Shown here piece after piece: positions 1 through 64,000 of a stretch of 64,000 nt of DNA (the first letter of the stretch is position 1; each line of letters opens with the position of its first letter). Under the pieces are notes generated by a model that saw nothing but the letters and a program-made list of their open reading frames with translations, was not told where the DNA came from and ran no database searches. A program made the translations under genes and the position numbers. The DNA is from Archaeoglobaceae archaeon (GTDB lineage: Archaea; Halobacteriota; Archaeoglobi; Archaeoglobales; Archaeoglobaceae), in the NCBI GenBank assembly GCA_038734275.1, contig JAVYOO010000002.1, positions 220,911 through 284,910 on the forward strand, in the 5' to 3' direction.

Positions 1-488
1 AAGAAGCTGAGAAAGTTGCAGACATCGCATACAATCACGGAGCTATAGACATTTTTGTGCCAAGTCAAAGAGAGCAGAAAGACCTCCTTGAACTTCGAGG
101 CAAAATTTATTTTGGATTAAAGGATAAAATCATCGAAATACTTGACGTTTGCATACCTCCTGCAGAGATAGCAGAATTTTTGAGAAGAAGTGAAGAACTT
201 GCCAGGAAATATGGGATTGAGCTGATAACTTACGGGCATCTGGGAGATGGTAATTTGCACCAGCATCCGCTTTTGTTCGATGGATGGGAAAAAAGTTATC
301 CAAAGTTCAGAAAAGAAATTCTGAAACTTGGTATCGAATTTGGCGGAGTTATAAGCGGTGAACACGGTATAGGGGTGCTGAAGAAAGAGGAGCTCAGGGA
401 GTTCTATCCGGAGCAATATAATCTGATGCTTGAAATAAAGAAGATATTTGATCCCAATTTTATTCTGAATCCAGACAAAATATTTTAG
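1..488 (+). CDS. FAD-linked oxidase, C-terminal part (GlcD/Dld-like), partial
   Basis: This is the 3' end of a gene that begins left of the window; the frame is open from base 3. The protein resembles the C-terminal cap domain of FAD-binding oxidase/transferase type 4 enzymes, which oxidise 2-hydroxy acids such as D-lactate or glycolate in the cytoplasm or at the membrane. The visible signature is the HLGDGNLH segment followed by a GGVISGEHGIG segment, which are family hallmarks of the metal/substrate-binding region, and the usual ending IFDPNFILNPDKIF. The substrate cannot be told from this fragment. The last four bases overlap the end of the convergent UMP kinase gene. An internal GTG at 57 is not likely to be a real start, because the family is about 450 residues long and the frame continues upstream. 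Confidence 0.88.
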   Translation, partial: EAEKVADIAYNHGAIDIFVPSQREQKDLLELRGKIYFGLKDKIIEILDVCIPPAEIAEFLRRSEELARKYGIELITYGHLGDGNLHQHPLLFDGWEKSYPKFRKEILKLGIEFGGVISGEHGIGVLKKEELREFYPEQYNLMLEIKKIFDPNFILNPDKIF

Positions 489-1147
489 GGCTCAACAATC
501 GTGCCTATTTTTTCACCTTTTAGAACTCTAAGGATGTTTTCAGGTTCCCCCTTGAAAACGATCGTTTTTATTTTGCTCCTCTCTATTATTTTTGTAGATA
601 ATATATCCATCACAACGTTTGCTCCAGCTTCCATTGATAAATTGGAGATCAGCTTCACGAGTTCTGAAGACTTGATTTTTTCTAACTTTTTAGCATTTGG
701 GTTCTTTTTAGGATCCTCAGAATAGACACCGTCTACAGAAGTTGCATTTAAAAAGAGGTCTGCCTTTACAAACTCCGCAAGAAGTGCTGAAGTCGCATCG
801 GTAGTGTGCCCGGGAAAAGTTCCACCCATAACAACTGCCTTATAGCTTTTACTTAGTTCTTCAGCTTCTATAAAGTTTTCAGGAATCTTTTTTGCAGAAT
901 TTTTCATAGCATAAGCAAGAAGCATTGCATTGATCCGGGTGACTGCTATCCCTAAATAATCGCACATAGTTTCATTCGCCCCGAGCTCTCTCGCCTTTTT
1001 TATTATCTCTCTTGCAAGTTTTCCACCACCCACTACTACGAAAAGCTCATTTTCATCTGAAATTCTGTCGAGAACATCAGCATAACTCTTTATTCTTTGA
1101 GCATCCCCTTCAAAAACCGAACCACCAAGTGAAATGACTACACGCAT
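485..1147 (-). CDS. pyrH: UMP kinase (uridylate kinase)
   Basis: Phosphorylates UMP to UDP in pyrimidine nucleotide synthesis. The 220-residue length is right for the archaeal form. The amino-acid-kinase fold is shown by the N-terminal MRVVISLGGSVF strand/loop, the VVVGGGKLAREI nucleotide-binding glycine loop, the GTFPGHTTDATSALLAEF segment typical of UMP kinases, and the late NATSVDGVYSEDPKKNP segment. The start is an ATG with no good in-frame alternative upstream. It converges on the FAD-oxidase gene with a 4-base overlap and is transcribed away from gyrA, sharing the 90-base region between them. Confidence 0.96.
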   Translation of the reverse strand: MRVVISLGGSVFEGDAQRIKSYADVLDRISDENELFVVVGGGKLAREIIKKARELGANETMCDYLGIAVTRINAMLLAYAMKNSAKKIPENFIEAEELSKSYKAVVMGGTFPGHTTDATSALLAEFVKADLFLNATSVDGVYSEDPKKNPNAKKLEKIKSSELVKLISNLSMEAGANVVMDILSTKIIERSKIKTIVFKGEPENILRVLKGEKIGTIVEP

Positions 1148-1207
1148 GAAAAAAGTTCAAGTTTGCCTTTTATATTTTTTGGCATGAATTTTGAGATAGG
1201 TAGATAG

Positions 1208-1231
1208 TAATTTATAACCTCTCATGGTTAT
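1208..1231 (+). promoter_or_regulatory. gyrA TATA box overlapped by a perfect 6-bp inverted repeat
   Basis: A TATA-like element (TTTATA at 1211-1216) lies about 24 bases before the GTG start of gyrA, the distance expected for a leaderless archaeal transcript. It is overlapped by the inverted repeat ATAACC (1214-1219) and GGTTAT (1226-1231) with a 6-base spacer. The geometry, over and just downstream of the TATA box, would suit a repressor operator, but no regulator is known from the sequence. Confidence 0.45.
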
Positions 1232-1237
1232 TTTTCT

Positions 1238-3562
1238 GTGGCACTAACAAGAGATATTGCGGATGAGCTCAGAGATTCATACATAGACTATGCAATGAGC
1301 GTTATCGTGGGAAGAGCTTTGCCAGACGTTAGAGATGGACTTAAACCGGTGCAGAGAAGAATTTTGTATGCGATGTTCGAAATGGGACTAAGGAGCGACA
1401 GACAGTTTAGAAAGTGTGCAAGAATAGTGGGAGAAGTTTTGGGTAAGTATCATCCGCACGGCGATGCAGCTGTTTATGATGCTCTGGTTAGACTTGCACA
1501 AGACTTCACGATGAGATATCCCCTTATTGAAGGTCAGGGTAATTTTGGTAGTGTTGATGGCGACTCCCCAGCGGCGATGCGTTATACAGAGGCAAGACTT
1601 TCAAAAATAGCTGAAGAAATGCTGGCAGATATCGATAAGGAGACGGTAGATTTCGTACCTAATTTCGATGCAACTTTACAAGAGCCAATCGTATTGCCGT
1701 CTAAAATCCCAAATTTGCTCATTAATGGTTCAAGCGGGATAGCGGTTGGAATGGCAACAAACATTCCTCCTCACAATCTAGTAGAAGTCTGCTCAGCCAT
1801 AGTTCAATACATAAAAAATCCACAAATCACACTTGAAGAGCTCATGGAGTTTATAAAGGGGCCTGATTTTCCGACTGGGGGGGTAATAGTTGGTATTGAT
1901 GGAATCGTTGAAGCCTACAGAAGTGGTAGAGGCAAAATAACAGTTCGGGGAAAAGTGGAATTAGAAGAAGATAGGATTGTAATAAAGGAAATTCCCTACA
2001 TGGTAAACAAGTCTCGCCTTGTAGAAAGTATAGCAGAACTTGCCAAGGAATTGGACGAAATTAGAAGTATAAGAGATGAATCGGATAGAGAGGGGATAAG
2101 AATAGTCATCGAATTACGTAAAGATTCCAATCCCGAAATCGTGCTCAAAAAGCTATACATGAATACCAATCTCGAAACAACTTTCAGCATTACGCTTTTA
2201 GCTCTCGTGAATAACGAACCAAAACTGTTAAGTTTAATAGATATAATTTCGGAATTTGTAAAGCATAGAAGGGAGATTATAAGAAGGAAAATTGTTCACG
2301 AACTTAAAAAAACACGAGAGAGACTTCACATAGTCGAGGGACTAAAGAAAGTTATAGAAGACATAGATAATGCCATAGCACTAATTAAATCTTCCAAATC
2401 TCCATCAGAAGCGAAAAAGTCTCTCATTGAGAAGTATTCTCTTTCAGAAGTTCAGGCTGATGCAGTTCTGCAAACGAGACTTCAAAAGCTAACGAACATC
2501 GAAGTCCAATCTTTGGTAGAAGAACACAATCAATTGAAAAAAACAATTATGGAGTTCGAATCGATTCTTGCAGAACCCAAAAAATTGGATGAGATTCTTA
2601 TCTCTGAAATAAACGAGATAAAGGAGAAATATGGGGATGCAAGAAGAACAGAAATAGTTTTGAGCATTGATAAGCCTGTTTTGGCAGAAGAGACAATAGT
2701 GTTAGTGACTTCCGACGGTTTTATAAAAAGAATGTCTCCAATTAACTTCAAGAAGCAGGAGCGAGGAGGAGTCGGGGTAATCGCAGCAAGTGTAAAAGAA
2801 AATGATGAGATAGTATTTTTCAATGTGTGCAAAACCGATGAAAAACTTCTGGTTTTTACAGAGAATGGTAATGCCTTCTGGATCGATATTGAGGAAATTC
2901 CGAACATGGATAGGGTATCAGGAGGGACATCGTTGAGAAAGTTCATCCGGCTCGAAGATGAAAAAGTAATTTCTGCGGTTAACGTTAGGTCTTTTGATGA
3001 TGGTGAAGTTCTTATATTGTCAAAAAATGGCTATATCAAAAGAGTCCCCCTAAAGGAATTTGAAAATGCCAAAAGAGCAGGAATAAGAGCTTCGAGCGAA
3101 AATATTGCATTTGCAACACTCTTAAAAGGGAAAGATGTCTTTTTGGCGACAGAAATGGGATACGTTTTGAGGGTGAGTGCGGATGACATCCCGGTATACT
3201 CGAGAAACTCACGTGGAGTGGTTGCTATGCGTCCAAGAGAGGGTGACAGAATTGTATGGATTACGTCAGGAATCGATGAAAAACTCCTGCTATTGACAGA
3301 AAATGGATTTGGAAAAAAGGTCGAGATTTCGAATTTTAGAACCCTTCACCGCGGAGCTAAAGGAATAGTGGGATATGGTATTACTGAAAAGACGGGTAAA
3401 TTGGTTTTGGCTGAAATTTGTGGCAAGGGCGATTTATTCATTATCAGCAGAGACGGATATTGCCTAAGAACAGATTTGGAAGAAATTCCAACCCAAGGAA
3501 GGACGTCTTCTGGTGTTATAATTAGCAAGAAGGGTATTTGGAGAGCCTTTATATACAAGTAA
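1238..3562 (+). CDS. gyrA: DNA gyrase subunit A
   Basis: DNA-cleaving subunit of gyrase, which introduces negative supercoils; it needs a GyrB partner that is not in this window. The 774-residue protein has the winged-helix/tower region at the N-terminus with the catalytic tyrosine at residue 116 ([11 protein letters not shown]), the helix-rich coiled coil around residues 350-460, and a C-terminal beta-pinwheel. A GyrA-box-like sequence (QERGGVG) opens the pinwheel, which supports true gyrase rather than Topo IV. The position matching E. coli Ser83 is alanine ([11 protein letters not shown], residue 77). The GTG start at 1238 fits a TATA box about 24 bases upstream. Gyrase in euryarchaea such as Archaeoglobales is of bacterial origin. 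Confidence 0.97.
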
Positions 3563-3615
3563 AAAGATTTGTTCTTTTCAAAAACTCTAAATTTTTCAGG
3601 CATTGAAGTGCGATC

Positions 3616-3903
3616 GTGATAGTCGCAGATGTTAGTATTATTCCAATAGGTGCCGGCGAGAGTGTCTCAAAATTTGTCAAAAAAGCAGTGGAAGAGCTCA
3701 AAAAGAGTGGACTGAGGGTAGAGGTCTCGGCGATGAGCACAGTTGTTGAGGCAAATAACATTGATGTTCTTTTCGCTGCAATTCAAAGGGCAAGAGAAGC
3801 CGTGTTCAGCATGGGTGCCAAAAGAGTTTACACGATTATCCGAATAGACGAAAGAAGAGACAAAGAGTCAGGAATCGATATTAAAAAGTCTGCAATTTCA
3901 TAG
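3616..3903 (+). CDS. MTH1187 family thiamine-binding protein (UPF0045)
   Basis: A 95-residue protein of the MTH1187/YkoF-like family (DUF77), small ferredoxin-fold proteins that assemble into tetramers and bind thiamine or HMP. Recognised from the IVADVSIIPIGAGESVSKFV start, the central VSAMSTVVEA segment and the GAKRVYTIIRIDERRD end. It follows gyrA by 53 bases in the same direction and starts with GTG. There is no thiamine-synthesis gene beside it, so its exact role here (binding, transport or sensing of a thiamine precursor) is not shown. Confidence 0.9.
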   Translation: MIVADVSIIPIGAGESVSKFVKKAVEELKKSGLRVEVSAMSTVVEANNIDVLFAAIQRAREAVFSMGAKRVYTIIRIDERRDKESGIDIKKSAIS

Positions 3904-4805
3904 AACGCCAGAAGTAAAATCTAATGAAATTCCCAAATGATGTCTCTTGCTCACTTTTTGATGTTATCTCAACCTGTTCTCGAGAAAAAATTATAGCCCA
4001 TTATATTATACTAAATTAAAAAAATTTAGTATTGAAGTGATGTAATTTAAATAAAACATTAAATTAGTTATATTTTATGCTTTAATTTAATAATTTAAAG
4101 TATCTTTTGTATAGTTTAAAAAATAAATATATCTTAAATTAGAAAGTAATTACAAATAAAATTTTAAGTTGAAATATTATCATTCCAAGTATTTTGTAAT
4201 AAATGATTTCGGTTGACCTAAAAGTCTGAATTCCGGTCACTTAGGTTGTTCCAAAATTTATGTGAATAAGGGCATCTTTGCGAAAATAGGGGGGGTTAAC
4301 TGCGTAAAGTTGCTCATTTCAAGTGCTGAGACTTCGAAAAGGTTGGGATTTATTACATAATTTGTGTAATAAAAATTTTTACTAAATTATATTCTTATCT
4401 TTCAATAAAACAATTTAATTATTTAAATAAACTTTTATCTTAAAATTATATTTTTTTATTCATTATTTTAAAATTCTGTGGCATATGGTATAGCAAATGA
4501 TTAAAATATTATCTTTCTTTATTAATTAATTAAAAAATAAGAATTTTATTTATTTCTAATTTAAAAAGAACCCATCAACAGGGATATTGTGAGTAGAGAG
4601 CGACTAAAAGTTAAGAAACTTTCTCCTTTAATTTAGGGAATCTTAAGCAAATTCAACCCTCTGTAAAAAGAGTTTAAGAGAATTGGAAGAAGAAGTTGGA
4701 AGGGGGGCTACTGTAAGGGAAATTTGGAAAGACGAGACAAACTTAGAAGGGTTTCGTTATATTTCGGTCAAAAAAAGTGAGTTTAAAAATAGCAATTTAA
4801 TTACT
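3904..4805. other. 900-base gene-free, very AT-rich region
   Basis: No convincing gene was found here. Two blocks made almost only of A and T (about 3990-4200 and 4360-4570) flank a more balanced core (about 4205-4350). The core holds a run of seven G at about 4289-4295 and several short G-rich words. The right-hand end (4570-4805) is of mixed composition, with one 69-codon open frame that looks like chance or a gene relic. In a chromosome this densely packed such a gap is unusual. It could be a regulatory or origin-like region, a scar of a lost gene, or hold an RNA gene. Confidence 0.6.
4349..4373. repeat. 9-bp perfect inverted repeat in the AT-rich region
   Basis: Arms TTTATTACA (4349-4357) and TGTAATAAA (4365-4373) are exact reverse complements with a 7-base spacer, followed by an A/T run. 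It could be a protein-binding palindrome or a hairpin. It is just downstream of the balanced core of the gene-free region, and no gene starts nearby on either strand. Confidence 0.5.
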
Positions 4806-5912
4806 TCAAAGCCCAAGGAAGAATATCAAAACGTAGTAGACAACCATCAAAACCATACCAAGCGGCACTCCCACTTTTGCCCATTCGCTTGAAGTGATCT
4901 TCATTCTCGCCGCTGAGACTATGTTAGGGATGTTGCCGGGAATAAGCATACCGCCAGAAATAAGTAGGGCCATTAGCGCACTTTGAATCTGGGTTAGTGT
5001 AAGCACAGGCCCTATTTCCGCAGCGGTCAATGTTGCATTGTCTAAAACAGCGGAGACTATATTTACCCAGTAGAGAATCTCGGGAGGTATCTTCGAGATA
5101 TACCACACTATCAGCGGTGTAAACCCTCCTCCCAGCAAGATGAGTGCTGCAACGAATGTGTATACCTTTATAGCTCTTACTATTACACCTCGAAGTGTTT
5201 CGGTGTATTCTGGAATACCTATATTTTCAACGCTCTGTTTTCCTACTCTAAAGGCGGCGTAAATACCCAGAGCTAAAATCGCTGGAATAATATAATGCGA
5301 TAAGATGCGGAATAAAAAGAGAAAGTCCGCGTGATATGGCTCGCCAGCAAGCTTTTTCACAGCAATTGTTGATAATGGCTCACCTACTGGCGTCAATGCC
5401 GCACCAAGACCTACTGCGAAACATGCAATAACTATGAACTCGATTTTTTTCTTCCGCTCCAGTGGCATTACCAGAGCGATTTCAGCTAATAGCACTGCAG
5501 AGACAATAACTGAAATCAAACTTGATGCCAAGCCAAAAAGAACCACAAAGAGAAAAGCAAATGTTCGGATTCCTATTTTTTTCATCAATCCAATGAGTGC
5601 AGAGTATATGGGCTTGTTAAAGTAGTGTATTATAAGACCAACTATTAGAACCACCTGAAAGATACCTATTGGGATTCCATAAACTTCCGTGATCTTCACT
5701 GGAGCTTCAACAGCCTCAATGACTAGATTCATGCTCCATAACCCGCTGATTGTCACGGCAATTATGCCCATTATTAGGAAGAACGGCTCAAGGTTTTCCT
5801 CAATTTTTTTCACTCTAAAAGGCAATATCAAAACGAGAGCGAGAATTACGCCGAGGCCAATCGCAATCAATAGATTTGGTTCTTCGGAGATCGTCATTTC
5901 AACGCCCGACAT
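4806..5912 (-). CDS. DUF1646 family predicted cation transporter
   Basis: An integral membrane protein of 368 residues with about ten hydrophobic segments. It belongs to the DUF1646 family of predicted cation transporters, related to the ion transporter (NhaD/ArsB-like) superfamily. The two polar re-entrant-type motifs GLGAALTPVGEPLSTIAV (about residues 168-185) and ISGGMLIPGNIPNIVSAA (about 318-335), with SAVLDNATLTAAEIGP between them, are the signature of this fold. The substrate ion is unknown. It stands alone, transcribed toward the gene-free region. The start ATG at 5912 is followed by a short acidic N-terminus before the first membrane helix. Confidence 0.85.
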   Translation of the reverse strand: MSGVEMTISEEPNLLIAIGLGVILALVLILPFRVKKIEENLEPFFLIMGIIAVTISGLWSMNLVIEAVEAPVKITEVYGIPIGIFQVVLIVGLIIHYFNKPIYSALIGLMKKIGIRTFAFLFVVLFGLASSLISVIVSAVLLAEIALVMPLERKKKIEFIVIACFAVGLGAALTPVGEPLSTIAVKKLAGEPYHADFLFLFRILSHYIIPAILALGIYAAFRVGKQSVENIGIPEYTETLRGVIVRAIKVYTFVAALILLGGGFTPLIVWYISKIPPEILYWVNIVSAVLDNATLTAAEIGPVLTLTQIQSALMALLISGGMLIPGNIPNIVSAARMKITSSEWAKVGVPLGMVLMVVYYVLIFFLGL

Positions 5913-6103
5913 GGATTTTCGTTAAGCAGTGATTTTAAAAGCTTTTCTAAATTGGCCATTCTTAATGCTTTTTGAGGGTGGATTTCTGAAGTTCGATGTT
6001 TTTATTTGGCAATCTAATTCTGCATTTGTATATAATAAATTTTATTTTTTAAAGTATGTGTATGTGCAAAGAATTAAGAACGTGCCAATATTTAGATCGA
6101 AAT

Positions 6104-6466
6104 ATGAAGTTCAGCGTTCAGGAACATTTTGCAAAGAAGCATCATTTTGATCTACGCCTCGAAATGGATGGAGTTGCAAAAAGCTGGGCGATACCTAAGG
6201 GTTTTCCAGAAAAAGGTGAAAAAAGGCTGGCAATACAGGTTGAAGACCACAGCATAGATTACATGGAGTTTGAGGGAACTATTGAAGAGGGATACGGAAA
6301 AGGAGTGGTAAAGTTGTGGGATAAGGGTGACTATGAAATTCTAAAAAAGAGCGAAAAAGAAATAAAATTCAAGTTAAAGGGGCAAAAGTTAAAAGGTGTG
6401 TATGTATTGATAAAATTCGAAAAGGTCGGTAAAGATTCTTGGCTTCTAATGAAAACATCGGATTAG
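6104..6466 (+). CDS. Stand-alone LigD-type DNA 3'-phosphoesterase (PE domain)
   Basis: A 120-residue protein equal to the 3'-phosphoesterase domain of bacterial DNA ligase D, which trims 3'-phosphates and 3'-terminal ribonucleotides at DNA ends with a Mn-dependent active site. All known key positions can be seen: QEHFAKKHHFDLRLE supplies the two His, Asp and Arg of the metal site, VEDHSIDY supplies the second His and Tyr, and the GTIEEGYGKGVVKLW segment follows as in the family. No ligase or polymerase domain is attached and none is beside it. I chose the ATG at 6104 because MKFSVQEHF is the usual beginning of the free-standing form; an in-frame ATG at 6056 would add 16 residues with no family match. 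It is followed by tmk in the same direction. Confidence 0.88.
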   Translation: MKFSVQEHFAKKHHFDLRLEMDGVAKSWAIPKGFPEKGEKRLAIQVEDHSIDYMEFEGTIEEGYGKGVVKLWDKGDYEILKKSEKEIKFKLKGQKLKGVYVLIKFEKVGKDSWLLMKTSD

Positions 6467-6499
6467 TGAAAGTTTTTAATATTGGAAGTAATTTTATTT

Positions 6500-7105
6500 G
6501 TGAAAAAAGGTCTCTTGATCGCAATTGAAGGTATCGACGGAGCTGGAAAGACCTCCGTTGCAAATGAACTCGTAAAATTTTTAAAAAATATGGGATACGA
6601 CGCTATCCTGCTAAAAGAACCATCAGACAGTATTTATGCCCAGAAAATAAGGGGCGCTAAAGAGCGTTTGCCACCTGAGGAAGAACTGGAGCTTTTTCTG
6701 CGTGATAGAGAAATAGATGCTATCAAGAACATAATACCCGCACTTCAAAATGGAAAAGTAGTCGTGATGGATCGGTATTACTACTCGAACATTGCCTATC
6801 AGTCTGCTAGGGGTCTCAATGCTGAGGAGATTAGAAAATTAAATGAGAAAATAGCCCCAAAACCCGATCTCGTTATACTTCTCGATGTCTCACCCGAAAC
6901 AGCTCTCGAAAGAATAAAGCCAAGAGGTAAACTTACTCTATTTGAAGGTAAAGAATACCTCGAAAAGGTTAGGGAAAACTTTCTAAGGATTGCAGATAAA
7001 AAAACGATAATCGTGAATGCAGAAAAACCTTTTAATGAAGTCAAAAGGGAAGTTTTTGAAATCGTAAAAAATCTACTGAATAACTATTATTCGGGTAGGA
7101 GTTAA
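6500..7105 (+). CDS. tmk: dTMP kinase (thymidylate kinase)
   Basis: Phosphorylates dTMP to dTDP for DNA synthesis. The 201-residue protein has the P-loop IEGIDGAGKTS, the DRYYYSNIAYQ motif that binds the nucleotide, and the VILLDVSPETALERI strand before the LID region. I placed the start at the GTG at 6500 rather than a TTG 18 bases upstream, since a TATA-like element (TTTTTAAT, about 6472-6479) lies about 25 bases before it and the family starts at the strand before the P-loop. The last 33 bases overlap the end of the convergent 5-formyl-THF cyclo-ligase-family gene. Confidence 0.95.
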   Translation: MKKGLLIAIEGIDGAGKTSVANELVKFLKNMGYDAILLKEPSDSIYAQKIRGAKERLPPEEELELFLRDREIDAIKNIIPALQNGKVVVMDRYYYSNIAYQSARGLNAEEIRKLNEKIAPKPDLVILLDVSPETALERIKPRGKLTLFEGKEYLEKVRENFLRIADKKTIIVNAEKPFNEVKREVFEIVKNLLNNYYSGRS

Positions 7106-7663
7106 GATAACGTTCGCTTTTACGTCATGCTCCTCTGTAAGATAACTTAGATCGCCGAAAACTTGAATATCATGTGCCACCACCACAAAGAGAGCCTTTT
7201 CCGCCAGAACACCTTCTTTCTTAAGTATTTCAAACTCCTTATCCCCAAAACCCGTTCCTTTTCCAATTCTGTTTCCATAGAGATCCACCGCAACGCAACC
7301 CTGTGCAAATATTCCGACTTTTCCTTTCATTTCTTGAAAATTTGCTATTTTTCCTTGCCTTAACCCCTCTATTGTGGGTTTTATCTTCTTATCTAAAACC
7401 ACAAAACCTTTCATTTTCGGCAGTGCAGCGATTAAAGTTTTCCCATCTTCGAGCACTATTTCTCTTAGACGCAAAAGCACTGAATCAGGGGCGGAGAACA
7501 CACATTCTGTTTTATGGTATTCCTCGAGTTCCCTTATTCTTTCACATGCCTTTTTTGAATCTCTGAAATTTGGTATTCTGCCGTATGGGCTTGGAAAATC
7601 GCAAAAAGGTTCAATTTTTCTCCAGACGTATTGCCTTACTTCTTCTTTACTTTTGAACCTCAA
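7073..7663 (-). CDS. 5-formyltetrahydrofolate cyclo-ligase family protein
   Basis: A 196-residue member of the MTHFS family, which in bacteria converts 5-formyl-THF to methenyl-THF with ATP. The family is shown by the basic N-terminal KSKEEVRQYVW helix, the substrate-loop region AALPKMKGF, and the nucleotide loop GNRIGKGTGFGDKEFEIL. Archaeoglobales use tetrahydromethanopterin for most C1 chemistry, so the natural substrate may be a different pterin; that is inference. Its start overlaps the end of the upstream CBS gene by 17 bases, so the two are probably one transcript. Its end overlaps tmk by 33 bases. Confidence 0.85.
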   Translation of the reverse strand: MRFKSKEEVRQYVWRKIEPFCDFPSPYGRIPNFRDSKKACERIRELEEYHKTECVFSAPDSVLLRLREIVLEDGKTLIAALPKMKGFVVLDKKIKPTIEGLRQGKIANFQEMKGKVGIFAQGCVAVDLYGNRIGKGTGFGDKEFEILKKEGVLAEKALFVVVAHDIQVFGDLSYLTEEHDVKANVILTPTRIIVIQ

Positions 7664-8492
7664 GCAAGACCCTTATCAAATCTTTATCTTTAACCATACC
7701 GGAAACTCTGTTCATTGAATCCAGAACCGGAATGCAGTCTAAATCGTTGCTTATCATCTTCTTTGCGCATTTCGATACGTTCGTTTGGGGATAAACAAAA
7801 TCTGGCGGCTTCATAAATTTTTTAACTGGTTCTCTTGGCAATTTAACAACGCTAATTTCAAAATATTTTACGGATAAGTCTTTCATTCCATCCCAGCTCC
7901 ATTTATCGTCGGTATCACTTGAAGACGAATGTGTTGACTGTATTATGTAGTCCTCAATAAGAGCTTCGCTGAGCATGATTTTTTCATCCATTATCCCGAC
8001 AAGCTCTTCGTTTTCGTTTAAAACACCGCATATTTCCGCATTTCCAAGACGCATTATTTCTCCAACAACCTTTAGAGGTGTTTCTTCCCATACACAAACG
8101 ATTTGAGGATTTATGTATTTCTTAACAGGGATATCCAGGTTCAACTCTGCAATTTTCTTTATTATATCTCTCACAGTGATTATACCTACCAGTTTTTCTC
8201 CGTCCACAACTGGTAGCCTTCTGAAGGGTGTTGAACTCAGGATTTCAACTATCCTCCTAACACTATCGTTAACGTTCACAGTTACCGGATTGGGCGTCAT
8301 GAGGAGTGCAACTTGATTCTCCTCAATTTTTCTGAGAATGTCCTTTCTTGTAATTATACCAACAAGTCTGCCTTCCTTAAGAACGGGGACTGCAGAGATA
8401 CCATAACCTTTAAAGAGCTGTAATACTGCTTCTCTTGTGCTTGGCAGTGTTGCATAAATTACATTTGGATTCATTATGTCAATCGCCTTCAT
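7647..8492 (-). CDS. Protein with four CBS domains
   Basis: A 281-residue protein made of two CBS-domain pairs (Bateman modules), which usually sense AMP, ATP, SAM or other adenosyl ligands. Four repeats can be read, beginning near residues 1, 62, 124 and 225, each with the M-P/V-x-V strand and the LVGI(I/M) ending (for example AVPVLKEGRLVGIITRKDIL). A 40-residue insert rich in Ser/Asp/Trp (about 185-220) separates repeats three and four. There is no catalytic domain, so it most likely regulates a partner. It leads a two-gene operon with the MTHFS-family gene. Confidence 0.9.
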   Translation of the reverse strand: MKAIDIMNPNVIYATLPSTREAVLQLFKGYGISAVPVLKEGRLVGIITRKDILRKIEENQVALLMTPNPVTVNVNDSVRRIVEILSSTPFRRLPVVDGEKLVGIITVRDIIKKIAELNLDIPVKKYINPQIVCVWEETPLKVVGEIMRLGNAEICGVLNENEELVGIMDEKIMLSEALIEDYIIQSTHSSSSDTDDKWSWDGMKDLSVKYFEISVVKLPREPVKKFMKPPDFVYPQTNVSKCAKKMISNDLDCIPVLDSMNRVSGMVKDKDLIRVLLEVQK

Positions 8493-8566
8493 TGTTTTGC
8501 ATAATCCTATTTCTGCTAATTAATCTTTCTATTATGCCGAAAATTAAAAATAGAATTTATGCTTCT

Positions 8567-9193
8567 CTAACTTTTTCGTCTTATAACGATCTTTTGCCCT
8601 ATGATCAACGTACTTGGTATGAGCACGGTATTGGAATCCGACTTTCTTTCAACTTTTGTGAAAAGAGTGCCTATTTCCTTGACGACGACATCACTTTCAC
8701 CGGCAATATCCACATTGTCACCGATTTTGAATGGTCTTGCAAGCAGTAGAAACATTCCTGCAATCGCTTGACCAAGAACCTGCTGAGTTGCAAAGCCGAC
8801 CACCAAGCCGATAAAGCCACCCAAAGCAACTCCAGCGGTTCCGCCCGCGATACCACCAGCTATCGCAGCAAACAAACCACCGACCCCAAGGATCTTAATC
8901 ATGTTCTTGACCGCAGAAGCGGTCGAAATGCCATATTTTGGTTCAAGCATCGCACTGAAAAGCGAAGCTACAGATGAAATGATTAGCCAGCCAATTATTA
9001 GTGCTACGATTACAAAGATATAGGGTGCAAAATCCACGATCATTGCTAAACTGCGCAGGTTAGGATTCTTTGCTACAAGCTCCGGGATCAGATAGTAGAA
9101 AAACCAGTTCAGAATACCAAGCACCGCAACAGCAATCACGATGTAGATTACAAACTTTGTTAATGCCCCACCAATAGTGTCTTTCTCTGACAC
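8567..9193 (-). CDS. MscS-type mechanosensitive ion channel
   Basis: A 208-residue membrane protein with three hydrophobic segments (about residues 10-32, 48-72 and 90-130) and then a short beta domain. The third segment is the Ala/Gly-rich pore helix AAIAGGIAGGTAGVALGGF leading into GFATQQVLGQAIAGM, and the beta domain begins RPFKIGDNVDIAG and GTLFTKVERKSD, both typical for MscS. It opens under membrane tension to release solutes in hypo-osmotic shock. The C-terminal alpha/beta cage of E. coli MscS is missing, so this is a short form. It is a single gene between LeuRS and the CBS gene. Confidence 0.92.
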   Translation of the reverse strand: MSEKDTIGGALTKFVIYIVIAVAVLGILNWFFYYLIPELVAKNPNLRSLAMIVDFAPYIFVIVALIIGWLIISSVASLFSAMLEPKYGISTASAVKNMIKILGVGGLFAAIAGGIAGGTAGVALGGFIGLVVGFATQQVLGQAIAGMFLLLARPFKIGDNVDIAGESDVVVKEIGTLFTKVERKSDSNTVLIPSTLIIGQKIVIRRKS

Positions 9194-9260
9194 GTTAAAA
9201 ATTGGATTATACTCCTATTTATTTTTTATCATTTCTACAACGTTTGTAAAAATTTTTGAG

Positions 9261-11978
9261 CTACTCAATAAATATTGCGGGTTTTCCAGGCATTGCCATG
9301 CGTCTTCTCTCTGCAGGTATTTTACTTGAATTCAAAGAGACCTTTACTTGAAGTTCTCTCTCGAAAAACTCAATGGCTTCGCTCACTATTTCTCTTTCGT
9401 TTGATATGATCTCAGAACTCTTAAACTTCTTTGCAAAGTTCGAAATCTCTGCTTTATCTATACCCTGAGTAGAAAGCCACTTTGTGGCTTCGCCTATTCC
9501 CTTATCCAAGGCAATTTCAAGGGCTTTTTGTTTCCATTCCTCAGCTACATGGATATAAACAGTGGATGGCTTTTCCACGAACTTCATGACTTCCTTTATA
9601 TCTTCTAAGAGCTTCATTATATATTGCTCCGATTTTTCTGCTGACTCATCTACCTTCTTTGGATCGAATTCTGGATAGGTCTCAAGACTCACAAAAGTTG
9701 AATGTTTCATATGCCATAGTTCTTCACAGATATGCGGAGCAAATGGAGCAAGCAGTTTTATCCAATCATCGAGAATTAATGAAAGATTTTTTCCTCCTCT
9801 TCGCAGATACCATCTTACATCGTTCATTATTTCGAAGAACGCGTAATTTACCGCTTTTCTTGTTTGGAGCCGATCCATGGCTTCTCTAACTTCTTTTACT
9901 GCCTTGTTGAATCTACTCAAAAGCCATTTGTCAAGGGTTGTGATATTTTGGGGCTCTCTTAGATAGTGCTCCTTTACCAAATTGAAAAATCGCTCCAAAT
10001 TTGAAGCTAACCCTTCAATCTCTCTGGTTTTCCAGTCCGCATCGTTATCGTATTCGGCTGCATGCAATATGTAAAGCCTGGTAACGTCTGCACCATACGT
10101 TGCCAAAGCCCTCTTCATCGTAAGTAGAGGGCCCTTACTTTTGCTCATTTTTTGCCCTTCAAGACTTACATAGCCATTTACAGCAATTGCTCTCGGTAAG
10201 TGCTTTTCATCAAACATCGCAACATGGTGGAACAAGTAAAAGAGAAGATGGTTTGCAACTAAGTCCTTACCGCTACTTCGCAAATCTACTGGATACCAGT
10301 ATTCAAATTCAGCTTTGATTTTCTGGATCGCCTCTTCATTCAGCCCTGAATTCTTTGCACGTTCTAAACTACCTTTTCCAAGAATTACATAGTCCAAAAA
10401 CTCCGCGGTCAGATTTTCCGCCTTTAATTCACCTGAATTTATAAATTTTGCCAGAATATAATAGCACATGTAAATCGTTGAATCCGAAAGACTTTCAATC
10501 AACCACTCTCTATCCCAAGGTATCCGAGTTCCGAGACCCTTTCTACGAGCGCATGCTTTATCTTTAAGCCACTCTATTTTGTTTCTAAATTCTTCTTTGT
10601 AGTAATCAGGAATTATTGTCATTCTTTCCAGATGCTCAAGGACTTTTGCTTTCCAACGCTCATCCGAATACTTCAGAAACCACTGATCTTTAACTACTTT
10701 AACCACGCACTTTGTTCCGCACCTGCAAACCACAGGCTTTTCGCTGAATTCATAAAAAATGTCAGCAAGACCAAGATTCTTCAATTCATTCTCAACTTTC
10801 TCCTTGGCTTCAGAAACTTTCATTCCGGCAAACTTACCAGTATTTTCAAGCATAATTCCAGTGTGAAATTCCTTTTTGTAAAGTATCTTCGTGGCCTTTT
10901 CCAGTTCCGGATCGTTTTGATCTTTTATTTTCAGCTCTTCAACGATTTCTTTTGCAGGAATGTCTTTATTGCCCGCATTTATTATAACTATTGGTTCAAT
11001 TTCAAGGCGAAGATCTTTTAGAGCAACGTAATCATAGGGAGCATGAGCCGGAACACTCATAACAACTCCCGTTGCGCTATCGGTGTCTACAAATTCTGCC
11101 GGAAGTATTGGCACCATTCGGTTAACAAGTGGCACCAAGACCCTCTTTCCAATGAATTCAGCCGAATCAACTTCCCGAATGAGTTCAACTTTTCTATCCA
11201 TGAATTTTAGCTTTTCAAATGCCTCTCCACTTATAACCCATTCCTCGCCGTCGACAAATGCGATGACATACTTTGCCGGTTTAAGCCAGATATTTGTTAC
11301 ACCAAAAACCGTTTCAGGGCGAAGAGTTGCACAAGGAAAAATGAGATTGGAGTTTTCAAGCCTAAATTTTATAATCGTAAACTCTACAATACTTGCATCC
11401 TCTCCCATTAGTAGATCGTGATCTTCCACCGGGTTCTGATCGTTAGGACAATATCTAACTGGGTGACTCCCTTTTTCTACAAGTCCAAGTTCTTTCAGCT
11501 TCCAGAATTGCCACTCTATGAACTTCTGATATGGTATGTCCATGGTCGTAAAACTTCTTCGCCAGTCAATCGAGTAACCTATCCTCTTCAATGCGCTGAG
11601 AGCTTCTTTTGCAAAGTATTCGACGATTTTTTCAGGAGTTGTGAGCTGAATCAATTCTTCCCTTGGAACATCGTGGTATTTGGTATAAACTTCGAGAGTT
11701 CTTGGATCCCTTTTTTCTATGAGTTCAGCAAGCCCAATAATCGGAGTGCCAGTTACATGGAACCCAAGTGGAAAAAGAACATTGTAACCCCTCATCCTCA
11801 TGTATCTTGCGTAGGCATCGCCTATTGTGAAGGTTCTTGTATGACCTGCATGCAAATTACCATTCAGATATGGGTATGGAACTGTCAGGAAGAATTTTTT
11901 CTTTTCATTGGGCTCCGCTTCGAATATTCTCGCAGATTCCCAAGCTTTTTGCCACTTCTCCTCGATCTCCTTAAACAT
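9261..11978 (-). CDS. leuS: Leucyl-tRNA synthetase (archaeal type)
   Basis: Charges tRNA-Leu. The 905-residue class I synthetase has the HIGH-type motif PYLNGNLHAGH near residue 35, the editing (CP1) insertion with TLRPETVFGVTNIW (about 220-233), and the KMSKSKG loop near residue 613, followed by the anticodon-binding and C-terminal domains. Length and order match the archaeal/eukaryotic form. It is the third gene after GGGP synthase and DGGGP synthase in the same direction, with a 35-base gap, so it may be on the lipid-synthesis transcript. Confidence 0.97.
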   Translation of the reverse strand: MFKEIEEKWQKAWESARIFEAEPNEKKKFFLTVPYPYLNGNLHAGHTRTFTIGDAYARYMRMRGYNVLFPLGFHVTGTPIIGLAELIEKRDPRTLEVYTKYHDVPREELIQLTTPEKIVEYFAKEALSALKRIGYSIDWRRSFTTMDIPYQKFIEWQFWKLKELGLVEKGSHPVRYCPNDQNPVEDHDLLMGEDASIVEFTIIKFRLENSNLIFPCATLRPETVFGVTNIWLKPAKYVIAFVDGEEWVISGEAFEKLKFMDRKVELIREVDSAEFIGKRVLVPLVNRMVPILPAEFVDTDSATGVVMSVPAHAPYDYVALKDLRLEIEPIVIINAGNKDIPAKEIVEELKIKDQNDPELEKATKILYKKEFHTGIMLENTGKFAGMKVSEAKEKVENELKNLGLADIFYEFSEKPVVCRCGTKCVVKVVKDQWFLKYSDERWKAKVLEHLERMTIIPDYYKEEFRNKIEWLKDKACARRKGLGTRIPWDREWLIESLSDSTIYMCYYILAKFINSGELKAENLTAEFLDYVILGKGSLERAKNSGLNEEAIQKIKAEFEYWYPVDLRSSGKDLVANHLLFYLFHHVAMFDEKHLPRAIAVNGYVSLEGQKMSKSKGPLLTMKRALATYGADVTRLYILHAAEYDNDADWKTREIEGLASNLERFFNLVKEHYLREPQNITTLDKWLLSRFNKAVKEVREAMDRLQTRKAVNYAFFEIMNDVRWYLRRGGKNLSLILDDWIKLLAPFAPHICEELWHMKHSTFVSLETYPEFDPKKVDESAEKSEQYIMKLLEDIKEVMKFVEKPSTVYIHVAEEWKQKALEIALDKGIGEATKWLSTQGIDKAEISNFAKKFKSSEIISNEREIVSEAIEFFERELQVKVSLNSSKIPAERRRMAMPGKPAIFIE

Positions 11979-12013
11979 AGTCTTAAAAACTTCAAAGGAG
12001 TTAAAAACTTATC

Positions 12014-12859
12014 TCAGAAGGTTCCTGCCAAGAAACCTATAAGTCCAAAAAGCATGGCAATAAGAGTTTCCTTTCTGAATTTTGAAATTAAATTTGTTTG
12101 CTTTGGTAATCTAAAAACAACGGAGAGTAGCATCAAATCCGTAATTGCCACGGGAATCACATACTTTAGATCAAAATACTCAGAAATCATAATCGGAGGC
12201 AACATGCTCAAAATAATGGCAATAACGAAAAATATCGATGAGAGTTTTACAGCGGTGTTAATTCCATAAATTCTGGCTACACTTTTCACGTTTCTTAACG
12301 CATCTCCCTCTATGTCCTCTATACCTTTCATTATTTCCCTTCCAAGTCCAGATAAGAAGGCTATCGAAGAAAGCAATATGACTGTGTTGCTAAATTCGGA
12401 GATTATCCCTCCAAAAATGAATGGAGCAGACATTGTAAAAGCGACATACGCATTACCCACCAGTCCGAGTTCTTTAAGTCTTGCATTGTAAGTATATGCC
12501 AGAAAAGTTACGACCAGAACAAACAAAAAAGCTTCTATAGATATTAAAAGCGCTGTAAGAAGCCCAAAAGGGAGAAATAACGCTGATAATACCAGAGCAG
12601 CGTCTCTACTCAAATCTCCACGAACAAGTGGTCTATCAAGCCTTTTATTTGCTCTGTCCACTTCGTAATCTATGTAATCATTTAATGCAAAGGCAGAAGC
12701 TTCGAGAAAAACAGCGGTAAGAAATCCAAGGATTAAGATCTCTAATTCAGTCCCGCCACCCAGAAAAATACCAATAAGAACACCAAGACCATACATTATC
12801 CCGTGCTCAAGTCTCAGTAGCTCCCAGTATGCCTTAAGGGATCGTTTCAAGGAAGGCAT
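12014..12859 (-). CDS. ubiA: UbiA-family (S)-2,3-di-O-geranylgeranylglyceryl phosphate synthase
   Basis: Adds the second geranylgeranyl chain to make DGGGP in archaeal ether-lipid synthesis. A 281-residue membrane protein with about eight helices; the two Asp-rich prenyl-diphosphate sites are NDYIDYEVD (about residues 60-68) and KGIEDIEGD (about 183-191), and [12 protein letters not shown] follows the first. The start overlaps the end of GGGP synthase by 26 bases, so the enzymes for consecutive steps are co-expressed. That pairing is known in Archaeoglobus and makes the specific assignment more secure than UbiA family alone. Confidence 0.92.
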
Positions 12860-13523
12860 TTAATCCCTTCTCATAAATCACGTTTCCTACAATAATTGTG
12901 TCTGCAAACTTGCTCATCTCAAGTGCTTTAGCTCTTGAATCAATGCCCCCACCATAGAAGAGTCTTGAAGTCTTCAGAATGCTTTTCACTTCCCTGACAA
13001 CACTTGGATCACCGTAGGTTCCACTGTATTCGATATATATTACCGGAAGTTTCATCATTCTTTCTCCAACAAATGCGTAACTTGCAGCTCTCTTGGGGCT
13101 TATATCACATCGTGACTTTGTAACCTTTGCAACAGCGGAATTTGGGTTCAGAACAATGTATCCCTCAAAAATGGCTTTTTCAAAAGTTTTTGAAAATTCA
13201 TCAAGTTTTTCGTAGTTCCTCTCTACCCATTCTGCATGCTTACCTGTTATCCATTCGCCAAGTTCTGCATTGAGCACCACTGGGATAAAAAGATAATCCG
13301 CATCATAAAGAACGTTTTCAGGGGAAGAGGGTTCAAGAATTGTTGGAATCGAATAATTTCTAACTGCATTGAACAGATTTTTTGCCTTTTCATAAGTCAC
13401 ATTTTGCGTTCCTGACACCATGACCGCATCAGTCCCACTTTCAGCAACAGCTTTAATCAACTCTTCGGTATTTTTTCTATCGGGATCAAGTTTGGTTATG
13501 TGCCTCCATTTTTTCCAGTTCAT
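12834..13523 (-). CDS. Geranylgeranylglyceryl phosphate synthase (GGGP synthase)
   Basis: Makes the first ether bond of archaeal lipids, joining geranylgeranyl diphosphate to sn-glycerol-1-phosphate. The 229-residue TIM barrel carries [16 protein letters not shown] at the start, the [14 protein letters not shown] strand, [14 protein letters not shown] and the phosphate-binding [13 protein letters not shown] and [12 protein letters not shown] ends, which are diagnostic of the group I (Archaeoglobus-type) enzyme. It is the first gene of a GGGPS-DGGGPS-leuS run. Confidence 0.96.
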
Positions 13524-13557
13524 CGAATCACCGCATGGCTGTAGATTATAAGCTTTT

Positions 13558-13731
13558 TTAAAATTTTAGTCTTGGATCTTTTTTTGCTGCATCACGAACA
13601 CAGTAAAATTCCTTGCCAATCTTTCTCAAGTAAGGGCACTTTTTGCCAGTATAACCAATAATACATAACTCACAATCCTCCTTGTAAACTCTCTTGCCTC
13701 CAAGCTTTTCAACTATGAGTCTCAACTCCAT
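13558..13731 (-). CDS. 57-residue cysteine-containing microprotein
   Basis: A short open frame from the ATG at 13731, not recognised as a named family. The product has four cysteines arranged C-x2-C-x8-C-x11-C (residues 20, 23, 32 and 44) inside [19 protein letters not shown], with a basic and well-formed amphipathic surround. The spacing suggests a small zinc or iron-sulfur-binding protein. It lies between the PfkB kinase gene (18 bases away) and GGGP synthase, on the same strand, so it may be the middle of that transcript. The codon use and lack of low complexity support a real gene; no function is proposed. Confidence 0.65.
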
Positions 13732-13748
13732 CAATTAATGGTCTTCAC

Positions 13749-14603
13749 TCATTTTAAAATATTTGCGAGAAAATTTTTAAAGGTCCCCGGATCAGGAAAA
13801 GCTCTAGCACCAGTTCTCTCCACATTATACGCCCCACAGAAATTCCCAAGTTTTAAACAAACTTCCAATGGCTGATTATTTATGAAACCATACAGAAAGC
13901 CGGCTGAAAAAGCATCCCCGGCGCCAGTTGTATCGACAACTTTGACTTTTAAGGCCTTTTCATAAATTTTTCTGGATTTTGTATAGCAAACGCTTCCTTC
14001 ACCACCAAGCGTGACTATGAGATAATTGACAAATCTAAGAATGTCGTCAACAGAGGCTTTTAGCATTTCAAATTCACTTTTGGACATTATAACCATGTCC
14101 ACAAACTTTAAGAGTTCACAAATTTTTTCGAATCCTATACTTGCGTATAGATACCCGGGATTAAGGATTATAAATCCTCCAAAGTTTTCCATAACGTCTT
14201 TTTGAATTTCAAAACTTAGTTCGCTTGGAAAAGGGTCAACATAGAGATATTCCCCAGATTTTACTTTCACAAAAGGTTTCTCAGCCGCATTTGGCTGAAC
14301 AAAAAAAGTTCTTTCCCCTTTTTTGTCGACAAAAACAAAAACTTTACCCGTAAGCTTGTCTGTGACTTCAGCAAATACTTTGGCTTTTGTGTTTCTAATA
14401 AAGAATTCTGCATCATCGTCTTTTCCAAGGGTGGTAAAAAGAGCTGTATCAACACCCAGAGTTGCCAAGTTGTGCACGACATTAGCTCCAGCTCCTCCGG
14501 GGAATTTAGCCGAATTAAAAATTTTAGCGTGTCCACCAGCTGATGGAAAGACGTCAATGAAATACACGTAGTCGACAAGCGCAGGAGCATGGGCAGAAAT
14601 CAT
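13749..14603 (-). CDS. PfkB-family carbohydrate/nucleoside kinase
   Basis: A 284-residue ribokinase-family enzyme that phosphorylates a sugar, nucleoside or related alcohol with ATP; the substrate is not evident. The glycine-rich N-terminal motif PGGAGANVVHNLATLG and the C-terminal signature VDTTGAGDAFSAGFLYG (catalytic Asp, anion hole) are intact. I set the start at the ATG at 14603, where MISAHAPALVDYV begins the first strand. A longer open frame to 14924 exists, but it would overlap the divergent RHH gene and run through its promoter, and the extra residues have no family match. A TATA-like ATTTAAAT lies about 80 bases upstream. Confidence 0.88.
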   Translation of the reverse strand: MISAHAPALVDYVYFIDVFPSAGGHAKIFNSAKFPGGAGANVVHNLATLGVDTALFTTLGKDDDAEFFIRNTKAKVFAEVTDKLTGKVFVFVDKKGERTFFVQPNAAEKPFVKVKSGEYLYVDPFPSELSFEIQKDVMENFGGFIILNPGYLYASIGFEKICELLKFVDMVIMSKSEFEMLKASVDDILRFVNYLIVTLGGEGSVCYTKSRKIYEKALKVKVVDTTGAGDAFSAGFLYGFINNQPLEVCLKLGNFCGAYNVERTGARAFPDPGTFKNFLANILK

Positions 14604-14695
14604 CGGATACTCATATCTCTTCTTGAATATATCTTCTTCTGTTTCGTATTTTTGGCTTCTATCATAATTGACACCGAAAAATTTAAATATTATAA

Positions 14696-14767
14696 TGTCG
14701 GACAATATACACCAATAAGAGGTCAAGTGGCGGACATCTGGTGGACAAAAGAACCCACCTGTCCGCC
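14696..14767. promoter_or_regulatory. Repeated YGGACA sites and hairpin between pfkB and the cdrS-ftsZ operon
   Basis: Four copies of a YGGACA word occur in 70 bases: CGGACA at 14699-14704 (inside the near-palindrome TGTCGGACA), CGGACA at 14731-14736, TGGACA at 14742-14747, and the inverted TGTCCG at 14760-14765. The second and third are 11 bases apart, one helical turn, and the first is 32 bases before the second, about three turns. GGCGGACA (14729) and TGTCCGCC (ending 14767) also form a long imperfect hairpin with inner arms GGTGG/CCACC. A TATA-like AATTTAAATATT is just upstream at about 14680-14691. This looks like an operator array for a ribbon-helix-helix protein, possibly the CdrS-like one encoded 30 bases downstream. 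Confidence 0.55.
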
Positions 14768-14796
14768 AAAATAAGGCAAATGTTTCCGGTGGAAAA

Positions 14797-14979
14797 ATGC
14801 CTGCAACGAGAAAGATAAGCATAAGGCTAACAGAAGCCCAATACGCCAAGCTTGAAGTATTAGTTGAAATTGGGGAATATACCTCAGTGAGTGAAGCAAT
14901 CAGAGCAGCGATAAAGAAATTCATTGAGGATCACAAGGAGCAGATCGAGAAGGCTTCCCACCTGCGGGAATTTAGTTAA
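14797..14979 (+). CDS. cdrS: Ribbon-helix-helix (CopG-type) regulator, CdrS-like
   Basis: A 60-residue RHH DNA-binding protein: the ribbon strand is [14 protein letters not shown], followed by the two helices with [20 protein letters not shown] dimers bind short repeated DNA words. It sits 24 bases before an FtsZ2-type gene. In haloarchaea the short RHH protein CdrS is encoded next to ftsZ2 and controls cell-division genes, so the same role is likely here; the name is given on family plus position. A GGTGG ribosome-binding-like site is a few bases before the ATG. The upstream region holds repeated YGGACA words that could be its own operator. Confidence 0.85.
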
Positions 14980-14988
14980 AATTGAATT

Positions 14989-14995
14989 GGAGGTG
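14989..14995 (+). promoter_or_regulatory. Ribosome binding site of ftsZ
   Basis: GGAGGTG lies 8 bases before the ATG at 15004 and is strongly complementary to the 16S rRNA 3' end of archaea. It decides the ftsZ start and shows that ftsZ is translated from an internal position of a shared cdrS-ftsZ message. Confidence 0.75.
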
Positions 14996-15003
14996 TATGT
15001 GGG

Positions 15004-16146
15004 ATGAAAAGTATAGTTAGTAAAGCCCAACAGTATTTGGAGCAGGATAGGGTTAGAAGAGAGGAGAAAGTTAAGGAAGTGAAGGACTTTTTTGAGAAGC
15101 CGAAAATTTTTGTGGTTGGTTGTGGAGGTTGTGGAAACAATACGATAAACAGGCTTTCGCACATGGAAGATCTCGATGCAACGACTATTGCAATAAATAC
15201 GGATAAACAGCATCTTTTGATGACAAAAGCAGACAAAAGAATCCTGATAGGCAGAAGCCTCACAAGAGGGCTTGGTGCAGGAGGATATCCTGAAGTTGGA
15301 AGAAAGGCTGCAGAACTTGCCCGAGGTGTGCTTGAAGAAATTCTTGCAGATGCAGACATGGTCTTTGTCTGTGCAGGAATGGGTGGTGGAACTGGAACAG
15401 GTTCCGCCCCTGTAGTTGCTGAAATTGCCAAAAAACAGGGAGCGATAGTCGTTGGCTTTGCTCAAACTCCTTTTAAGGTTGAGAGAGCGAGAATTGCAAA
15501 GGCAATTCAGGGATTAAAGGAGCTTAAAGAAAATTGTGACACAGTAGTTGTATTGGATAACAATAAACTTGTCGAATACTATCCTAACCTGCCAATTGAT
15601 GCCGCCTTTAGCGTTATGGACCAGTTGATAGCCGAAACAATAAAGGGTTTAACCGACACGATTACACGACCGTCACTCGTTAACATTGACTTTGCAGACC
15701 TAAAAGCGATAATGGGGCATGGTGGTGTGGCGGTGATGCTCGTTGGCGAAGCCAAGGCACAGGATAAAGCAGCGACTGTCGTTAAGGATTGCTTGTCGCA
15801 TCCGCTACTCGACGTCGATTACCGCGGAGCAACCGGTGCACTGGTGCACATCTCTGGAGGAAACGATTTAACACTGAAAGAAGCTGAAGAAATAATAAGA
15901 AATCTCACATTCGAGTTGGACGATCAGGCGAATGTAATCTGGGGTGCAAGAATCTCGAAGGAATTTGAGGGCTTTGTGAGAGTCGTCGCCATAATGACGG
16001 GTATAAAGGACAAAATAATCGTTGGCAGTGAAGAATACGAGCACCTTATTGAAGGTCCCAGCGAAAAGAAGACGATAATAAAGGAGATCGGTGTTAAAAA
16101 GGTTGAAAAGAGAGCCTCAAGTAAAGTTTCAATAGACACTCTTTAA
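15004..16146 (+). CDS. ftsZ: Cell division protein FtsZ, FtsZ2 type
   Basis: Tubulin-like GTPase that forms the division ring. The 380-residue protein has the GTP-binding GCGGCGNNT loop (about 39-47), the tubulin signature GGGTGTG (127-133), and the synergy (T7) loop [11 protein letters not shown] that completes the partner's active site. It is closest in wording to haloarchaeal FtsZ2 rather than FtsZ1: [37 protein letters not shown] and [13 protein letters not shown]. FtsZ2 in Haloferax drives constriction. The N-terminal 30 residues are a charged helix and the C-terminal tail ends in a basic segment ([10 protein letters not shown]). It is co-transcribed with the RHH gene upstream and ends in a T-rich terminator. 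Confidence 0.96.
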
Positions 16147-16159
16147 TTTTTTATTTTTT
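16147..16159 (+). terminator. T-rich terminator after ftsZ
   Basis: Two runs of six T (16147-16152 and 16154-16159) follow directly after the ftsZ stop codon on the coding strand. Oligo-T tracts are the intrinsic termination signal in archaea. The convergent shikimate kinase gene ends at the next base. Confidence 0.6.
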
Positions 16160-16984
16160 CTAAACAAAGAGTTCTGGAGTTATCATCACTTTTTCCGCCG
16201 GATTTTTAGGTATTTTGCAGATCATGACTTCTCCATACTCACTCCAGATCTCCTTTGCAGTTGATATCTCATCATTGTTACCAATTGCTACAAAAGCTGG
16301 ACCATTTCCCGAAAGACCACAACATATACCTTCCTCCCAGAGCCTTTCGACAATTTCCAGCGGATATCCAATCAATTTGCAATAAAATCTCGTATTCTCA
16401 ACCATAACTTCCCGAAACCTTAATTTCTTTAGTTTTTCAAGAGCGTTGCTCAAATTTGCTGCTTCACTTTTTATTCTGTCCCAGTCTACGTTCCCACGTT
16501 TGAATTCAGGAATTAAAACAGCAGTTTTTTTAGACGTGAAGAGCCAGTTCATGAGTTTCATTTTGTAGTTATCTGAAACAACCACACCACCCAGAAGTGA
16601 GGCAGAAGCGTCGTCAAATGCTCCCGTGTAGCTTATTCCTGCCTTAAGGGATAACTCTGCGTTCAATTTCAGAATTTTGTGTGCAAGCAATTTGCCCTCT
16701 TTTTTCAGGAGGGCACACAAAACCGCATTTATGAAGGCGGAACTGCTCCCAAGTCCACTCTTTTCTGGAATGTTTGTTTTTATACTTACCTGTGCCTTAA
16801 TTCCAAAAGTTGACAAAATTTTATCAAGAATCGCGGGATTTCTTTCTTCTCCATTAACCTTCAGAACGTTTTCTGAGCTCATTTTAAATTTTGCAGTTGT
16901 TTTTAAATCAATCCCAAAAGCACAACCGATTCCAGTTGCAAGAGCGTTTAAAATTGTTCCCGCTGCATACGCCTTTCCAATCAT
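16160..16984 (-). CDS. Shikimate kinase, archaeal GHMP type
   Basis: Phosphorylates shikimate in chorismate and aromatic amino acid synthesis; archaea use a GHMP-kinase fold instead of bacterial AroK. The 274-residue protein has the ATP loop PEKSGLGSSSAFINAVL, the archaeal shikimate-kinase signature GISYTGAFDDASASLLGG, and the late CGLSGNGPAFVAIG. The start ATG at 16984 (MIGKAYAAGTILNALATGIG) matches the family; a longer in-frame start at 17014 would overlap Cgi121. It is the last gene of the leftward mcm operon. Confidence 0.92.
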   Translation of the reverse strand: MIGKAYAAGTILNALATGIGCAFGIDLKTTAKFKMSSENVLKVNGEERNPAILDKILSTFGIKAQVSIKTNIPEKSGLGSSSAFINAVLCALLKKEGKLLAHKILKLNAELSLKAGISYTGAFDDASASLLGGVVVSDNYKMKLMNWLFTSKKTAVLIPEFKRGNVDWDRIKSEAANLSNALEKLKKLRFREVMVENTRFYCKLIGYPLEIVERLWEEGICCGLSGNGPAFVAIGNNDEISTAKEIWSEYGEVMICKIPKNPAEKVMITPELFV

Positions 16985-16985
16985 T

Positions 16986-17414
16986 TTACTCACCCAAAGC
17001 AGAAAATAGAGCAATTCTTTCCCGAACTAATAGCGAAATTTTTTGTTCCCCCACGATTTTTAATTCTTCTCTCGAGATCTGGTAGTGATCCATTATTAGC
17101 TCGATATCGAATTCCGGGATAAACTCTTTTGTCTCAAAGTCTATTTTCGAAAATTCGCTTTCATCTAAAACAACCGCGACAACTCTTTTTGTCCCAGCTA
17201 ACTTTTTTGCAATATCAATTTGTCTTGTCGCAGAATAGTAAAGTAGAATTTCTATCGCAATAGATTTAGAAATTCTATTCCCAAGATTCCAGTTTTTAAT
17301 GGCTTTTTTAACAGCAAAATCAACAGTTGGAAGGTCAACAACGTATTTCGAGTCGATAAAACATGCAAAATCTCCAAAAACCGGCTTCTTTAACTCTCCA
17401 AAGATAATCTTCAT
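16986..17414 (-). CDS. cgi121: KEOPS complex subunit Cgi121
   Basis: A 142-residue protein of the CGI-121/TPRKB family, the tRNA-binding subunit of the KEOPS complex that makes the t6A modification on ANN-decoding tRNAs. Recognised from the central SIAIEILLYYSATRQIDIAKKL type helix pair, the KRVVAVVLDES strand and the conserved ending RERIALFSALGE. It overlaps the KaiC-like gene by 4 bases (ATGA) and is separated from the shikimate kinase start by one base, so it is firmly within the operon. The other KEOPS genes (Kae1-Bud32, Pcc1) are not in the window. Confidence 0.85.
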   Translation of the reverse strand: MKIIFGELKKPVFGDFACFIDSKYVVDLPTVDFAVKKAIKNWNLGNRISKSIAIEILLYYSATRQIDIAKKLAGTKRVVAVVLDESEFSKIDFETKEFIPEFDIELIMDHYQISREELKIVGEQKISLLVRERIALFSALGE

Positions 17415-18112
17415 AAAACTCTTATTGTTGACTCCATTCTGATGCCCTTGTTTGTTAGCTCGTATCTCATTATAATTCTTGGTGTTACAACTCCTTCCAT
17501 TTTTATAAATTTGAGTCTCCTCTGTATCTCGTTTTCAAGCTCCTTTAGCGTGAGCTCTATGACACCATCGCAGTAGTGCTTTACAGCAGTTTCCTGCCTG
17601 CTTTCAAGAATACCCTTTGTCATAAGGAGGATGAAGGCAGATTCATTTTCTTTTGATAAATCCGAGAAAAATTCTATCAGCGATATCACCTCCTCAAACG
17701 GGTATTTCCAGAAGAAAAACATTAAATTGTTGAGTATAACTCTATCAAACTTTTCACTACATAAGACGTTTTTTGTCTTGCCGAGAAAATCGTAAACGGT
17801 TTTACGAAGATAACCTTTTGGATCCTTTTCCTGTAGCTGTTCCCTAAAACTTAGGATCTGAAAATCTTGGTATTTATCAAAATATAAACTTAAAAACCGT
17901 TTTAAGTCTTTTTCATAGTCGTCAGTCGAGATATAGATTACTTTTTCCCCAATTTTTGCCCCTTCGACCGCAAAATGATAAGAAAAAACATCTCCCCCTG
18001 CTCCAGGCTCTTCAAGTATTAGAAGGACTGTTCCACCAGGAATCCCGCCTTCGAGTTGAACATCCAATGGAACTATTCCCGTCCTATAAACTTTCATCAC
18101 GAACTTGATCAC
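17411..18112 (-). CDS. RecA-superfamily KaiC/HTR-like protein with degenerate P-loop
   Basis: A 233-residue protein of the archaeal KaiC/RAD55-like group. The start VYRTGIVPLDVQLEGGIPGG is the normal KaiC entry to the Walker A strand, but the loop that follows reads EEPGAGGDVFSYHF and lacks the Lys-Thr/Ser of a working P-loop. A Walker-B-like strand (FDRVILNNLMFF) also lacks the terminal acid. It is therefore probably not an ATPase but a structural or regulatory paralogue. The C-terminal 60 residues are rich in charged strands. It follows mcm by 19 bases and overlaps cgi121. The ATG at 18097 is an equally possible start. Confidence 0.8.
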   Translation of the reverse strand: MIKFVMKVYRTGIVPLDVQLEGGIPGGTVLLILEEPGAGGDVFSYHFAVEGAKIGEKVIYISTDDYEKDLKRFLSLYFDKYQDFQILSFREQLQEKDPKGYLRKTVYDFLGKTKNVLCSEKFDRVILNNLMFFFWKYPFEEVISLIEFFSDLSKENESAFILLMTKGILESRQETAVKHYCDGVIELTLKELENEIQRRLKFIKMEGVVTPRIIMRYELTNKGIRMESTIRVL

Positions 18113-18131
18113 CTTATCATTTATATAGTTT

Positions 18132-20213
18132 TCATCCCCTTCTCACTATCCTGTAAAATCCGTATTTTGGACAGAAGGTTTCGCCCATCATCTTGAGTTT
18201 TGAAAGAATCTCCCGAGTTTTGGCCTCATCAATACCCTCTTCTTTTGCCTTTCTAATAATCTCTTCTTCTGGAGCTCCATTTTCATTGAATTCTTCAAGC
18301 TCTTCCACTATTTTCTTTATCGTGAAAATTCGATCTCTTTGCTTTTTAGAAGTTCCCGTATATGCATAATCGATGTCCCAGGCCCCTGTTTCTGGATCTA
18401 CAGCGATTTGAGCGAGACATCTTTGAACTACCCCAATTACTCTCTCGACATCTTCTGCAGTCACAGTGTCGCTTAATCGGATTCTCGCAGAAGCTTCTGC
18501 AAGTCGAACGATGCTTTCAAGTTGTCTTGCGGTGATCGGGACAGGAGAGTTATCTTTCGCTTTAGAGCGGAGCGAAACGTAGAATTCTTCAATTCTCTGT
18601 TTTGCTTCTTCGCTCAAAACCGGGTAGATGTTTTTTGCATACGCTATATATTTTCTAAAAAGTTCGGGGTCTATTGCAGGCTCAATTTTAGCAATCTTGG
18701 ATTTTAAATCTTCTCTAAGTGAGCTACCTTTGAATTTTTCAAGCATTTCTCCAAGCTGGTGCATGCTCAAAATGTGGCTTGCAAGCTGTTTGTCTCTTTC
18801 CTCTCCCGGCTCATCTGTCATTATAAAAATCAAATCAAATCTTGATAAAAGTGTGGGAGACAAGTCTATTTGTTCCGCTACAGGAGTAAATCTGTCAAAT
18901 CTACCAAATTTCGGATTTGCTGCAGCAAGTAGAGCACATCTGGCCTTTAAGATTGCATTTATACCTGCCTTTGCTATGCTTATCGTTTGCTGTTCCAAAG
19001 CTTCATGAAGTGCTGAGCGATCCTCTTTGCGCATTTTGTCTATCTCATCGACGAGAGCAATGCCCTTATCAGCTAAAACAAGTGCACCTGCTTCAAGTGT
19101 CCATCTGCCATCTACTTCGTCTCTTACCGCAGTTGCTGTTAAGCCAGCGGAAGTCGTTCCTTTTCCGGTAGTATAAACGCTTCTCGGAGCAATTCTGTGA
19201 ACGTATTTCAATAACTGGGACTTTGCCACTCCCGGATCTCCTACCAACAGTATATGAACGTCTCCTCTAATCTCCGTCCCATCTGGAAGCTTTTTTGGAA
19301 TTCCACCAAACAACTGGAGCGCTATTGCAAGTTTAATGTCTTCATGCCCATAAATTGAAGGTGCTATCGTTTTTACGACCTTTTCATAAATGTCGTCGCT
19401 ATTCGCAAGCTTTATTATCTCCTCTTTGTCTTTTTCCGTTATCTCAAACTCCTCGTATTCCTGTTGTAACATTTCTATAGAATTTCCATCTATATATAAA
19501 TCCATTAGAGTTAGCATTTTTTGTTGAATTCCTCTTGGCTTTGCTCTTACAATACCATTAACAATAACTCTGTCTCCAGGATTTATGATACCTGTAAGGT
19601 CTCCTTCGAGTATTACATCTATGCTCTGGGGTTGTTCACCTCCCCTGAGATTTTCAGGATACTCTTGAATTTTCACTCTCTGGCTGTCAACAGAAATGCT
19701 CTTCTCAGGCAAAAACTGAAACCTTTTGCTACCACACCTACACTCGTAGGGATACCTCAGTGTTGCATCATCTTGGGGTGAATATACTATATTTTTACAG
19801 TTTGTGCACCTAAAAGCAGCAGAAACAACTTTAGGGCGAACTTCTGTGACTTTTCTTACGATTCCCTCAATTGCTATGAATTTTGATACATGCGAACTTC
19901 TAAGGTCTCTGATAAGAATTTTTTTGGTTGTTGGTAATGAATAAAAACGTGGTTTGCACCCCTCAAGAGAGACTCCATAAATGTTGGTCGAAGAAGCCAA
20001 ACCCTTCTCGGCATGAGCTAGAACTTCATCAGGATGTTCTATGAGTTCCTCACCCAATCTACCTTCTTGGAAAACAGATAGATCTCGTATGAAGTTTACG
20101 TAAATTGCCCTTTTATCTTCTCCACTCTTTATACGAAATGCAAGATTGTTAATTTCCTCATAGTAGTATTTTTCAAAAAACTCGGCCCATATCTCGGGAC
20201 AGCTAATCATCAA
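18132..20213 (-). CDS. mcm: MCM replicative DNA helicase
   Basis: The replicative helicase of archaea; a homohexamer that unwinds DNA at the fork. The 693 residues hold the N-terminal domain with a zinc site (Cys136, Cys139, Cys158, Cys160), the AAA+ motor with Walker A GDPGVAKS (325-332), Walker B ALVDEID (386-392) and the arginine finger LLSRFD (Arg458), and a C-terminal winged helix (from about 625). There is no intein. It leads a leftward operon with the KaiC-like, Cgi121 and shikimate kinase genes and is divergent from a hydrolase gene 48 bases away. Confidence 0.98.
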
Positions 20214-20261
20214 AAAAGGTCTTCAAAAAGCTTATAAAATTTTAGCCTGTGCATTTTAGCG

Positions 20262-20831
20262 ATGAATCTTGAAATAAATTCAATTAAAGCCACATATCTA
20301 AAGCGTGGAAAAATGGCTGTCCTTCTTTGCCCACCACACCCTTTAATGGGTGGTAGTAGATTTGACGAAAGACTCCAAAGAATTGCCAGTAGATTATCAA
20401 AGGAAAACATTTCGAGTTTGAGCTTCGACTACAGAGGATATAGAAAAGGTTTGGGAGAAGTAGAAGACGCCAAGAATTGCCTAAGTTTTTTAAGAGAGAG
20501 ACATGAAAGGGTTGTAGTTCTTGGCTACTCTTTTGGCAGTGTGGTTGCTTCAAACGTCGCTGATCTATGCGATCTTGCTATTTATATCTCCCCATTACCG
20601 TCAATAGACTCAATAGAGTTTGAAGATACAAAAAAGGCAAAGTTTTTTGTAATCGCAAAGAGAGATCAATTTGTTTCTTTTTCTGAGAGCCTTGAACTAC
20701 TTTCCAAGGCAAGAGAACCAAAAGATTTTGTTATTCTTGATACTGACCACTTCTATTTTGGAAAATTTGATATACTTGCAGAAAAAGTTACAGATTTTGT
20801 TTTAAGATTTTTTGAAGATAAATTTTACTAA
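20262..20831 (+). CDS. Small alpha/beta hydrolase
   Basis: A 189-residue alpha/beta-hydrolase-fold protein (dienelactone-hydrolase-like or KANL3/Tex30-like). It has the oxyanion stretch CPPHPLMGGSRFDER, the nucleophile elbow GYSFGS (Ser near residue 92), an acid in the AKRDQFVSF segment and a His in the TDHFYFGK ending, so the catalytic triad seems complete. The substrate is unknown. It is transcribed alone, divergent from mcm, and its end is 13 bases from the end of the convergent acyl-CoA-dehydrogenase-like gene. Confidence 0.85.
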   Translation: MNLEINSIKATYLKRGKMAVLLCPPHPLMGGSRFDERLQRIASRLSKENISSLSFDYRGYRKGLGEVEDAKNCLSFLRERHERVVVLGYSFGSVVASNVADLCDLAIYISPLPSIDSIEFEDTKKAKFFVIAKRDQFVSFSESLELLSKAREPKDFVILDTDHFYFGKFDILAEKVTDFVLRFFEDKFY

Positions 20832-20844
20832 AATCGAACAAAAA

Positions 20845-21699
20845 CTAAATTTTCGGACAAAAATTGGAAGTTCTTGGATAATAAAGTTCAGAAATTTTTA
20901 AATCATAAACTGATGCAATTTTTGGATTTCTGTGTTTAATTTCAGCAAAATTTCTAAAGATTTCAATTTTAAAGTTCTCTCTATATTTATATGCCCCTTC
21001 CTGAAGAAGGGTTGCCTCCTCTACAGCCATAATAGCTGTTACCGCGGACTTCCAGAGTGCCATTTCCGATATTTTTTCTGCTTCCTTTGGTTCAGCAATC
21101 GCAGAATTTTTTATTAGCAATTCCGACGCTTTAATCTCTACTGCAAGTTCGCCAAGCTTTTCGAAACAATGATAATAGTTATTTTTAAGCTTGATCTCTT
21201 TTAGATATTTTAAGGCCAGATTATATGCGTGGATAGCTGTTCCGAGACACCTTGAAGCCAATAGAACATTAAATAGAGGTTGCATGTTAGTATTTCTCTC
21301 CTCAATCACTTTAACATCCCTCAGCTTAGATATCTCAATCGTTAAAAAATCCGTAGATGCCCTGATAAGCTTAATGGTATCTGAAACTAAAACGTATTTT
21401 TCTTGTTCCCAATCCGTTATTAAGTAATTTCCTGACTGAATTGATAAAGAAGCGATGTCTTCAAAAGCATAACTTGAAATCGATAAATATAAGATCCGAT
21501 AACCCAATTCCGGATTTATTTCATGAATTGCTGAAAAAACTGTAGAAGATTCGATAATACTGAGATTCGAAAGATTGAAGTATCCTAAATTGAATCCTTT
21601 TTTCCAAATTTTAAACACGTCACTCTCTTTCTCACTTTCCAATCTTATAAATTCCAAAACTGCACTTCTTAAAGCTTTTAGTTCTTGAATATCAGACAT
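20845..21699 (-). CDS. Shortened acyl-CoA-dehydrogenase-fold protein, probably inactive
   Basis: A 284-residue protein of no named family that I could recognise. Its helical C-terminal half (from LLASRCLGTAIHAYNLALKY to FKIEIFRNFAEIKH) lines up in pattern with the C-terminal helical domain of acyl-CoA dehydrogenases, including the place of the YPVERYFRDAR segment. The N-terminal part resembles the first helical domain, but the middle beta-domain that holds FAD and substrate is much reduced, and the R-x2-FG and catalytic-acid segments are absent. It may be a partner or scaffold for a true dehydrogenase. The gene overlaps the GMC oxidase gene by 8 bases and is last in that operon. Confidence 0.6.
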   Translation of the reverse strand: MSDIQELKALRSAVLEFIRLESEKESDVFKIWKKGFNLGYFNLSNLSIIESSTVFSAIHEINPELGYRILYLSISSYAFEDIASLSIQSGNYLITDWEQEKYVLVSDTIKLIRASTDFLTIEISKLRDVKVIEERNTNMQPLFNVLLASRCLGTAIHAYNLALKYLKEIKLKNNYYHCFEKLGELAVEIKASELLIKNSAIAEPKEAEKISEMALWKSAVTAIMAVEEATLLQEGAYKYRENFKIEIFRNFAEIKHRNPKIASVYDLKISELYYPRTSNFCPKI

Positions 21700-23581
21700 T
21701 TTCCTCCTCCGAAATCTTATCTGCAGTTCTCATAGCAAAACCCATTATACTAATCATTGGATTAACCCTAACACTAGTGGGAAATATACTCGCATCCGCT
21801 ATATATAAATTTTTAAAATCATGTGTTTTCCCATATGGATCTACAACACCCATAAACGGTTCCTTGCTCATTCTACATGTCCCTTGAGGGTGATAGGCGC
21901 TCCACACAAAGCCATTTGGAATTATTTTCTTTATCTCGTTTAAATCTTTCACAATTGGAAAGTTGTAAGCGGGAGTGATCACTTTCTTGGCTCCTGCATA
22001 GAAAAGAATCTTACAACCTTCTAAGAGTGCTTTTTGAGCTTTTTGCAAATCTTTTTTGCCAAGATTATATAAAACCAAAGGCTTTCCAGCAACCACTCTG
22101 ACAGAACCCCTTGAGTCTTCATCACTCAACATAACTCCAAGAAAAGCGATTTTATCCCATGACTTCACGAGTTCAGAAACATCTGAAAGATAATTATTCG
22201 CAAGTCCGATACTCAAAGGTAAAAAAGTCGTTTCAAAAAGAATTCCATCCTCAAAAAATTCATCTACGGCCAGACTCTGGGAAATGGATTTCCAGCCATC
22301 TAATTTTTCATCAAAAATACCTCCAAGAGAGAAACTTGGATGAATGTGTAAATTCTTGCCAACTAATCCGCTCGAATTAGCAATACCATTTCTAAGCAGC
22401 AAATATGGAGTCTGAATAGCTCCAGCACACAGAATGAAGTATTTTGCCTCCACAAGGAATTTTCCAAGAAGTTGACCTGTTCTGCTTTTGATGTCTCCAC
22501 TCATTTTAGTTATGAGTCTTCCTTTAAACTCTATGTTTTTGACTTTCATACCGGTGTAGATCGTAGCACCAGACCTCGTTGCTAATGGAATGTAGCTAAC
22601 ATGCATAGCTCTCTTTGCGTCTATAGGACACCCAAACTCGCATAAACCTAAAGCTTCGCACTGTGATACGTTCTTTTTTAGAGGAAAGTAAGAATAGCCA
22701 ATTTTTTCGCATCCCGAAGCTATCTTCATCGATGCTTTTCCTATTAACTGAATGGAAGCCCGATGGACGCTGAGTGTTTTCTCGATCTTGTCAAAATATC
22801 TATGCATTTCATCCAAATCTATGTCCAAACCGAACTTCGAGTTCCAATATTCTATAACACTGTCTGGCGTTCTAAAACATGTCCCCTCGTTTATTACTGT
22901 TGTCCCACCAACACATCTTCCAGATGGTAGAAGAATGAAAGGTTGTGAGATTGAAGTTGGAATAGTCATTTCAAAACCAGAGTTTCTATACGTGTTGATC
23001 AGAGAATCAAAAACTTCTCCTTTTAGTGTGGGCATAAAACCTTCTTCGAACACGAGCACTTTAAGTCCCTTTTCTGAAAGTTCTTTTGCTACCACTGCTC
23101 CTCCTGCACCCGATCCAATAACCGCCACATCGCACTTTAGAATTAACTTATCAGTATTTTTATTAAACTCAATTATTTTTTCTTCTTCGATTTTGGGCTT
23201 TTTTACACTTTTACCTGGGATTGAAACAAAACATCCAACCTCTTTTTTTACTTCATCCCTTTCACCATATAAAAACACTGATAGAAGCTTTAATATTATG
23301 TAAGAGTTTCTTATGAACCCTACTCTGCTCTTTGCCAGCTTATCAAGATATCTTACTCTTTCATCAACTGGCATTGAGGTAATAGTGAAGGGCCTTTTCC
23401 CGAAAAAGATTTTTAGTAGTGGTAATAAATTAAGAAATGAAGCTGCCAATCGCAAAAAAATCCTAACGTGCAAAGGAAGTCTTGAAAGAATAATTTTTAG
23501 TCTATTCTCATCAAGTTCGAACTTTGGAATTTCTTTTGAGCTTAGTAAAGCTTCTCCCAGCTTTTTTAAAAATTCTATCAT
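21692..23581 (-). CDS. GMC-family FAD-dependent alcohol/sterol-type oxidoreductase
   Basis: A 629-residue GMC-family flavoenzyme of the group that includes long-chain fatty alcohol oxidases and cholesterol-oxidase-like proteins. The FAD-binding Rossmann loop is GSGAGG (156-161); the catalytic pair typical of GMC enzymes can be seen as His564 (SAYHPQGTCRM) and Asn607 (VRVNPMISIMG). A Cys-rich stretch CEALGLCEFGCPIDAKRA (about 308-325) is as in the long-chain alcohol oxidase branch. The first 145 residues form a hydrophobic helical extension that may attach it to the membrane. It overlaps its neighbours by 4 and 8 bases. The substrate is likely a hydrophobic alcohol; the context suggests lipid catabolism. 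Confidence 0.87.
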   Translation of the reverse strand: MIEFLKKLGEALLSSKEIPKFELDENRLKIILSRLPLHVRIFLRLAASFLNLLPLLKIFFGKRPFTITSMPVDERVRYLDKLAKSRVGFIRNSYIILKLLSVFLYGERDEVKKEVGCFVSIPGKSVKKPKIEEEKIIEFNKNTDKLILKCDVAVIGSGAGGAVVAKELSEKGLKVLVFEEGFMPTLKGEVFDSLINTYRNSGFEMTIPTSISQPFILLPSGRCVGGTTVINEGTCFRTPDSVIEYWNSKFGLDIDLDEMHRYFDKIEKTLSVHRASIQLIGKASMKIASGCEKIGYSYFPLKKNVSQCEALGLCEFGCPIDAKRAMHVSYIPLATRSGATIYTGMKVKNIEFKGRLITKMSGDIKSRTGQLLGKFLVEAKYFILCAGAIQTPYLLLRNGIANSSGLVGKNLHIHPSFSLGGIFDEKLDGWKSISQSLAVDEFFEDGILFETTFLPLSIGLANNYLSDVSELVKSWDKIAFLGVMLSDEDSRGSVRVVAGKPLVLYNLGKKDLQKAQKALLEGCKILFYAGAKKVITPAYNFPIVKDLNEIKKIIPNGFVWSAYHPQGTCRMSKEPFMGVVDPYGKTHDFKNLYIADASIFPTSVRVNPMISIMGFAMRTADKISEEENV

Positions 23582-23964
23582 CCTCTCACCTTAAGAATCC
23601 AGAAGTATAATACAAGAAATAGGATTGCAAGAGGGAAATCTACAGCAAAAATTACTCCACCTAAAGCAAAACCATTGATGTAGAAGATGAAGCCGGTAAT
23701 CGAAGATGAAAGCTTTGCAACAACCAAAACCGAAAACAGTCTCCAGTAAATAGTTATATTCTGGGCAATTAGAAACGTTAAAGCCGATATTGTAATCATA
23801 TAAGCAAATGTAAGGGTTTTCCAGAAGATGATTTCATTGCTCGTATTCACTCCCAACTTCTGTAAATTTGAGAACAGACCCTCAGAATCCAGAAGAAAGT
23901 AAAAGCTCCCGAGTAGGAAGATCGCGCTCAACAAATAACAAATTAACTTCGCTATTCTAAACAT
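23578..23964 (-). CDS. Four-helix membrane protein
   Basis: A 128-residue protein with four hydrophobic segments (about residues 7-25, 46-66, 72-92 and 98-122) and few charges. No family is recognised. It starts the leftward operon and overlaps the GMC oxidase start by 4 bases (ATGA), so it is produced together with the oxidase. It could be its membrane anchor or electron-transfer partner, but no heme-binding His pair or other cofactor motif is evident. Confidence 0.7.
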   Translation of the reverse strand: MFRIAKLICYLLSAIFLLGSFYFLLDSEGLFSNLQKLGVNTSNEIIFWKTLTFAYMITISALTFLIAQNITIYWRLFSVLVVAKLSSSITGFIFYINGFALGGVIFAVDFPLAILFLVLYFWILKVRG

Positions 23965-24052
23965 GTCTAACTTTTATTATCATAGTTAAATAAGTTTTTC
24001 GATTCGAAGTTTAATAGCAAATTTTATTAACTATTAATCACAAATTTTTAAC

Positions 24053-24418
24053 ATGGTGGATGTTCTCTATCCAAAAGAGGGGTTCGCAAACCTTGTTGGA
24101 AACTTGCTTATGCAGAATATTCGCAGAGATAAAAAAAAGGCAAAAATTGCTATGAAAACCCGCGGAATAGCTGTGATAGAGGTTAAAGATTTAGGATTTA
24201 GTGCCACCATTGAGTTTAAAGGAGATAAAATTGAAGTCAGAAACGGAAAACCAGAAGGATCGAATTACGCATTGATTTCCGCTAATTATGGAGTTATAAG
24301 TTCATTACTCGGAAATTCAAGTACTATAAAAACTCTTAAGTTAATTATTTCAGGAAAATTAAGGGTGAAGAAAATAGGTTTGGCAAAAAGACTTAGTGTT
24401 ATTATGAGCACACGGTAG
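24053..24418 (+). CDS. SCP2 sterol-carrier-domain protein (short)
   Basis: A 121-residue protein that is nearly all SCP2 domain, a fold with a hydrophobic tunnel that carries lipids or acyl-CoA. The pattern of a first helix, five-stranded sheet and closing helix can be followed, with FSATIEFKGDKIEVRNGKPE in the sheet and IISGKLRVKKIG before the last helices, the typical G-K-(L/I)-x-(V/I) loop. It opens the rightward operon, starts 88 bases from the divergent membrane-protein gene, and shares the GKL ending with the next, longer SCP2 protein. Confidence 0.8.
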   Translation: MVDVLYPKEGFANLVGNLLMQNIRRDKKKAKIAMKTRGIAVIEVKDLGFSATIEFKGDKIEVRNGKPEGSNYALISANYGVISSLLGNSSTIKTLKLIISGKLRVKKIGLAKRLSVIMSTR

Positions 24419-24463
24419 TATAATTGCACAAAAAATTTAAAATCTTTAAATTTAACAAATTCT

Positions 24464-25081
24464 ATGGCAGTTGTGTATCCATCTTTGGAATGGATGAACG
24501 AAGTTTTGAAAAAAGTCAACAATGACCAGGAACTAAAAAAAGTCGCCGCAAACTGGGAGGGGGATTATCTCTGCAAAATTGAAGTCGATGAAGAAGCTTT
24601 AAAAGACTTCAGAGATCCTGAAAGACTTGCAGGATTCATAGCCATGCTTGCAACAATCCCTGTTGAAAAGTGGGGAAAGTTCAAAGGTAGTCCTGAGGAA
24701 AAGTTCCTGAACAAACTCGGAATCGAACTTGATCCTGATAAACTTGACATTACAAAGCTAAACGCTGAGGAACTGGCTAAAAAAGTTTCTGAATTAAAAA
24801 TAGAAGATGTAAAAGGTGCAGCAACGTATATCTGGATGGACTTCTGGCATGGTGAACTCAGAAACATGGAGTTTGCTGCACCAGGCGAGCATAGTAATGC
24901 AAAATTCAAACTCATAGGCACTTATGGTGTGTTTAAGCAACTCATAAGCGGAAAAGCGGATCCGATAACTCTTGTGGTTAGTGGTAAATTGAAGCTGCAG
25001 GGAGACATTGGTTACATGATGAGAAACATGAATGCAGTTAGGAGATTCATGGAATTGATGTCTTCAATACCCATCAAGTAA
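24464..25081 (+). CDS. SCP2 sterol-carrier-domain protein (long)
   Basis: A 205-residue protein with an N-terminal helical part (about residues 1-110, including a charged helix pair EELAKKVSELKIEDVKG) that wraps an SCP2 domain: DYLCKIEVDEEAL gives the first strand and ADPITLVVSGKLKLQGDIG the final strand and loop. Such proteins bind long-chain acyl or sterol-like lipids and may act as chaperones for acyl-CoA dehydrogenases. It stands 45 bases after the short SCP2 gene and 11 bases before the dehydrogenase gene. Confidence 0.82.
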   Translation: MAVVYPSLEWMNEVLKKVNNDQELKKVAANWEGDYLCKIEVDEEALKDFRDPERLAGFIAMLATIPVEKWGKFKGSPEEKFLNKLGIELDPDKLDITKLNAEELAKKVSELKIEDVKGAATYIWMDFWHGELRNMEFAAPGEHSNAKFKLIGTYGVFKQLISGKADPITLVVSGKLKLQGDIGYMMRNMNAVRRFMELMSSIPIK

Positions 25082-25092
25082 GGTGATCTTTA

Positions 25093-26301
25093 ATGGATTT
25101 CGATTTTTCGCAGGAGCACAGAATATTCAAAAGCTCCCTTAGAGAGTTTTTGGAGAAGGAAATTGCACCGATAGTTGACGAAAAGGAAAGAAGAGGAGGT
25201 TTGACAAAAGAAGAGGCTTTAGAGCTGTATGCTAAATTTAAAAAGATCGGAATAGGCTATGATCCTGAAAGTATCTCTGTCTACTTTGAAGACCCATTTT
25301 ACTACGGGATTGCAAGTGAAGAAATAAGCAGAGTGTGGGCGAGTCTTAACGTCGTAATTGGGATGTCTTTTCCGGTAGTTTTCGTGAATCTGGCTTCTGA
25401 TGAGACCAAAGATGCGCTTGGGAAGAAGCTTGAAAAGAATCAAGTTATAGGATGTCTTGCGGTTACAGAACCAGAAGCTGGAAGTGATACATCAACTCTA
25501 AAAACAACAGCTGTCCTTGATGGAGATGAATATGTTTTAAATGGAACCAAGACTTGGATTAGCAACGCCCCGATTGCAGACGTTGCTTTGGTTGCAGCTA
25601 CTGTAAAGGATACCGGGACTCAAGAAATGTTTTTAGTAGATAGAATCAACTCGCCATTTGAGGCCAGCGAATTGCACAAACTCGGATGGCGTTGTGCTCC
25701 AACCGGTGAGATTTATCTTAAAAATTGCAGGGTTCCAAAGGAGAACGCATTGACGAATATGATTGCAAAATCTCTTGCTGGCGAGGCGAAAATTCCAATT
25801 CATGAAGGCATTGCAAAGCTTTTTGGTTATATGTCTCCTTTAAATGCAATTTTCTGCATGATGCGTGCTGGAATGGCCTTAATGGCCACAGGAATCTCTC
25901 AAGCTTGTTTAGATGCATCCATCAGCTATGCAAAACAAAGAAAACAATTTGGGAGACCCATAGGTAGATTTCAGTTAATCCAGGATATGCTGTTCAAGAT
26001 GAGTGCCATAACTGAATCCTCAAGACTTCTATCGTATAAGGCGCTATACTTGGTTACAAAGGGAGACCCACAGGCGAGATTGATGTCATCGCTTGCAAAA
26101 GCCTATGCATGTGAGGGTTCAGTTAAGGTCGCTTACAATGCAATTCAGATTCATGGTGGCCTTGGCTTAAGTGATGAATACCCTGTTGAGAGATACTTCA
26201 GAGATGCGAGAATGATGACTATACCTGACGGGACTACAGAAGTGCAAAAGCTGATAGTCGGAAGAGAACTGCTGGGAAAGGGTTTCTCTGCTTATGTATG
26301 A
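25093..26301 (+). CDS. Acyl-CoA dehydrogenase with Asp at the catalytic-base position
   Basis: A 402-residue flavoprotein that introduces a double bond next to the thioester of an acyl-CoA. The family signatures are all present: CLAVTEPEAGSDTSTLKTTA (flavin/substrate strands), TKTWISNAP, AKQRKQFGRPIGRFQLIQ (the R-x2-FG region), and IQIHGGLGLSDEYPVERYF. At the place of the usual catalytic glutamate of the MCAD type (YEG) there is aspartate, TIPDGTTEVQ (Asp379). The alternative IVD-type position has no Glu either. Aspartate at this place is known for some cyclic-acyl-CoA dehydrogenases, so the substrate may be cyclic or branched. It overlaps the ligase gene by 8 bases. Confidence 0.93.
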   Translation: MDFDFSQEHRIFKSSLREFLEKEIAPIVDEKERRGGLTKEEALELYAKFKKIGIGYDPESISVYFEDPFYYGIASEEISRVWASLNVVIGMSFPVVFVNLASDETKDALGKKLEKNQVIGCLAVTEPEAGSDTSTLKTTAVLDGDEYVLNGTKTWISNAPIADVALVAATVKDTGTQEMFLVDRINSPFEASELHKLGWRCAPTGEIYLKNCRVPKENALTNMIAKSLAGEAKIPIHEGIAKLFGYMSPLNAIFCMMRAGMALMATGISQACLDASISYAKQRKQFGRPIGRFQLIQDMLFKMSAITESSRLLSYKALYLVTKGDPQARLMSSLAKAYACEGSVKVAYNAIQIHGGLGLSDEYPVERYFRDARMMTIPDGTTEVQKLIVGRELLGKGFSAYV

Positions 26302-27844
26302 ATGGTTAAAGAGTTACAGCGTGCTGGGTCTAAGAGAAAGCCTTGATTTCCCTGAAATTCCTCTTTTTAAGTTTTTCGAGGATTCTGCAAAAGAGCTTCC
26401 AGAAAATACTGCCTGTTCTTTTCAAAAAGATAACTATACCTATTCCGAAATTCTTGATTTTTTGAATAAATTAAGCAATTATTTTTCAACTATAATTAAA
26501 AAAGGAGATAGAATTCTCATTGCTCTTCCTAATTGCCCGGAGTTCTTAATCTCAGAACTGGCTGTGTTAAAAGCGGGAGGGGTTTGCGCAATAACAAATC
26601 CTCTTCAGGGAAAAGCAGAAATAAATAGATGCATCGAAAAGGTGAAACCAAAAATTGTTGTGTCCACTGAAATTTTAAACGAAAAAGTTCCACATATTTT
26701 GGTTGAACATGAAAAAAGAGATGAATTCTGGGGCACGATTAGAGATCATGAACCAAAAGCTCCAAAAGTTGAAATAAACCCCAAAGAAGATATTGCCGTT
26801 ATAATGTTCACCGGTGGTGTAACTGGCGTGCCTAAAGCTGTAATGCTAACTCACTACAACATCACAACCAATGTTTATCAGGTTTTACCTTGGATTCTTG
26901 GAGGAGCAGCAGAAGCTTTCAAAGGATCATCCATACTGTTAGCATTACCCATTTCTCATTCTTATGGCCACTGGGCACTTCATTCCGGTATTTTATGGGC
27001 TATGAATATCATAATGATACCCGATCCATCAAACTACGACGAAATAGCAGAAAAGATCAATAAATACAAGCCACTCATTACCGTGGGCGTCCCAAAGCAA
27101 TATATGAAACTTTTATCCAAAGAAGTTGATTTTACATTGGCAATCTCAGGCTCGGCGCCATTGCCAAAAGCAGTTGCTGAGAGACACATGCTTAAAAATC
27201 CAATTCCCATAATAGAGGGATACGGGCTTACAGAAACTTCACCCGTGACTCATGTAAATATTTTCGCAATTGCCAAGTTTCTTGGCAAAGACGTGGATCC
27301 AAAGATAGGTTCGATAGGTGTTCCTGTGGTTGGCACTGAAGCTAAGATAGTGAAAGACGATGGCACCACTGCGAAAATTGGAGAAATTGGGGAACTTTAT
27401 ATCCGTGGTCCACAGGTTATGAAAGGCTATTGGGAGGCAGAAAGTCCACTAAAAGATGACTGGTTACCTACAGGAGATTTAGCATACATGGATGGGGACG
27501 GATTCTTTTACATCGTGGGCAGAGCAAAGGAAATGATAAATGTTTCGGGTTATAAAGTTTATCCGAGAGTTGTTGAAGAGGTGTTGCTCAGACATCCGGA
27601 TGTTGAAATGTGCGCAGTTATTGGTGTTCCAAAGAAAAATGGATCGGAAATTGTAAAAGCCTTTGTAAAGCTTAAAAAAGGAGCAAGAATAAATCCTGAA
27701 GAACTTATAGACTTTTGTTCAAAAGAGCTTCCAAAGTATGCGGTTCCAAGAGAAATTGAAATTCGAGAAAATTTACCAACGAACTACGTTCAGAAAATAC
27801 TTAAAAGATTATTACTCGAAGAAGAGCTGAAAAAGTTACAATAG
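26294..27844 (+). CDS. AMP-forming acyl-CoA ligase
   Basis: A 516-residue ANL-superfamily enzyme that activates a carboxylic acid to its acyl-CoA through an acyl-AMP. The phosphate-binding loop is IMFTGGVTGVPKAVMLTH (about 172-189), the A5 motif is EGYGLTETSP (about 310-319), the hinge region is PTGDLAYMDGDGFFYIVGR (about 394-412), then NVSGYKVYP, and the lysine-bearing end is TNYVQKILKR. All essential elements appear intact. The preference is probably for a medium, long or cyclic acid, based on the family and the neighbouring dehydrogenase. It overlaps the dehydrogenase gene by 8 bases. Confidence 0.93.
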   Translation: MYEWLKSYSVLGLRESLDFPEIPLFKFFEDSAKELPENTACSFQKDNYTYSEILDFLNKLSNYFSTIIKKGDRILIALPNCPEFLISELAVLKAGGVCAITNPLQGKAEINRCIEKVKPKIVVSTEILNEKVPHILVEHEKRDEFWGTIRDHEPKAPKVEINPKEDIAVIMFTGGVTGVPKAVMLTHYNITTNVYQVLPWILGGAAEAFKGSSILLALPISHSYGHWALHSGILWAMNIIMIPDPSNYDEIAEKINKYKPLITVGVPKQYMKLLSKEVDFTLAISGSAPLPKAVAERHMLKNPIPIIEGYGLTETSPVTHVNIFAIAKFLGKDVDPKIGSIGVPVVGTEAKIVKDDGTTAKIGEIGELYIRGPQVMKGYWEAESPLKDDWLPTGDLAYMDGDGFFYIVGRAKEMINVSGYKVYPRVVEEVLLRHPDVEMCAVIGVPKKNGSEIVKAFVKLKKGARINPEELIDFCSKELPKYAVPREIEIRENLPTNYVQKILKRLLLEEELKKLQ

Positions 27845-27892
27845 TATTAGTGAATCGCAAAGAATAAATACATGAATAAATTCTGATAGACT

Positions 27893-28660
27893 ATGAACTG
27901 GATAAGAGCATACAGATTGGCCATAAAAACTTTTATATTTGGGCTTATATGGCTTATTATAGGACTGCTGTTCGTCCTTGCGGGGGTTCTCTTCTTCTTC
28001 TCGGGTCTGGGATTTCTGGCAATTCTTGTAGGTCTTTTAGGTCTTCTTATATGTGCCACAGCGTTCATAGCAGCAGTTTTCAAGGTCTCCGACAATTTGA
28101 TTAGAGAGAAGATACGAGAGATACTGAAAACAAGCGTAGTATGGAATATAAAAGAACTTGAAAAGGTTCCATTGATTCGAAGATTACTTGGTGAGAAAAA
28201 AATTGCGAAAGCAGTTGAGATAAAAGTTCCGATAGAGTTAGGGTTCAGATACATAGCAAATGGAGAGAATGCGGTTGAATGGCACCCCGATATAAGAGAG
28301 GCAAAAAGAATAGAGGGTGAATTTGGACCGAGTTCCGTGATGAAATACGTTGCAGAAGTAGGAAAAAGGAGATATGAGTTTACAACAAAGGTTACACATT
28401 GGGATCCACCCAAAAAGTATGTGGACGTTTCTAAATTCAATACAAGCCTAATAAGAAAATACGTTCACGAGGGAATTTTTAATCCTACTCAGGATGGTTT
28501 TAGGTATATTTTTGTCCTGAATTTTAAATTAGGTCCTCCAGGTTTAGGTTGGCTTACTACCAGGATAAAGTCAAAAGAGATAGAAGAGAGCCTTGAAAGA
28601 GCATTAGAAAGGCTTAAAAGAGTTCTTGAGAAAAAATATGCTGAAGGCAAACTTTCATAA
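27893..28660 (+). CDS. Membrane-anchored SRPBCC/START-like protein
   Basis: A 255-residue protein with two long hydrophobic helices (about residues 10-35 and 39-66) and then a soluble domain that looks like the SRPBCC (START/polyketide-cyclase) helix-grip fold: KAVEIKVPIELGFRYIAN as first strand and helix, WHPDIREAKRI, then long strands (YEFTTKVTHWDPPKKYVDV) and a final long helix EEIEESLERALERLKRVL-like segment. This fold usually holds a hydrophobic ligand. It follows the ligase by 48 bases on the same strand, so it may deliver or extract a lipid at the membrane for the pathway. Confidence 0.75.
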   Translation: MNWIRAYRLAIKTFIFGLIWLIIGLLFVLAGVLFFFSGLGFLAILVGLLGLLICATAFIAAVFKVSDNLIREKIREILKTSVVWNIKELEKVPLIRRLLGEKKIAKAVEIKVPIELGFRYIANGENAVEWHPDIREAKRIEGEFGPSSVMKYVAEVGKRRYEFTTKVTHWDPPKKYVDVSKFNTSLIRKYVHEGIFNPTQDGFRYIFVLNFKLGPPGLGWLTTRIKSKEIEESLERALERLKRVLEKKYAEGKLS

Positions 28661-28675
28661 CAATCAATATTTTTT

Positions 28676-28887
28676 ATGAACTTTAAGAAAATAAGAGTTT
28701 TTGTATCCGTCCTCGCAGCAAGTTTTTTATAGGTTTTATATTAGGAATTATATTTATGATTTTTATACCAAACAATATTGTTGGAGCGATTCCCGCGGGC
28801 TTTATAGTTCTTTTAGCAATTTTTGCAATTTTGGCACTAATAATGGCTATTATTTATAGCATAAAATTCTTTGAGCTATATGAGTAG
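28676..28887 (+). pseudogene. Small two-helix membrane protein split by a -1 frameshift at T TTT TTA
   Basis: From the ATG at 28676 the frame codes for MNFKKIRVFVSVLAASFL and then meets a stop at 28730. In the -1 frame the sequence continues without a break as IGFILGIIFMIFIPNNIVG and a second hydrophobic helix to a stop at 28885-28887, giving a plausible 70-residue protein with two membrane helices. The two frames meet at 28723-28729, which reads T TTT TTA in the zero frame, the exact form of a classical -1 slippery heptamer. It is either a frameshift mutation (or sequencing error) in a T run or a programmed frameshift. It follows the SRPBCC gene by 15 bases, and that protein also starts with two membrane helices. 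Confidence 0.55.
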
Positions 28888-29114
28888 ACACTTTTGAAAA
28901 ATAATCGATAAAGTCCCTGAGCAAAAACTCCATTTTGTCTGAGCAGAAGAAAAGATCAGAAGAATATTAACAGCTTAAGACCCTGAGTTCCATTTGTGCA
29001 TAAATAGATAGCTTTACACTGACTAAAGAAAAGCGTTTCTAATAGCTATTTTTGTTGAGAATATCGTTAGAAGCTGTAAAATCAAGCTCTGTATGCTTTT
29101 GTTCCTGTTTCGCA

Positions 29115-29197
29115 TGCGGGGGGAGGGATTCGAACCCTCGAATCCCTACGGAACTGGACCCTGAATCCAGCGCCTTTGACCACTCGGCAACCCCCGC
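29115..29197 (-). tRNA. tRNA-Leu (anticodon CAG)
   Basis: An 83-base class II tRNA. The acceptor arms GCGGGGG and CCCCCGC pair fully, the D stem is GCC/GGC, the anticodon stem is CTGGA/TCCAG with loop TTCAGGG giving anticodon CAG, there is a long variable arm of 14 bases, and the T arm is GAGGG TTCGAAT CCCTC. The discriminator base is A and the CCA end is not encoded. No intron was seen. The 227 bases between it and the small membrane protein gene (28888-29114) hold nothing I can identify. Confidence 0.97.
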
Positions 29198-29237
29198 TCA
29201 AAGTTTTTTAAGCAACACTACATATTAGGCTTTCGGG

Positions 29238-30251
29238 ATGCTTTACATAGTAATTCTAACCCCGAAGTGCAATTCAAAATGCAGATACTGTGGAGGCTTC
29301 GAAGAAGGAGTGATGCCCGAAAAAATTCAGTATAGCTTGGATGATCTGAAAAAATTCGTTGGAAAATCTTCGATTGCCTTTTACGGCGGTGAACCTTTGC
29401 TCGAACTCGAGAAAATGAGAGAGATCATGGATAAGATTCCGGCAGAGAGATACATTCTGCAAACAAATGGTCTCTTGCTTGACAGACTGGATGAGATATA
29501 TTTAAAGAAATTTTCAACAATCCTGGTATCTTTTGATGGCAGGGAACACGTTCACAACTATTACAGGGGTAGCTACAAAAGAGTTCTGGAAAATGCTGAA
29601 AAAGTAAAGCATTACGGTGGAGAATTAATCGCAAGGATGACCGCGAGTCTTGAGACTGATATCTACGAAGATGTTATGCACGTTCTCTCGCTGGATATAT
29701 TCACACACGTTCACTGGCAGATCGACGCAATCTGGAGTAATTTTACTTTAAAAGAGTTCGAAAAATGGGTTGATAAATATAATAAAGGAGTAAGAAGACT
29801 TGTAAAGTTCTGGATTGGCGAATTGCTCGCTGGAAGACTTCATAGAATAGTTCCGTTCATGGGCGTTGCTACTGCAATCTTTGATGGATGCAATTACCCT
29901 CCATGCGCCTCTGGCTTTGAATCCTTTGCGATTTCGACAGATGGTAGAATTCTTGCCTGTCCAATCTGTCCTGACTTGGAATGGAACTGCCTGGGGGACA
30001 TTTACACCGGGTTAAAGAAAAAGCTTGATATTCTTGAGCCATGTCCGAATTGCAATTACTTTCGATTCTGTGGTGGTCGTTGTCTGTTCTTCAACAGAGA
30101 GAGACTCTGGGGAGAAAAGGGCTTTAAATTAGTCTGTTCAACCGTAAAGAATCTTGTAGATTCGATTTTTGCATTCAAAAGCGAGCTTACAAAATTCAGA
30201 GAAGAATTAAGATATCCAAAATTCCTCAATACGACAGAAATCATTCCTTAG
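29238..30251 (+). CDS. Radical SAM protein with SPASM-like C-terminus, AF1577 type
   Basis: A 337-residue radical SAM enzyme with the cluster motif LTPKCNSKCRYCGG (CxxxCxxC, residues 11-18) and a Cys-rich C-terminus (GCNYPPCASGF, LACPICPDLEWNC, EPCPNCNYFRFCGGRC) that would hold auxiliary iron-sulfur clusters. This resembles the family annotated as putative peptide-modifying radical SAM enzyme, AF1577 type. SPASM enzymes usually act on a ribosomally made peptide, but no clear precursor peptide gene is next to it. Its last 11 bases overlap the convergent ArvC gene. It is divergent from tRNA-Leu, 40 bases away. Confidence 0.88.
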   Translation: MLYIVILTPKCNSKCRYCGGFEEGVMPEKIQYSLDDLKKFVGKSSIAFYGGEPLLELEKMREIMDKIPAERYILQTNGLLLDRLDEIYLKKFSTILVSFDGREHVHNYYRGSYKRVLENAEKVKHYGGELIARMTASLETDIYEDVMHVLSLDIFTHVHWQIDAIWSNFTLKEFEKWVDKYNKGVRRLVKFWIGELLAGRLHRIVPFMGVATAIFDGCNYPPCASGFESFAISTDGRILACPICPDLEWNCLGDIYTGLKKKLDILEPCPNCNYFRFCGGRCLFFNRERLWGEKGFKLVCSTVKNLVDSIFAFKSELTKFREELRYPKFLNTTEIIP

Positions 30252-30561
30252 ACTTCTTTTTGAGTAGCGAAGGTAAGTGAATTATGTATCTTCCGTCCTC
30301 TTCGAGTGCTATTATTATCTCCTCTCTCTCCAGTAGCTTTTCAAGATTTATTTCATACTGTCCGGGGGCGATTATTCTGACGCTTTCAATTCCAAACCTT
30401 AAAAACTCTTTCTTAAGTTCTTGAGCTACCTCCTCAGCCTTTTCAACTTCCTTCTCCTTTGGAACGTATAAAAACTTGTTGTTTCCACACTCACATCCAT
30501 TTAACAGACGCATGTTGCCGTCTGCATATAGTTTTCCGCACTTGGTGCAACGGTGGGGCAT
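30241..30561 (-). CDS. arvC: OapC/ArvC family zinc-ribbon protein
   Basis: A 106-residue protein with an N-terminal zinc ribbon (RCTKCGKLY and GCECGN, residues 4-27), a charged helix (about 33-52) and a small beta domain with PGQYEINLEKLLEREEIIIALE. It belongs to the archaeal family found next to OapB/ArvB and an Era-like GTPase. The three genes here are consecutive and one or a few bases apart. The set was first called Oap from its genome link to replication genes; in Haloferax the homologous ArvABC genes were reported to govern extracellular-vesicle formation. Confidence 0.86.
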   Translation of the reverse strand: MPHRCTKCGKLYADGNMRLLNGCECGNNKFLYVPKEKEVEKAEEVAQELKKEFLRFGIESVRIIAPGQYEINLEKLLEREEIIIALEEDGRYIIHLPSLLKKKSKE

Positions 30562-30562
30562 A

Positions 30563-30904
30563 TCACGTTATAAGGGCCTTTATTAGATCTTCCTGCTTTT
30601 CTAAAGTTTTCAGCCTGTTTGCAGGACCTATTATAGTAAGTCTTCCCTGTTTTTTACCGAATATTTTTGAGAACATTGATTTTTCTCTGTAGGGGTAGCT
30701 TTCCACCTCTATTCCCACGAAATTTTCATGATCTATTTCTAACATTGTCAGCTCTATAAGCTTAGCCTCCTCTTCTGGTGTAAGCCCAGTCTCAAGAACT
30801 ACGATCCTTCCTTCCTTTACGTTATCAAGTATCATCCTTATTTTTTCCATTGAGCCCATTTTGCTCAGTCTTTCCTTGGAAATCAGATTCATCTGAACAC
30901 CCAT
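30563..30904 (-). CDS. arvB: OapB/ArvB family protein (DUF2073)
   Basis: A 113-residue archaeal protein of the DUF2073 group. It can be recognised from MILDNVKEGRIVVLETGL, the PEEEAKLIELTMLEID helix and the GRLTIIGPANRLKTLEK ending. Biochemical function is not known; it is thought to work with the GTPase ArvA. A GGTGAT ribosome-binding site lies directly before its ATG, and it is 4 bases after the GTPase gene and 1 base before the zinc-ribbon gene. Confidence 0.86.
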   Translation of the reverse strand: MGVQMNLISKERLSKMGSMEKIRMILDNVKEGRIVVLETGLTPEEEAKLIELTMLEIDHENFVGIEVESYPYREKSMFSKIFGKKQGRLTIIGPANRLKTLEKQEDLIKALIT

Positions 30905-30908
30905 ACCA

Positions 30909-31550
30909 TCACCCGAATTTCTCAGCTATTGCCTTGTATAGCGAATCGATGTTTATACCCTTTAAAGCGGAAACCGGGACAATCTGGTGCTGAGGAAAGG
31001 CAGACTTAATCCTTGCTGGTGAGGCATTTGGCAAATCTATTTTGTTTGCGACTATTATTAATGGGAGTTTTCTTGCCTCGATATTGCCCACTATGGTGAC
31101 ATTTACCTGAGTAAAGGGATCTTCTGTTGCATCCATAACGAGCAAAACACCATCAAGATCATCAAGCCATTTTATTGCTTCAATAACCCCTTCTGTAGCT
31201 TCTTTTGCTCTTCTTTTTGCTTCCTCTTCACTCATTCCGTATTTCAGGAAATCGTGAAAATCTATCTTTGTTGCAAGCCCGGGTGTGTCAACCACGTCAA
31301 TGGTTACACTCTTACCATCAACTTCGATCTTTACACCTTCTCTAAGCTTTACCCTCCTGGTCTCATGGGGAATTTCGCTTGGAGAACCCATAATTTCTCC
31401 AACCCAGTCTCTTAAAATTCTGTTTGCAAGCGTCGTCTTTCCAGCATTTGGAGGGCCATAGATTCCGATCTTTAGTTTATCTTTTCTGAGAAGAAGCTTG
31501 TAGATAAACCTTAACCTTTTTCTCAAACCTGTGAGCAGACCCATCCCCAC
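30909..31550 (-). CDS. arvA: Era-like small GTPase, OapA/ArvA
   Basis: A 213-residue Ras-superfamily (TRAFAC, Era-like) GTPase. The G1 loop is GPPNAGKT (32-39), the switch II/G3 motif is DTPGLA, G4 is NKID and G5 is in VSALKG. The first 25 residues are a basic amphipathic stretch ([15 protein letters not shown]) that could contact the membrane. The homologue in Haloferax volcanii was reported as the GTPase needed for making extracellular vesicles (ArvA). It leads the arvA-arvB-arvC operon, which is complete here. Confidence 0.9.
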
Positions 31551-31623
31551 ACCTCAAGCTATTTGTGAATTCAGGCTATTAAATTTTATCCATCTTATGG
31601 TTTTTGAGACAAGTATAAAAAAT

Positions 31624-32907
31624 TTAGCTCGTACTTCTGTATTTCCAGAACAGGACTATTGTAAGCAAGAAAATGAGCACCGGAATTACTGATCCGACGA
31701 AGTCCGCTCTTTTTTCTATATCAGAAATTATAAAATCTGCTACATCTTTGCTTTCAATTATCAGCCCTATCTCTCTGTTTAGCTTTAAACCAAACATGTT
31801 CATATTCGCAGACGTTATCAAAACTCTGTCGTCTGCAATTATAGCCTTACCATGGAGATTTCGAATCTTCTTTACTTCAAATCCCTCCCTTTGAAGAATT
31901 TTTGTTTCATCACCGGAATATTCTTCGCTGAGCACTATTGTCACCTCGGCACCATTAGCTTTGGCTTTTTGTATTGCAGAAAGCAATCCGTTCTCATTAA
32001 ACCAATCTAAACTCATATAGGGAGCTATTATATAAAGTCTCCTTTTAGAAGATTCAACAAAGTCAAACACGGGATTACAGTCTGGCAAAATTAAAAGAGT
32101 CGTATTGGCTTCAAATTCGATTTTCTTTCCCTCACCAAAGTTCTTACTAACTGCATTTCCTGAACAGGTTTTATTTGCGGTTAAAAATCTGCTGTCATAA
32201 TCCAGCAAATTGTTCAGAGCGTTTGCAAATGATTCACTACTAAACTCGACTATGTATCCTTTCTTAGAGAAAACCCAGTTTTCAGTGGTTATAACAACTC
32301 TATTATCTTTTAATCCAAACTTGTAATGAAAGTTTCGATAAGGGCCAGAAAGATATTTTGCCTCAAGGCCACACCTGACTCCCGTTTTTGAATCCACAAA
32401 GAGCTCTCTGGGTTCAAAATTTGCGAAAAAGTTGTAGCTTGCAATTCTGAAACCCTCAGCCTTAAAATCGGCGGGAGTAATTATAAGCGTTCCTCTAATC
32501 CGATCTGACAGACAGCTAAAATTGCTCCAGTCTTCATATCTAAAATCCCACAGCACACTTTTTCTAAAATAGATCAGACCTTCATCGAGAATTTTGATGT
32601 CTTTTCCATAGTGAAAACAGTCTTTTTCGTTTTTTGAAACAATACAGATCTTTTCACCATCATTTGACAGTGCAAAATTTTTTGGAAATTCCATGAGTTC
32701 TCCTAATGGTTCAAACCTACTGAGAAATTCTGATTTGTTCTTTGTAATTGTATAAAACCCATTTTTAATACTTAATTGTGTCTCATTATCGGTTAAAACA
32801 CAATCATCGGGGCAATAAACCTTTAAATATTCTGCTCCGTCACTCCCGTATGGATTCGGGCAGATCTCAAGAAGTAAGGCAATGCTAAGAATTGCCAAGA
32901 AGTTCAT
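31624..32907 (-). CDS. Extracytoplasmic phospholipase-D-like protein with C-terminal membrane anchor
   Basis: A 427-residue protein with a signal peptide ([12 protein letters not shown]), two phospholipase-D-type HxK modules, [18 protein letters not shown] (about residues 208-225) and [20 protein letters not shown] (about 348-367), and one C-terminal transmembrane helix (about 402-422) ending in a short basic tail. The topology puts the two HKD half-sites on the cell surface, where they could form one active site acting on phosphodiesters (lipids or nucleic acids). The N-terminal 100 residues have several Cys that may form disulfides. The start overlaps the mptA end by 23 bases. Confidence 0.85.
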
Positions 32908-33817
32908 TTCTCAGTTCTCCAATTTTAGCTACCCTTTCAGCAACGACATTATGCTGATGTATGCTTTCTTCGTTTTCCTGCCTTAAAAATACAACCACAT
33001 CAGCCGGAGCGTTTGGATAGGCTTTAAGAAGTTCGAAAGCCATTTTACGAACACTGTCTTCTACAAACATCGTATTTCTATGGGCTCTTTCCACAACATC
33101 AAGCTCATCCTCTCGCTTTAAAATTTCGAATGTTTCATAACTCATACCAGATTTGGCAATTTCGATAAGCTTGGTTATGGAAACTCTAAAGTCATCCTTT
33201 ACCTGAACCTTTATCGTTGCTCTTCCACGTTGATTGTGAGTAGCTACAGGAACTGCGCTCAATATCTCTTCTATTTTTCCTAAATCAAATCCGAGTTTGT
33301 ATAACCTTTCTACAGCTTTTGCCTTTATGAGTTCCTGAGCACATGGGCAAGCAGTTATTCCAGTAACTTCTGCACCAACAAAAACTACTTTTTCACCCTT
33401 TCTGGAGATGCTGGCATCACTAAAGATTTTTGCAATTTCTTGGGTTCTTTGATTGCTAACAGGGGTATTTTTTCGCATAATTAACTCTGAAGTCATTGAA
33501 ACTTCTGCTTTTGTGGCATATTCATGTTTTTCAAGCAGTTGCTCTCCTATTTTGATAACAAGCTCTTCGATGTTTCCAATTGGCTGTGATGTCAAATTCT
33601 CGAGCACTTCATCCACAACTTCAAAGTTCCTGCTTAAACTCACACCCTTCAGATAAGAAGGTAAATCTACAAAAACGTCAAATGTTGAAATGAGGATAAT
33701 CGGTCTTTTTTCCTTTCTAACTATCTGTACGAGCTTTTTAATTCCTGTAACACCGACTCTGCTGAGCCCAATTGGAAATTGAGGTTTTAAAAACTGGATA
33801 TCTGGAAGCATAAACAC
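32885..33817 (-). CDS. mptA: GTP cyclohydrolase MptA (GTP cyclohydrolase IV)
   Basis: First step of methanopterin synthesis: converts GTP to 7,8-dihydroneopterin 2',3'-cyclic phosphate, with an Fe(II)-dependent FolE2-type enzyme. The 310-residue protein has the MLPDIQ start, the metal-binding region [33 protein letters not shown] and the final [16 protein letters not shown]. It shows that the organism makes tetrahydromethanopterin. It is divergent from a regulator gene 70 bases away and its end overlaps the PLD-like gene. Confidence 0.94.
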
Positions 33818-33887
33818 ATTTAACTTGAAAGAATTTCAAAGTTTCGATTTTTGCAAAAGTTTTAAAAATATTCGGGAAAGTTTATAC

Positions 33888-34271
33888 ATGGACTTTAAAT
33901 GTGAGGACCATCTTCGATGTATGCTCAAATGCGCTCTTGATATAAGCTGTTCCGACTTTGAAGTATACATCACACTGTTAAATAAAAACCCAGCCACAAT
34001 CGAAGAGATATCTGAGAGTTTAAACAGAGATAAAAGCACAGTTTACAAATCTCTTCAAAAATTGCTTGAAAAGGGATTAATAGAAAGAGATTACCGAATT
34101 CTTAGAAGTGGAGGATATAGATACCTCTACAAACCAGTGCCATTTCAGAATTTTAAGGAGATCATGATAAGATCTCTTGAAACCTGGGAAAAAAGGCTAA
34201 AGGACACGATAACAGCATTGGAGAAAATGGAGCAAGAAAAAATTGAAAAGGCCCTGAATTTAGTCCGCTAA
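33888..34271 (+). CDS. Winged-helix transcriptional regulator (TrmB-like)
   Basis: A 127-residue DNA-binding protein. The helix-turn-helix is in DFEVYITLLNKNPATIEEIS and NRDKSTVYKSLQKLLEKGLI, followed by the wing (SGGYRYLYKPVP) and a C-terminal helix likely used to pair. This matches the TrmB-like HTH group. I set the start at the ATG at 33888, since a TATA-like TTTTAAAAATA at about 33860-33870 lies 25 bases upstream, giving a leaderless message; an in-frame ATG at 33825 would be upstream of that promoter. It is divergent from mptA and overlaps the convergent kinase gene by 12 bases. Confidence 0.82.
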   Translation: MDFKCEDHLRCMLKCALDISCSDFEVYITLLNKNPATIEEISESLNRDKSTVYKSLQKLLEKGLIERDYRILRSGGYRYLYKPVPFQNFKEIMIRSLETWEKRLKDTITALEKMEQEKIEKALNLVR

Positions 34272-35588
34272 GGTTCGAAGATATATCTCAAATAATGCTT
34301 CTCGAGGCTTATTGTCCTTAACTTCTATCCTACCGCCAAAAGTTTCTATAATCCACTTTGCAATGAAAAGCCCCATTCCTGTTCTGTTTGCAGTTGAAAA
34401 ACCTTTTTCAAATATTTTTGATTTTATCTCATCAGGAATACCTTTACCATCGTCAGAAATTCTGCAAACCGCCCAGTCTCTGTCTTTATAAACCTCAACT
34501 GTTACCTTTACATTCTCTCCACCATGGATGAAAGAATTGCTGATTACGTTCTCCAAAACACTCTTTAAACCTTCATTCGCATAAACCATAACATCCTTGA
34601 GCTTAGTTTCGATGGGATAACACTTTGCAATTTCTCTAACAATTCCGGCAATGTTGATCGGTTTTTTAATCTCAGTCGCAGACTCCAAATTTCTAACATC
34701 CCTTATAAGCTTTGTTATATATTCGATCTTCTCCTGTGCTCGCTTTTTAAGCCCGGGATCGTCAATCTCAAATGCCAACGCGATAGTTGTAAGTGCGTTC
34801 GCTATGTCATGCCTTAAAATGCTGTTCAAGATCGAAAGATATTCTGCTCTAAATTTAAGTTCCTCATTGAGCTCGTGAATTTCTGTTGTGTCCAAAGCGG
34901 TTGCAGCAACTGCTGGAGCTCCGTTGTAGATTATTCTGGCAGGTCTAACTGTAACCCATTTGACTCTGCCATCCTTGCTAAGGATTCTGAAGCTGTAAGT
35001 CTCGATATCTCTTAGTCCACGTTCTCTTTCAAGGTATCTCTGGATTACAAACTCACGATCTTCAGGATGTAGCATGAAAAAGTCTTTTCCGAGAAGTTCT
35101 TCTTTTGAATAGCCCGTAAGTTCCTCGAAGGCTTTATTTACATACAAGATCCTTCTGTTTTGCACTATATAAACAGGAGTCAGACTTTCCTCTATAAGCA
35201 CTCTGTAAAATTCTTCTCGATTTCTAAGTTCATTTTCAAGTTTCTTTAGCCTTGTTATATCTATCCAATTTCCGAGAGCAAAAATTTTTCCATCTATCTC
35301 GATCGGATAAGCGAATCCCCAGATCCATCTAATCTCCCCATCTTTGCGAACGTATCTTATTTCGTAAAAAACCGTTTCTCCACTGAAAACTTTTTCGGAG
35401 AATTCTTCTGCCTTTTTTCGGTCTTCAGGAAAAGCCAATTGGTAAATCGTCATTTTATAAAGCTCTTCTTTTGAATAAAGTGTCGCTTTTTCTATTATAT
35501 CGTTCACATAAATGATCCTACCATCTCTGTCCGAAATGTAAACTCCCGCGAGAGTTTTATCCAATATCTCTTTCCAATTTACTTTCAT
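34260..35588 (-). CDS. PAS-domain sensor histidine kinase
   Basis: A 442-residue cytoplasmic kinase without membrane segments. Two PAS domains (about residues 8-118 and 125-238) precede a dimerisation helix with the phosphoacceptor SILRHDIANAL (His260) and a complete ATPase domain: N box VLENVISNSFIHG, G1 DDGKGIPDE, F box EKGFST and G2 GMGLFIAKWI. It should autophosphorylate in response to a small ligand or redox change. No response regulator is beside it; in archaea such orphans are common. Confidence 0.93.
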   Translation of the reverse strand: MKVNWKEILDKTLAGVYISDRDGRIIYVNDIIEKATLYSKEELYKMTIYQLAFPEDRKKAEEFSEKVFSGETVFYEIRYVRKDGEIRWIWGFAYPIEIDGKIFALGNWIDITRLKKLENELRNREEFYRVLIEESLTPVYIVQNRRILYVNKAFEELTGYSKEELLGKDFFMLHPEDREFVIQRYLERERGLRDIETYSFRILSKDGRVKWVTVRPARIIYNGAPAVAATALDTTEIHELNEELKFRAEYLSILNSILRHDIANALTTIALAFEIDDPGLKKRAQEKIEYITKLIRDVRNLESATEIKKPINIAGIVREIAKCYPIETKLKDVMVYANEGLKSVLENVISNSFIHGGENVKVTVEVYKDRDWAVCRISDDGKGIPDEIKSKIFEKGFSTANRTGMGLFIAKWIIETFGGRIEVKDNKPREALFEIYLRTLAD

Positions 35589-35658
35589 TCGAAATCAGTA
35601 TATTGATTTGAAAGTGCCTAATAAATTTTTCCATTTCTAATTTAAAAAATATTAAAAT

Positions 35659-36825
35659 TTAGCTAAACAACTCCCCAAAAAGTCCAAGCAAAGAGGGGTT
35701 ATTTCTAAGAAGCTCGGTGATTATGGCCTGAACGCTCATCTCTTTGATATTCTTTCCAGCTATACTTTTTGCCAAGCTGTTCAAAGTTGAATCATCGAGT
35801 TTTAGGAAGAATTCCTGCAGTTTTTTGTTTCTTCTCAACTTCCAGCCAAAGTCAGCCTTCCATAGCTCATCATAGCGTTTCAAAAAGCTTGCAGAAAAGT
35901 CTTTTCTGGCAACAGCTTCCGAAGCAACCAAGCCAGCATGATAACCAGCGCTCAAAGCGTTTGCGATTCCTCCACCTGTAATTGGATCCGAGTGATAAGC
36001 CGCATCACCGCAGAGCATTATGTTGTCCGCAACAGCAGTGTCGATTTCTCCATACACTGGCACAGCTCCGGCGACAAATTCAACAATCTTACCTTTTATT
36101 CCTGCCTTCTCGATGAACCTGTCAAGGTAATGCTTTGCTGCCATTTTAGCAAGTGAGGGTAAAACTCCAATTCCTACGTTCGCTGATCTATCACCTTTTG
36201 GAAAAATCCACGCGTAACCGCCGGGAGCCAATTCGTTGCCAAGATAGAAGTAAGTATAGTTCTCGTCTATATCCAGCCCGCTCATCAAATACTGAGCACA
36301 GCTCTCGATTTCACTAATCTTGAGCGTTTTTATAATGCCCGCCATTCTACCAATTTTGCTCTCAACCCCATCCGCCCCTATGAGAAGTTTCGTCTCGACT
36401 TCCCACTCCTCTCCAAGTCTTCGCAGTTTCACCCTTAAGCCATTCTGTGTTCTTTCAAATCCTAATGCAGTTGTCTTCACAACGACTTCCGCCCCGGCCT
36501 TTGCAGCAAGTCTTGCAAGATGCCTATCAAAGATCTTTCTCTCGAGAACGAAACCAACTTCATTTCCCGCCATTTCTTCAGCCATTACAACTTCTGTGCC
36601 GTCAGGAGTGTAGATCTTCGCTCCAATTACTTCAGCTGCAATCCACTTCTTGTCGATTTCAACGAAACGCTTCAGCGATTCTTTGCTTATTCCCTCTGCA
36701 CATCTCACTGGAGTGCCTATCTCCTGCCTTTTCTCAATCAGGAGCACATTAAGCCCCTTCTCTGCTGCTGTCTTTGCAGCCATGCTTCCCGCAGGTCCTG
36801 CGCCAACAACTACGACGTCGAACAT
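35659..36825 (-). CDS. Geranylgeranyl reductase (digeranylgeranylglycerophospholipid reductase)
   Basis: An FAD enzyme of 388 residues that saturates the isoprenoid chains of archaeal lipids. The FAD loop is [12 protein letters not shown] (6-17), the active-site cysteine motif is PVRCAEGIS, the family motif [11 protein letters not shown] is at about 208-218, and [17 protein letters not shown] is the FAD-binding GD region. It is one base after a ferredoxin gene on the same strand, the same arrangement as in Methanosarcina, where the ferredoxin serves as electron donor. Confidence 0.93.
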
Positions 36826-36826
36826 G

Positions 36827-37009
36827 CTACACCTCCGCTAAGCTTAAAGCACCCATTGGACAGGTTTTAACGCAGATTCCACAGCCATTGCAGTTTTCAT
36901 TGATCTCGAGATAAGTTTCAATAAGCTCATTCGCATTCAGATTGCATACCGCAACGCATGCTCCACAATAAGCGCATTTTCTACGATCTACTACTGCTCT
37001 TTTTGGCAT
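36827..37009 (-). CDS. Two-cluster [4Fe-4S] ferredoxin
   Basis: A 60-residue ferredoxin with two CxxCxxCxxxC-type motifs: [11 protein letters not shown] (cluster I) and [12 protein letters not shown] (cluster II). It is located directly before the geranylgeranyl reductase gene and probably passes low-potential electrons to it for lipid saturation. The start ATG is clear, with a basic [11 protein letters not shown] leader. Confidence 0.94.
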
Positions 37010-37038
37010 AAAAAAAGTATGGGTTTTGAATATGATTT

Positions 37039-38535
37039 TTACCCTTTGCTCCTAAGCCTGCCGATCTTGCTGAATACAAAATAGCAAAGCCCACAGCCTA
37101 CGAAAGTTGCCCACCACCAGTTACCCCAGCCCCATTGAGCAACTGTGTAAACGTAATAGCCTCCCAAAGCAGTCATTGCAAATCCGTAAAGCATGCAGGC
37201 TATTGCGCCAAGCTTATGAGCTCCTTTCCAGAACAGCGAGACAGCGAGAGTGTAGAAGAATATACAGCCAAGTCCGACTGCAGCACCAGCCATCAGATAA
37301 GCCAGAAGATCTGGTGGGCGTAGAATTACCCAGGTGATTGGAATTAAGCTGAAGAATATCGTTAGAATTCTTGCAGTGTTTAAGAGAGCCTTATCGCTAA
37401 GATTTGGTTTTAAAAGCTGAATTAGATCTCTTGTAAGACTACCAGACATTACAAGAACCATTCCTGCGAGCGTTGAGATTGCTGCAGCAAATACTGCTGC
37501 AACGTAGAATCCAGATATTGGGGCTCCAAGAGACAATGCTACCATTGGTCCCGCAGCATCCTGCTTCGCAGCGGCGATGTTGAAAAGCTCCGCCCCAAAC
37601 ATTGCCCTCGCTGATAAACCGGTAAGCAGATTAAACCATGGGGTCGAAGCGGTTATGAACACAACAAGAGTCATAATCGTTAGATCTCTCTTTGTGATCT
37701 TCCTTAATCCTATGAAGCGTGCAACGTTATGCGGGAATCCAACTGCCATTGTAACGAATAGCCCAAGAGTTGCGGTAAGCCCAATAAGATCCGCAGCAAA
37801 TTGCAGATTCGGTTTCGCACTCAAATCTGCCCTTAAAGGTTCTACAAGCTTTGGATCTTGCTGAGCCAAAGCCAAGTTCAAACCTTCTACACCCCCAAGC
37901 GTTGCAAGAGCCAATAAGCTGAGTAGAGTGCAAGCAAATGCTATAAAAAGCCCCTGAATTGCAAGTGCCCACTGAGTTCCAGTGTAACCGCCAACAGCCA
38001 TGTAGACTGCCATCACAATTGCAGAAACGAATATCGATAGCTCCCATGGCGTGCCAGTGACAATGTGCCAAGCGGTTGCAGCTGCCTTGTATTGCCCCAC
38101 AGAATAAACGACCATTAGAACAACGTAGATTACGCACGCTAAAGCGGCAACGCCTTTGCTATTGTAAATTGCTCCAACAAGCTGTGGAACTGTTGTTGCC
38201 TTCATCTGTTCGAATCTGTTTCTTAGCTTTGGTCCGAAGACTGCAACAGTAGGAATTATGCCAACAAGAGTCCAGACACCCGCCAACCACATTCCGGACC
38301 ATCCAAAAGTGTAAACGATGCCCATAAGTCCCAAGCAAGCCCAACCACTCAGCCATGTTGCGGTCAATGCAAGCCCAGTAACGACTGGACCGAAGTTTCT
38401 GCTTCCCGCAAGCCATGTATTGAAAGTTTCGCTCTTCTTTTTAGACATGAAACCTACTGCAACGCTAACACCAAGCAAAAGCACAAGAAAAACTGTAGAA
38501 GAGGTAAAATCCATACTACTCGGTTGAGGCAACAT
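37039..38535 (-). CDS. Sodium:solute symporter (SSS family)
   Basis: A 498-residue transporter with 13 or so membrane helices of the SSS family, which includes PutP, PanF and acetate permease ActP. The core is shown by TWLSGWACLGLMGIVYTFGW in helices 1-2, VYMAVGGYTGTQWALAIQG, and AAISTLAGMVLVMSGSLTRD, where the second sodium site lies. The substrate could be a monocarboxylate or amino acid, not decided by sequence. A strong GGAGGG ribosome-binding site precedes the ATG and lies within the end of the tiny accessory gene. Confidence 0.92.
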   Translation of the reverse strand: MLPQPSSMDFTSSTVFLVLLLGVSVAVGFMSKKKSETFNTWLAGSRNFGPVVTGLALTATWLSGWACLGLMGIVYTFGWSGMWLAGVWTLVGIIPTVAVFGPKLRNRFEQMKATTVPQLVGAIYNSKGVAALACVIYVVLMVVYSVGQYKAAATAWHIVTGTPWELSIFVSAIVMAVYMAVGGYTGTQWALAIQGLFIAFACTLLSLLALATLGGVEGLNLALAQQDPKLVEPLRADLSAKPNLQFAADLIGLTATLGLFVTMAVGFPHNVARFIGLRKITKRDLTIMTLVVFITASTPWFNLLTGLSARAMFGAELFNIAAAKQDAAGPMVALSLGAPISGFYVAAVFAAAISTLAGMVLVMSGSLTRDLIQLLKPNLSDKALLNTARILTIFFSLIPITWVILRPPDLLAYLMAGAAVGLGCIFFYTLAVSLFWKGAHKLGAIACMLYGFAMTALGGYYVYTVAQWGWGNWWWATFVGCGLCYFVFSKIGRLRSKG

Positions 38536-38536
38536 T

Positions 38537-38629
38537 TTATCCCTCCGGCTTGCTCAAAGCCAAGCTTAGTGCTGTGACTACGATGCTTAACAAGACAACC
38601 AATAGGAAACACGTCCACGCATCGAACAT
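38537..38629 (-). CDS. Symporter small accessory protein (30 residues)
   Basis: A 30-codon open frame from the ATG at 38629, giving a protein with one hydrophobic helix (WTCFLLVVLLSIVVTALSLA) and a short tail LSKPEG. The last codons form the ribosome-binding site of the symporter gene, which starts one base after its stop. Very small one-helix proteins next to SSS symporters are annotated in databases as symporter small accessory proteins; this matches in size and place. It would bind and stabilise or tune the transporter. Confidence 0.75.
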   Translation of the reverse strand: MFDAWTCFLLVVLLSIVVTALSLALSKPEG

Positions 38630-38763
38630 GTGTTCACTGAAAAAAAAGGGAATTTAAGTTTTATGCTACACATAGCCAAGACACTAAAATTTTTTTGTAA
38701 AATCCAATAAGCTAAACGTCAAAATCCGATAGATTTTTATTTTTTAACTCGTGAATTTTAGTG

Positions 38764-39759
38764 ATGAAAGCGGTTATTATGGCTGGTGGGTATGCTACAC
38801 GACTCTGGCCAATCACCAAAACAAGAGCGAAGCCTCTGCTACCTTTGGGAAGCAAAAAAATCATAGATTTTGTATATGAGAAGCTAATCGATTTCGATAT
38901 CCCGATCATTCTTTCAACCAACAAGAGATTTGAAGAAGAATTCAGAAGTTGGTGTAAAGGTAAAAAAGTTGAAATCATTGCCGAAAATACGAGAAATGAA
39001 GAAGAAAAGCTCGGTGCTGTTAGGGCACTAGCTGAGATTGCGAAAGAGATAAAAGAAGACCTGCTTGTCGTTGCTGGTGATAATGTTTTTACATTTTCAA
39101 TAAAAGATTTTTATAAAAAATTTGAATCTATAAGAAAGCCCATGATAGCCTTATACGATGTTGGTGATTTTGAACTTGCTAAAAGATATGGAGTTGCAGA
39201 AATGGAAGGAGATAGAGTTGTAAAATTTTACGAGAAACCAGAAAAACCACCTTCAACACTTATCGGCATAGGTCTGTATCTACTTCCAAGAAGCAGTGTT
39301 GAAATTCTACTCGAATACGTTAGAAATACCAAGAGAAGCGACAATCTTGGAGATTTCATAAGTTATTTATGCACAAAAGAGAACGTTTACGGTTATTCTT
39401 TTAATGGAAGCTGGTATGATGTTGGCAATCCGGATTCGTATCTCGAAGCTTTCAAAACATATACAGATCACTACGTTGACAGATCTGCGGAAATCGATAA
39501 ATCCGTAAAGGTTATCGAGCCTGTTGTAATTGGGAAAGGTGCTAAGATCACAGGAAGGAGCATAATTGGCCCATACACTTTCATAGGGGAAAATTGCAGA
39601 ATAGAGTCTTCAGATGTGAGCGAAAGCATAGTGTTTGAAAACACCACTCTCTCGAGAGTTAAACTTTGGAGAAGCATTGTGGATGATAAATGCGAAATTC
39701 GAAATATACAGCTCGTTGGCTCAATCATTGGCGGTAATGCAAAGATCCAAGGAGGATGA
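38764..39759 (+). CDS. Sugar-phosphate nucleotidyltransferase with left-handed beta-helix
   Basis: A 331-residue protein that joins an NTP and a sugar-1-phosphate, as glucose-1-phosphate thymidylyl/uridylyltransferases do. The nucleotide loop is AVIMAGGYATRLWPIT with PLLPLGSKKI, the metal-site Asp is in VVAGDNVF, the sugar-site Lys is in KFYEKPEK, and hexapeptide repeats follow (VIEPVVIGKGAKITG to SIIGGNAKIQ) for an acetyltransferase-like beta-helix. The ATG at 38764 is preferred to the GTG one codon before it. It overlaps the radical SAM gene by 4 bases (ATGA). Confidence 0.88.
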   Translation: MKAVIMAGGYATRLWPITKTRAKPLLPLGSKKIIDFVYEKLIDFDIPIILSTNKRFEEEFRSWCKGKKVEIIAENTRNEEEKLGAVRALAEIAKEIKEDLLVVAGDNVFTFSIKDFYKKFESIRKPMIALYDVGDFELAKRYGVAEMEGDRVVKFYEKPEKPPSTLIGIGLYLLPRSSVEILLEYVRNTKRSDNLGDFISYLCTKENVYGYSFNGSWYDVGNPDSYLEAFKTYTDHYVDRSAEIDKSVKVIEPVVIGKGAKITGRSIIGPYTFIGENCRIESSDVSESIVFENTTLSRVKLWRSIVDDKCEIRNIQLVGSIIGGNAKIQGG

Positions 39760-41336
39760 AAGCCTTAATTCTGGATGGCTACGTTGACGAACCTTCTTGC
39801 TTGGGGGTTCCACCTTTCGTTTCGCCATATCCAAGGTTCTTATACGGTCTGCTAAAGCACGCTGGAATTTCTGCAATTTACACGACAATTGACAGCTTCA
39901 GAGAGGACTATAAACTAAAAGATGAAATAAAAAACTTCGATTTACTGCTAATAATCGCAGGAATTGCTGTGCCCGGAAAATATCTTGGCGGAAAGCCCCT
40001 AAGCAAAAATGAAATCTTTTCACTGAACTTGGCTAAAAGAAATATTCTTTTAGGACCAATTTACCTTGAATTATCAAGGCCGGACATTACAAAGCTTGAG
40101 GATGCTTCGATTGAAGTCATTGAATTCCCCTTTGAAGAGCGAATTTGCGAACTTTTTGGTTTGAAACCCGAGTTCGATAAATTTTTAATAGCCGGTGCAG
40201 ATGTTGTGAGACAGCATCCGGAATTTCCAAGTATTATATGTGAGATTGAGACATACAGAGGTTGTTATTGGGCTAAGTGTTCGTTTTGCATAGAGAGATT
40301 TCAAAAGTTCCGGATGAGAGATCCAAGAGCTGTTGTTTCGGAGATAAAAGCATTATACGATGCCGGAGTTCGATATTTCCGCTTAGGGAAGCAAACCGAT
40401 TTCTTTACCTATTTAGCAGATTTCAAATACGACGTTCCTAAGCCTAATCCCGATGCATTAAAGCAATTTCATAGTGCTATCTGGAATAACTGTCCGAGAA
40501 TAAAAACTCTGCATTTGGACAATGTAAATCCAAAAACGATTGCAGAATACCCGGAAGAGTCCAAAGAAATCATCAAAACAATTGCTACCTATCATACCCC
40601 TGGAAACGTGGCTGCTTTTGGCTTAGAAAGTGCAGATGAGAAGGTCATTAAAAAGAATGCTCTCTGCGCAACTCCTGAAGAGGTTATGAAGGCAATAGAG
40701 CTCATGAACAGATTTGGAGCAGCTCCTGGGTATAACGGACTACCTCTCCTGTTACCGGGCCTAAATTTTGTTATAGGTCTAAAAGGAGAAACTAAAGAGA
40801 CTTTTGAAGCAAATTTTGAATTTCTAAAGGAAGTTCTGAAAAAGGGGCTTCTTTTGAGAAGAATAAACATAAGACAGGTAAAGATCTTTCCTGGGACTCC
40901 AATGGAGAAAGAGGGATATGGAAAACTGATTAAACATAAGCAATACTTTAACTTTTTTAAAAACAGGGTTCGTGAAGAGATTGACAACCTTATGCTCCGA
41001 AGGATTTTGCCAAAAGGCAGAAAGATTACAGATCTTAAAGTTGAAATCGAAGGAAAGATAAGCTTTGCAAGACAAATAGCTACTTATCCAATACTTGTAG
41101 GACTAATTGGGGAGTATAGAAAGGGAACTTTTTTAGATGCAAGAGTTGTGGATTATGGTTATAGAAGCGTCACAGCGGTTGAGAGTCCGTTAAATGTAAA
41201 TAATGCCAGGCCAGATCAGTTAAAAGCGTTGATCGGTGCAAAATACTTGGAAATTTTGAAAAGAAGACCTTTCAGAAATTTAGAAGAGATTGATAAAATA
41301 GTTGAGGAAGCTAAATTGTTTTTTGTTGTAGAATAA
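39756..41336 (+). CDS. Radical SAM protein with C-terminal helix-hairpin-helix (COG1031 type)
   Basis: A 526-residue radical SAM protein of an archaeal family of unknown function. The N-terminal 160 residues look like a B12-binding-type Rossmann domain without a clear cobalamin His motif. The cluster motif is YRGCYWAKCSFCIE (CxxxxxCxxC-type spacing with an extra gap), and the barrel continues through AAFGLESADEKVIKKN and LPGLNFVIGLKGETKETFE. The C-terminus is a helix-hairpin-helix (NVNNARPDQLKALIGAKYLEILKRRPF segment), usually a nucleic-acid-binding unit, so the substrate may be an RNA. It overlaps the nucleotidyltransferase gene. Confidence 0.83.
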   Translation: MKALILDGYVDEPSCLGVPPFVSPYPRFLYGLLKHAGISAIYTTIDSFREDYKLKDEIKNFDLLLIIAGIAVPGKYLGGKPLSKNEIFSLNLAKRNILLGPIYLELSRPDITKLEDASIEVIEFPFEERICELFGLKPEFDKFLIAGADVVRQHPEFPSIICEIETYRGCYWAKCSFCIERFQKFRMRDPRAVVSEIKALYDAGVRYFRLGKQTDFFTYLADFKYDVPKPNPDALKQFHSAIWNNCPRIKTLHLDNVNPKTIAEYPEESKEIIKTIATYHTPGNVAAFGLESADEKVIKKNALCATPEEVMKAIELMNRFGAAPGYNGLPLLLPGLNFVIGLKGETKETFEANFEFLKEVLKKGLLLRRINIRQVKIFPGTPMEKEGYGKLIKHKQYFNFFKNRVREEIDNLMLRRILPKGRKITDLKVEIEGKISFARQIATYPILVGLIGEYRKGTFLDARVVDYGYRSVTAVESPLNVNNARPDQLKALIGAKYLEILKRRPFRNLEEIDKIVEEAKLFFVVE

Positions 41337-41426
41337 TAAAACCAAGATCGCAGAGTTGTGAAGTGATATGATTAAAACATAAATAAAAAAAATGGTAAAT
41401 CGAAAAAGCTATAAGCGGGGAGATCA

Positions 41427-41450
41427 ATGAAAGAGAAGGTGATCAAATGA
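41427..41450 (+). other. Possible 7-codon upstream frame overlapping the orc1 start
   Basis: ATG AAA GAG AAG GTG ATC AAA TGA at 41427-41450 has its own GGGGAG site in front and its stop overlaps the ATG of orc1 by ATGA. The codons GGTGAT within it form the ribosome-binding site of orc1. It may allow coupled translation, or be chance. Confidence 0.3.
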
Positions 41451-42676
41451 ATATATTTAACAATCTTCTTAACAGCACAGCTTTATTTAAAAATAGAGAT
41501 GTTCTAAGGCATAGCTACACTCCGGAGAACTTGCCACACCGTGAAGAACAGATACAACAGCTTGTAGAGCTTCTTTCACCTCTTTTAAAGGGAGGAATTC
41601 CCTCGAACATCTTTATTTATGGCAAAACTGGCACGGGGAAAACTGCGACTGTAAAATTTGTAATAAAAAATCTTGAAGAGATCAGTCAAAAGGTTAACGC
41701 AAAAATAGTGGTTTTTTACCTGAACTGTGAGATAATCGATACTGCCTATCGGGTTCTCGCAACAATCGCGAGAAGGCTTGGGAAAAATGTGCCAATGACG
41801 GGTTGGCCAACCGATCAGGTGTATGAAGAAGTAAAGAATGCAATAGAATCCAACGACATAAGGATGGTAATCGTCCTCGACGAGATTGACAAACTCGTAA
41901 AAAGAGCTGAAGAAGCCTTGTATAGTCTTACAAGAATAAATTCAGACCTAAGCACTGGAAGAGTTTCATTAATTGGCATTTCGAATAATCTAAAGTTTAA
42001 GAGCTTCTTAGATGCGAGAATTTTGAGTTCACTTAGCGAAGAAGAACTCGTTTTTCCGCCTTACAATGCAGAACAACTTGAAGATATACTGAAGCAGAGA
42101 GCTGAACTTGCATTCGTTGAAGGTGCACTCGAAGATGGAGTGATTCAGCTGTGTAGCGCTATTGCAGCACAGGAGCATGGAGATGCAAGAAAAGCGCTTG
42201 ATCTTCTAAGAGTGAGTGCAGAAATAGCTGAAAGAGAAAAAGACAATAAGGTAAGAATAAAGCATGTAAGAAAGGCAGTCAAAAAGATTGAAACAGACTA
42301 CATGATCGAAACTGTCCGGACCTTACCGCTCCACACAAAGATACTACTTTACAGCATGACTCTTTTAGCCGAAAATTCTGACAAATTCACCACGGGAGAA
42401 GTTTACTGCATTTACAAAAAATTATGTGGAAAAGTCTGTATCGAAGCTTTAACTCAGCGCAGAGTCAGTGATCTGCTTGCAGAACTTGATTCTCTCGGAA
42501 TTATAAACTCAATAGTTGTGTCAAAGGGGAGATATGGAAGGACAAGAGAGATAAAGATAGAATCGGACATAGAAGCGCTTAAAAAGGCACTTGAGGAGGA
42601 CTACAGGCTACAAGAGCTCAAAAAATTCGAAGAAGAGACGAAAAAACTCCTAAAATTAGGTGTCTTTGATATCTAA
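41447..42676 (+). CDS. orc1: Orc1/Cdc6 replication initiator
   Basis: Binds the replication origin and loads MCM. The 409-residue protein has an AAA+ core with Walker A GKTGTGKT (59-66), Walker B VIVLDEIDKL (about 142-151), sensor 1 VSLIGISNNLKF and sensor 2 HGDARKALDLLR, followed by a C-terminal winged helix (from about 310; RRVSDLLAELDSLGII is its recognition part). The 110 bases upstream are AT-rich, but no repeated origin recognition box was recognised there. A GGTGAT site precedes the ATG. Confidence 0.96.
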   Translation: MNIFNNLLNSTALFKNRDVLRHSYTPENLPHREEQIQQLVELLSPLLKGGIPSNIFIYGKTGTGKTATVKFVIKNLEEISQKVNAKIVVFYLNCEIIDTAYRVLATIARRLGKNVPMTGWPTDQVYEEVKNAIESNDIRMVIVLDEIDKLVKRAEEALYSLTRINSDLSTGRVSLIGISNNLKFKSFLDARILSSLSEEELVFPPYNAEQLEDILKQRAELAFVEGALEDGVIQLCSAIAAQEHGDARKALDLLRVSAEIAEREKDNKVRIKHVRKAVKKIETDYMIETVRTLPLHTKILLYSMTLLAENSDKFTTGEVYCIYKKLCGKVCIEALTQRRVSDLLAELDSLGIINSIVVSKGRYGRTREIKIESDIEALKKALEEDYRLQELKKFEEETKKLLKLGVFDI

Positions 42677-42740
42677 TTTTGTAGAAAAGTTTAAATATTG
42701 CTGTGTAAGAGTAGGTAAAATTAAAAGTGAGGTGTTAGAT

Positions 42741-42947
42741 TTGAAGGAATTTGGATTTGGAAAACCGCCAGTAAAAGTTGGAGATGTTCGAGAAGTTAAG
42801 ATTGAGGCAGTTGGTAGTGAAGGAGATGGAATAGCGAAGATAGAAGGTTTCGTAGTTTTCGTGCCCGGAGCTAAAATGAACGACAACGTAAAAATAAGAA
42901 TTACGAAGGTTCTAAAAAAATATGGGTTTGCAGAAATAGTGGAGTAA
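42741..42947 (+). CDS. TRAM-domain RNA-binding protein
   Basis: A 68-residue protein consisting of a single TRAM domain, a small beta barrel that binds RNA and in archaea acts as a cold-shock-like RNA chaperone. The pattern GDVREVKIEAVGSEGDGIAK and EGFVVFVPGAKMNDNVKIRI is diagnostic. I set the start at a TTG at 42741, since GAGGTG lies 6 bases before it and family members begin with the FGFGKPPVKVG stretch; a longer frame to 42660 would run into the orc1 gene. A TATA-like TTTAAATAT at about 42689 lies inside the orc1 end. Confidence 0.87.
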   Translation: MKEFGFGKPPVKVGDVREVKIEAVGSEGDGIAKIEGFVVFVPGAKMNDNVKIRITKVLKKYGFAEIVE

Positions 42948-43247
42948 CTAAAGCTTTTTAACTAAATCTTCAATTTGAGCTATAAGCCCTTTTATTTTTT
43001 CTATATCTGTTTTGAGCTGTTCAATCTTGTCATATCCCTCGTCTTTAACCATTGCACCATATTGCGTAGGCACTATTATTCCGGATTGTTCCAGAACTCT
43101 CAAAGAGTAACGAACCCGATGTTTTGGCATGTTTAGCAGATCTGATAGCTTAAATATTCCTATTGGCTGTTTTTCCATCACTGCCTTTAAAACTTCCAGA
43201 TGTCTAACTACTATCTCCGCCTCTGATATGAGTTTGCTAAACACCAT
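42948..43247 (-). CDS. Winged-helix transcriptional regulator
   Basis: A 99-residue protein with an HTH in EKQPIGIFKLSDLLNMPKHRVRYSL (split here: the turn lies at KLSDLLNMPKHR), the wing in GIIVPTQYGAMVKDEG, and a C-terminal coiled-coil helix (KIEQLKTDIEKIKGLIAQI). It appears to be a small archaeal DNA-binding protein. The chosen ATG at 43247 avoids two weak upstream Met codons. It converges on the TRAM gene with no gap. Confidence 0.78.
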   Translation of the reverse strand: MVFSKLISEAEIVVRHLEVLKAVMEKQPIGIFKLSDLLNMPKHRVRYSLRVLEQSGIIVPTQYGAMVKDEGYDKIEQLKTDIEKIKGLIAQIEDLVKKL

Positions 43248-43312
43248 AACTATGATCATCATTTTGGGTATATAAGCCTTATGCTATTCAGGAGATTAGA
43301 GATGGGCCGGAG

Positions 43313-44248
43313 TTAGTCGTAGTGATCGAAATCGATCTTAAAATCACTCACATCTATTTTTGTATAACCAAGACGATCCTTTATTATAAAATATGCCATT
43401 TCAGGTGGAATTGCTCCAACTTCTGTTATTATGACATCTATAAACTCTCTCGGCGTAACGTCGAAAGCAGGATTCCTTACCTTAATTCCCAAATCGAGTA
43501 GTTCTTTCGGAGCGACTTCTTCTGCAGGTCTCTCCTCAATCAAAACAAGATCCCCCAATAAAGTTTTAGGACTGAATTTGTATGTTTCTGCAGCGACGAT
43601 GAATGGCACTCTCGCTTCTTTAGCGCACAGTGCAATCTGAGAAGTTCCAATTTTATTTACAAGGGCACCATTTGCGGTTATTGTGTCCGCCCCAACTATT
43701 ACGCAATCCACCTCATTTATAAAGTATCTAACCGCAGAGTCAACTATCAATGTGACATCTATTCCCGCTTCTCTTAGTTGTTTTGCGGTTATATGCCCCT
43801 GCCATCGCGGCCTTGATTCAGTTGCAAAGACCTCTATTCTTTTCCCAACCTCATGAGCTTTCTTTATCACAGCAACTGCCGTGGAGGAGTTGCAGTGAGT
43901 TAAAATCGTGGAATTATCTTTAATTCTCTTTTCTCCGATTTCTGCAATTCTTTTTTGAGCATTTTCAACCCAGCTGATGAACTCTTCTGCTCTCCTGACA
44001 AGATCCGCTCTTTTTTCTTCAATACTTTCACCGCTGTATTGCATAATGTAGTTAATTGCATTGAAAAGGCTAATTGCAGTTGGTCGAGTGTTTAGAAGTA
44101 TTTTTGATGCTCTTAGCATTTCGTCATCGAAGTTCTCCTTAACACCCAGAGCGTAGTCTCTCATAATCTCTGCGGCGAACTTGGCAATTCTTGAAGCGCC
44201 CCGAACTTCCATGGACTTTATTTTTTGTGCTGCCATCCATGGATCCAT
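43313..44248 (-). CDS. Ribose-1,5-bisphosphate isomerase
   Basis: Isomerises ribose-1,5-bisphosphate to ribulose-1,5-bisphosphate in the archaeal AMP phosphorylase/RubisCO nucleotide-salvage route. It belongs to the eIF2B-like/MtnA superfamily; the family motifs are LLNTRPTAISLFNAINY, THCNSSTAVAVIKKA, ATESRPRWQGHITA, VDCVIVGADTITANGALVNKIGT (key stretch GADTITANG) and FDVTPREFIDVIITEVG. I prefer the ATG at 44248 (311 residues): a TATA-like ATTTAAA lies about 27 bases before it. A TTG at 44290 is the longer alternative. RubisCO and AMP phosphorylase are not in this window. Confidence 0.9.
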   Translation of the reverse strand: MDPWMAAQKIKSMEVRGASRIAKFAAEIMRDYALGVKENFDDEMLRASKILLNTRPTAISLFNAINYIMQYSGESIEEKRADLVRRAEEFISWVENAQKRIAEIGEKRIKDNSTILTHCNSSTAVAVIKKAHEVGKRIEVFATESRPRWQGHITAKQLREAGIDVTLIVDSAVRYFINEVDCVIVGADTITANGALVNKIGTSQIALCAKEARVPFIVAAETYKFSPKTLLGDLVLIEERPAEEVAPKELLDLGIKVRNPAFDVTPREFIDVIITEVGAIPPEMAYFIIKDRLGYTKIDVSDFKIDFDHYD

Positions 44249-44297
44249 GTTTTGGTCTCTGTAAAACTCTTTAAATATCTTTGGTCTCAATTACTCT

Positions 44298-45410
44298 GTG
44301 GAAATCTGTATCGTTCATTACGGAGAAATAGGGATTAAGGGTTCCAATAGAGCATTTTTTGAGAAGAGACTCGTCCAAAATATCTGCAGATTTGCAAAAG
44401 CAAAGAGAAGATTTGGATGGATTGAGGTTGAATACTACAGTGGCATTGAGGAGAAGTTGAAGAAAATTCCGGGGATAAGATACTTTGGTGTAGGCTATAA
44501 AACTGAGCTCGATATGTCTGCAATCGAATCTGCTGTTTTAAAAACGCTTCCGGATAATTTCAATTCTTTTAAAATTTCGGCTTCGAGAAGAAACAAAAAA
44601 TTTCCACTTACTTCCGTCGAAATAAACAGGGAACTTGGGAAAGTAGTGGTTGAAAAAACAGGTAAAAAGGTAGATCTTGAAAAACCCGATGTCACGGTAT
44701 GGGTTGAGATCTGTGAAAATTATGCACTTGTATACTCCAAAAGATATGACGGTATCGGGGGACTTCCGGTTGGGAGTGCTGGAAAAGTTGTCTCTCTCGT
44801 TTCCGGAGGAATTGATAGCCCTGTAGCGAGCTTTCTTGCTATGAAACGGGGTTGTGAAGTTGTTGTTGTCCACTTTTTCAATAGAACCATACATTCCCCC
44901 GATGTGAGAAAAAAGATTTTAATGCTGGCCAAAAAGCTTGCAGAGTATCAAGGTGATTTGAAACTTTATATGATTCCATTTGAAGGCGTTCAGATGGAGA
45001 TAATCCGAATCGTTCCTCCCAAGCTCCGAATGGTGGTTTACAGAAGGAGTATGATGAGGATGGCAAATATGATTGCTGAAAAAGAGAGAGCCAAGGCCAT
45101 AGTAACGGGAGATAACATTTCTCAAGTAGCAAGCCAGACACTCGATAATCTGAACGTTATTTACTCAGCATCACGACTTGCAGTTCTTTCACCACTCTTG
45201 GGCTTCGACAAGGAAGAGATAATTTCGCTCGCAAAGAGAATTGGAACATACGAGATCTCAATCCTGCCCTATGAGGATTGCTGTTCGCTAATGGTTGCGA
45301 AGCATCCTGAAACAAGAGCAAAAAAGGAGATTGTGGAAGAATTCGAGGAATTCGAAGAACTAGAAAAAAATGCGGTGGAAAATGGAGAAATAATCGAGAT
45401 TCACTCGTAA
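44298..45410 (+). CDS. thiI: tRNA 4-thiouridine synthase ThiI
   Basis: Puts sulfur on U8 of tRNA. The 370-residue protein has the N-terminal ferredoxin-like and THUMP domains (about 1-165; [19 protein letters not shown] at the start) and the PP-loop ATPase [19 protein letters not shown] (about 178-196). The rhodanese domain of the bacterial form is missing, as is usual in archaea. [12 protein letters not shown] near residue 330 holds conserved cysteines. The start is GTG. The end overlaps the convergent acyl-CoA dehydrogenase gene by 10 bases. Confidence 0.94.
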
Positions 45411-46645
45411 ACCTTTTCCCACTCTTTATACCAGTCCATCGCATCTTTTTCGTAATCTCTATCCTTCGATGGTAGCCCAAGAAGTTCGTAGGCTTCGTGC
45501 TGAATCAGCACTTTCATGATCTCGTTGCTCCCAGTCCAAATAAGTCCCAAACGAAGATCTCTGAGCATTCTTTCAATTGGATAAACCTGCGTATAACCTA
45601 TTCCACCAAGAATCTGCATAGCTTTATTCACGACGTCCCACGCAACCTCTGTAGCGAAGAGCTTGGCCTCGCTTACGAGTCTGCGGGGATCAAGCTTCGA
45701 TTTACCCGCATCAAACGCATCAACAGCTCTTGCTGCGTTGTAAACAAGCGCTCTTGCTGCATCCAGTTTTGCTAAAGCTTCTGCAACCATAAAGTTTACG
45801 CCCTGAAATTCCCTTATCTTTCTGCCAAACGCCTTTCTCTTCTCCGAATATTTCATTGCAATTTCCAAGGCTGCTCTAACTCCAAGCGATCCCGCAGCAG
45901 AAGTGAGCCTTTCAGGAATCATCATTCTATTGAATATCTGCCTCGCGTTGTTAACCTCACCAAGGACATATTCTTTTGGAATTTCAATGTCTTTGAAAAC
46001 TATTCTTGCTGTTCCCATACCACGAAAGCCCATCAGGTTGTAAAGTTCCTCGATTTCAACCCCTCGATCCCTTTCCACAATAAAGGCGGTTAAAGCCCTA
46101 TGACTTGGTGCATTCGGATCAGTTCTTGCGTAGATCAAATAAAAGTCCGCCACTTTGCCACCTGCTATGAACCTCTTCGAACCATTCAAAACCCACACAT
46201 TACCCCTCTTTTCAGCCTTCGTAGTCGTGCCAAAGAAGTCGCTTCCGCCTCTTGGTTCCGTTAGACCTTCAGCGGAGATCTTTTTACCTCTTATTATCGG
46301 TTTTAAAAACTCTTCTTTCTGCCATTCATTGCCAAATCTATAAAGTGCCTCCCCAACAATGCTTACCATCGAATACGCACAGCCTATGCCCATTCCGAGG
46401 ACTCCTATTTCTTCAAGGGCAACGCTTTCAGCAGTCCATGTCATTCCCTTGCCTCCATACTCCTCAGGGAATCTCAAACCCAAAAGTCCTTTTTCTGCAC
46501 AGGCTTTAATAAACTCGTAGGGATAATCAACCTCATTTCTATCCATTTTACGAATTAGTTCTGGATCAATGGTCGCTACGAACTCCTTTACCTTCTCTCG
46601 AAGCTTCACTTCTTCTTCACTCAGCAAGAAATCATTTTCGAGCAT
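45401..46645 (-). CDS. Acyl-CoA dehydrogenase (isovaleryl/long-chain-type base position)
   Basis: A 414-residue flavoprotein of the acyl-CoA dehydrogenase family. It has [46 protein letters not shown] and [17 protein letters not shown]. The MCAD-type catalytic glutamate is replaced by Thr371 (IWTGSNE), but a glutamate occurs at Glu245 in [10 protein letters not shown], the place used as base in isovaleryl- and long-chain acyl-CoA dehydrogenases. That suggests a branched or long acyl-CoA as substrate. It is divergent from a MerR regulator with a palindromic operator in between. Confidence 0.93.
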
Positions 46646-46684
46646 ACACTCACCGCTTTAACTTCTGTATAACTCTACTTAAAT

Positions 46685-46700
46685 TTTACGTTTACGTTAA
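46685..46700. promoter_or_regulatory. Palindromic operator between acyl-CoA dehydrogenase and MerR genes
   Basis: TTTACGT (46685-46691) and ACGTTAA (46694-46700) form a near-perfect inverted repeat with a 2-base centre, only one mismatch. It is 40 bases before the dehydrogenase start and 53 before the MerR start, in the shared promoter region. The form is like the sites described for LiuR-type MerR regulators of branched-chain and fatty acid breakdown in bacteria (from memory). The MerR protein beside it is the natural candidate to bind. Confidence 0.55.
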
Positions 46701-46752
46701 TGTCATTTATAAGATGGAAATATTTTTATGTTTTGCCGACTTTTTAGCTTTA

Positions 46753-47187
46753 ATGCCAAGAAAAACTCGACAAAAAGAGAAGGAAACTTACACAATTTCC
46801 GAACTTGCTAAAGAATTCGAGATTAGCACAAGAACAATAAGATACTACGAGGAACTTGGTCTTCTTTCGCCACAAAGAACATCGGGAAATCAGAGAATTT
46901 TTACTAAAAAGGACAGAGCAAGACTTAAGCTGATTCTGCGTGGAAAAAAGCTTGGATTCAGCCTCAACGAAATAAAAGAAATGATAGAAATGTATGATGT
47001 TGCTGGAGAGACTGAGCAGATAAAGCTAACACTAAAATATGGAGAGAGAAAGCTTAAAGAAATTGAAGAGAAAATTCGGGATCTTGAAATGCTCAGGGAA
47101 GATTTGCTTGCAATTAGGGAGATTTTGCTGAAAAGATTGCAAGAATTGGAAAATGGGCAAAAAAGTTATAAAGTCGAAAAACAGTAA
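46753..47187 (+). CDS. MerR-family transcriptional regulator
   Basis: A 144-residue regulator with the MerR N-terminal HTH and wing: TYTISELAKEFEISTRTIRY, YEELGLLSPQRTSGNQRIFT, then LRGKKLGFSLNEIKEMI, and a long C-terminal coiled coil (about residues 88-135) for dimer formation. It lacks the cysteines of metal-sensing members. The pattern is like LiuR/CueR-type members that control acyl-CoA metabolism. The ATG at 46753 was chosen since MPRKTRQKEKETYT is a usual N-terminus; an in-frame ATG at 46714 adds 13 hydrophobic residues. It is divergent from an acyl-CoA dehydrogenase gene. Confidence 0.9.
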   Translation: MPRKTRQKEKETYTISELAKEFEISTRTIRYYEELGLLSPQRTSGNQRIFTKKDRARLKLILRGKKLGFSLNEIKEMIEMYDVAGETEQIKLTLKYGERKLKEIEEKIRDLEMLREDLLAIREILLKRLQELENGQKSYKVEKQ

Positions 47188-47193
47188 AATAAG

Positions 47194-48030
47194 GTGGAAA
47201 ATATATCTTTATTGCTAAAAACGCTAATAGTTGGTATTGCTTACGTTTTGACAGTGATTACCACTGCAATATTCGGTAAAATCCTTGGAGCTGTTCCTCC
47301 AGTAAATGAATTCAATTTTCTGGAGATTTTAGTTCTCTTGTTCGTTGGAGGAACTCTTATCGCTTCAGTGATGATCCCGATACAATCAATTCCAGTAAAA
47401 AGCAGAGAAAGATTTCTGGTGAACTTTCTCGTGATTTACATGCTCTCATATCTAATTGGCGCACCAGAAATAGCGATATATACAAATTACGAGATTAATT
47501 ACCAGCTCTTTCTACTCTTAGAGCAATTTTTTGTTGGCTTTACAATTGCATTCCTAATCACGATCCTTTTCAAACCCAAGGAAGTCAATTCAAAAATTTC
47601 GGTAGAAATAAAGCGATACTTTTTGTCAAGAGGTCGAAAGGATTGGATTTTCAGGTTCTCATTGACATCCCTACTTTTCCCACCGATTTACTTCTTTTTT
47701 GGATACATTTTTACCCCAATCACCGCAAGCTATTACATAAATTCCCCACTTGGATTGAAAATTCCAGAAATTGGAGTAATAATCCCCATTGAGATCTTAC
47801 GTGGATTTATCTATAACTTAACTTTTATTCCTTTACTGGCTTTGTTAAAGATGCAGATTTTGAGGCTTGGCTTCTACTTTAGCCTACTGCTTGCTGTAAT
47901 CGGTGCGATTGTGCCACTAATGGTAGCAGTAACTTGGCCTTTGGAACTGCGTTTTGGACATGCAATCGAAATGACCCTCGATAGTTTCGCTCAAGGATTT
48001 ATGATTTCTCTGCTTCTTCACAAAAATTGA
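47194..48030 (+). CDS. Polytopic membrane protein of unknown function
   Basis: A 278-residue integral membrane protein with seven or eight hydrophobic segments and a basic loop near the middle (KRYFLSRGRKDWIFR). No family is recognised. It begins with GTG six bases after the MerR gene, preceded by an AAGGTGG-like site made by the same bases, so the two are co-transcribed. The MerR control suggests a link to acyl-chain metabolism or import, but no transport motif is seen. Confidence 0.75.
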   Translation: MENISLLLKTLIVGIAYVLTVITTAIFGKILGAVPPVNEFNFLEILVLLFVGGTLIASVMIPIQSIPVKSRERFLVNFLVIYMLSYLIGAPEIAIYTNYEINYQLFLLLEQFFVGFTIAFLITILFKPKEVNSKISVEIKRYFLSRGRKDWIFRFSLTSLLFPPIYFFFGYIFTPITASYYINSPLGLKIPEIGVIIPIEILRGFIYNLTFIPLLALLKMQILRLGFYFSLLLAVIGAIVPLMVAVTWPLELRFGHAIEMTLDSFAQGFMISLLLHKN

Positions 48031-48034
48031 TAGA

Positions 48035-49024
48035 TCATGCAACTTTTTTTGCAACAATAACCCTATAATCCTCTCCAAATACATCCAATATTTCAAACCC
48101 AACGTCTTTTAGCTTTGACAAATACTCATCAAACGCAACGTCGCCCTCAAACGTATAAGCCTTAAAACCCTTTTTTAAACTCTCAAACCCCCAAAGATTC
48201 CATTCCAGATCCTCAATCGTAAAGCCTTCTCTTGGGAAGAACTGTCTGTTTACGTAGATTCCACCCAAGTTTAGCGCTTTATGAATTTTTGGAATTAACT
48301 CAGCACGCTTTCCTCCAGGATTAAAAGATGAAAAGACCACATCGTAGCCATTGCCAAGATCGTCTTTAAAAAAGTCTCCTTCAGCAAAATTTACCCTTTT
48401 AGCGTCGAAATTCTTGAGAAACTCTTTAGCAGATTTTACAACTTCTGGAAGGTCAAAAACTGTTGCTTCAAGCTTTTCGTTAAGCAAGGTAAAAGCATAA
48501 GCATATAATCCATGCCCTCCGCCAAGATCAAGGAGTCTCTTAGCTTTCCGAAACTCTCTATATTCTGCAATCTTGAAGACTATCTTCAAATCCTTCAGAA
48601 GGGACATTCTGCCTAAATAAATGATTCTTTTCTTGAAGAACTCGTTTTCTTTTCTTTTGCTCTCTCCTCTTAAAAATTTTTCAAGATTTAGCCAAGTTGA
48701 GATCTCTTCACGTTTCTCGTCGAATAACTGGATAATCGAGTAAGATGAATCGGATGTTAGAAAATTCTTGGATAGCTCTGAAAGGCTGAACTTACCGCTG
48801 TCCTCTATAAGCAAATTTTTAAACTTAAATAACTCGCAAATAGCTTCAACAACTTTTAAGTTCAGATTTAGCTCATTCGAAATCTCTTCAACGCTTTTCG
48901 GCTTCTTGAGCAAATCAAAAAATCCCATTCGCAGGCAGTTATCTATCAAAGCAAAGGTCTTAAAGTCTTCAAGCATAAGCAGATCTCTTAACCATTCTGA
49001 ATTTAATCTTAACACTTCAAGCAT
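48035..49024 (-). CDS. SAM-dependent methyltransferase with N-terminal winged helix
   Basis: A 329-residue protein built like plant-type O-methyltransferases and their archaeal relatives: an N-terminal dimerisation/winged-helix part (LLKKPKSVEEISNELNLNLK, about 38-57) and a Rossmann methyltransferase domain with motif I LLDLGGGHGLYAYAF (about 163-177), the acidic TVFDLPEVV strand and the NFAEGDFFKDDLG motif. The acceptor is not known; it could be a small hydroxylated or thiol compound. It converges with the membrane protein gene with 4 bases between them. Confidence 0.85.
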   Translation of the reverse strand: MLEVLRLNSEWLRDLLMLEDFKTFALIDNCLRMGFFDLLKKPKSVEEISNELNLNLKVVEAICELFKFKNLLIEDSGKFSLSELSKNFLTSDSSYSIIQLFDEKREEISTWLNLEKFLRGESKRKENEFFKKRIIYLGRMSLLKDLKIVFKIAEYREFRKAKRLLDLGGGHGLYAYAFTLLNEKLEATVFDLPEVVKSAKEFLKNFDAKRVNFAEGDFFKDDLGNGYDVVFSSFNPGGKRAELIPKIHKALNLGGIYVNRQFFPREGFTIEDLEWNLWGFESLKKGFKAYTFEGDVAFDEYLSKLKDVGFEILDVFGEDYRVIVAKKVA

Positions 49025-49058
49025 ACCAATACCTATAGCAAGAATTAAAAAACCTTAC

Positions 49059-49409
49059 TTAGATGACGTCTTTCAATCTATCCACTTCTCGAACAGCCTC
49101 CTCCAATATTTCTTTTTCTATTAAAACAGCAAGCTTTTCCTTTCCCTCTTCTTTCAAAATTTTTATAAATCTAAAAAAGTCTTTAATTATTGCTCTCGCC
49201 TTCTCAGGCTCATTCAAGGCCATTACCATTCCAAGAATTCTTCCCAGCGTTAAAACACCAAAGATCAACTCTTTCTCTTTATAAATCTTGCAAAGCTCTT
49301 CAATTATTTTCCCGTCATCAAGCTTTTTCGAGAGCAATTCAGTCACCGCTGCCATTATTTCTCCCGCCTGTTTGGCTGAAAGGCCAAGTTGTCTGTATAG
49401 GGGTTCCAT
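49059..49409 (-). CDS. Hypothetical all-helical protein
   Basis: A 116-residue acidic/basic helical protein with no recognised family. It starts at MEPLYRQLGLSAKQAGEIMA and reads as five or so amphipathic helices (for example DDGKIIEELCKIYKEKE and RAIIKDFFRFIKILKEEG). The ATG at 49409 was chosen, since the 22 codons before it have no pattern; 49475 is the longer alternative. It follows the methyltransferase gene at its 5' side on the same strand, with 34 bases between. Confidence 0.6.
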   Translation of the reverse strand: MEPLYRQLGLSAKQAGEIMAAVTELLSKKLDDGKIIEELCKIYKEKELIFGVLTLGRILGMVMALNEPEKARAIIKDFFRFIKILKEEGKEKLAVLIEKEILEEAVREVDRLKDVI

Positions 49410-49554
49410 AAAGATACTAAATGTTTTGTAAAAAGTAATTTTGCCTTTGAATTCAGTTATAGTCTTTATCGACAAGCTTTAATTATTTTAGAAATTCCAA
49501 TTCCCCAGCACAAAAGCTGTGAAAAGCTTTTATTCACAAATCCGAACGCTTTCC

Positions 49555-50790
49555 ATGTATCAAAAGGTCAAACCACCTGAGGATGGAGAAAAGATAAAAT
49601 ACGAGAACGGAAAGCTCATAGTGCCTGATAACCCGATAATACCGTTCTTTAAAGGAGATGGGATCGGAGTCGATGTAGTTCCAGCGGCGATAAGGGTTCT
49701 GGATGAGGCTACAGAACTAACTGGAAAAAACATTTGTTGGTTTGAAGTTTACGCTGGCGAAGAGGCTTTCAAACTTTACGGAAATTACTTACCCGAAGAC
49801 ACTCTCAACGCGATAAGAGAGTTCAGGGTCGCTCTGAAAGGTCCACTCACAACACCAGTAGCAGGAGGATATAGAAGTCTAAACGTCGCACTAAGGCAGA
49901 TTCTCGACCTATATGCCAACGTTCGACCAGTTTATCACCTAAAAGGCATTCCAAGCCCAATAAAAAATCCAGAGAAGATTAACTTTGTGATATTCAGAGA
50001 GGCAACTGAAGACGTTTATGCAGGAATTGAGTGGCAAAAAGGTAGTAAAGAAGCTTTAAGACTGATAGAATTACTTGAAAAGGAATTTGGAGTCAAGATT
50101 AGAAAGGATTCTGGAATAGGTATAAAGCCAATAAGTGAATTCGCTACCAAGAGACTTGTAAGGATGGCAATACGATACGCCATCGAAAACAACAGGAAAA
50201 GTGTCACTCTCGTGCATAAAGGAAATATAATGAAATACACAGAGGGTTCCTTTAGAGATTGGGGCTACGAAGTTGCAACCCAGGAGTTCTCCGACTACTG
50301 CATAACAGAAGATGATCTAAACAGCAAATTCGACGGTAAACAACCTCCTGGAAAAATCGTAGTTAAAGACAGAATTGCGGATAACATGTTCCAGCAAATA
50401 CTTCTGAGAAGTGAGGAATACGACGTTATAGCTCTCCCAAATTTAAATGGGGATTATTTGAGCGAGACCGCAGCAGCACTCGTTGGTGGTGTAGGAATCG
50501 CTCCCGGAAGCAACATAGGAGACGGAATAGCTGTCTTCGAACCAATTCACGGTTCTGCTCCAAAATATGCCGGTCAGAACAAAGTTAATCCAACTGCGCA
50601 AATACTTTCCGGAGCCCTGATGTTCGAATATCTTGGATGGAAAAAAGAAAGTGAAATGATAAAAAGAGCCGTGGTCATGACTATAGAAGAGGGTATTGTA
50701 ACATACGATCTCCACCGCCAAATCGGAGGAAAGCTGGTTGGAACGAGAGAGTTTGCTGAAGCAGTAATTAATAACCTACATACACTATGA
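49555..50790 (+). CDS. icd: Isocitrate dehydrogenase
   Basis: Oxidises isocitrate to 2-oxoglutarate with NAD(P). The 411-residue protein is very close in wording to the known Archaeoglobus fulgidus enzyme. It has the substrate region GGGYRS-like GGYRSLNVALRQILDLYANVR (key part RSLNVALRQ), HKGNIMKYTEG, the metal-binding ALPNLNGDYLSE and the coenzyme-binding FEPIHGSAPKYAGQNKVNP (key part HGSAPKYAG). The start ATG at 49555 agrees with that enzyme; a GTG at 49519 is upstream of or within the probable promoter. It overlaps the next gene by 4 bases. Confidence 0.96.
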   Translation: MYQKVKPPEDGEKIKYENGKLIVPDNPIIPFFKGDGIGVDVVPAAIRVLDEATELTGKNICWFEVYAGEEAFKLYGNYLPEDTLNAIREFRVALKGPLTTPVAGGYRSLNVALRQILDLYANVRPVYHLKGIPSPIKNPEKINFVIFREATEDVYAGIEWQKGSKEALRLIELLEKEFGVKIRKDSGIGIKPISEFATKRLVRMAIRYAIENNRKSVTLVHKGNIMKYTEGSFRDWGYEVATQEFSDYCITEDDLNSKFDGKQPPGKIVVKDRIADNMFQQILLRSEEYDVIALPNLNGDYLSETAAALVGGVGIAPGSNIGDGIAVFEPIHGSAPKYAGQNKVNPTAQILSGALMFEYLGWKKESEMIKRAVVMTIEEGIVTYDLHRQIGGKLVGTREFAEAVINNLHTL

Positions 50791-51710
50791 TCCAGATATA
50801 TGGAGCCGGAATGGCCGGAACTTATCTTTACAAACTTTTAACAAATAACGGGATCAAGGCAAATATATTTGACGTTAGAAAAACTCCTGACTGTAGATGT
50901 GCCTGGGCCTTTGCTTATACTGAGGCAAAAGAACTATACTCAAAGATTGGTATAAATTTCGACAACTACGTCCTTGTTAGACCCAAAAAAATAGTCGTCA
51001 ACGGACTTGAGCTAAGAAATAGAGGCGTTGTTACTGCAGATAAGCTTGCACTGCTTTCAGATCTTTGGAAGGATGTCGAGTTCAGAGAATCGGAATCAGA
51101 GTTGATTGTCGACGCTACTGGCTCAAAAAGAGCATTTTTACCAAAAATTCAGCAGGACAGATTTGTCTACACACTTCAGTTTATTGAAAACCATGAAAAA
51201 GATGAAAATATTTTTATAAATTTCGAAAGACATGGTTATGCTTGGGCATTTCCTCTCGGCGACGATTGGCATATCGGTGCAGGAAGTGTTTATCCAGAAA
51301 AAGTTCCTTATCTGATTCAAAAACTCCGTGAACGTTTCGATTTCGCAGAGAAGGGATCAAAGTGCAGTTGTAAAGCGGAGCTGAGAATGCTACCACCATC
51401 AAGATGCAGACCGTTTGTCTATGGAAAGGTTGTTGGAGTTGGAGAAGCCATAGGCTGTGTTAGTGGTGCCGGAGAAGGGAACGTCCCTGCTCTAAAATCT
51501 GCTTTGATTCTCTCTGAATGTCTAAAAAACCTTGAAAATTACGAGAAAAGAATTTTAGATGAATTTAGCTGGATAGAAAGGGAGCAAAAATTTGTGGACA
51601 GTGCAATTAAAGGTTTGCCAGCATTTCATTTGCTACCCAAAATAATAGCTCTGGAGCGAAAAAGACTTGTGGAGCACTCTCTAATTGACTTTTTGCGAAT
51701 ATTTATATGA
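50787..51710 (+). CDS. Geranylgeranyl-reductase-family FAD protein (short paralogue)
   Basis: A 307-residue FAD-dependent oxidoreductase with the dinucleotide loop IYGAGMAGTYLYKLL, a cysteine motif CRCAWAFA at the place of the reductase active-site region, and HGYAWAFPLGDDWHIGAGSV, the Y-x-W-x-F-P motif that marks the geranylgeranyl reductase family. GVGEAIGCVSGAGEGNVPAL is the FAD-binding GD-like region. It is shorter than true lipid reductases and lies between icd and UPF0280, overlapping both by 4 bases, so its substrate may be different. Confidence 0.82.
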   Translation: MIQIYGAGMAGTYLYKLLTNNGIKANIFDVRKTPDCRCAWAFAYTEAKELYSKIGINFDNYVLVRPKKIVVNGLELRNRGVVTADKLALLSDLWKDVEFRESESELIVDATGSKRAFLPKIQQDRFVYTLQFIENHEKDENIFINFERHGYAWAFPLGDDWHIGAGSVYPEKVPYLIQKLRERFDFAEKGSKCSCKAELRMLPPSRCRPFVYGKVVGVGEAIGCVSGAGEGNVPALKSALILSECLKNLENYEKRILDEFSWIEREQKFVDSAIKGLPAFHLLPKIIALERKRLVEHSLIDFLRIFI

Positions 51711-52438
51711 AAAAGTTCAAAAGATTCAAGTTCTCATATAAAGAAACGAACACTACAATTCTTACCGAAGACGTGGAATTCTACAAAGTGGCTGTAAAAG
51801 CAATTCTGGAAGCAAGAAGCGAAATCGAGGAGTATATTAGACTTAACCCGGATTTTTTAATAAGCTACGAACCTTTAAATTGCCCCAAATGCACTGGAAA
51901 AAAAATTATCCGAAATATGTGTTATTCTGCAAGACTTGCAAACGTAGGCCCAATGGCATCTGTTGCTGGAGCAATTGCGCAATTTGCAGTGGATAAGATG
52001 ATAGATGCGGGTGCTAATGTTGCAGTAGTCGATAATGGTGGTGACATTGCAATTTATTCGGATGAAGAACTAAAAGTAGGAATCTATCCATCAAAGTTCG
52101 CCCTCTTAATACCTCCAAGTGAGAAAATAGCCATTTGCACTTCAAGTGGAAAAATAGGGCCTTCTGTAAGCTTTGGATGGGCAGATTGTGCAACGATCAT
52201 AGCGGAAAATGCCTGCATAGCAGATGCCTTTGCCACTGCACTTGGCAATGCTGTAAAAACTTCGGAAAAAGAAGATATAAAGAAAATTCTTTCAGACTTT
52301 TATTTCAAGAACCGGGAGTATATAAAGGGTGCAATCGTGGTAATAGATGAAATTTTAGCTTTTGCTGGAGAAATTCCAAAAATTGTCAGTGCAGAATTCA
52401 AGGAAGACCTGATAACTAAACCGCCTTCCAGAGATTGA
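51707..52438 (+). CDS. UPF0280 family protein (ApbE-like fold)
   Basis: A 243-residue protein of UPF0280, related in fold to ApbE flavin transferases. The signature is ANVGPMASVAGAIAQFAVD, VVDNGGDIAIYSDEE and the late ICTSSGKIGPSVSFGWADCATII followed by IADAFATALGN (key pieces DNGGDIA and DAFATALGN). Function is unknown, though the family is common in methanogens and Archaeoglobales. It is the third gene of the icd operon, with a 4-base overlap. Confidence 0.88.
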   Translation: MKKFKRFKFSYKETNTTILTEDVEFYKVAVKAILEARSEIEEYIRLNPDFLISYEPLNCPKCTGKKIIRNMCYSARLANVGPMASVAGAIAQFAVDKMIDAGANVAVVDNGGDIAIYSDEELKVGIYPSKFALLIPPSEKIAICTSSGKIGPSVSFGWADCATIIAENACIADAFATALGNAVKTSEKEDIKKILSDFYFKNREYIKGAIVVIDEILAFAGEIPKIVSAEFKEDLITKPPSRD

Positions 52439-52479
52439 AGCGCAAAATTTAAATTTGTATTGGGGGCTAAGCTTATTCT

Positions 52480-52722
52480 ATGGCGGTGAAAATCATCATG
52501 TGCCCATCTTGCGGTGAGGAAGTTGAGATCTCCGATCTATATGAGGGTGTAGAGATTAATTGCAAGTCCTGCGGATGTCTAATGATCTATCAGCAGGGTA
52601 AACTACTGCTCTTGGACACAAATGAGGAATTCGATCTCGAAGATCTGGAAAGCTATGAAGAAGAAGAAATAGAAGAGGAGGAAGAAGAAGAGGAAGAATT
52701 CTACTACGATGAAGAATACTGA
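52480..52722 (+). CDS. Small zinc-ribbon protein with poly-acidic C-terminus
   Basis: An 80-residue protein with a four-cysteine zinc ribbon (MCPSCGEEVEI and NCKSCGCLM; Cys8, Cys11, Cys28, Cys31) and a C-terminal tail with about 25 Glu/Asp and several Tyr. The ribbon is much like LysW and related amino-group carriers, but the EDWGE end of LysW is not present; instead it ends EEEFYYDEEY. It may be a protein-binding or metal-handling adaptor. It is convergent with kptA and overlaps it by 19 bases. Confidence 0.78.
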   Translation: MAVKIIMCPSCGEEVEISDLYEGVEINCKSCGCLMIYQQGKLLLLDTNEEFDLEDLESYEEEEIEEEEEEEEEFYYDEEY

Positions 52723-53354
52723 TGTATTTTTTTAATGTATTTGGCTGGAATTTCCTTCGCTAAAGCGATTAAATCGTTTGCCTTTAAAATTCTTATTCCA
52801 TCTATTTTTGCCTGTTTTGCATCTATTTCGAAAACTATTGGCTTCTTTGTTCTCAAACCTGCTACCTCAAGACTTTTTTCGATTGTAGTTGATAAGTGAA
52901 CATAAGTCTGATTTACAGGCTTTATACCGATTTCAAGCATCCTGCTTGCCTCTTCTTCGCTTGTTCCATAGTAGAGAGTGTCCTCCTCAGCTTCAGGCAT
53001 ATCGCTTAATTTAACTTCGATGCTGTGTCCATATCTTGCCCTGATCTTATCTCCCTTAAGTTCATACCTCTTCTTTTCATCACTGTAAATCATAGCCTTT
53101 AGCACCCACTTGTTTGCCCAAGGATATCTTCTGCTAACAACTCTTGCCAAAGCTTCAAAGCTTACCCAACCGTTCTCATCGATTTTCAAATCAAATTTCT
53201 GAGGAAAGTGTCTTAAAAGTCCTGAAACAAACTTTCCCAGTTTCTCTACTTTTTCTTTGCTAAGCACAAGTTCCCCTTTTGCACCACACGAACAAATTTC
53301 TCCCCGATAAAACCCATGAGATGGGCAAAATCTTATCTCTTCCATTTTTACCAC
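52704..53354 (-). CDS. kptA: RNA 2'-phosphotransferase KptA/Tpt1
   Basis: Moves a 2'-phosphate from RNA to NAD+, forming ADP-ribose-1'',2''-cyclic phosphate. The 216-residue protein has an extra N-terminal zinc-finger-like part (RFCPSHGFYRGEICSCGAKG) and the KptA core: KFVSGLLRHFPQKFDLKID, KKRYELKGDKIRARYGHS, LYYGTSEEEASRMLEIGI, YVHLSTTIEKSLEVAG and KPIVFEID. The catalytic Arg/His/Arg/Arg positions appear retained (LLRHF, RARYGHS). It shares a 7-base overlap with the gene upstream. Confidence 0.93.
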   Translation of the reverse strand: MVKMEEIRFCPSHGFYRGEICSCGAKGELVLSKEKVEKLGKFVSGLLRHFPQKFDLKIDENGWVSFEALARVVSRRYPWANKWVLKAMIYSDEKKRYELKGDKIRARYGHSIEVKLSDMPEAEEDTLYYGTSEEEASRMLEIGIKPVNQTYVHLSTTIEKSLEVAGLRTKKPIVFEIDAKQAKIDGIRILKANDLIALAKEIPAKYIKKIHQYSSS

Positions 53355-54172
53355 TGCCTCTTTCTCATTTTTATCTTCTTACCCGAAACCCGAACTATCC
53401 CCGCTTTTTCAAGCGATCTCACAATTAGGTCAAAGATCTCTTCACAATTTATTAATATTTCTTCATTCTCCTCCTCAATCAATCCACTGCTAAGTTCTCT
53501 TAATTTCTCGAGATCTTCTGTCTTTTCGATATTTAATATTATGTTCGAGATTACGCCAAGAAGACTTCCAAGCTCTTTGTTTTCAACCTCTTCTCCAAGT
53601 AGACTTATAACGTCAACATAAAGCTCCCAAACTGGGAAGAAGTGAATCGTCGTTAGCTTTTTGCTTCCATCACTCGCTTCATCAACAGTTATAATGACTT
53701 CAGGATCTTCTGGAAGATTACCTCGAATGAATTCCCCAATTTCAATTCCATTTCTAAGCAAAAAGAAAGTTAATTCATCTAAAATAACCCTTATCCTTAT
53801 CGCATTCTCTGCTGAGGAAATAAGCTCTTCAGCACTTAAACCCCCTTCTATGAACTTTTTTGCAGTTTCGTAGCTTTCAGGTGCTTCTTTGCTTAAAAAT
53901 TTATCCATAAATTCATTATAACTGATCCTCTCATCCTTTAAAATCCCTCTTAGAATTTGAATCCATCTTTCCCATCTTTCCAGTTCTTTGGCGTATTTTT
54001 CCCCAGCAGGATTCTTTCTAAGCTCACTCAGTTTTCCCCGTAGGATAAATTGCTCTTCCTCCTCAAGTTCTACGATCTCTCTAATTTCTACCTTTGCTCC
54101 CAAACTTCTCAGCTCAGAAGCTATTTTGAGCAATTCCTCTTTATTTTCTGAAGTTGCCAATCTTAGCCACAC
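53348..54172 (-). CDS. Hypothetical protein, charged, beside kptA
   Basis: A 274-residue protein I do not recognise. It is rich in Glu and Lys and mostly helical, with an N-terminal alpha/beta part (MWLRLATSENKEELLKIASE) that resembles a small ferredoxin-like unit, a helical middle, a beta segment DPEVIITVDEASDGSKKLTT and a basic tail KKIKMRKRQW. It overlaps the kptA start by 7 bases, so it is co-expressed and may act in RNA handling too; that is only context. Confidence 0.65.
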   Translation of the reverse strand: MWLRLATSENKEELLKIASELRSLGAKVEIREIVELEEEEQFILRGKLSELRKNPAGEKYAKELERWERWIQILRGILKDERISYNEFMDKFLSKEAPESYETAKKFIEGGLSAEELISSAENAIRIRVILDELTFFLLRNGIEIGEFIRGNLPEDPEVIITVDEASDGSKKLTTIHFFPVWELYVDVISLLGEEVENKELGSLLGVISNIILNIEKTEDLEKLRELSSGLIEEENEEILINCEEIFDLIVRSLEKAGIVRVSGKKIKMRKRQW

Positions 54173-54252
54173 TGCTGAAGTTTATGAATTAATTTTAAAT
54201 CTTTTGCTCTACAAAGAAAAAATGATATAGCTGACCAGCATTAAGGGACTCT

Positions 54253-55407
54253 ATGTTTGAGATCTCGGAAAGAATGAAAAAGATCCCACCGTATCTTTTT
54301 GCAGAAATAGACGCGATGAAAAGGAAAAAGATTGCTGAGGGGGTTAAAGTTATCGATTTAGGAGTTGGGGATCCGGATCTACCAACTCCAAAACATGTGG
54401 TTTCCGCGATGCAAAAAGCAGTTGAAAGAGTTGAGAGACAGAAATATCCAAGCTACGAAGGTATGCTGGAGTTTCGTGAAAGCGTTTCAGAGTTCTACAA
54501 AAGAAGGAAAGGAGTTGACTTAGATCCAAATAAGGAAATAATCGCTTTAATAGGCTCAAAAGAGGGAATTGCTCACTTACCACTTGCCTTTGTCAATGAA
54601 AACGAATACGTTCTTGTTCCGGATCCAGGGTATCCAGTGTATTATGCCTCAACTGTCATGGCCGGAGGAAGACCTTTCTTCATTCCTCTTCATGAGGAGA
54701 ATAGATTTTTACCGAATTTGGATTCAATACCCAGCGAAGTCACAAAAAGAACCAAAATTATGTTCTTAAACTACCCAAACAACCCAACAGCAGCAATAGC
54801 AGACAAGGAATTCATAAAAACTGCAATAGACTTTTGCATTGATAACAAGATCATCTTGGCTCACGACTATGCTTACGGTGAAATAGGGCTCGATAGCTAT
54901 CGCCCCATAAGCTTCTTGGAATTTGAGGATGCCTTTGAGGTGACTATAGAGTTCAACTCTCTTTCAAAAACCTACAACATGACAGGATGGCGAATTGGAT
55001 TTGCGTGTGGTAACGAGGAAATTTTAAAGGGGCTGTTAAAGGTCAAAACAAATGTAGATAGCGGTGTCTTTGAAGCCGTGCAAGAAGCAGGGATAGCAGC
55101 GTTAAGAGGGGATGATAAGATTATAGAAGAAAACTGCAGAATCTATACTGAGAGGAGAGATATTCTCGTAGAAGGGTTGAAGAAATTAGGATTTAAAGTA
55201 CAGAAACCCCTTGCAACGTTCTACGTATGGTGCAAAGTCAATGGAAGTAGCATAGAATTTGTAAAAAGAATCCTTGATGGTGCGGGTATTGTTGCAACCC
55301 CGGGCATCGGTTTTGGAAAACACGGAGAGGGCTATGTTAGATTTGCACTAACAAGAAGCAAAGAATTAATCGCAGAAGCCGTAAAACGGCTGGAAAAATT
55401 ATTTTAA
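54253..55407 (+). CDS. dapL: LL-diaminopimelate aminotransferase (DapL)
   Basis: A 384-residue class I/II PLP aminotransferase that makes LL-diaminopimelate from tetrahydrodipicolinate for lysine synthesis. The DapL wording is strong: SERMKKIPPYLFAEIDAMKR at the start, VIDLGVGDPDLPTP, LIGSKEGIAHLPLAFVN, FLNYPNNPTAAIA and the PLP lysine in EFNSLSKTYNMTGWRIGF (Lys near residue 240). The binding-site tyrosine is in AHDYAYGEIG. It is alone, divergent from the hypothetical gene next to kptA. Confidence 0.92.
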   Translation: MFEISERMKKIPPYLFAEIDAMKRKKIAEGVKVIDLGVGDPDLPTPKHVVSAMQKAVERVERQKYPSYEGMLEFRESVSEFYKRRKGVDLDPNKEIIALIGSKEGIAHLPLAFVNENEYVLVPDPGYPVYYASTVMAGGRPFFIPLHEENRFLPNLDSIPSEVTKRTKIMFLNYPNNPTAAIADKEFIKTAIDFCIDNKIILAHDYAYGEIGLDSYRPISFLEFEDAFEVTIEFNSLSKTYNMTGWRIGFACGNEEILKGLLKVKTNVDSGVFEAVQEAGIAALRGDDKIIEENCRIYTERRDILVEGLKKLGFKVQKPLATFYVWCKVNGSSIEFVKRILDGAGIVATPGIGFGKHGEGYVRFALTRSKELIAEAVKRLEKLF

Positions 55408-55484
55408 AATGAATTATATCCAAGATTAATTTTATAAATCCTGAGTATGTCAAAGATAAAAACCAGAAGACAGGTGAAAAGGGA

Positions 55485-57602
55485 TTGGAAAGTGACCTGA
55501 AGTTCGAACAAGTTCTGGATAAAATGCTGGATGCCGTTCTTCTGGTTGACTTAGAAACGAGAATAATTTATGCAAACCCGGCAGTTCGGGTTTATGGTTA
55601 TGAGCCATCTTACCTGATTGGTAAAAAAATACTTGATTTCATTCCGGAAAAATACCAAAAAAACGTTTTTGATATCATAAAAAGATTCATTGATGGTGAA
55701 ACGGAATCCTATAGACTCGAGATTGAAATTCCAAAGAAAAGTGGGGAACTTAGATGGACCGATGTAGTGATTTCAAAAATAGACAACTATAGAGCAGTGT
55801 TGGAGCTAAGAGACATCACAGAGCTAAAAAGAGTTCAAAAAGAATTGGAAGAGAGCAAAGAAACATATAAAACGATTTTTGAGGCGTATCCTGATTTTAT
55901 AGCAGTTGTAGATGTTGATGGTAAGATTCTCAACATCAATCAGAATTTTCTGAAAAGATATAAAATCGACGAAAATAGGGTTCTCGGTGCTTCGGTATTA
56001 TCATTTGTTCATCCTGAAGAGCTTGAAAAAACTGCTGAACTGCTAAAAAAAGCCACTGAAAGCAGAGGGATTATAAGAAGCACGATAAAAGGACTGGTTA
56101 AAGGTGAGGAACTAATAGTTGACGTTGCAATTAGATATATAAAATCCGGGAAAAAGACCTTTGGAATCATTGTCGGAAAGGACATAATCGACAAAGCAAG
56201 GCTTGAGGAAGAACTAAAAAGAAGGGAAGAACTTTACAGAAATATCATCGATAGCAATCTTGCAGGGCTACTGTTGATAGAGAACTTTAAAATAATTTTT
56301 GCGAATAAAGCAGTAACCAAAATTACCGGATACTCAGAAGAAGAGCTTTTAGGGAAGTCTGCAGACATATTCTTTGAACCAGAAGATGTTGAAAATTTCA
56401 AAAAAGCCGTAAAAGATATTCTTGAGGGAAATAAAATCGATATTATATCGAGATTTCGCAGAAAAGATGGTGAGAGGGGCTATGTAAGAATAATGGCCAG
56501 CTTGATGGAATACAAGGGTAGAAAGTTGATTTTGACAAGTTTTGAGGATATTACAGACAAAAGAGAGATAGAAAAAAAGCTGGAAGAAAGAAATATTCTT
56601 TATCGAACTCTTGTCGAGAGCTCTCATACAGGTATATTTATTATTCAAGATAATAAAATTGTTTTCGCAAATGAAGTTGTTGCTCGCATGCTTGGGTATA
56701 CTATCGATGAGATAAACAGCCTCCCCCATCCTTACAGCATAATTTCTCCCGAATTCAGAGAGATTGCCATGGAAAGATATAGAGCACGAGAAAAGGGGCT
56801 GGAAGTTCCAGACAGTTATGAACTAAAAGTTATAACTAAGGATGGTAAAGAGAAATGGCTAAAAGTTCTTGCCAAGAGAATAAAATACAAAGGTTCGCCT
56901 GCTGTGATGGTGAACATTGCGGACATAACCAGCATTAAAGAAAACGAAGAGATGTTGAAGAGAATGAATACACTTTTAAGGGTTGCAGGAGAAATTAAAG
57001 GGATGCTGATCCAAGAAAAGTCAGAAATAAATATCTTTTCGAAGCTAAAGTCCTGCCTGGAGAAATTGGATGCAAAAGTTTTGGTTTACTATTCAAACGG
57101 GGTTCATTCGCAGAAAAAAGACCTTTTATGGAATTTGTTGGACTCCGTTCGGGATAAAATAAACGCTGGTGAGGTCATTCAAAAGTTTGTAGATGGAAAA
57201 TGGTTGACTTTTCTACCAATTTACGAGAACAGACTACACAGTGTTTTGATCCTCAAAAGAAGCCATAGATTTACGGAAGACGAGCTAAGAGTTATCTCTA
57301 CAATTGCACAGGATGTATCAATGCGATTAAAAGCTCTTAAAGTCGAGAAAGAGCAGGAAAGAGCATTAAAATTGATTATGGAGAATTTAGAGCAATTTGA
57401 AGAACTTGCAGATAAGCTGAGAAATCCGCTTGCAGTTATTAAAGGCTATTTGGAGATTCGAGATGAAGTTCCAGAAGAAGAAGTTATAAAGAACATATGG
57501 GAACATGCAAACAGGATAGAGAAAATACTGGACGAGCTAAGGTTTAAAGAGCTTGCAACCTACCAGATGAAAAAGATTCTGGAGAGTAGAGACTTCAATT
57601 AG
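55485..57602 (+). CDS. Large PAS-domain sensor without kinase domain
   Basis: A 705-residue soluble protein with four PAS domains in a row (about residues 8-118, 125-240, 248-365 and 372-490), a GAF-like domain (about 500-620) and a short final helix pair. The helix pair resembles the dimerisation helix of histidine kinases (DKLRNPLAVIKGYLEI), but the phosphoacceptor His is Asp (Asp643), and no ATPase domain follows before the stop. It therefore senses but cannot phosphorylate by itself. The start is TTG at 55485 with a GGTGA-like site before it. It overlaps the convergent HAD gene by 4 bases. Confidence 0.88.
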   Translation: MESDLKFEQVLDKMLDAVLLVDLETRIIYANPAVRVYGYEPSYLIGKKILDFIPEKYQKNVFDIIKRFIDGETESYRLEIEIPKKSGELRWTDVVISKIDNYRAVLELRDITELKRVQKELEESKETYKTIFEAYPDFIAVVDVDGKILNINQNFLKRYKIDENRVLGASVLSFVHPEELEKTAELLKKATESRGIIRSTIKGLVKGEELIVDVAIRYIKSGKKTFGIIVGKDIIDKARLEEELKRREELYRNIIDSNLAGLLLIENFKIIFANKAVTKITGYSEEELLGKSADIFFEPEDVENFKKAVKDILEGNKIDIISRFRRKDGERGYVRIMASLMEYKGRKLILTSFEDITDKREIEKKLEERNILYRTLVESSHTGIFIIQDNKIVFANEVVARMLGYTIDEINSLPHPYSIISPEFREIAMERYRAREKGLEVPDSYELKVITKDGKEKWLKVLAKRIKYKGSPAVMVNIADITSIKENEEMLKRMNTLLRVAGEIKGMLIQEKSEINIFSKLKSCLEKLDAKVLVYYSNGVHSQKKDLLWNLLDSVRDKINAGEVIQKFVDGKWLTFLPIYENRLHSVLILKRSHRFTEDELRVISTIAQDVSMRLKALKVEKEQERALKLIMENLEQFEELADKLRNPLAVIKGYLEIRDEVPEEEVIKNIWEHANRIEKILDELRFKELATYQMKKILESRDFN

Positions 57603-58381
57603 TTAAATAAATCTTCCAGAGAATTTAAAACATAGTCTGGTTTTGTTTCTGAGTTCTCTATATCCTCTCTCCTCGTAACTCCAGTCAACACGAGAAGCGT
57701 CTCTGCGCCTATTCTTTTTCCAGCAACCACGTCAACTTCAATCTGATCTCCTACCACCACAACTTCCTCGGGCTTAAGGTTGAGCTTTTGTAGGGCTTCA
57801 ATCATTATGACTTTCGACGGTTTTCCAACCACTACATCCGGCAATCTACCAGTCATCCAGTAAAGAGCTCCAATAATAAGCCCAGTTCCAGGAGTTGGAC
57901 CATCTTCAGAAGGGAAGATCTTATCAGGGTTTGTTGCTATATATCTTACTCCACGAAGGCAGCACCGCAGTGCTTTGGTCATCAGATCGTAGTTCAGATT
58001 TCTGTTAGAACCAACAACGAGATACTCTGCATCCCTGTAATCAACCAATTCAAGGCCTGAATTCACAAGTTCTTCCTTTAAACCGGCTTCGCCGGTTGTA
58101 AAAATTTTTGCTTTAGGCTTTTCTTTTGCTATAAAGCTTGCCGTCGCGTGAGTTGCGGAAACCACGTCTATCTCCGTGGTAGGGATTCCAAAAGATTTGA
58201 GTCTTTCAAGCAGTATCCTTCTACTTCTTGTTGAATTATTCGAAACAAAAACAACCCTTTTACCCGCATTTAGGAGCTTTAAAACACCTCTAACTCCTTC
58301 TTCAATCGGCTCAACACTTCTCCCGACGACTCCGTCTATGTCTACTATAAAACCCCTCTTTTTTAGGAGAGGATGCATCAC
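57599..58381 (-). CDS. HAD-superfamily phosphatase, NagD/class IIA type
   Basis: A 260-residue HAD hydrolase of subfamily IIA (4-nitrophenyl phosphatase/NagD-like, often phosphoglycolate or ribonucleotide phosphatases). Motif I is VDIDGVVGR, with the two catalytic aspartates in DID; motif II is FVSNNSTRS, the cap includes [13 protein letters not shown], motif III Lys is in [11 protein letters not shown], and motif IV is [13 protein letters not shown]. The substrate is not known. The gene overlaps tbp by 4 bases (ATGA), so both are on one message, an unusual tie of a general transcription factor to a phosphatase. Confidence 0.9.
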
Positions 58382-58926
58382 ATCAATCCAAGCATCTTTA
58401 GCTCATTTGAGATCCTCTCAACAGCTTTTTGGGCATCTTCAGGACTCTTACCGCCTGTTACAACCATCTTACCTGAACCAAATATCAGCACAACTACCCT
58501 CGGATCTGTAAGTCGATAAACAAGTCCTGGAAACTGCTCAGGTTCATATTCAACATTCTCAAGCCCTAAACCGACTGCTATTGCATTCAAATTTAGGTCT
58601 GTACCAAGATCTGCAGAAGCGACTATGTTCTGAACTTTAACGTCAGGCTCATCGATTACAGAAATTCCGATTTCCTTGAGCATTTTTACGATTTGCTTAA
58701 CCGCTCTCCTCGCATCATCCACTGATTTCGAGCCCGTGCAAACAATCTTGCCACTCCTAAAAACAAGAGCTGCAGCTTTAGGCTCATTAGTCCTCAAAAC
58801 AAGTCCCGGAAATTGCTTTGGTTTATACTCTGAGTCTTTAATTTCTTTTGCAATCTTTGCAAGATCTATGTTCTCCCCAATCTGCGTCGAAGCAACAACA
58901 TTCTCGATCTTTATTTTGTATTCCAT
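58378..58926 (-). CDS. tbp: TATA-box-binding protein
   Basis: The general transcription factor that bends TATA promoters. The 182-residue saddle is made of two direct repeats of about 90 residues, each with NVVAST or NIVASADLG, then FPGLV(L/Y)R and a SGK(I/M)V(C/V)TG strand, the classical TBP signature. The ATG at 58926 ([14 protein letters not shown]) is the likely start; an in-frame ATG at 58938 is an alternative. Two tandem TATA elements lie upstream. It is in an operon with the HAD gene. Confidence 0.97.
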
Positions 58927-58947
58927 AATAAACCCCAAATGTGATGG

Positions 58948-58964
58948 TATATAAAGTATATAAA
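58948..58964 (-). promoter_or_regulatory. Tandem TATA boxes upstream of tbp
   Basis: On the tbp strand TTTATATA occurs twice (58964-58957 and 58955-58948), in a 9-base tandem repeat (GTATATAAA twice on the + strand). The nearer copy is about 22 bases from the ATG at 58926. Two ideal TATA boxes in front of the gene for TBP might allow TBP to tune its own synthesis. Confidence 0.6.
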
Positions 58965-59022
58965 TGCTTCTACGATGTCAAAGTGAAACAAAATTTTTAA
59001 ATTTGAAGTAACATTTTAAAAC

Positions 59023-59595
59023 ATGAACGAAGAACCATTTGTTCTTTTCGTGAGCAAGAGGTTTTTGGATAAAGCTTCGAAAGTTTTTGGACTGGGTTTC
59101 TTGGCAAGAAAGCCTGCTTTAGACATTTTTAAAAAACTTGGAGTTTCTCTTACTGAATTGGATAGAGAACAGGCAAAAAATGCAGTTGAGAGGGTTGGAG
59201 AATCGAAGGGAATTAACATTTCAACTGCACAGCTTATAAAAGGCTTGGCTTTGGCTTTCTTTCTGCCTACAGGCGTTTTTCTTGCAACATTAAAGAAGGT
59301 TCACTATCGTTCTGGACTTGAAACAGAAGACTTTATTTTTGTTGAGCTTCTCGCAGAGATCCCAAGGGCTTTTAGAACGACTCTATTCTACGACGTTTGG
59401 CTTGTTGTGCCTAAAAGCGAGAAAGGAGGAGAAAAAATAAGAGAATTGGTAAAACAAATCGTTAAGAGAGTTGACGAGAACCCGTTGAGTGTCGAAGATT
59501 GGGAAAACCTGAAGCCAATCAGAGAGAAACTATCAGGAAAGTTGGAAATAAAGGGATTATATGAAGATCTATGGATTTCGATCTTAAAAACCTGA
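59023..59595 (+). CDS. Hypothetical protein
   Basis: A 190-residue soluble protein with no recognised family. It has a hydrophobic mid-part (QLIKGLALAFFLPTGVFLATL, about residues 70-90) that could be a buried helix or a membrane touch, and a C-terminal charged helix pair (KIRELVKQIVKRVDENP). The start ATG is clear, with TTTTAAA-type TATA elements before it. It is divergent from tbp, 96 bases away. Confidence 0.6.
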   Translation: MNEEPFVLFVSKRFLDKASKVFGLGFLARKPALDIFKKLGVSLTELDREQAKNAVERVGESKGINISTAQLIKGLALAFFLPTGVFLATLKKVHYRSGLETEDFIFVELLAEIPRAFRTTLFYDVWLVVPKSEKGGEKIRELVKQIVKRVDENPLSVEDWENLKPIREKLSGKLEIKGLYEDLWISILKT

Positions 59596-59659
59596 GAATT
59601 GACTAAATAACCCATAAACTCGAAGAAAAATTTATATAGTTACTCGTGTAATAAAAAGT

Positions 59660-60334
59660 ATGAGAAAATACATAATTGTGTTGTGTGGAGTGTTTTTAGC
59701 AGTAATTCTCGCAGGTTGCCAAAGCGAAGGTGTTAAAGCGAAAATTTCAGGTTATGAAATAACTGATTTTAACGGTAGACCTGCAATAAAGGTAAGCGTA
59801 GAGACAAACAAGTTTCCATTGACAATAGAATTAATCGGACCAGATAGAAGAACGATAGATACGAACTTTGTAGAGTCGCAAAAGGACCTACCAGCAATTC
59901 TCTATTTTGGTCTCTCGGGTTTAAACGTAAAGGAGGGGACATATTACTTGTCGCTGAAGTATGGAATTAATACATTAGATGAAACGGAGTTAACTCTCCA
60001 AGGACCAAAATTCCAGCTTGTAGATAAAAAAATTGAAGTTGAGTATCTTGAATTCGTGGGTTACAGTCTCAAAAAAGTTAGCTTAACATTAAAGAACATT
60101 GGGGATTGCCCAGGTTACGTATATTGGATAAAGCTATCAATCGATAATGGAGACCCACACACAGGAATTTTAAATGAATACAATGTTCCAATAATGCCCG
60201 GAGAGATAAAAACATATACTGCGAACTTTGTGTTTGTGAGTGTAAAAGAGCCGGGAGAACATTCTATGATAATCAAGGTCGCTGATTCTGGATTGAATGT
60301 TGTAGAAGAATTCAGAACAACATTTACAATCTAA
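59660..60334 (+). CDS. Lipoprotein with beta-sandwich domain
   Basis: A 224-residue exported protein with a lipoprotein signal peptide: MRKYIIVLCGVFLAVILAGC, with the lipobox LAGC and Cys20 as the anchor. The rest is rich in beta strands, with a CARDB- or Ig-like region near the end (VSLTLKNIGDCPGYVYWIKL and KEPGEHSMIIKVADSGLN). It is likely to be on the outer face of the cell membrane. A TATA box TTTATATAG at 59631-59639 is 25 bases before the ATG. It is followed 11 bases later by a small membrane protein gene. Confidence 0.8.
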   Translation: MRKYIIVLCGVFLAVILAGCQSEGVKAKISGYEITDFNGRPAIKVSVETNKFPLTIELIGPDRRTIDTNFVESQKDLPAILYFGLSGLNVKEGTYYLSLKYGINTLDETELTLQGPKFQLVDKKIEVEYLEFVGYSLKKVSLTLKNIGDCPGYVYWIKLSIDNGDPHTGILNEYNVPIMPGEIKTYTANFVFVSVKEPGEHSMIIKVADSGLNVVEEFRTTFTI

Positions 60335-60345
60335 TATTTATTTCT

Positions 60346-60567
60346 ATGAGACCTCTCCTGTGGGGAACTATTTGGTTTGTGATAGGCATGATAGGTTGGG
60401 TAATGTTTAGTGTAATCTGTGGTCTCGAGGCGGGGCTTACCGGAGAATGTAGTGGGGTTTCAAGGGCACTCGTTTATTTGTTTGGTATTGTTTTCTTCTT
60501 CAGTTTACCAGTTTCAATCCTTGTGGAGATCATTCAGTTCGTCAAGAAAAGAGAACGAAAGAAGTAA
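60346..60567 (+). CDS. Small two-helix membrane protein
   Basis: A 73-residue protein with two hydrophobic helices (about residues 6-25 and 44-64), a short loop with Cys-Gly and Glu-Cys (LEAGLTGECSG), and a basic tail KKRERKK that stays inside by the positive-inside rule. No family is recognised. It follows the lipoprotein gene by 11 bases and is probably its co-transcribed partner. Confidence 0.65.
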   Translation: MRPLLWGTIWFVIGMIGWVMFSVICGLEAGLTGECSGVSRALVYLFGIVFFFSLPVSILVEIIQFVKKRERKK

Positions 60568-60612
60568 AAAATAACATTTTTAAAATTTAAAATTCTGCAT
60601 TAGTGCTTGAAC

Positions 60613-61023
60613 TCACTTTGATCCTATTTTTCTTTTAAGCCACCTCTCAACCTCTCTAAGGTCCTCGATCCTCTCGAAGTAGAGCGTTTTGACTCCAAGG
60701 ATCCCTTTTTTATCCAGCTTTATGACCAGATTGCCCTCATCAACCTTGAATCCCCTAACATCGCTTATTTTGGTCTTGAATGGTTTGTAAATTATTAAGT
60801 CCTCGTCTAAAAGGTAGTATCGGGGTTTGCCGAGAGTTATTATTGCGTAAAGGAATATGAACAAAGAAAAGAGTGTCATGAGCAAAGCTATGCGAATGAC
60901 ATTCCCTTCAGTAATAATTCTGTATAGACCATAGCCAAATATCACTAAGACCAGTGATGAGATAAAATAAAGCCATTTTCTTCTCGCCAAAGGATTCTTT
61001 ATGGCTCTGTAGCTCCAGATCAT
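60613..61023 (-). CDS. Membrane protein with PH-like domain
   Basis: A 136-residue protein with two hydrophobic helices near the N-terminus (about residues 19-38 and 43-63) and a C-terminal beta domain ([40 protein letters not shown]) that resembles bacterial PH-like (DUF304 type) domains. Function unknown. I chose the ATG at 61023, which overlaps the ahcY stop by ATGA; an ATG at 61038 is the longer alternative. Confidence 0.68.
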
Positions 61024-62225
61024 GTCCCGCTCCTCCAATCACTAAGGTATTTTATTTGCTCCTCAGTAAGCTTGTCAATCTTAACACCCATTGTTTCAAG
61101 CTTTAGCCTTGCAACTTTTCTATCAAGCTCTTCTGGCAATCTGTAAACCCTGTTCTCGAGCTTCTCCCAGTTCTCCGCAATATATCTAACTGCCAAAGCC
61201 TGATCTGAGAAGCTCATGTCCATTACTTCTATTGGATGACCATCGCCAGCAACAAGATTCACAAGCCTGCCTTCTGCAAGCAAATAGACTTTTTTATTAC
61301 CCAAGTCGTATTCTTTGACATTCTTCCTGACTTCTCGAACATTCCTTGCAACCTTTTCAAGAGTGTTTACATCGACTTCGACATTGAAATGCCCAGCGTT
61401 TGCCAGAATTGCCCCGTCTTTCATCTTTCTAATATGCTCAAGTCTTACAACGTCTCTGTTGCCCGTAGCGGTTATGAAAACGTCCCCGATTTCGCTTGCT
61501 GAGTCCATGTCCATAACGGTAAAGCCGTCCATCAAAGCTTCCAATGCTCTGACCTCGTCAACTTCTGTAACTATAACATTGGCCCCCATTCCCCTGCAAC
61601 GCATCGCAATTCCCCGCCCACACCAACCATACCCAGCAACTACGACTTTTTTTCCCGCAAGAAGCATGTTCGTGGCTCTCATTATTCCATCTACTGTTGA
61701 CTGTCCAGTTCCATAGCGGTTATCGAACAAGAATTTTGTAAAAGCGTCGTTTACAGCGATAACCGGAAATTTCAAAGCTCCTTCTTTTTCCATGGCTTTA
61801 AGCCTTATAACTCCAGTTGTTGTTTCTTCACTCGCCCCCATAACTTTCTGTTGCCGTTTGTGGAGCTCAAAAATCAGATCTGCACCATCATCCACCACTA
61901 TGTCTGGCTTGAAGTCCGCCACCTTTGAAATTGCGGAGTAGTATTCTTCAACGCTCATGCCACGTTTTGCATAACACCTTATCCCCATTGAACGCAAAGC
62001 TTCTGCAACGTCATCCTGAGTGCTCATCGGATTGCATCCTGTAATCGCAACTTCTGCACCCCCGTCAATTAAGGTTTCCACAAGCACTGCAGTTTTTGCT
62101 TCAACATGCAAGGCCATCCCAACTTTTAAACCCTCCAAGGGTTTGTCCCTCTTTAGCTCCTCTCTAATTTTTTCAAGAACTTTCATGTGCTTTTCCGCCC
62201 ATGCAATTTTGTTAAAACCCTCCAT
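61020..62225 (-). CDS. ahcY: Adenosylhomocysteinase (S-adenosyl- or S-inosyl-L-homocysteine hydrolase)
   Basis: Hydrolyses S-adenosylhomocysteine, the product inhibitor of methyltransferases; in some archaea the true substrate is S-inosylhomocysteine. The 401-residue protein has the substrate region [20 protein letters not shown], the [12 protein letters not shown] segment, the NAD-binding [19 protein letters not shown] (key part GYGWCGRG) and [10 protein letters not shown] chose ATG 62225 ([14 protein letters not shown]); the gene overlaps the AK6-like gene by 14 bases. Which of the two substrates it prefers cannot be told. Confidence 0.93.
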
Positions 62226-62736
62226 ATCTCGTAACCTCCTCAATTCTGTCTTCAAGAAGGGAAATCCAATCTATTTTCCCGGGCTCGAAACCCTCAGTTT
62301 CACCTGAAAGGATCTTCTCAATAACATCTGCAACTTCTTCAATTCTAAGCCCAGTCGTGTCAACTTCATAAACCTTCTCACAGTTCTCCAAAGCTTCTAC
62401 GAGTATTACATCAATTAGCTCTGCTTCAACGTTTTCCATAACCTTATTGTAATCCCATCCACGCTCAATGAGTCTTTTCTTAATCAAAAGTGGATTGCAA
62501 CGTAAAACTATCGAAATTTCAGGTCTTAACAAATGGGAGAGATGCCCCTCTACGATACCGTCAAATCTGAATTGAGAGAGCTTTTCAACATCTATAATAA
62601 CTTCTTTTCCCTGCAATATGATGCATTTGTGCATTTCAGCAAATTCCTTAACAGAAATTACTTTATAACCCCGACGCTTTAATTCTTGTGCGACACTGCT
62701 CTTACCACAACCCGGAGTTCCTGTAAGGGCAATCAT
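62212..62736 (-). CDS. AK6/Fap7-like adenylate kinase
   Basis: A 174-residue P-loop kinase of the AK6 (Fap7, archaeal adenylate kinase) family. Walker A is [10 protein letters not shown] (5-14), then [14 protein letters not shown], the [10 protein letters not shown] strand, [20 protein letters not shown] (LID start, R-x3-R region) and the [16 protein letters not shown] helix that marks the family. In eukaryotes Fap7 helps 18S rRNA maturation; in archaea the homologue is linked with ribosomal protein uS11. It overlaps hisC by 4 bases and ahcY by 14. Confidence 0.9.
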
Positions 62737-63758
62737 ATCAACTCTTTTAGTTTTTCGAGGAAGAAATCGTTTTCATCCGGCTTTCCGACTGTAACTCTGT
62801 ATCCAGAAACTCCAAAACTCTTACAATCCCTGATTATAACACCTCTTTTCAGCAACTCCTCTGCAAGCCAATCTTTAGACCTGAAAAATATGAAGTTGGC
62901 CTGAGAAGGATAAGCCTGAGTGACACCACGGAGCTCTTTAAAGAGTCTCTCCCTCTCTGTTTTAATTCTCTCCACACACCACTTCATCCACTCTAAATCT
63001 TCGAGAGAAGCTATCGCAGCCCTTTCTGCAAGAGTTGATACTGGAAATGGAGTTGAGGCAGATCGATAGTATTTTACAAGCCATTCAGGAAGTCTTGCAT
63101 AACCCACACGGAGGTTTGCAAGACCAAAGGCCTTTGACATAGTTCTCGCAATCACGATATTTTCGAAATCTAAATCCACCTTCGAGTCTGAGAATTCGAC
63201 GTAAGCTTCATCTACAAACACAATTGCCTTGGTGGATTCTGCAAGCTCCTTAACAAGCTTGAGGTCCTCTGTGTTACCTGTAGGATTGTTTGGAAATGGT
63301 AGGATGATGAGCTTAGTCTTATTACTTAGATACTCAAAGATTTTATACGGAATTCGAAAGTTCTCATCTCTTTGAACTCTAATCTCCCGAGCACAGTGTA
63401 AACGGGTTAAAATACCGTAATACTGGAATGTAGGCACTGGAATTATTACCTCATCACCTTGATCGATTAAAATTTTGAATAAGGTCTCGAGAATCCCATC
63501 TATTCCCGCACCTATAACTATTCTATTCGCATCCCAGCCCGTATATTCTGCAAGCTTTTCTCTGAGCACCTTATACTCCGGGTTGGGATACCTGTGCAGA
63601 TCGGTAAAATTCCTGACCACTTCGATTGCCTTTGGACTTGCTCCATAGGGATTCTCGTTCGAAGCGAGCTTTACAACTCTCTCGAGACCATAAATCTCTT
63701 TGACTTCTTCGATACTTTTTCCGGGCACGTAATTTTCAAACTCGATGCACTTCCTCAT
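62733..63758 (-). CDS. hisC: Histidinol-phosphate aminotransferase
   Basis: A 341-residue PLP aminotransferase for the seventh step of histidine synthesis. The hallmarks are VKLASNENPYGASPKAIE at the start, VIGAGIDGILETLF, PNNPTGN, VDEAYVEFSD and the PLP lysine in RTMSKAFGLANLRVGYA, with the phosphate-binding SGYRVTVG-type end. It overlaps the AK6-like gene and an upstream microprotein gene by ATGA, so it is within one operon. Confidence 0.95.
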   Translation of the reverse strand: MRKCIEFENYVPGKSIEEVKEIYGLERVVKLASNENPYGASPKAIEVVRNFTDLHRYPNPEYKVLREKLAEYTGWDANRIVIGAGIDGILETLFKILIDQGDEVIIPVPTFQYYGILTRLHCAREIRVQRDENFRIPYKIFEYLSNKTKLIILPFPNNPTGNTEDLKLVKELAESTKAIVFVDEAYVEFSDSKVDLDFENIVIARTMSKAFGLANLRVGYARLPEWLVKYYRSASTPFPVSTLAERAAIASLEDLEWMKWCVERIKTERERLFKELRGVTQAYPSQANFIFFRSKDWLAEELLKRGVIIRDCKSFGVSGYRVTVGKPDENDFFLEKLKELI

Positions 63759-63904
63759 TTAACCACTTCTAATTCTATTTTTCTCCAGTTTTCATCAACA
63801 CCTTTGAGCGAAGTTACAAGAGCTTCAACAACTCTACCAATAACCTTCATCACGAATGGATTAAGGTCGATTTCTTCACCATCCACAACCAATCTGACCT
63901 CCAT
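63755..63904 (-). CDS. 49-residue conserved-looking microprotein
   Basis: A short gene from the ATG at 63904 to a TGA that overlaps the hisC start (ATGA). The product starts MEVRLVVDGEEIDLNPFV and continues with a helix VMKVIGRVVEALVTSLKGVD, then ENWRKIELEVV. That beta-alpha-beta pattern without low complexity looks like a real small archaeal protein, but I cannot name it. GGGTGAT lies a few bases before its start inside the end of the decarboxylase gene. Confidence 0.68.
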   Translation of the reverse strand: MEVRLVVDGEEIDLNPFVMKVIGRVVEALVTSLKGVDENWRKIELEVVK

Positions 63905-63905
63905 C

Positions 63906-64000
63906 TTATATCACCCTCCTGAACTCGCTAATGAAGTTCTTTATAACCTCTTCCGTCACGTGAGGCATTAAAACAAATCTTATCGCTTTCGGCTCCCTTA
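63906..64000 (-). CDS. mfnA: C-terminal end of a PLP-dependent decarboxylase, probably MfnA, partial
   Basis: Only the last 31 codons are in the window; the stop is TAA at 63908-63906. The readable end, IRFVLMPHVTEEVIKNFISE, is what the tyrosine/aspartate decarboxylase MfnA of archaea looks like at its C-terminus. MfnA makes tyramine for methanofuran or beta-alanine for coenzyme A. The call rests on this short piece and is moderate. It heads the operon with the microprotein, hisC, the AK6-like gene and ahcY. Confidence 0.6.
   Translation of the reverse strand, partial: REPKAIRFVLMPHVTEEVIKNFISEFRRVI

Follow-up and report, generated by a model that had tools for sequence, protein, structure and literature searches.

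Tandem dimers of ribbon-helix-helix (RHH) proteins such as P22 Arc and MetJ bind neighbouring palindromic words and repress cooperatively, with the Arc subsites about 11 bp apart and the MetJ boxes 8 bp apart. In archaea, the control of FtsZ levels is poorly known. The closest described counterpart of the locus analysed here is CdrS of Haloferax volcanii and Halobacterium salinarum, likewise a small RHH protein, whose gene immediately precedes ftsZ2 (PMC8406309, PMC7439475). ChIP-seq of CdrS in H. volcanii revealed 18 sites, including those at ftsZ1, dacZ and the hisB/HVO_2987 region; the promoter of cdrS itself is missing from these 18 published sites (PMC8406309). The protein seems to activate some of its targets in Haloferax. 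In Halobacterium, the protein on the cdrS promoter is CdrL (PMC7439475), and post-transcriptional control of cdrS-ftsZ2 was proposed from ribosome profiling (PMC8303175). No description of a cdrS operator or of a cdrS leader structure was found in the literature searched.

The window, i.e., the whole 64-kb stretch of archaeal DNA that was analysed, holds such a gene pair, and we attach a probability of about 0.78 to the reading that the region before it is the autoregulatory operator of cdrS-ftsZ2, on which CdrS would bind phased copies of TGTCNGACA and whose leader hairpin would serve as a second control. To judge from its genes and from the presence of haloarchaea in its phylum, the 1.73-Mb genome around the window probably belongs to the Archaeoglobales. 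The features of the locus are as follows:

13749-14605, minus strand: pfkB-family sugar kinase, divergent neighbour (family name from the preliminary description)
14673-14689, plus strand: core promoter, BRE-like ACCGAAAAA and then the TATA box TTTAAATA at 14682-14689 (sequence)
14696-14704, unstranded: predicted core operator, perfect palindrome TGTCGGACA, exact, centre 14700 (kept before cdrS)
14710-14713, plus strand: CACC, may pair with GGTG at 14788-14791 as an anti-Shine-Dalgarno segment (RNAalifold)
14721-14725, plus strand: GGTCA, possible weak half-site in the 11-bp register (sequence inspection alone)
14728-14736, unstranded: putative second site TGGCGGACA, centred 32 bp past the core, one mismatch; doubles as the left hairpin arm
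14729-14767, plus strand: leader (5' UTR) RNA hairpin, stem 14729-14741 with 14755-14767 (covariation, fold)
14739-14747, unstranded: putative third site TGGTGGACA, weak, two mismatches, centre +43 from the core
14760-14768, unstranded: putative fourth site TGTCCGCCA, the 'inverted' copy, centred 64 bp past the core, one mismatch; doubles as the right hairpin arm
14788-14792, plus strand: Shine-Dalgarno-like GGTGG before cdrS (sequence; conserved in the 12-leader alignment)
14797-14979, plus strand: cdrS-like gene, 60-aa RHH protein (Pfam RHH_1, E 4.4e-7)
15004-16146, plus strand: ftsZ, tubulin homologue, downstream in the operon (TIGR00065, E 2.6e-128)

The 60-aa protein consists of a single RHH domain and falls within the range of about 55-62 residues that characterises CdrS, and a single-sequence structure model of modest confidence placed an N-terminal extended stretch before helices. 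Its gene, which ends at 14979, lies directly upstream of ftsZ, which starts at 15004 and was assigned to the FtsZ2 type from its position after cdrS. Against the NCBIfam CdrS model NF058555, which is a haloarchaeal equivalog model, the protein scored 37.6 bits (E 1.6e-9), below the cut-off of 100 bits; judged by position, fold and DNA word, it is a cdrS-like orthologue and not a member of NF058555. Short conserved C-terminal tails were also observed in CdrS proteins (WAKV in haloarchaea, VSFKV or ISFEM in methanogen-like families) and might serve for contact with a partner, for instance FtsZ2.

The preliminary description had reported four copies of YGGACA, three direct and one inverted, at spacings near whole helical turns, placed right after a TATA-like element and before an RHH gene. 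All of this was recovered: CGGACA lies at 14699-14704 and 14731-14736, TGGACA at 14742-14747 and the inverted TGTCCG at 14760-14765, the direct copies are spaced by 32 and 11 bp, and the array stands between the TATA box and the RHH gene that starts at 14797. YGGACA occurs 36 times on both strands of the 64 kb, and nowhere else in it do four copies fall within 100 bp (here they span 67 bp); the next-densest cluster of four takes 218 bp and shares three of its words with this one. The words are, however, parts of a 9-bp quasi-palindrome, TGTCNGACA, centred at 14700, 14732, 14743 and 14764, and it is this palindrome, rather than YGGACA, that we predict to be the recognition unit. Given a palindromic unit, the 'inverted' copy amounts to one more site in register, and the successive steps of 32, 11 and 21 bp are all close to whole turns of the helix. 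The perfect copy, TGTCGGACA, begins 6 bp past the TATA box, and ACCGAAAAATTTAAATA is nearly letter-conserved across the genus of the window, in which the site at +43 recurs in about half of the promoters.

Part of what would refute the operator proposal, according to the preliminary description, was that these words were not conserved in related species. They are kept: the array is found across the phylum, and exact TGTCGGACA or TGTCCGACA (TGTCSGACA) stands before cdrS in 38/38 promoters read from the same order, which comprise the window, family f1 and two genomes of family f2. In 12 aligned leaders the core site is invariant. The TATA-to-site distance is fixed within the genus, and in other genera and families this distance varies and the sites continue downstream in 11-bp steps. 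When the exact site was taken as the reference and further sites were allowed up to two mismatches, secondary sites were found at 10/11, 21/22, 32/33, 43, 53/54 and 64/65 bp. With weighting by genus, 34.8 of the 40.7 secondary sites were at most 1.6 bp off a whole turn, compared with 4.0 of 11.9 in shuffled sequences. With a single promoter taken from each genus of the order, 45 of 49 pairwise distances were in phase, against a mean of 0.6 and a maximum of 5 in shuffles, and for the 17 promoters from other families the figure was 113 of 128 (mean 0.9, maximum 7). These counts are inflated by relatedness, yet the intervening letters change from one family to another and the spacing does not. 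In those other families, the cdrS-ftsZ arrays peak at exactly 11, 22, 33, 44 and 55 bp. The words thus lie in helical register over the promoter of the RHH gene itself, as in tandem RHH systems.

The array is also specific for cdrS. A search for exact tandem copies, TGTCNGACA-N(1-13)-TGTCNGACA, matched 14 loci among the 148 genomes of the phylum that were searched, and comparison of coordinates placed all 14 in cdrS promoters; the reversed control pattern matched in one of the 148. The combination of TATA, up to 28 bases and TGTCSGACA matched the cdrS promoter alone in each same-order genome in which it matched, and one unrelated match was seen in another family of the phylum (genome G050). 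Where ftsZ had no detected adjacent cdrS, an exact site within 350 nt was present in 0/26 cases and a one-mismatch site in 1/26. In family f21, RHH genes located away from ftsZ had no array. Three copies of TGTCGGACA exist in the 1.73-Mb genome of the window, and the one before cdrS is the only promoter copy; the second is inside a transporter-like gene (L035), and the third (L036) is in a stretch that has no plausible promoter and may be an rRNA region. A wider regulon of exact TGTCGGACA sites was not found in this genome, and its own ftsZ1 promoter has no CdrS-type site. The preliminary description had advised a search before other division genes; CdrS-type sites at such a gene, ftsZ1, were seen in haloarchaea alone.

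In ftsZ1 promoters from 10 haloarchaeal genomes, two GTCWGAC-like words, some with one mismatch, are 11 bp apart. Haloferax was represented by H. denitrificans and eight other species in place of H. volcanii. In H. denitrificans, exact GTCWGAC-N4-GTCWGAC is present at two places only, ftsZ1 and the hisB intergenic region, both of which are in Table 1 of the CdrS targets (PMC8406309). The dacZ gene has GTCAGAC at about -47 in 9/9 Haloferax species, and -47 is also the reported distance. The ChIP-bound promoters of ftsZ1, hisB and dacZ therefore all carry a GTCWGAC-like word, and the word that the window carries is very probably that of CdrS, a comparison that rests on target promoters and not on the published motif logo. 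Seven more tandem CdrS-like sites with one mismatch were seen in H. denitrificans (L191-L197), several of them intergenic, and these may be additional CdrS targets.

At the haloarchaeal cdrS promoters the word differs, since GTAAGAC-N4-GTCTTAC takes the place of TGTCNGACA (19/23 with at most one mismatch, in haloarchaea other than Haloferax, which stand in for that genus). These promoters (L057-L078) keep the 11-bp step and have further copies of the word before the TATA box and beside the start codon. The absence of the cdrS promoter from the reported Haloferax CdrS sites would follow from this change of word, which also suggests that CdrL took over the cdrS-promoter site in haloarchaea. The word changed (GTAAGAC/GTCTTAC) in the lineage in which the extra regulator CdrL appeared, which suggests an old self-regulating cdrS loop that would have been rewired there.

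For the species of the window, we infer that CdrS would bind the array and repress its own operon. Dimers of the 60-residue protein would settle on the 9-bp palindromes on one face of the DNA at whole-turn steps, from the perfect copy past the TATA box to those along the untranslated leader. Bound CdrS would keep the transcription machinery from assembling or interfere with its assembly, and the levels of CdrS and FtsZ2 would be held by negative feedback. The sign of this effect is taken from the position of the site. As a rule, binding at or downstream of the TATA box represses and binding upstream of it activates (PMC8406309), and the perfect site TGTCGGACA falls between the TATA box and the expected transcription start; therefore, autorepression of cdrS-ftsZ2 is likely.

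The transcript would fold into the hairpin at 14729-14767, probably as a second control at the level of translation or stability. The preliminary description had noted a hairpin before the operon, and the inverted repeat proved real and supported by covariation. Its RNA fold reaches -33.3 kcal/mol (z = -4.2), and across 12 leaders from the genus of the window and a near genus, compensatory changes affect 8/13 stem pairs and 89.7% of cells are paired. Neither the covariation score nor the paired fraction was reached by any of 500 shuffles, and no slid register was comparable. On average, the cdrS leaders of haloarchaea likewise form more stable folds than shuffles do (mean z -2.0, n=13). Taken together with the post-transcriptional control proposed for Halobacterium, on which a conserved leader hairpin could bear (PMC8303175), the stable fold, the covariation and the haloarchaeal folding make leader-level control of cdrS-ftsZ2 plausible. 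A search of Rfam with the leader matched no family. The consensus pairing of CACC with GGTG, predicted by RNAalifold, is kept in 11-12 of the 12 leaders with one-sided changes, and CACC at 14710-14713 is tentatively proposed as an anti-Shine-Dalgarno segment whose presence in the mRNA depends on the transcript start. In the cdrS leader of another genome (L201, G148), a perfect hairpin, AGAAGCTGCTCATGAGCAGCTTCT, whose sequence is unrelated to the operator word, is found between phased sites 33 bp apart.

The overlap of stem and sites raises the alternative that the YGGACA copies at 14731, 14742 and 14760 are parts of the RNA hairpin and not DNA sites, leaving TGTCGGACA at 14696 as the sole operator. 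We consider this unlikely, although of some weight, and it is compatible with the CdrS operator as regards the core site. In the window, none of the downstream copies is perfect and they overlap the stem, which keeps compensatory changes even inside the words, where GGACA becomes GTACA or GCACA together with matching TGTAC or TGTGC; some of their conservation may thus be due to RNA pairing. However, three stem pairs, ACA with TGT, never vary while the outer and inner pairs do, which fits DNA half-sites overlaid on an RNA stem, the centres are in helical phase, and other genera and families have phased sites without the hairpin. Since the inverted repeat is also the conserved leader hairpin, part of the apparent operator words is RNA stem. 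The proposal of an autoregulatory RHH operator made in the preliminary description was supported as to a promoter array that is phylum-wide, tied to cdrS and built of the CdrS-target word, and was revised as to its unit, which is TGTCNGACA, and as to the portion that belongs to the hairpin.

A true phased operator could also be bound by a different protein, a second RHH or a CdrL-like one, with cdrS-ftsZ2 only as its target. The finding of CdrL on the Halobacterium cdrS promoter (PMC7439475) and the Haloferax ChIP data, which lack the cdrS promoter (PMC8406309), speak for it. This is improbable here, as no CdrL homologue was found in the 24 genomes of the same family that were searched, the genome of the window included, the word of the window is identical to that in Haloferax CdrS-bound promoters, and ftsZ genes preceded by cdrS have the sites, whereas those without cdrS lack them.

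The preliminary description had also placed the array between the promoters of cdrS-ftsZ and pfkB. An operator shared with pfkB, which the window genome and several relatives carry in divergent orientation at a distance of about 190 bp, is a decidedly poor prospect. In nine of the relatives tested the gene is divergent, and the upstream region lacks it in L012, L013, L016 and other genera, which retain the site; without exception the site accompanies cdrS, and relative to the TATA box it lies towards cdrS. A role shared with pfkB was thus rejected, the neighbour not being conserved. That TGTCGGACA is a core-promoter or initiator element for the basal transcription machinery, as the constant spacing between it and the TATA box within the genus would allow, is scarcely credible and was rejected, because the TATA-plus-site combination precedes cdrS alone in those same-order genomes that were searched, and elsewhere the distance varies and the site repeats downstream in 11-bp steps.

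The phased array of TGTCNGACA in a 10-11-bp register marks cdrS-ftsZ operons and offers a base-level prediction for the phylum, for which tractable methanogens and haloarchaea could serve as test organisms. Like the haloarchaeal CdrS targets, the putative operator uses the word GTCNGAC, which is doubled there 11 bp apart at ftsZ1 and hisB; unlike those of Haloferax CdrS, which are upstream of the TATA boxes of other genes, its sites lie at the cdrS TATA box and downstream of it, and CdrL is absent from its genome. In being dedicated to a single genomic site before cdrS-ftsZ2, the RHH protein would resemble Halobacterium CdrL, which differs in carrying a zinc ribbon and in being restricted to halophiles. 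The neighbouring palindromic words for tandem RHH dimers recall the Arc and MetJ operators, although these are of bacteria or phage and have no leader hairpin. Similar to ParR-parC of plasmid R1 and its relatives, an RHH protein is combined with phased 10-11-bp repeats by the promoter of an operon that has a filament-forming partner, and with autoregulation, which is proposed here (PMC9426499). The partner is, however, the tubulin-like FtsZ and not the actin-like ParM, and the locus is chromosomal; in the absence of ParM, a ParMRC partition system was rejected. By analogy, CdrS filaments on the single array of each genome, coupled to FtsZ2, might form a centromere-like site tying a chromosome locus to the division ring, which we regard as a very long shot. 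SegB of Sulfolobales is likewise an archaeal cell-cycle RHH protein with palindromic sites at its own promoter, before segAB, whereas its word is TCTAGASTCTAGA and its sites are many across the chromosome (PMC12284271).

Follow-up and report, generated by a model that had tools for sequence, protein, structure and literature searches.

A predicted LiuR-like MerR switch at an acyl-CoA dehydrogenase promoter of Archaeoglobaceae, apparently of bacterial type

The window analysed here is a 64-kb stretch of DNA (64,000 nucleotides) from an Archaeoglobaceae genome of 1.73 Mb in 12 contigs. It carries a MerR-family gene and an acyl-CoA dehydrogenase (ACAD) gene in divergent orientation, with 107 bp between them (46646-46752). 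The features of the locus are as follows.

45401-46645, minus strand: ACAD gene, 414 aa, the conserved target gene (ORF call, Pfam, alignment)
46676-46683, minus strand: TATA-like element TTTAAGTA, putative ACAD promoter, 1 base from the palindrome (by eye)
46685-46700, no strand: predicted 16-bp palindromic operator TTTACGTTTACGTTAA (sequence, genome scans, shuffles, aligned loci)
46706-46713, plus strand: TATA-like element TTTATAAG with a putative role on the MerR side, 5 bases from the palindrome (by eye)
46717-46729, plus strand: second TATA-like element GAAATATTTTTAT, role putative, about 30 bp before ATG 46753 (aligned loci)
46753-47187, plus strand: MerR-family regulator gene, 144 aa, start at ATG 46753 (Pfam; aligned with 13 archaeal orthologues)

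An alternative, longer MerR frame starts at ATG 46714, but this position is not ATG in four aligned relatives, and ATG 46753 is conserved in all five rows. The earlier note had placed a palindrome between the divergent MerR and ACAD genes, and this is confirmed: TTTACGTTTACGTTAA lies within the 107 bp, with 39 bp separating it from the start of ACAD and 52 bp from the ATG of MerR. It is a 7-2-7 inverted repeat in which six of the seven arm pairs match. The form TTWACGTNNACGTWAA occurs once in the window, at the operator. Dinucleotide shuffling of the window, repeated 300 times, never produced it, and of 5000 shuffled versions of the 107-bp intergenic DNA, 3 contained an equally good site. The ATTTAT part of TTTATAAG and the GAAATA and TTTTA parts of GAAATATTTTTAT are invariant across five aligned loci. 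An Rfam search of region 45300-47300 gave no structured-RNA match at the gathering threshold.

The window MerR protein matches Pfam MerR_1 (PF13411), MerR (PF00376) and MerR-DNA-bind (PF09278) above their cut-offs and has the N-terminal winged helix-turn-helix of the MerR type. Its DNA-recognition stretch, TRTIRYYEE, is nearly identical across the MerR proteins of archaea, Clostridia and Bacilli. All 17 NCBIfam matches fall under their cut-offs, and no effector domain is visible by Pfam in the 144 residues. A metal regulator of the MerR, CueR, ZntR or CadR type was considered and rejected, as the metal-binding cysteines are absent and the scores are far under the NCBIfam cut-offs. The lack of any cysteine in all 15 archaeal MerR rows likewise argues against a metal sensor of the classical kind.

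The window ACAD has Glu245 in the sequence PERLTSA and Thr371 in IWTGS. We take Glu245 to be the isovaleryl-CoA-dehydrogenase-type position; a Glu at this place is the base of isovaleryl-CoA and long-chain dehydrogenases. None of the seven aligned ACAD paralogues from the same genome has Glu there, and six of the seven show a YEG pattern, with Glu where the window protein has Thr371. The ACADs from gammaproteobacterial loci carry ER at the Glu245 place and GAGTSE at the Thr371 place. Against the isovaleryl-CoA dehydrogenase model NF008594 the window ACAD scores 85.8 (cut-off 545), and no NCBIfam name for it lies above cut-off.

The regulator and the site occur together in related archaea. Of the class, 59 genomes were compared, and 21 of them carry a MerR match (E<=1e-10): 14 close orthologues including that of the window, six proteins of genus g8 and one short, stop-bearing match (G006). 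The 13 other close orthologues are 74-85% identical to the window MerR protein, and the g8 proteins 60-65%. In all 14 genomes with a close orthologue the palindrome is found at an ACAD or ligase-ACAD promoter; 12 of these sites match TTWACGTNNACGTWAA exactly and two (G007, G011) differ by one mismatch. The arrangement of the genes varies around it. The MerR and ACAD genes diverge around the palindrome in G000, G046, G050, G052 and G053, and stand in tandem with the palindrome between them in G051 and G003. The order is MerR, site, ligase, ACAD in G001, G002, G005 (ligase in two ORFs), G007 and G014; in G032 the palindrome lies ahead of a MerR-ACAD operon. In G011 MerR has another place in the genome (L014), yet the palindrome is kept, with its end 52 bp ahead of ACAD. 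A genome of another family in the same phylum, G082, has an exact site directly ahead of its MerR-ACAD operon. In five aligned divergent intergenic regions of the genus the palindrome and the bases flanking it are kept while the rest drifts, with variation in one or two columns of the palindrome. Support for the observation goes beyond what a single genome could give.

The ACAD gene also allows the opposite comparison. An ACAD orthologue (E<=1e-150) is present in 28 of the 59 genomes: the 14 with a close MerR orthologue, five with a g8-type MerR and nine with no MerR match at E<=1e-10. None of these nine has a site with three or fewer mismatches in the DNA scanned upstream of ACAD (1500 bp in eight genomes, 172 bp in G013). 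Eight of the nine genomes are 96-99% complete. The ninth, G047, is 84% complete, and its missing MerR gene may be an assembly gap; this affects only the MerR absence, as the absence of the palindrome does not depend on it. The presence of the site and that of the MerR gene are linked (Fisher p 1.2e-6, kinship ignored). On an ACAD tree of the 23 genomes, MerR presence changes seven times on the best tree, at least four of these on starred branches. The palindrome tracks MerR in four of four independent pairs, a number of pairs that cannot reach p<0.05 in a sign test. In genus g8, no such site is found near the six MerR genes, which have no ACAD neighbour in the loci read, and no site with two or fewer mismatches is found near the five ACAD genes. 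As a side observation, G025 (L140) has a one-mismatch site 18 bp ahead of a gene with a thiolase domain. It may be due to chance, since that sequence finds no counterpart in the closely related G026 with one mismatch allowed.

The same unit is found in bacteria. A scan of named species genomes with the MerR alignment, in which protein similarity was the sole criterion, gave 514 confirmed relatives; the best 80 of these comprise four archaeal and 76 bacterial loci (48 Bacilli, 19 Gammaproteobacteria, six Clostridia and three others). Within 250 bp upstream of MerR in the 76 bacterial loci of the best 80 of 514, TTTACGTNNACGTAAA is found exactly in 11, with at most one mismatch in 51 and with at most two in 72. 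In 200 shuffles the means were 0, 0.005 and 0.255 at zero, one and two mismatches (maximum 2 at two mismatches), and the remaining 592 kb of the loci hold 0, 1 and 10 sites, respectively. The four loci with no site at two or fewer mismatches in those 250 bp are L050, L052, L111 and L123; L052 and L111 have three-mismatch sites and L123 has a site after the gene.

By tblastn, an ACAD and/or ligase homologue is close by in 72 of the 76 bacterial loci among the best 80 of 514. In L050 this is a ligase fragment only, and two of the four loci lacking a homologue (L079, L086) end within 750 bp. The neighbourhood differs between groups. In Gammaproteobacteria it reads MerR, ACAD, carboxyltransferase, enoyl-CoA hydratase, with the genes named in Alteromonas alba (L104), whose order we take to be that of the liu genes. 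In Bacilli it is MerR, ligase, ACAD. In Clostridia, Dethiobacter and a MAG labelled Proteobacteria (L076), the adjoining ACAD is 52-57% identical to the archaeal ACAD. The unit is, in other words, conserved in two domains of life.

The promoters to which the palindrome belongs are of different kinds. Of the 15 archaeal loci, 10 (L006-L013, L015, L016; by eye) show TTTAA(A/G)TA, or a sequence much like it, no more than about one base after the palindrome. A TATA-like stretch seems to precede the palindrome in four others (L018, L019, L129, L133; by eye), and the remaining locus, L017, was assigned to neither side. Of the 72 bacterial loci with a site (best 80 of 514), 39 have a 6-mer starting with TTG directly against the palindrome, and 38 of these are Bacilli. 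By a strict rule, -35-like and -10-like 6-mers stand at a spacing of 19 bp in 27 of these 72 loci, all of them Bacilli (27 of 48); the runner-up spacings are 24 bp (14 loci) and 17 bp (13 loci). MerR proteins are the textbook re-spacers of bacterial -35/-10 elements, which archaea lack. None of the archaeal operators compared lies inside a 19-20-bp -35/-10 spacer, and the archaeal sites adjoin TATA-like elements instead. Such a spacer is a promoter feature of classical MerR members and not of the protein fold. What is expected of the family in general, a palindromic operator at the regulated promoter, appears to be present in the archaeal unit. An operator within a 19-bp -35/-10 spacer is described as the layout of metal-resistance MerR proteins (PMC5045206).

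The earlier note saw here what seemed a whole bacterial-style unit in an archaeon, pointing to ancient transfer. The first part stands as far as the conserved regulator, operator and target are concerned, and needs amending at the promoter, where the site adjoins TATA-like elements and is not placed in a -35/-10 spacer. Ancient transfer fits the patchy archaeal distribution and the tree, although a tree without a root does not show which way it went. Of the 392 phylum genomes, 23 have a MerR match (E<=1e-20), namely 21 of the same family together with G082 and G360; an ACAD match (E<=1e-100) occurs in 32, and G073 and G188 have the ACAD match and lack the MerR match. In the unrooted MerR tree, where many forks are unsettled, long branches are flagged and L051, L088, G006 and L127 (G360) were left out, the 20 Archaeoglobaceae rows form one starred clan beside Firmicutes. 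A FastTree tree of 68 ACAD rows, whose bacterial members are only those ACADs found beside MerR genes, places the 31 archaeal rows (30 genes, that of G082 twice) in one clan.

An inter-domain transfer of the unit is likely on these data, and the distribution favours the direction from bacteria to archaea. It is conceivable, though rather unlikely, that the unit was inherited vertically from a bacterial-archaeal ancestor, or that it moved from archaea to Firmicutes. A single archaeal clan beside Firmicutes in a tree that is unrooted, and so shows no direction, would suit either of these histories. They agree poorly with a MerR match in just 23 of the 392 phylum genomes, 21 of these in one family, with the bacterial majority of the relatives (76 of the best 80 of 514) and with Clostridia that hold a related MerR and an ACAD of 53-57% identity side by side. 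Under the favoured direction, we tentatively suggest, as a scenario with somewhat less than an even chance, that archaea received the unit from bacteria without change to the operator sequence, and that protein and operator together were then refitted from a -35/-10 spacer to either side of a TATA element. A MerR switch of the spacer type would in this way have become a simple block to TBP/TFB. The presence of the same MerR operator on archaeal promoters makes the survival of such a switch under a changed transcription machinery directly testable.

How the unit may work is suggested by its layout. The sequences themselves show the unit, its conservation, the joint occurrence of site and MerR and the promoter geometry. 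Binding, repression and the ligand of the MerR protein are inferred, and our preferred reading, which we consider probable, is that a local, single-operator, LiuR-like MerR protein represses the ACAD promoter and is most likely released by acyl-CoA. A MerR dimer would bind the 16-bp operator (46685-46700), which has one of two divergent archaeal promoters on each side, and when bound would keep TBP/TFB off the ACAD promoter. In this divergent layout the bound protein may act on its own gene as well, since a further TATA-like element stands 5 bases from the operator towards MerR. Acyl-CoA, or a related CoA thioester of the ligase/ACAD pathway, would then release the protein. A bacterial-type switch thus appears to work on an archaeal promoter.

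The sign of the regulation could also be the reverse. With the same regulator, operator and target, the MerR protein might activate, by recruiting or stabilizing TBP/TFB or by distorting the DNA when acyl-CoA is present. Many metal-resistance MerR proteins are activators, and the 19-bp layout in 27 of the 48 Bacilli loci (best 80 of 514) matches theirs, which is why activation has to be considered. The site immediately upstream of a TATA-like element in L006-L013, L015 and L016 points the same way, since a position just upstream of the TATA box is also used by activators. That said, the TATA-like stretch that by eye precedes the site in L018, L019, L129 and L133 fits a block, and a palindrome found on either side of the TATA element suits steric hindrance better than activation. 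LiuR, a member of the MerR family, is moreover described as a repressor (PMC3223726). We therefore regard activation as improbable and repression as the better reading.

The repression would be local. The sole exact match to TTWACGTNNACGTWAA in the 1.73-Mb genome is the operator itself. The earlier note proposed a genome scan for further sites before other acyl-CoA genes, and no such site was recognised; of the two things that the note named as refuting its reading, a lack of further sites and a lack of MerR binding, the first therefore applies. With the operator and its own shifted hit set aside, 46 other places lie within two mismatches of TTTACGTNNACGTNAA. Of these, 39 are inside ORFs of at least 100 aa, and two in the window are in ORFs of 95 and 274 aa. 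Three of the other five are intergenic and two lie in ORFs of 75 and 97 aa; none of the genes adjoining these five resembles an acyl-CoA gene by eye. The forward pattern at two mismatches is found at 30 places in the genome, fewer than the 77 of a reversed-pattern control, and the eight further ACAD-like genes have no recognised site. A multi-site regulon in this genome was rejected, as no second convincing site is found among the 46 near-matches. Despite this, the comparative data indicate a one-target system and not a false lead.

The closest described system is LiuR. The form TTTACGTnnACGTAAA, which we take to be the LiuR operator consensus, differs from the window site by one mismatch and is found with at most two mismatches in all 19 gammaproteobacterial loci among the best 80 of 514. 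The likeness to LiuR-type operators drawn in the earlier note is borne out here, as the same form stands ahead of gammaproteobacterial LiuR-type and related Firmicutes MerR genes. The archaeal unit also shares with LiuR a short MerR protein and a neighbouring ACAD with Glu at the Glu245 place. In contrast, the gammaproteobacterial MerR rows share 45-51% identity with the window protein (best 80 of 514) and fall on the other side of the unrooted MerR tree from the archaea and Firmicutes. The archaeal locus has no adjoining carboxylase or hydratase, its promoter is of the TATA type, and a single operator in this genome stands against a LiuR regulon of many genes. LiuR of Gammaproteobacteria is described as governing branched-chain amino acid breakdown (PMC3223726, PMC5343134) and as a regulator with many targets (PMC5343134). 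With no many-gene regulon and no clear sequence grouping, the archaeal protein is not assigned to LiuR here. The archaeal unit most likely works like a LiuR-type switch.

Two Firmicutes arrangements are also comparable. The MerR, ligase and ACAD operons of Bacilli, e.g. Anoxybacillus (L059) and Geobacillus (L057), share the palindrome, have ligase and ACAD downstream in most cases, and encode MerR proteins 44-61% identical to that of the window over 48 loci (best 80 of 514). They differ in the operator, which sits in a 19-bp -35/-10-like spacer in 27 of the 48 (best 80 of 514), and in the ACAD, only 22-29% identical to the archaeal protein. The MerR-ACAD pairs of Clostridia and Dethiobacteria (Peptococcaceae CEB3 L072, Desulfosporosinus L100, Dethiobacter L077, Clostridia L086) have the palindrome upstream of MerR with 0-2 mismatches and ACADs that share 53-55% identity with the archaeal target. 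The ACAD of L086 is partial, and the full-length ones of L072, L100 and L077 have the active-site pattern of the archaeal protein. These pairs differ from the archaeal unit in their bacterial promoters, and we found no study of them in the literature searched.

Archaeoglobaceae genomes are described as holding many beta-oxidation genes (PMC4600277), and the MerR protein offers this family a concrete candidate for a regulator. In the freely accessible literature searched, there was no study of this MerR regulator in archaea, and the sole archaeal fatty-acid regulator found was a TetR protein of Sulfolobus acidocaldarius. This protein, FadR, is described as a local repressor of fatty-acid breakdown that acyl-CoA releases (PMC6449355), which is what we propose, with release inferred, for the MerR protein. 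FadR differs in its family and in its four sites, all of which except the autoregulatory one are described as lying 130 bp or more ahead of the promoters (PMC6449355).

Finally, exact sites in eight archaeal genomes that lack an intact close MerR orthologue might suggest that the palindrome arose by chance in AT-rich DNA or belongs to the core promoter, yet this is very improbable given a site in 14 of 14 MerR-bearing and none of nine MerR-less ACAD-bearing relatives, in 72 of 76 bacterial loci (two or fewer mismatches; best 80 of 514) and in none of 300 shuffles of the window. These exact sites lie at nine places, of which eight, all but the second one of G042, were read: five are inside ORFs, two are directly after a small ORF and one is in an apparent repeat array. 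The two that follow a small ORF, outside the listed ORFs, are those of L034, where the ORF is AbrB-like by eye, and L037. The site within the apparent repeat array is that of L045.

In one archaeal genus, g2, the DNA that separates MerR from a small divergent ORF is strikingly conserved around ctatataaatttttttgcattta (loci L011, L012, L013, L015, L016 and L026). The palindrome, the 16-bp putative MerR operator, does not account for this conservation upstream of the g2 MerR genes. The small ORF itself looks like an HTH regulator. At one of these loci, L026 (G006:C32), the MerR match is truncated to 69 residues and carries a stop, and the locus holds no palindrome at up to two mismatches. Regulator and operator may have been lost jointly by decay in this genome.

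The more distant MerR proteins of a second archaeal genus, g8 (L020-L025), share 60-65% identity with that of the window, and their genes are adjoined by a conserved gene of 423-424 aa. As far as these six loci were read, they contain neither an acyl-CoA dehydrogenase gene nor the palindrome. One g8 genome, G025, carries TTTACGTTAACGTAAT 18 bp upstream of a thiolase-domain gene (locus L140, 1501-1516). This site is possibly a chance match, since a search of the other five g8 genomes found no match of this type at one mismatch.

On the 3′ side of MerR, the window contains a further reading frame:

47194-48030, + strand, membrane-like ORF of 278 aa, starting 6 bases past the MerR stop

At a threshold of E<=0.001, neither Pfam nor NCBIfam has a family that matches this ORF, and the ORFs found 3′ of MerR in relatives, when compared by eye, appear unlike it.

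In a Betaproteobacteria MAG (L123) the palindrome lies about 420 bp past the start of the MerR match, approximately at the gene end, rather than upstream. In L045 (G055:C1), from a genome lacking an intact close MerR orthologue, an exact palindrome sits within an apparent repeat array that reads as repeating FQSYYSLIL and looks to be of CRISPR type.
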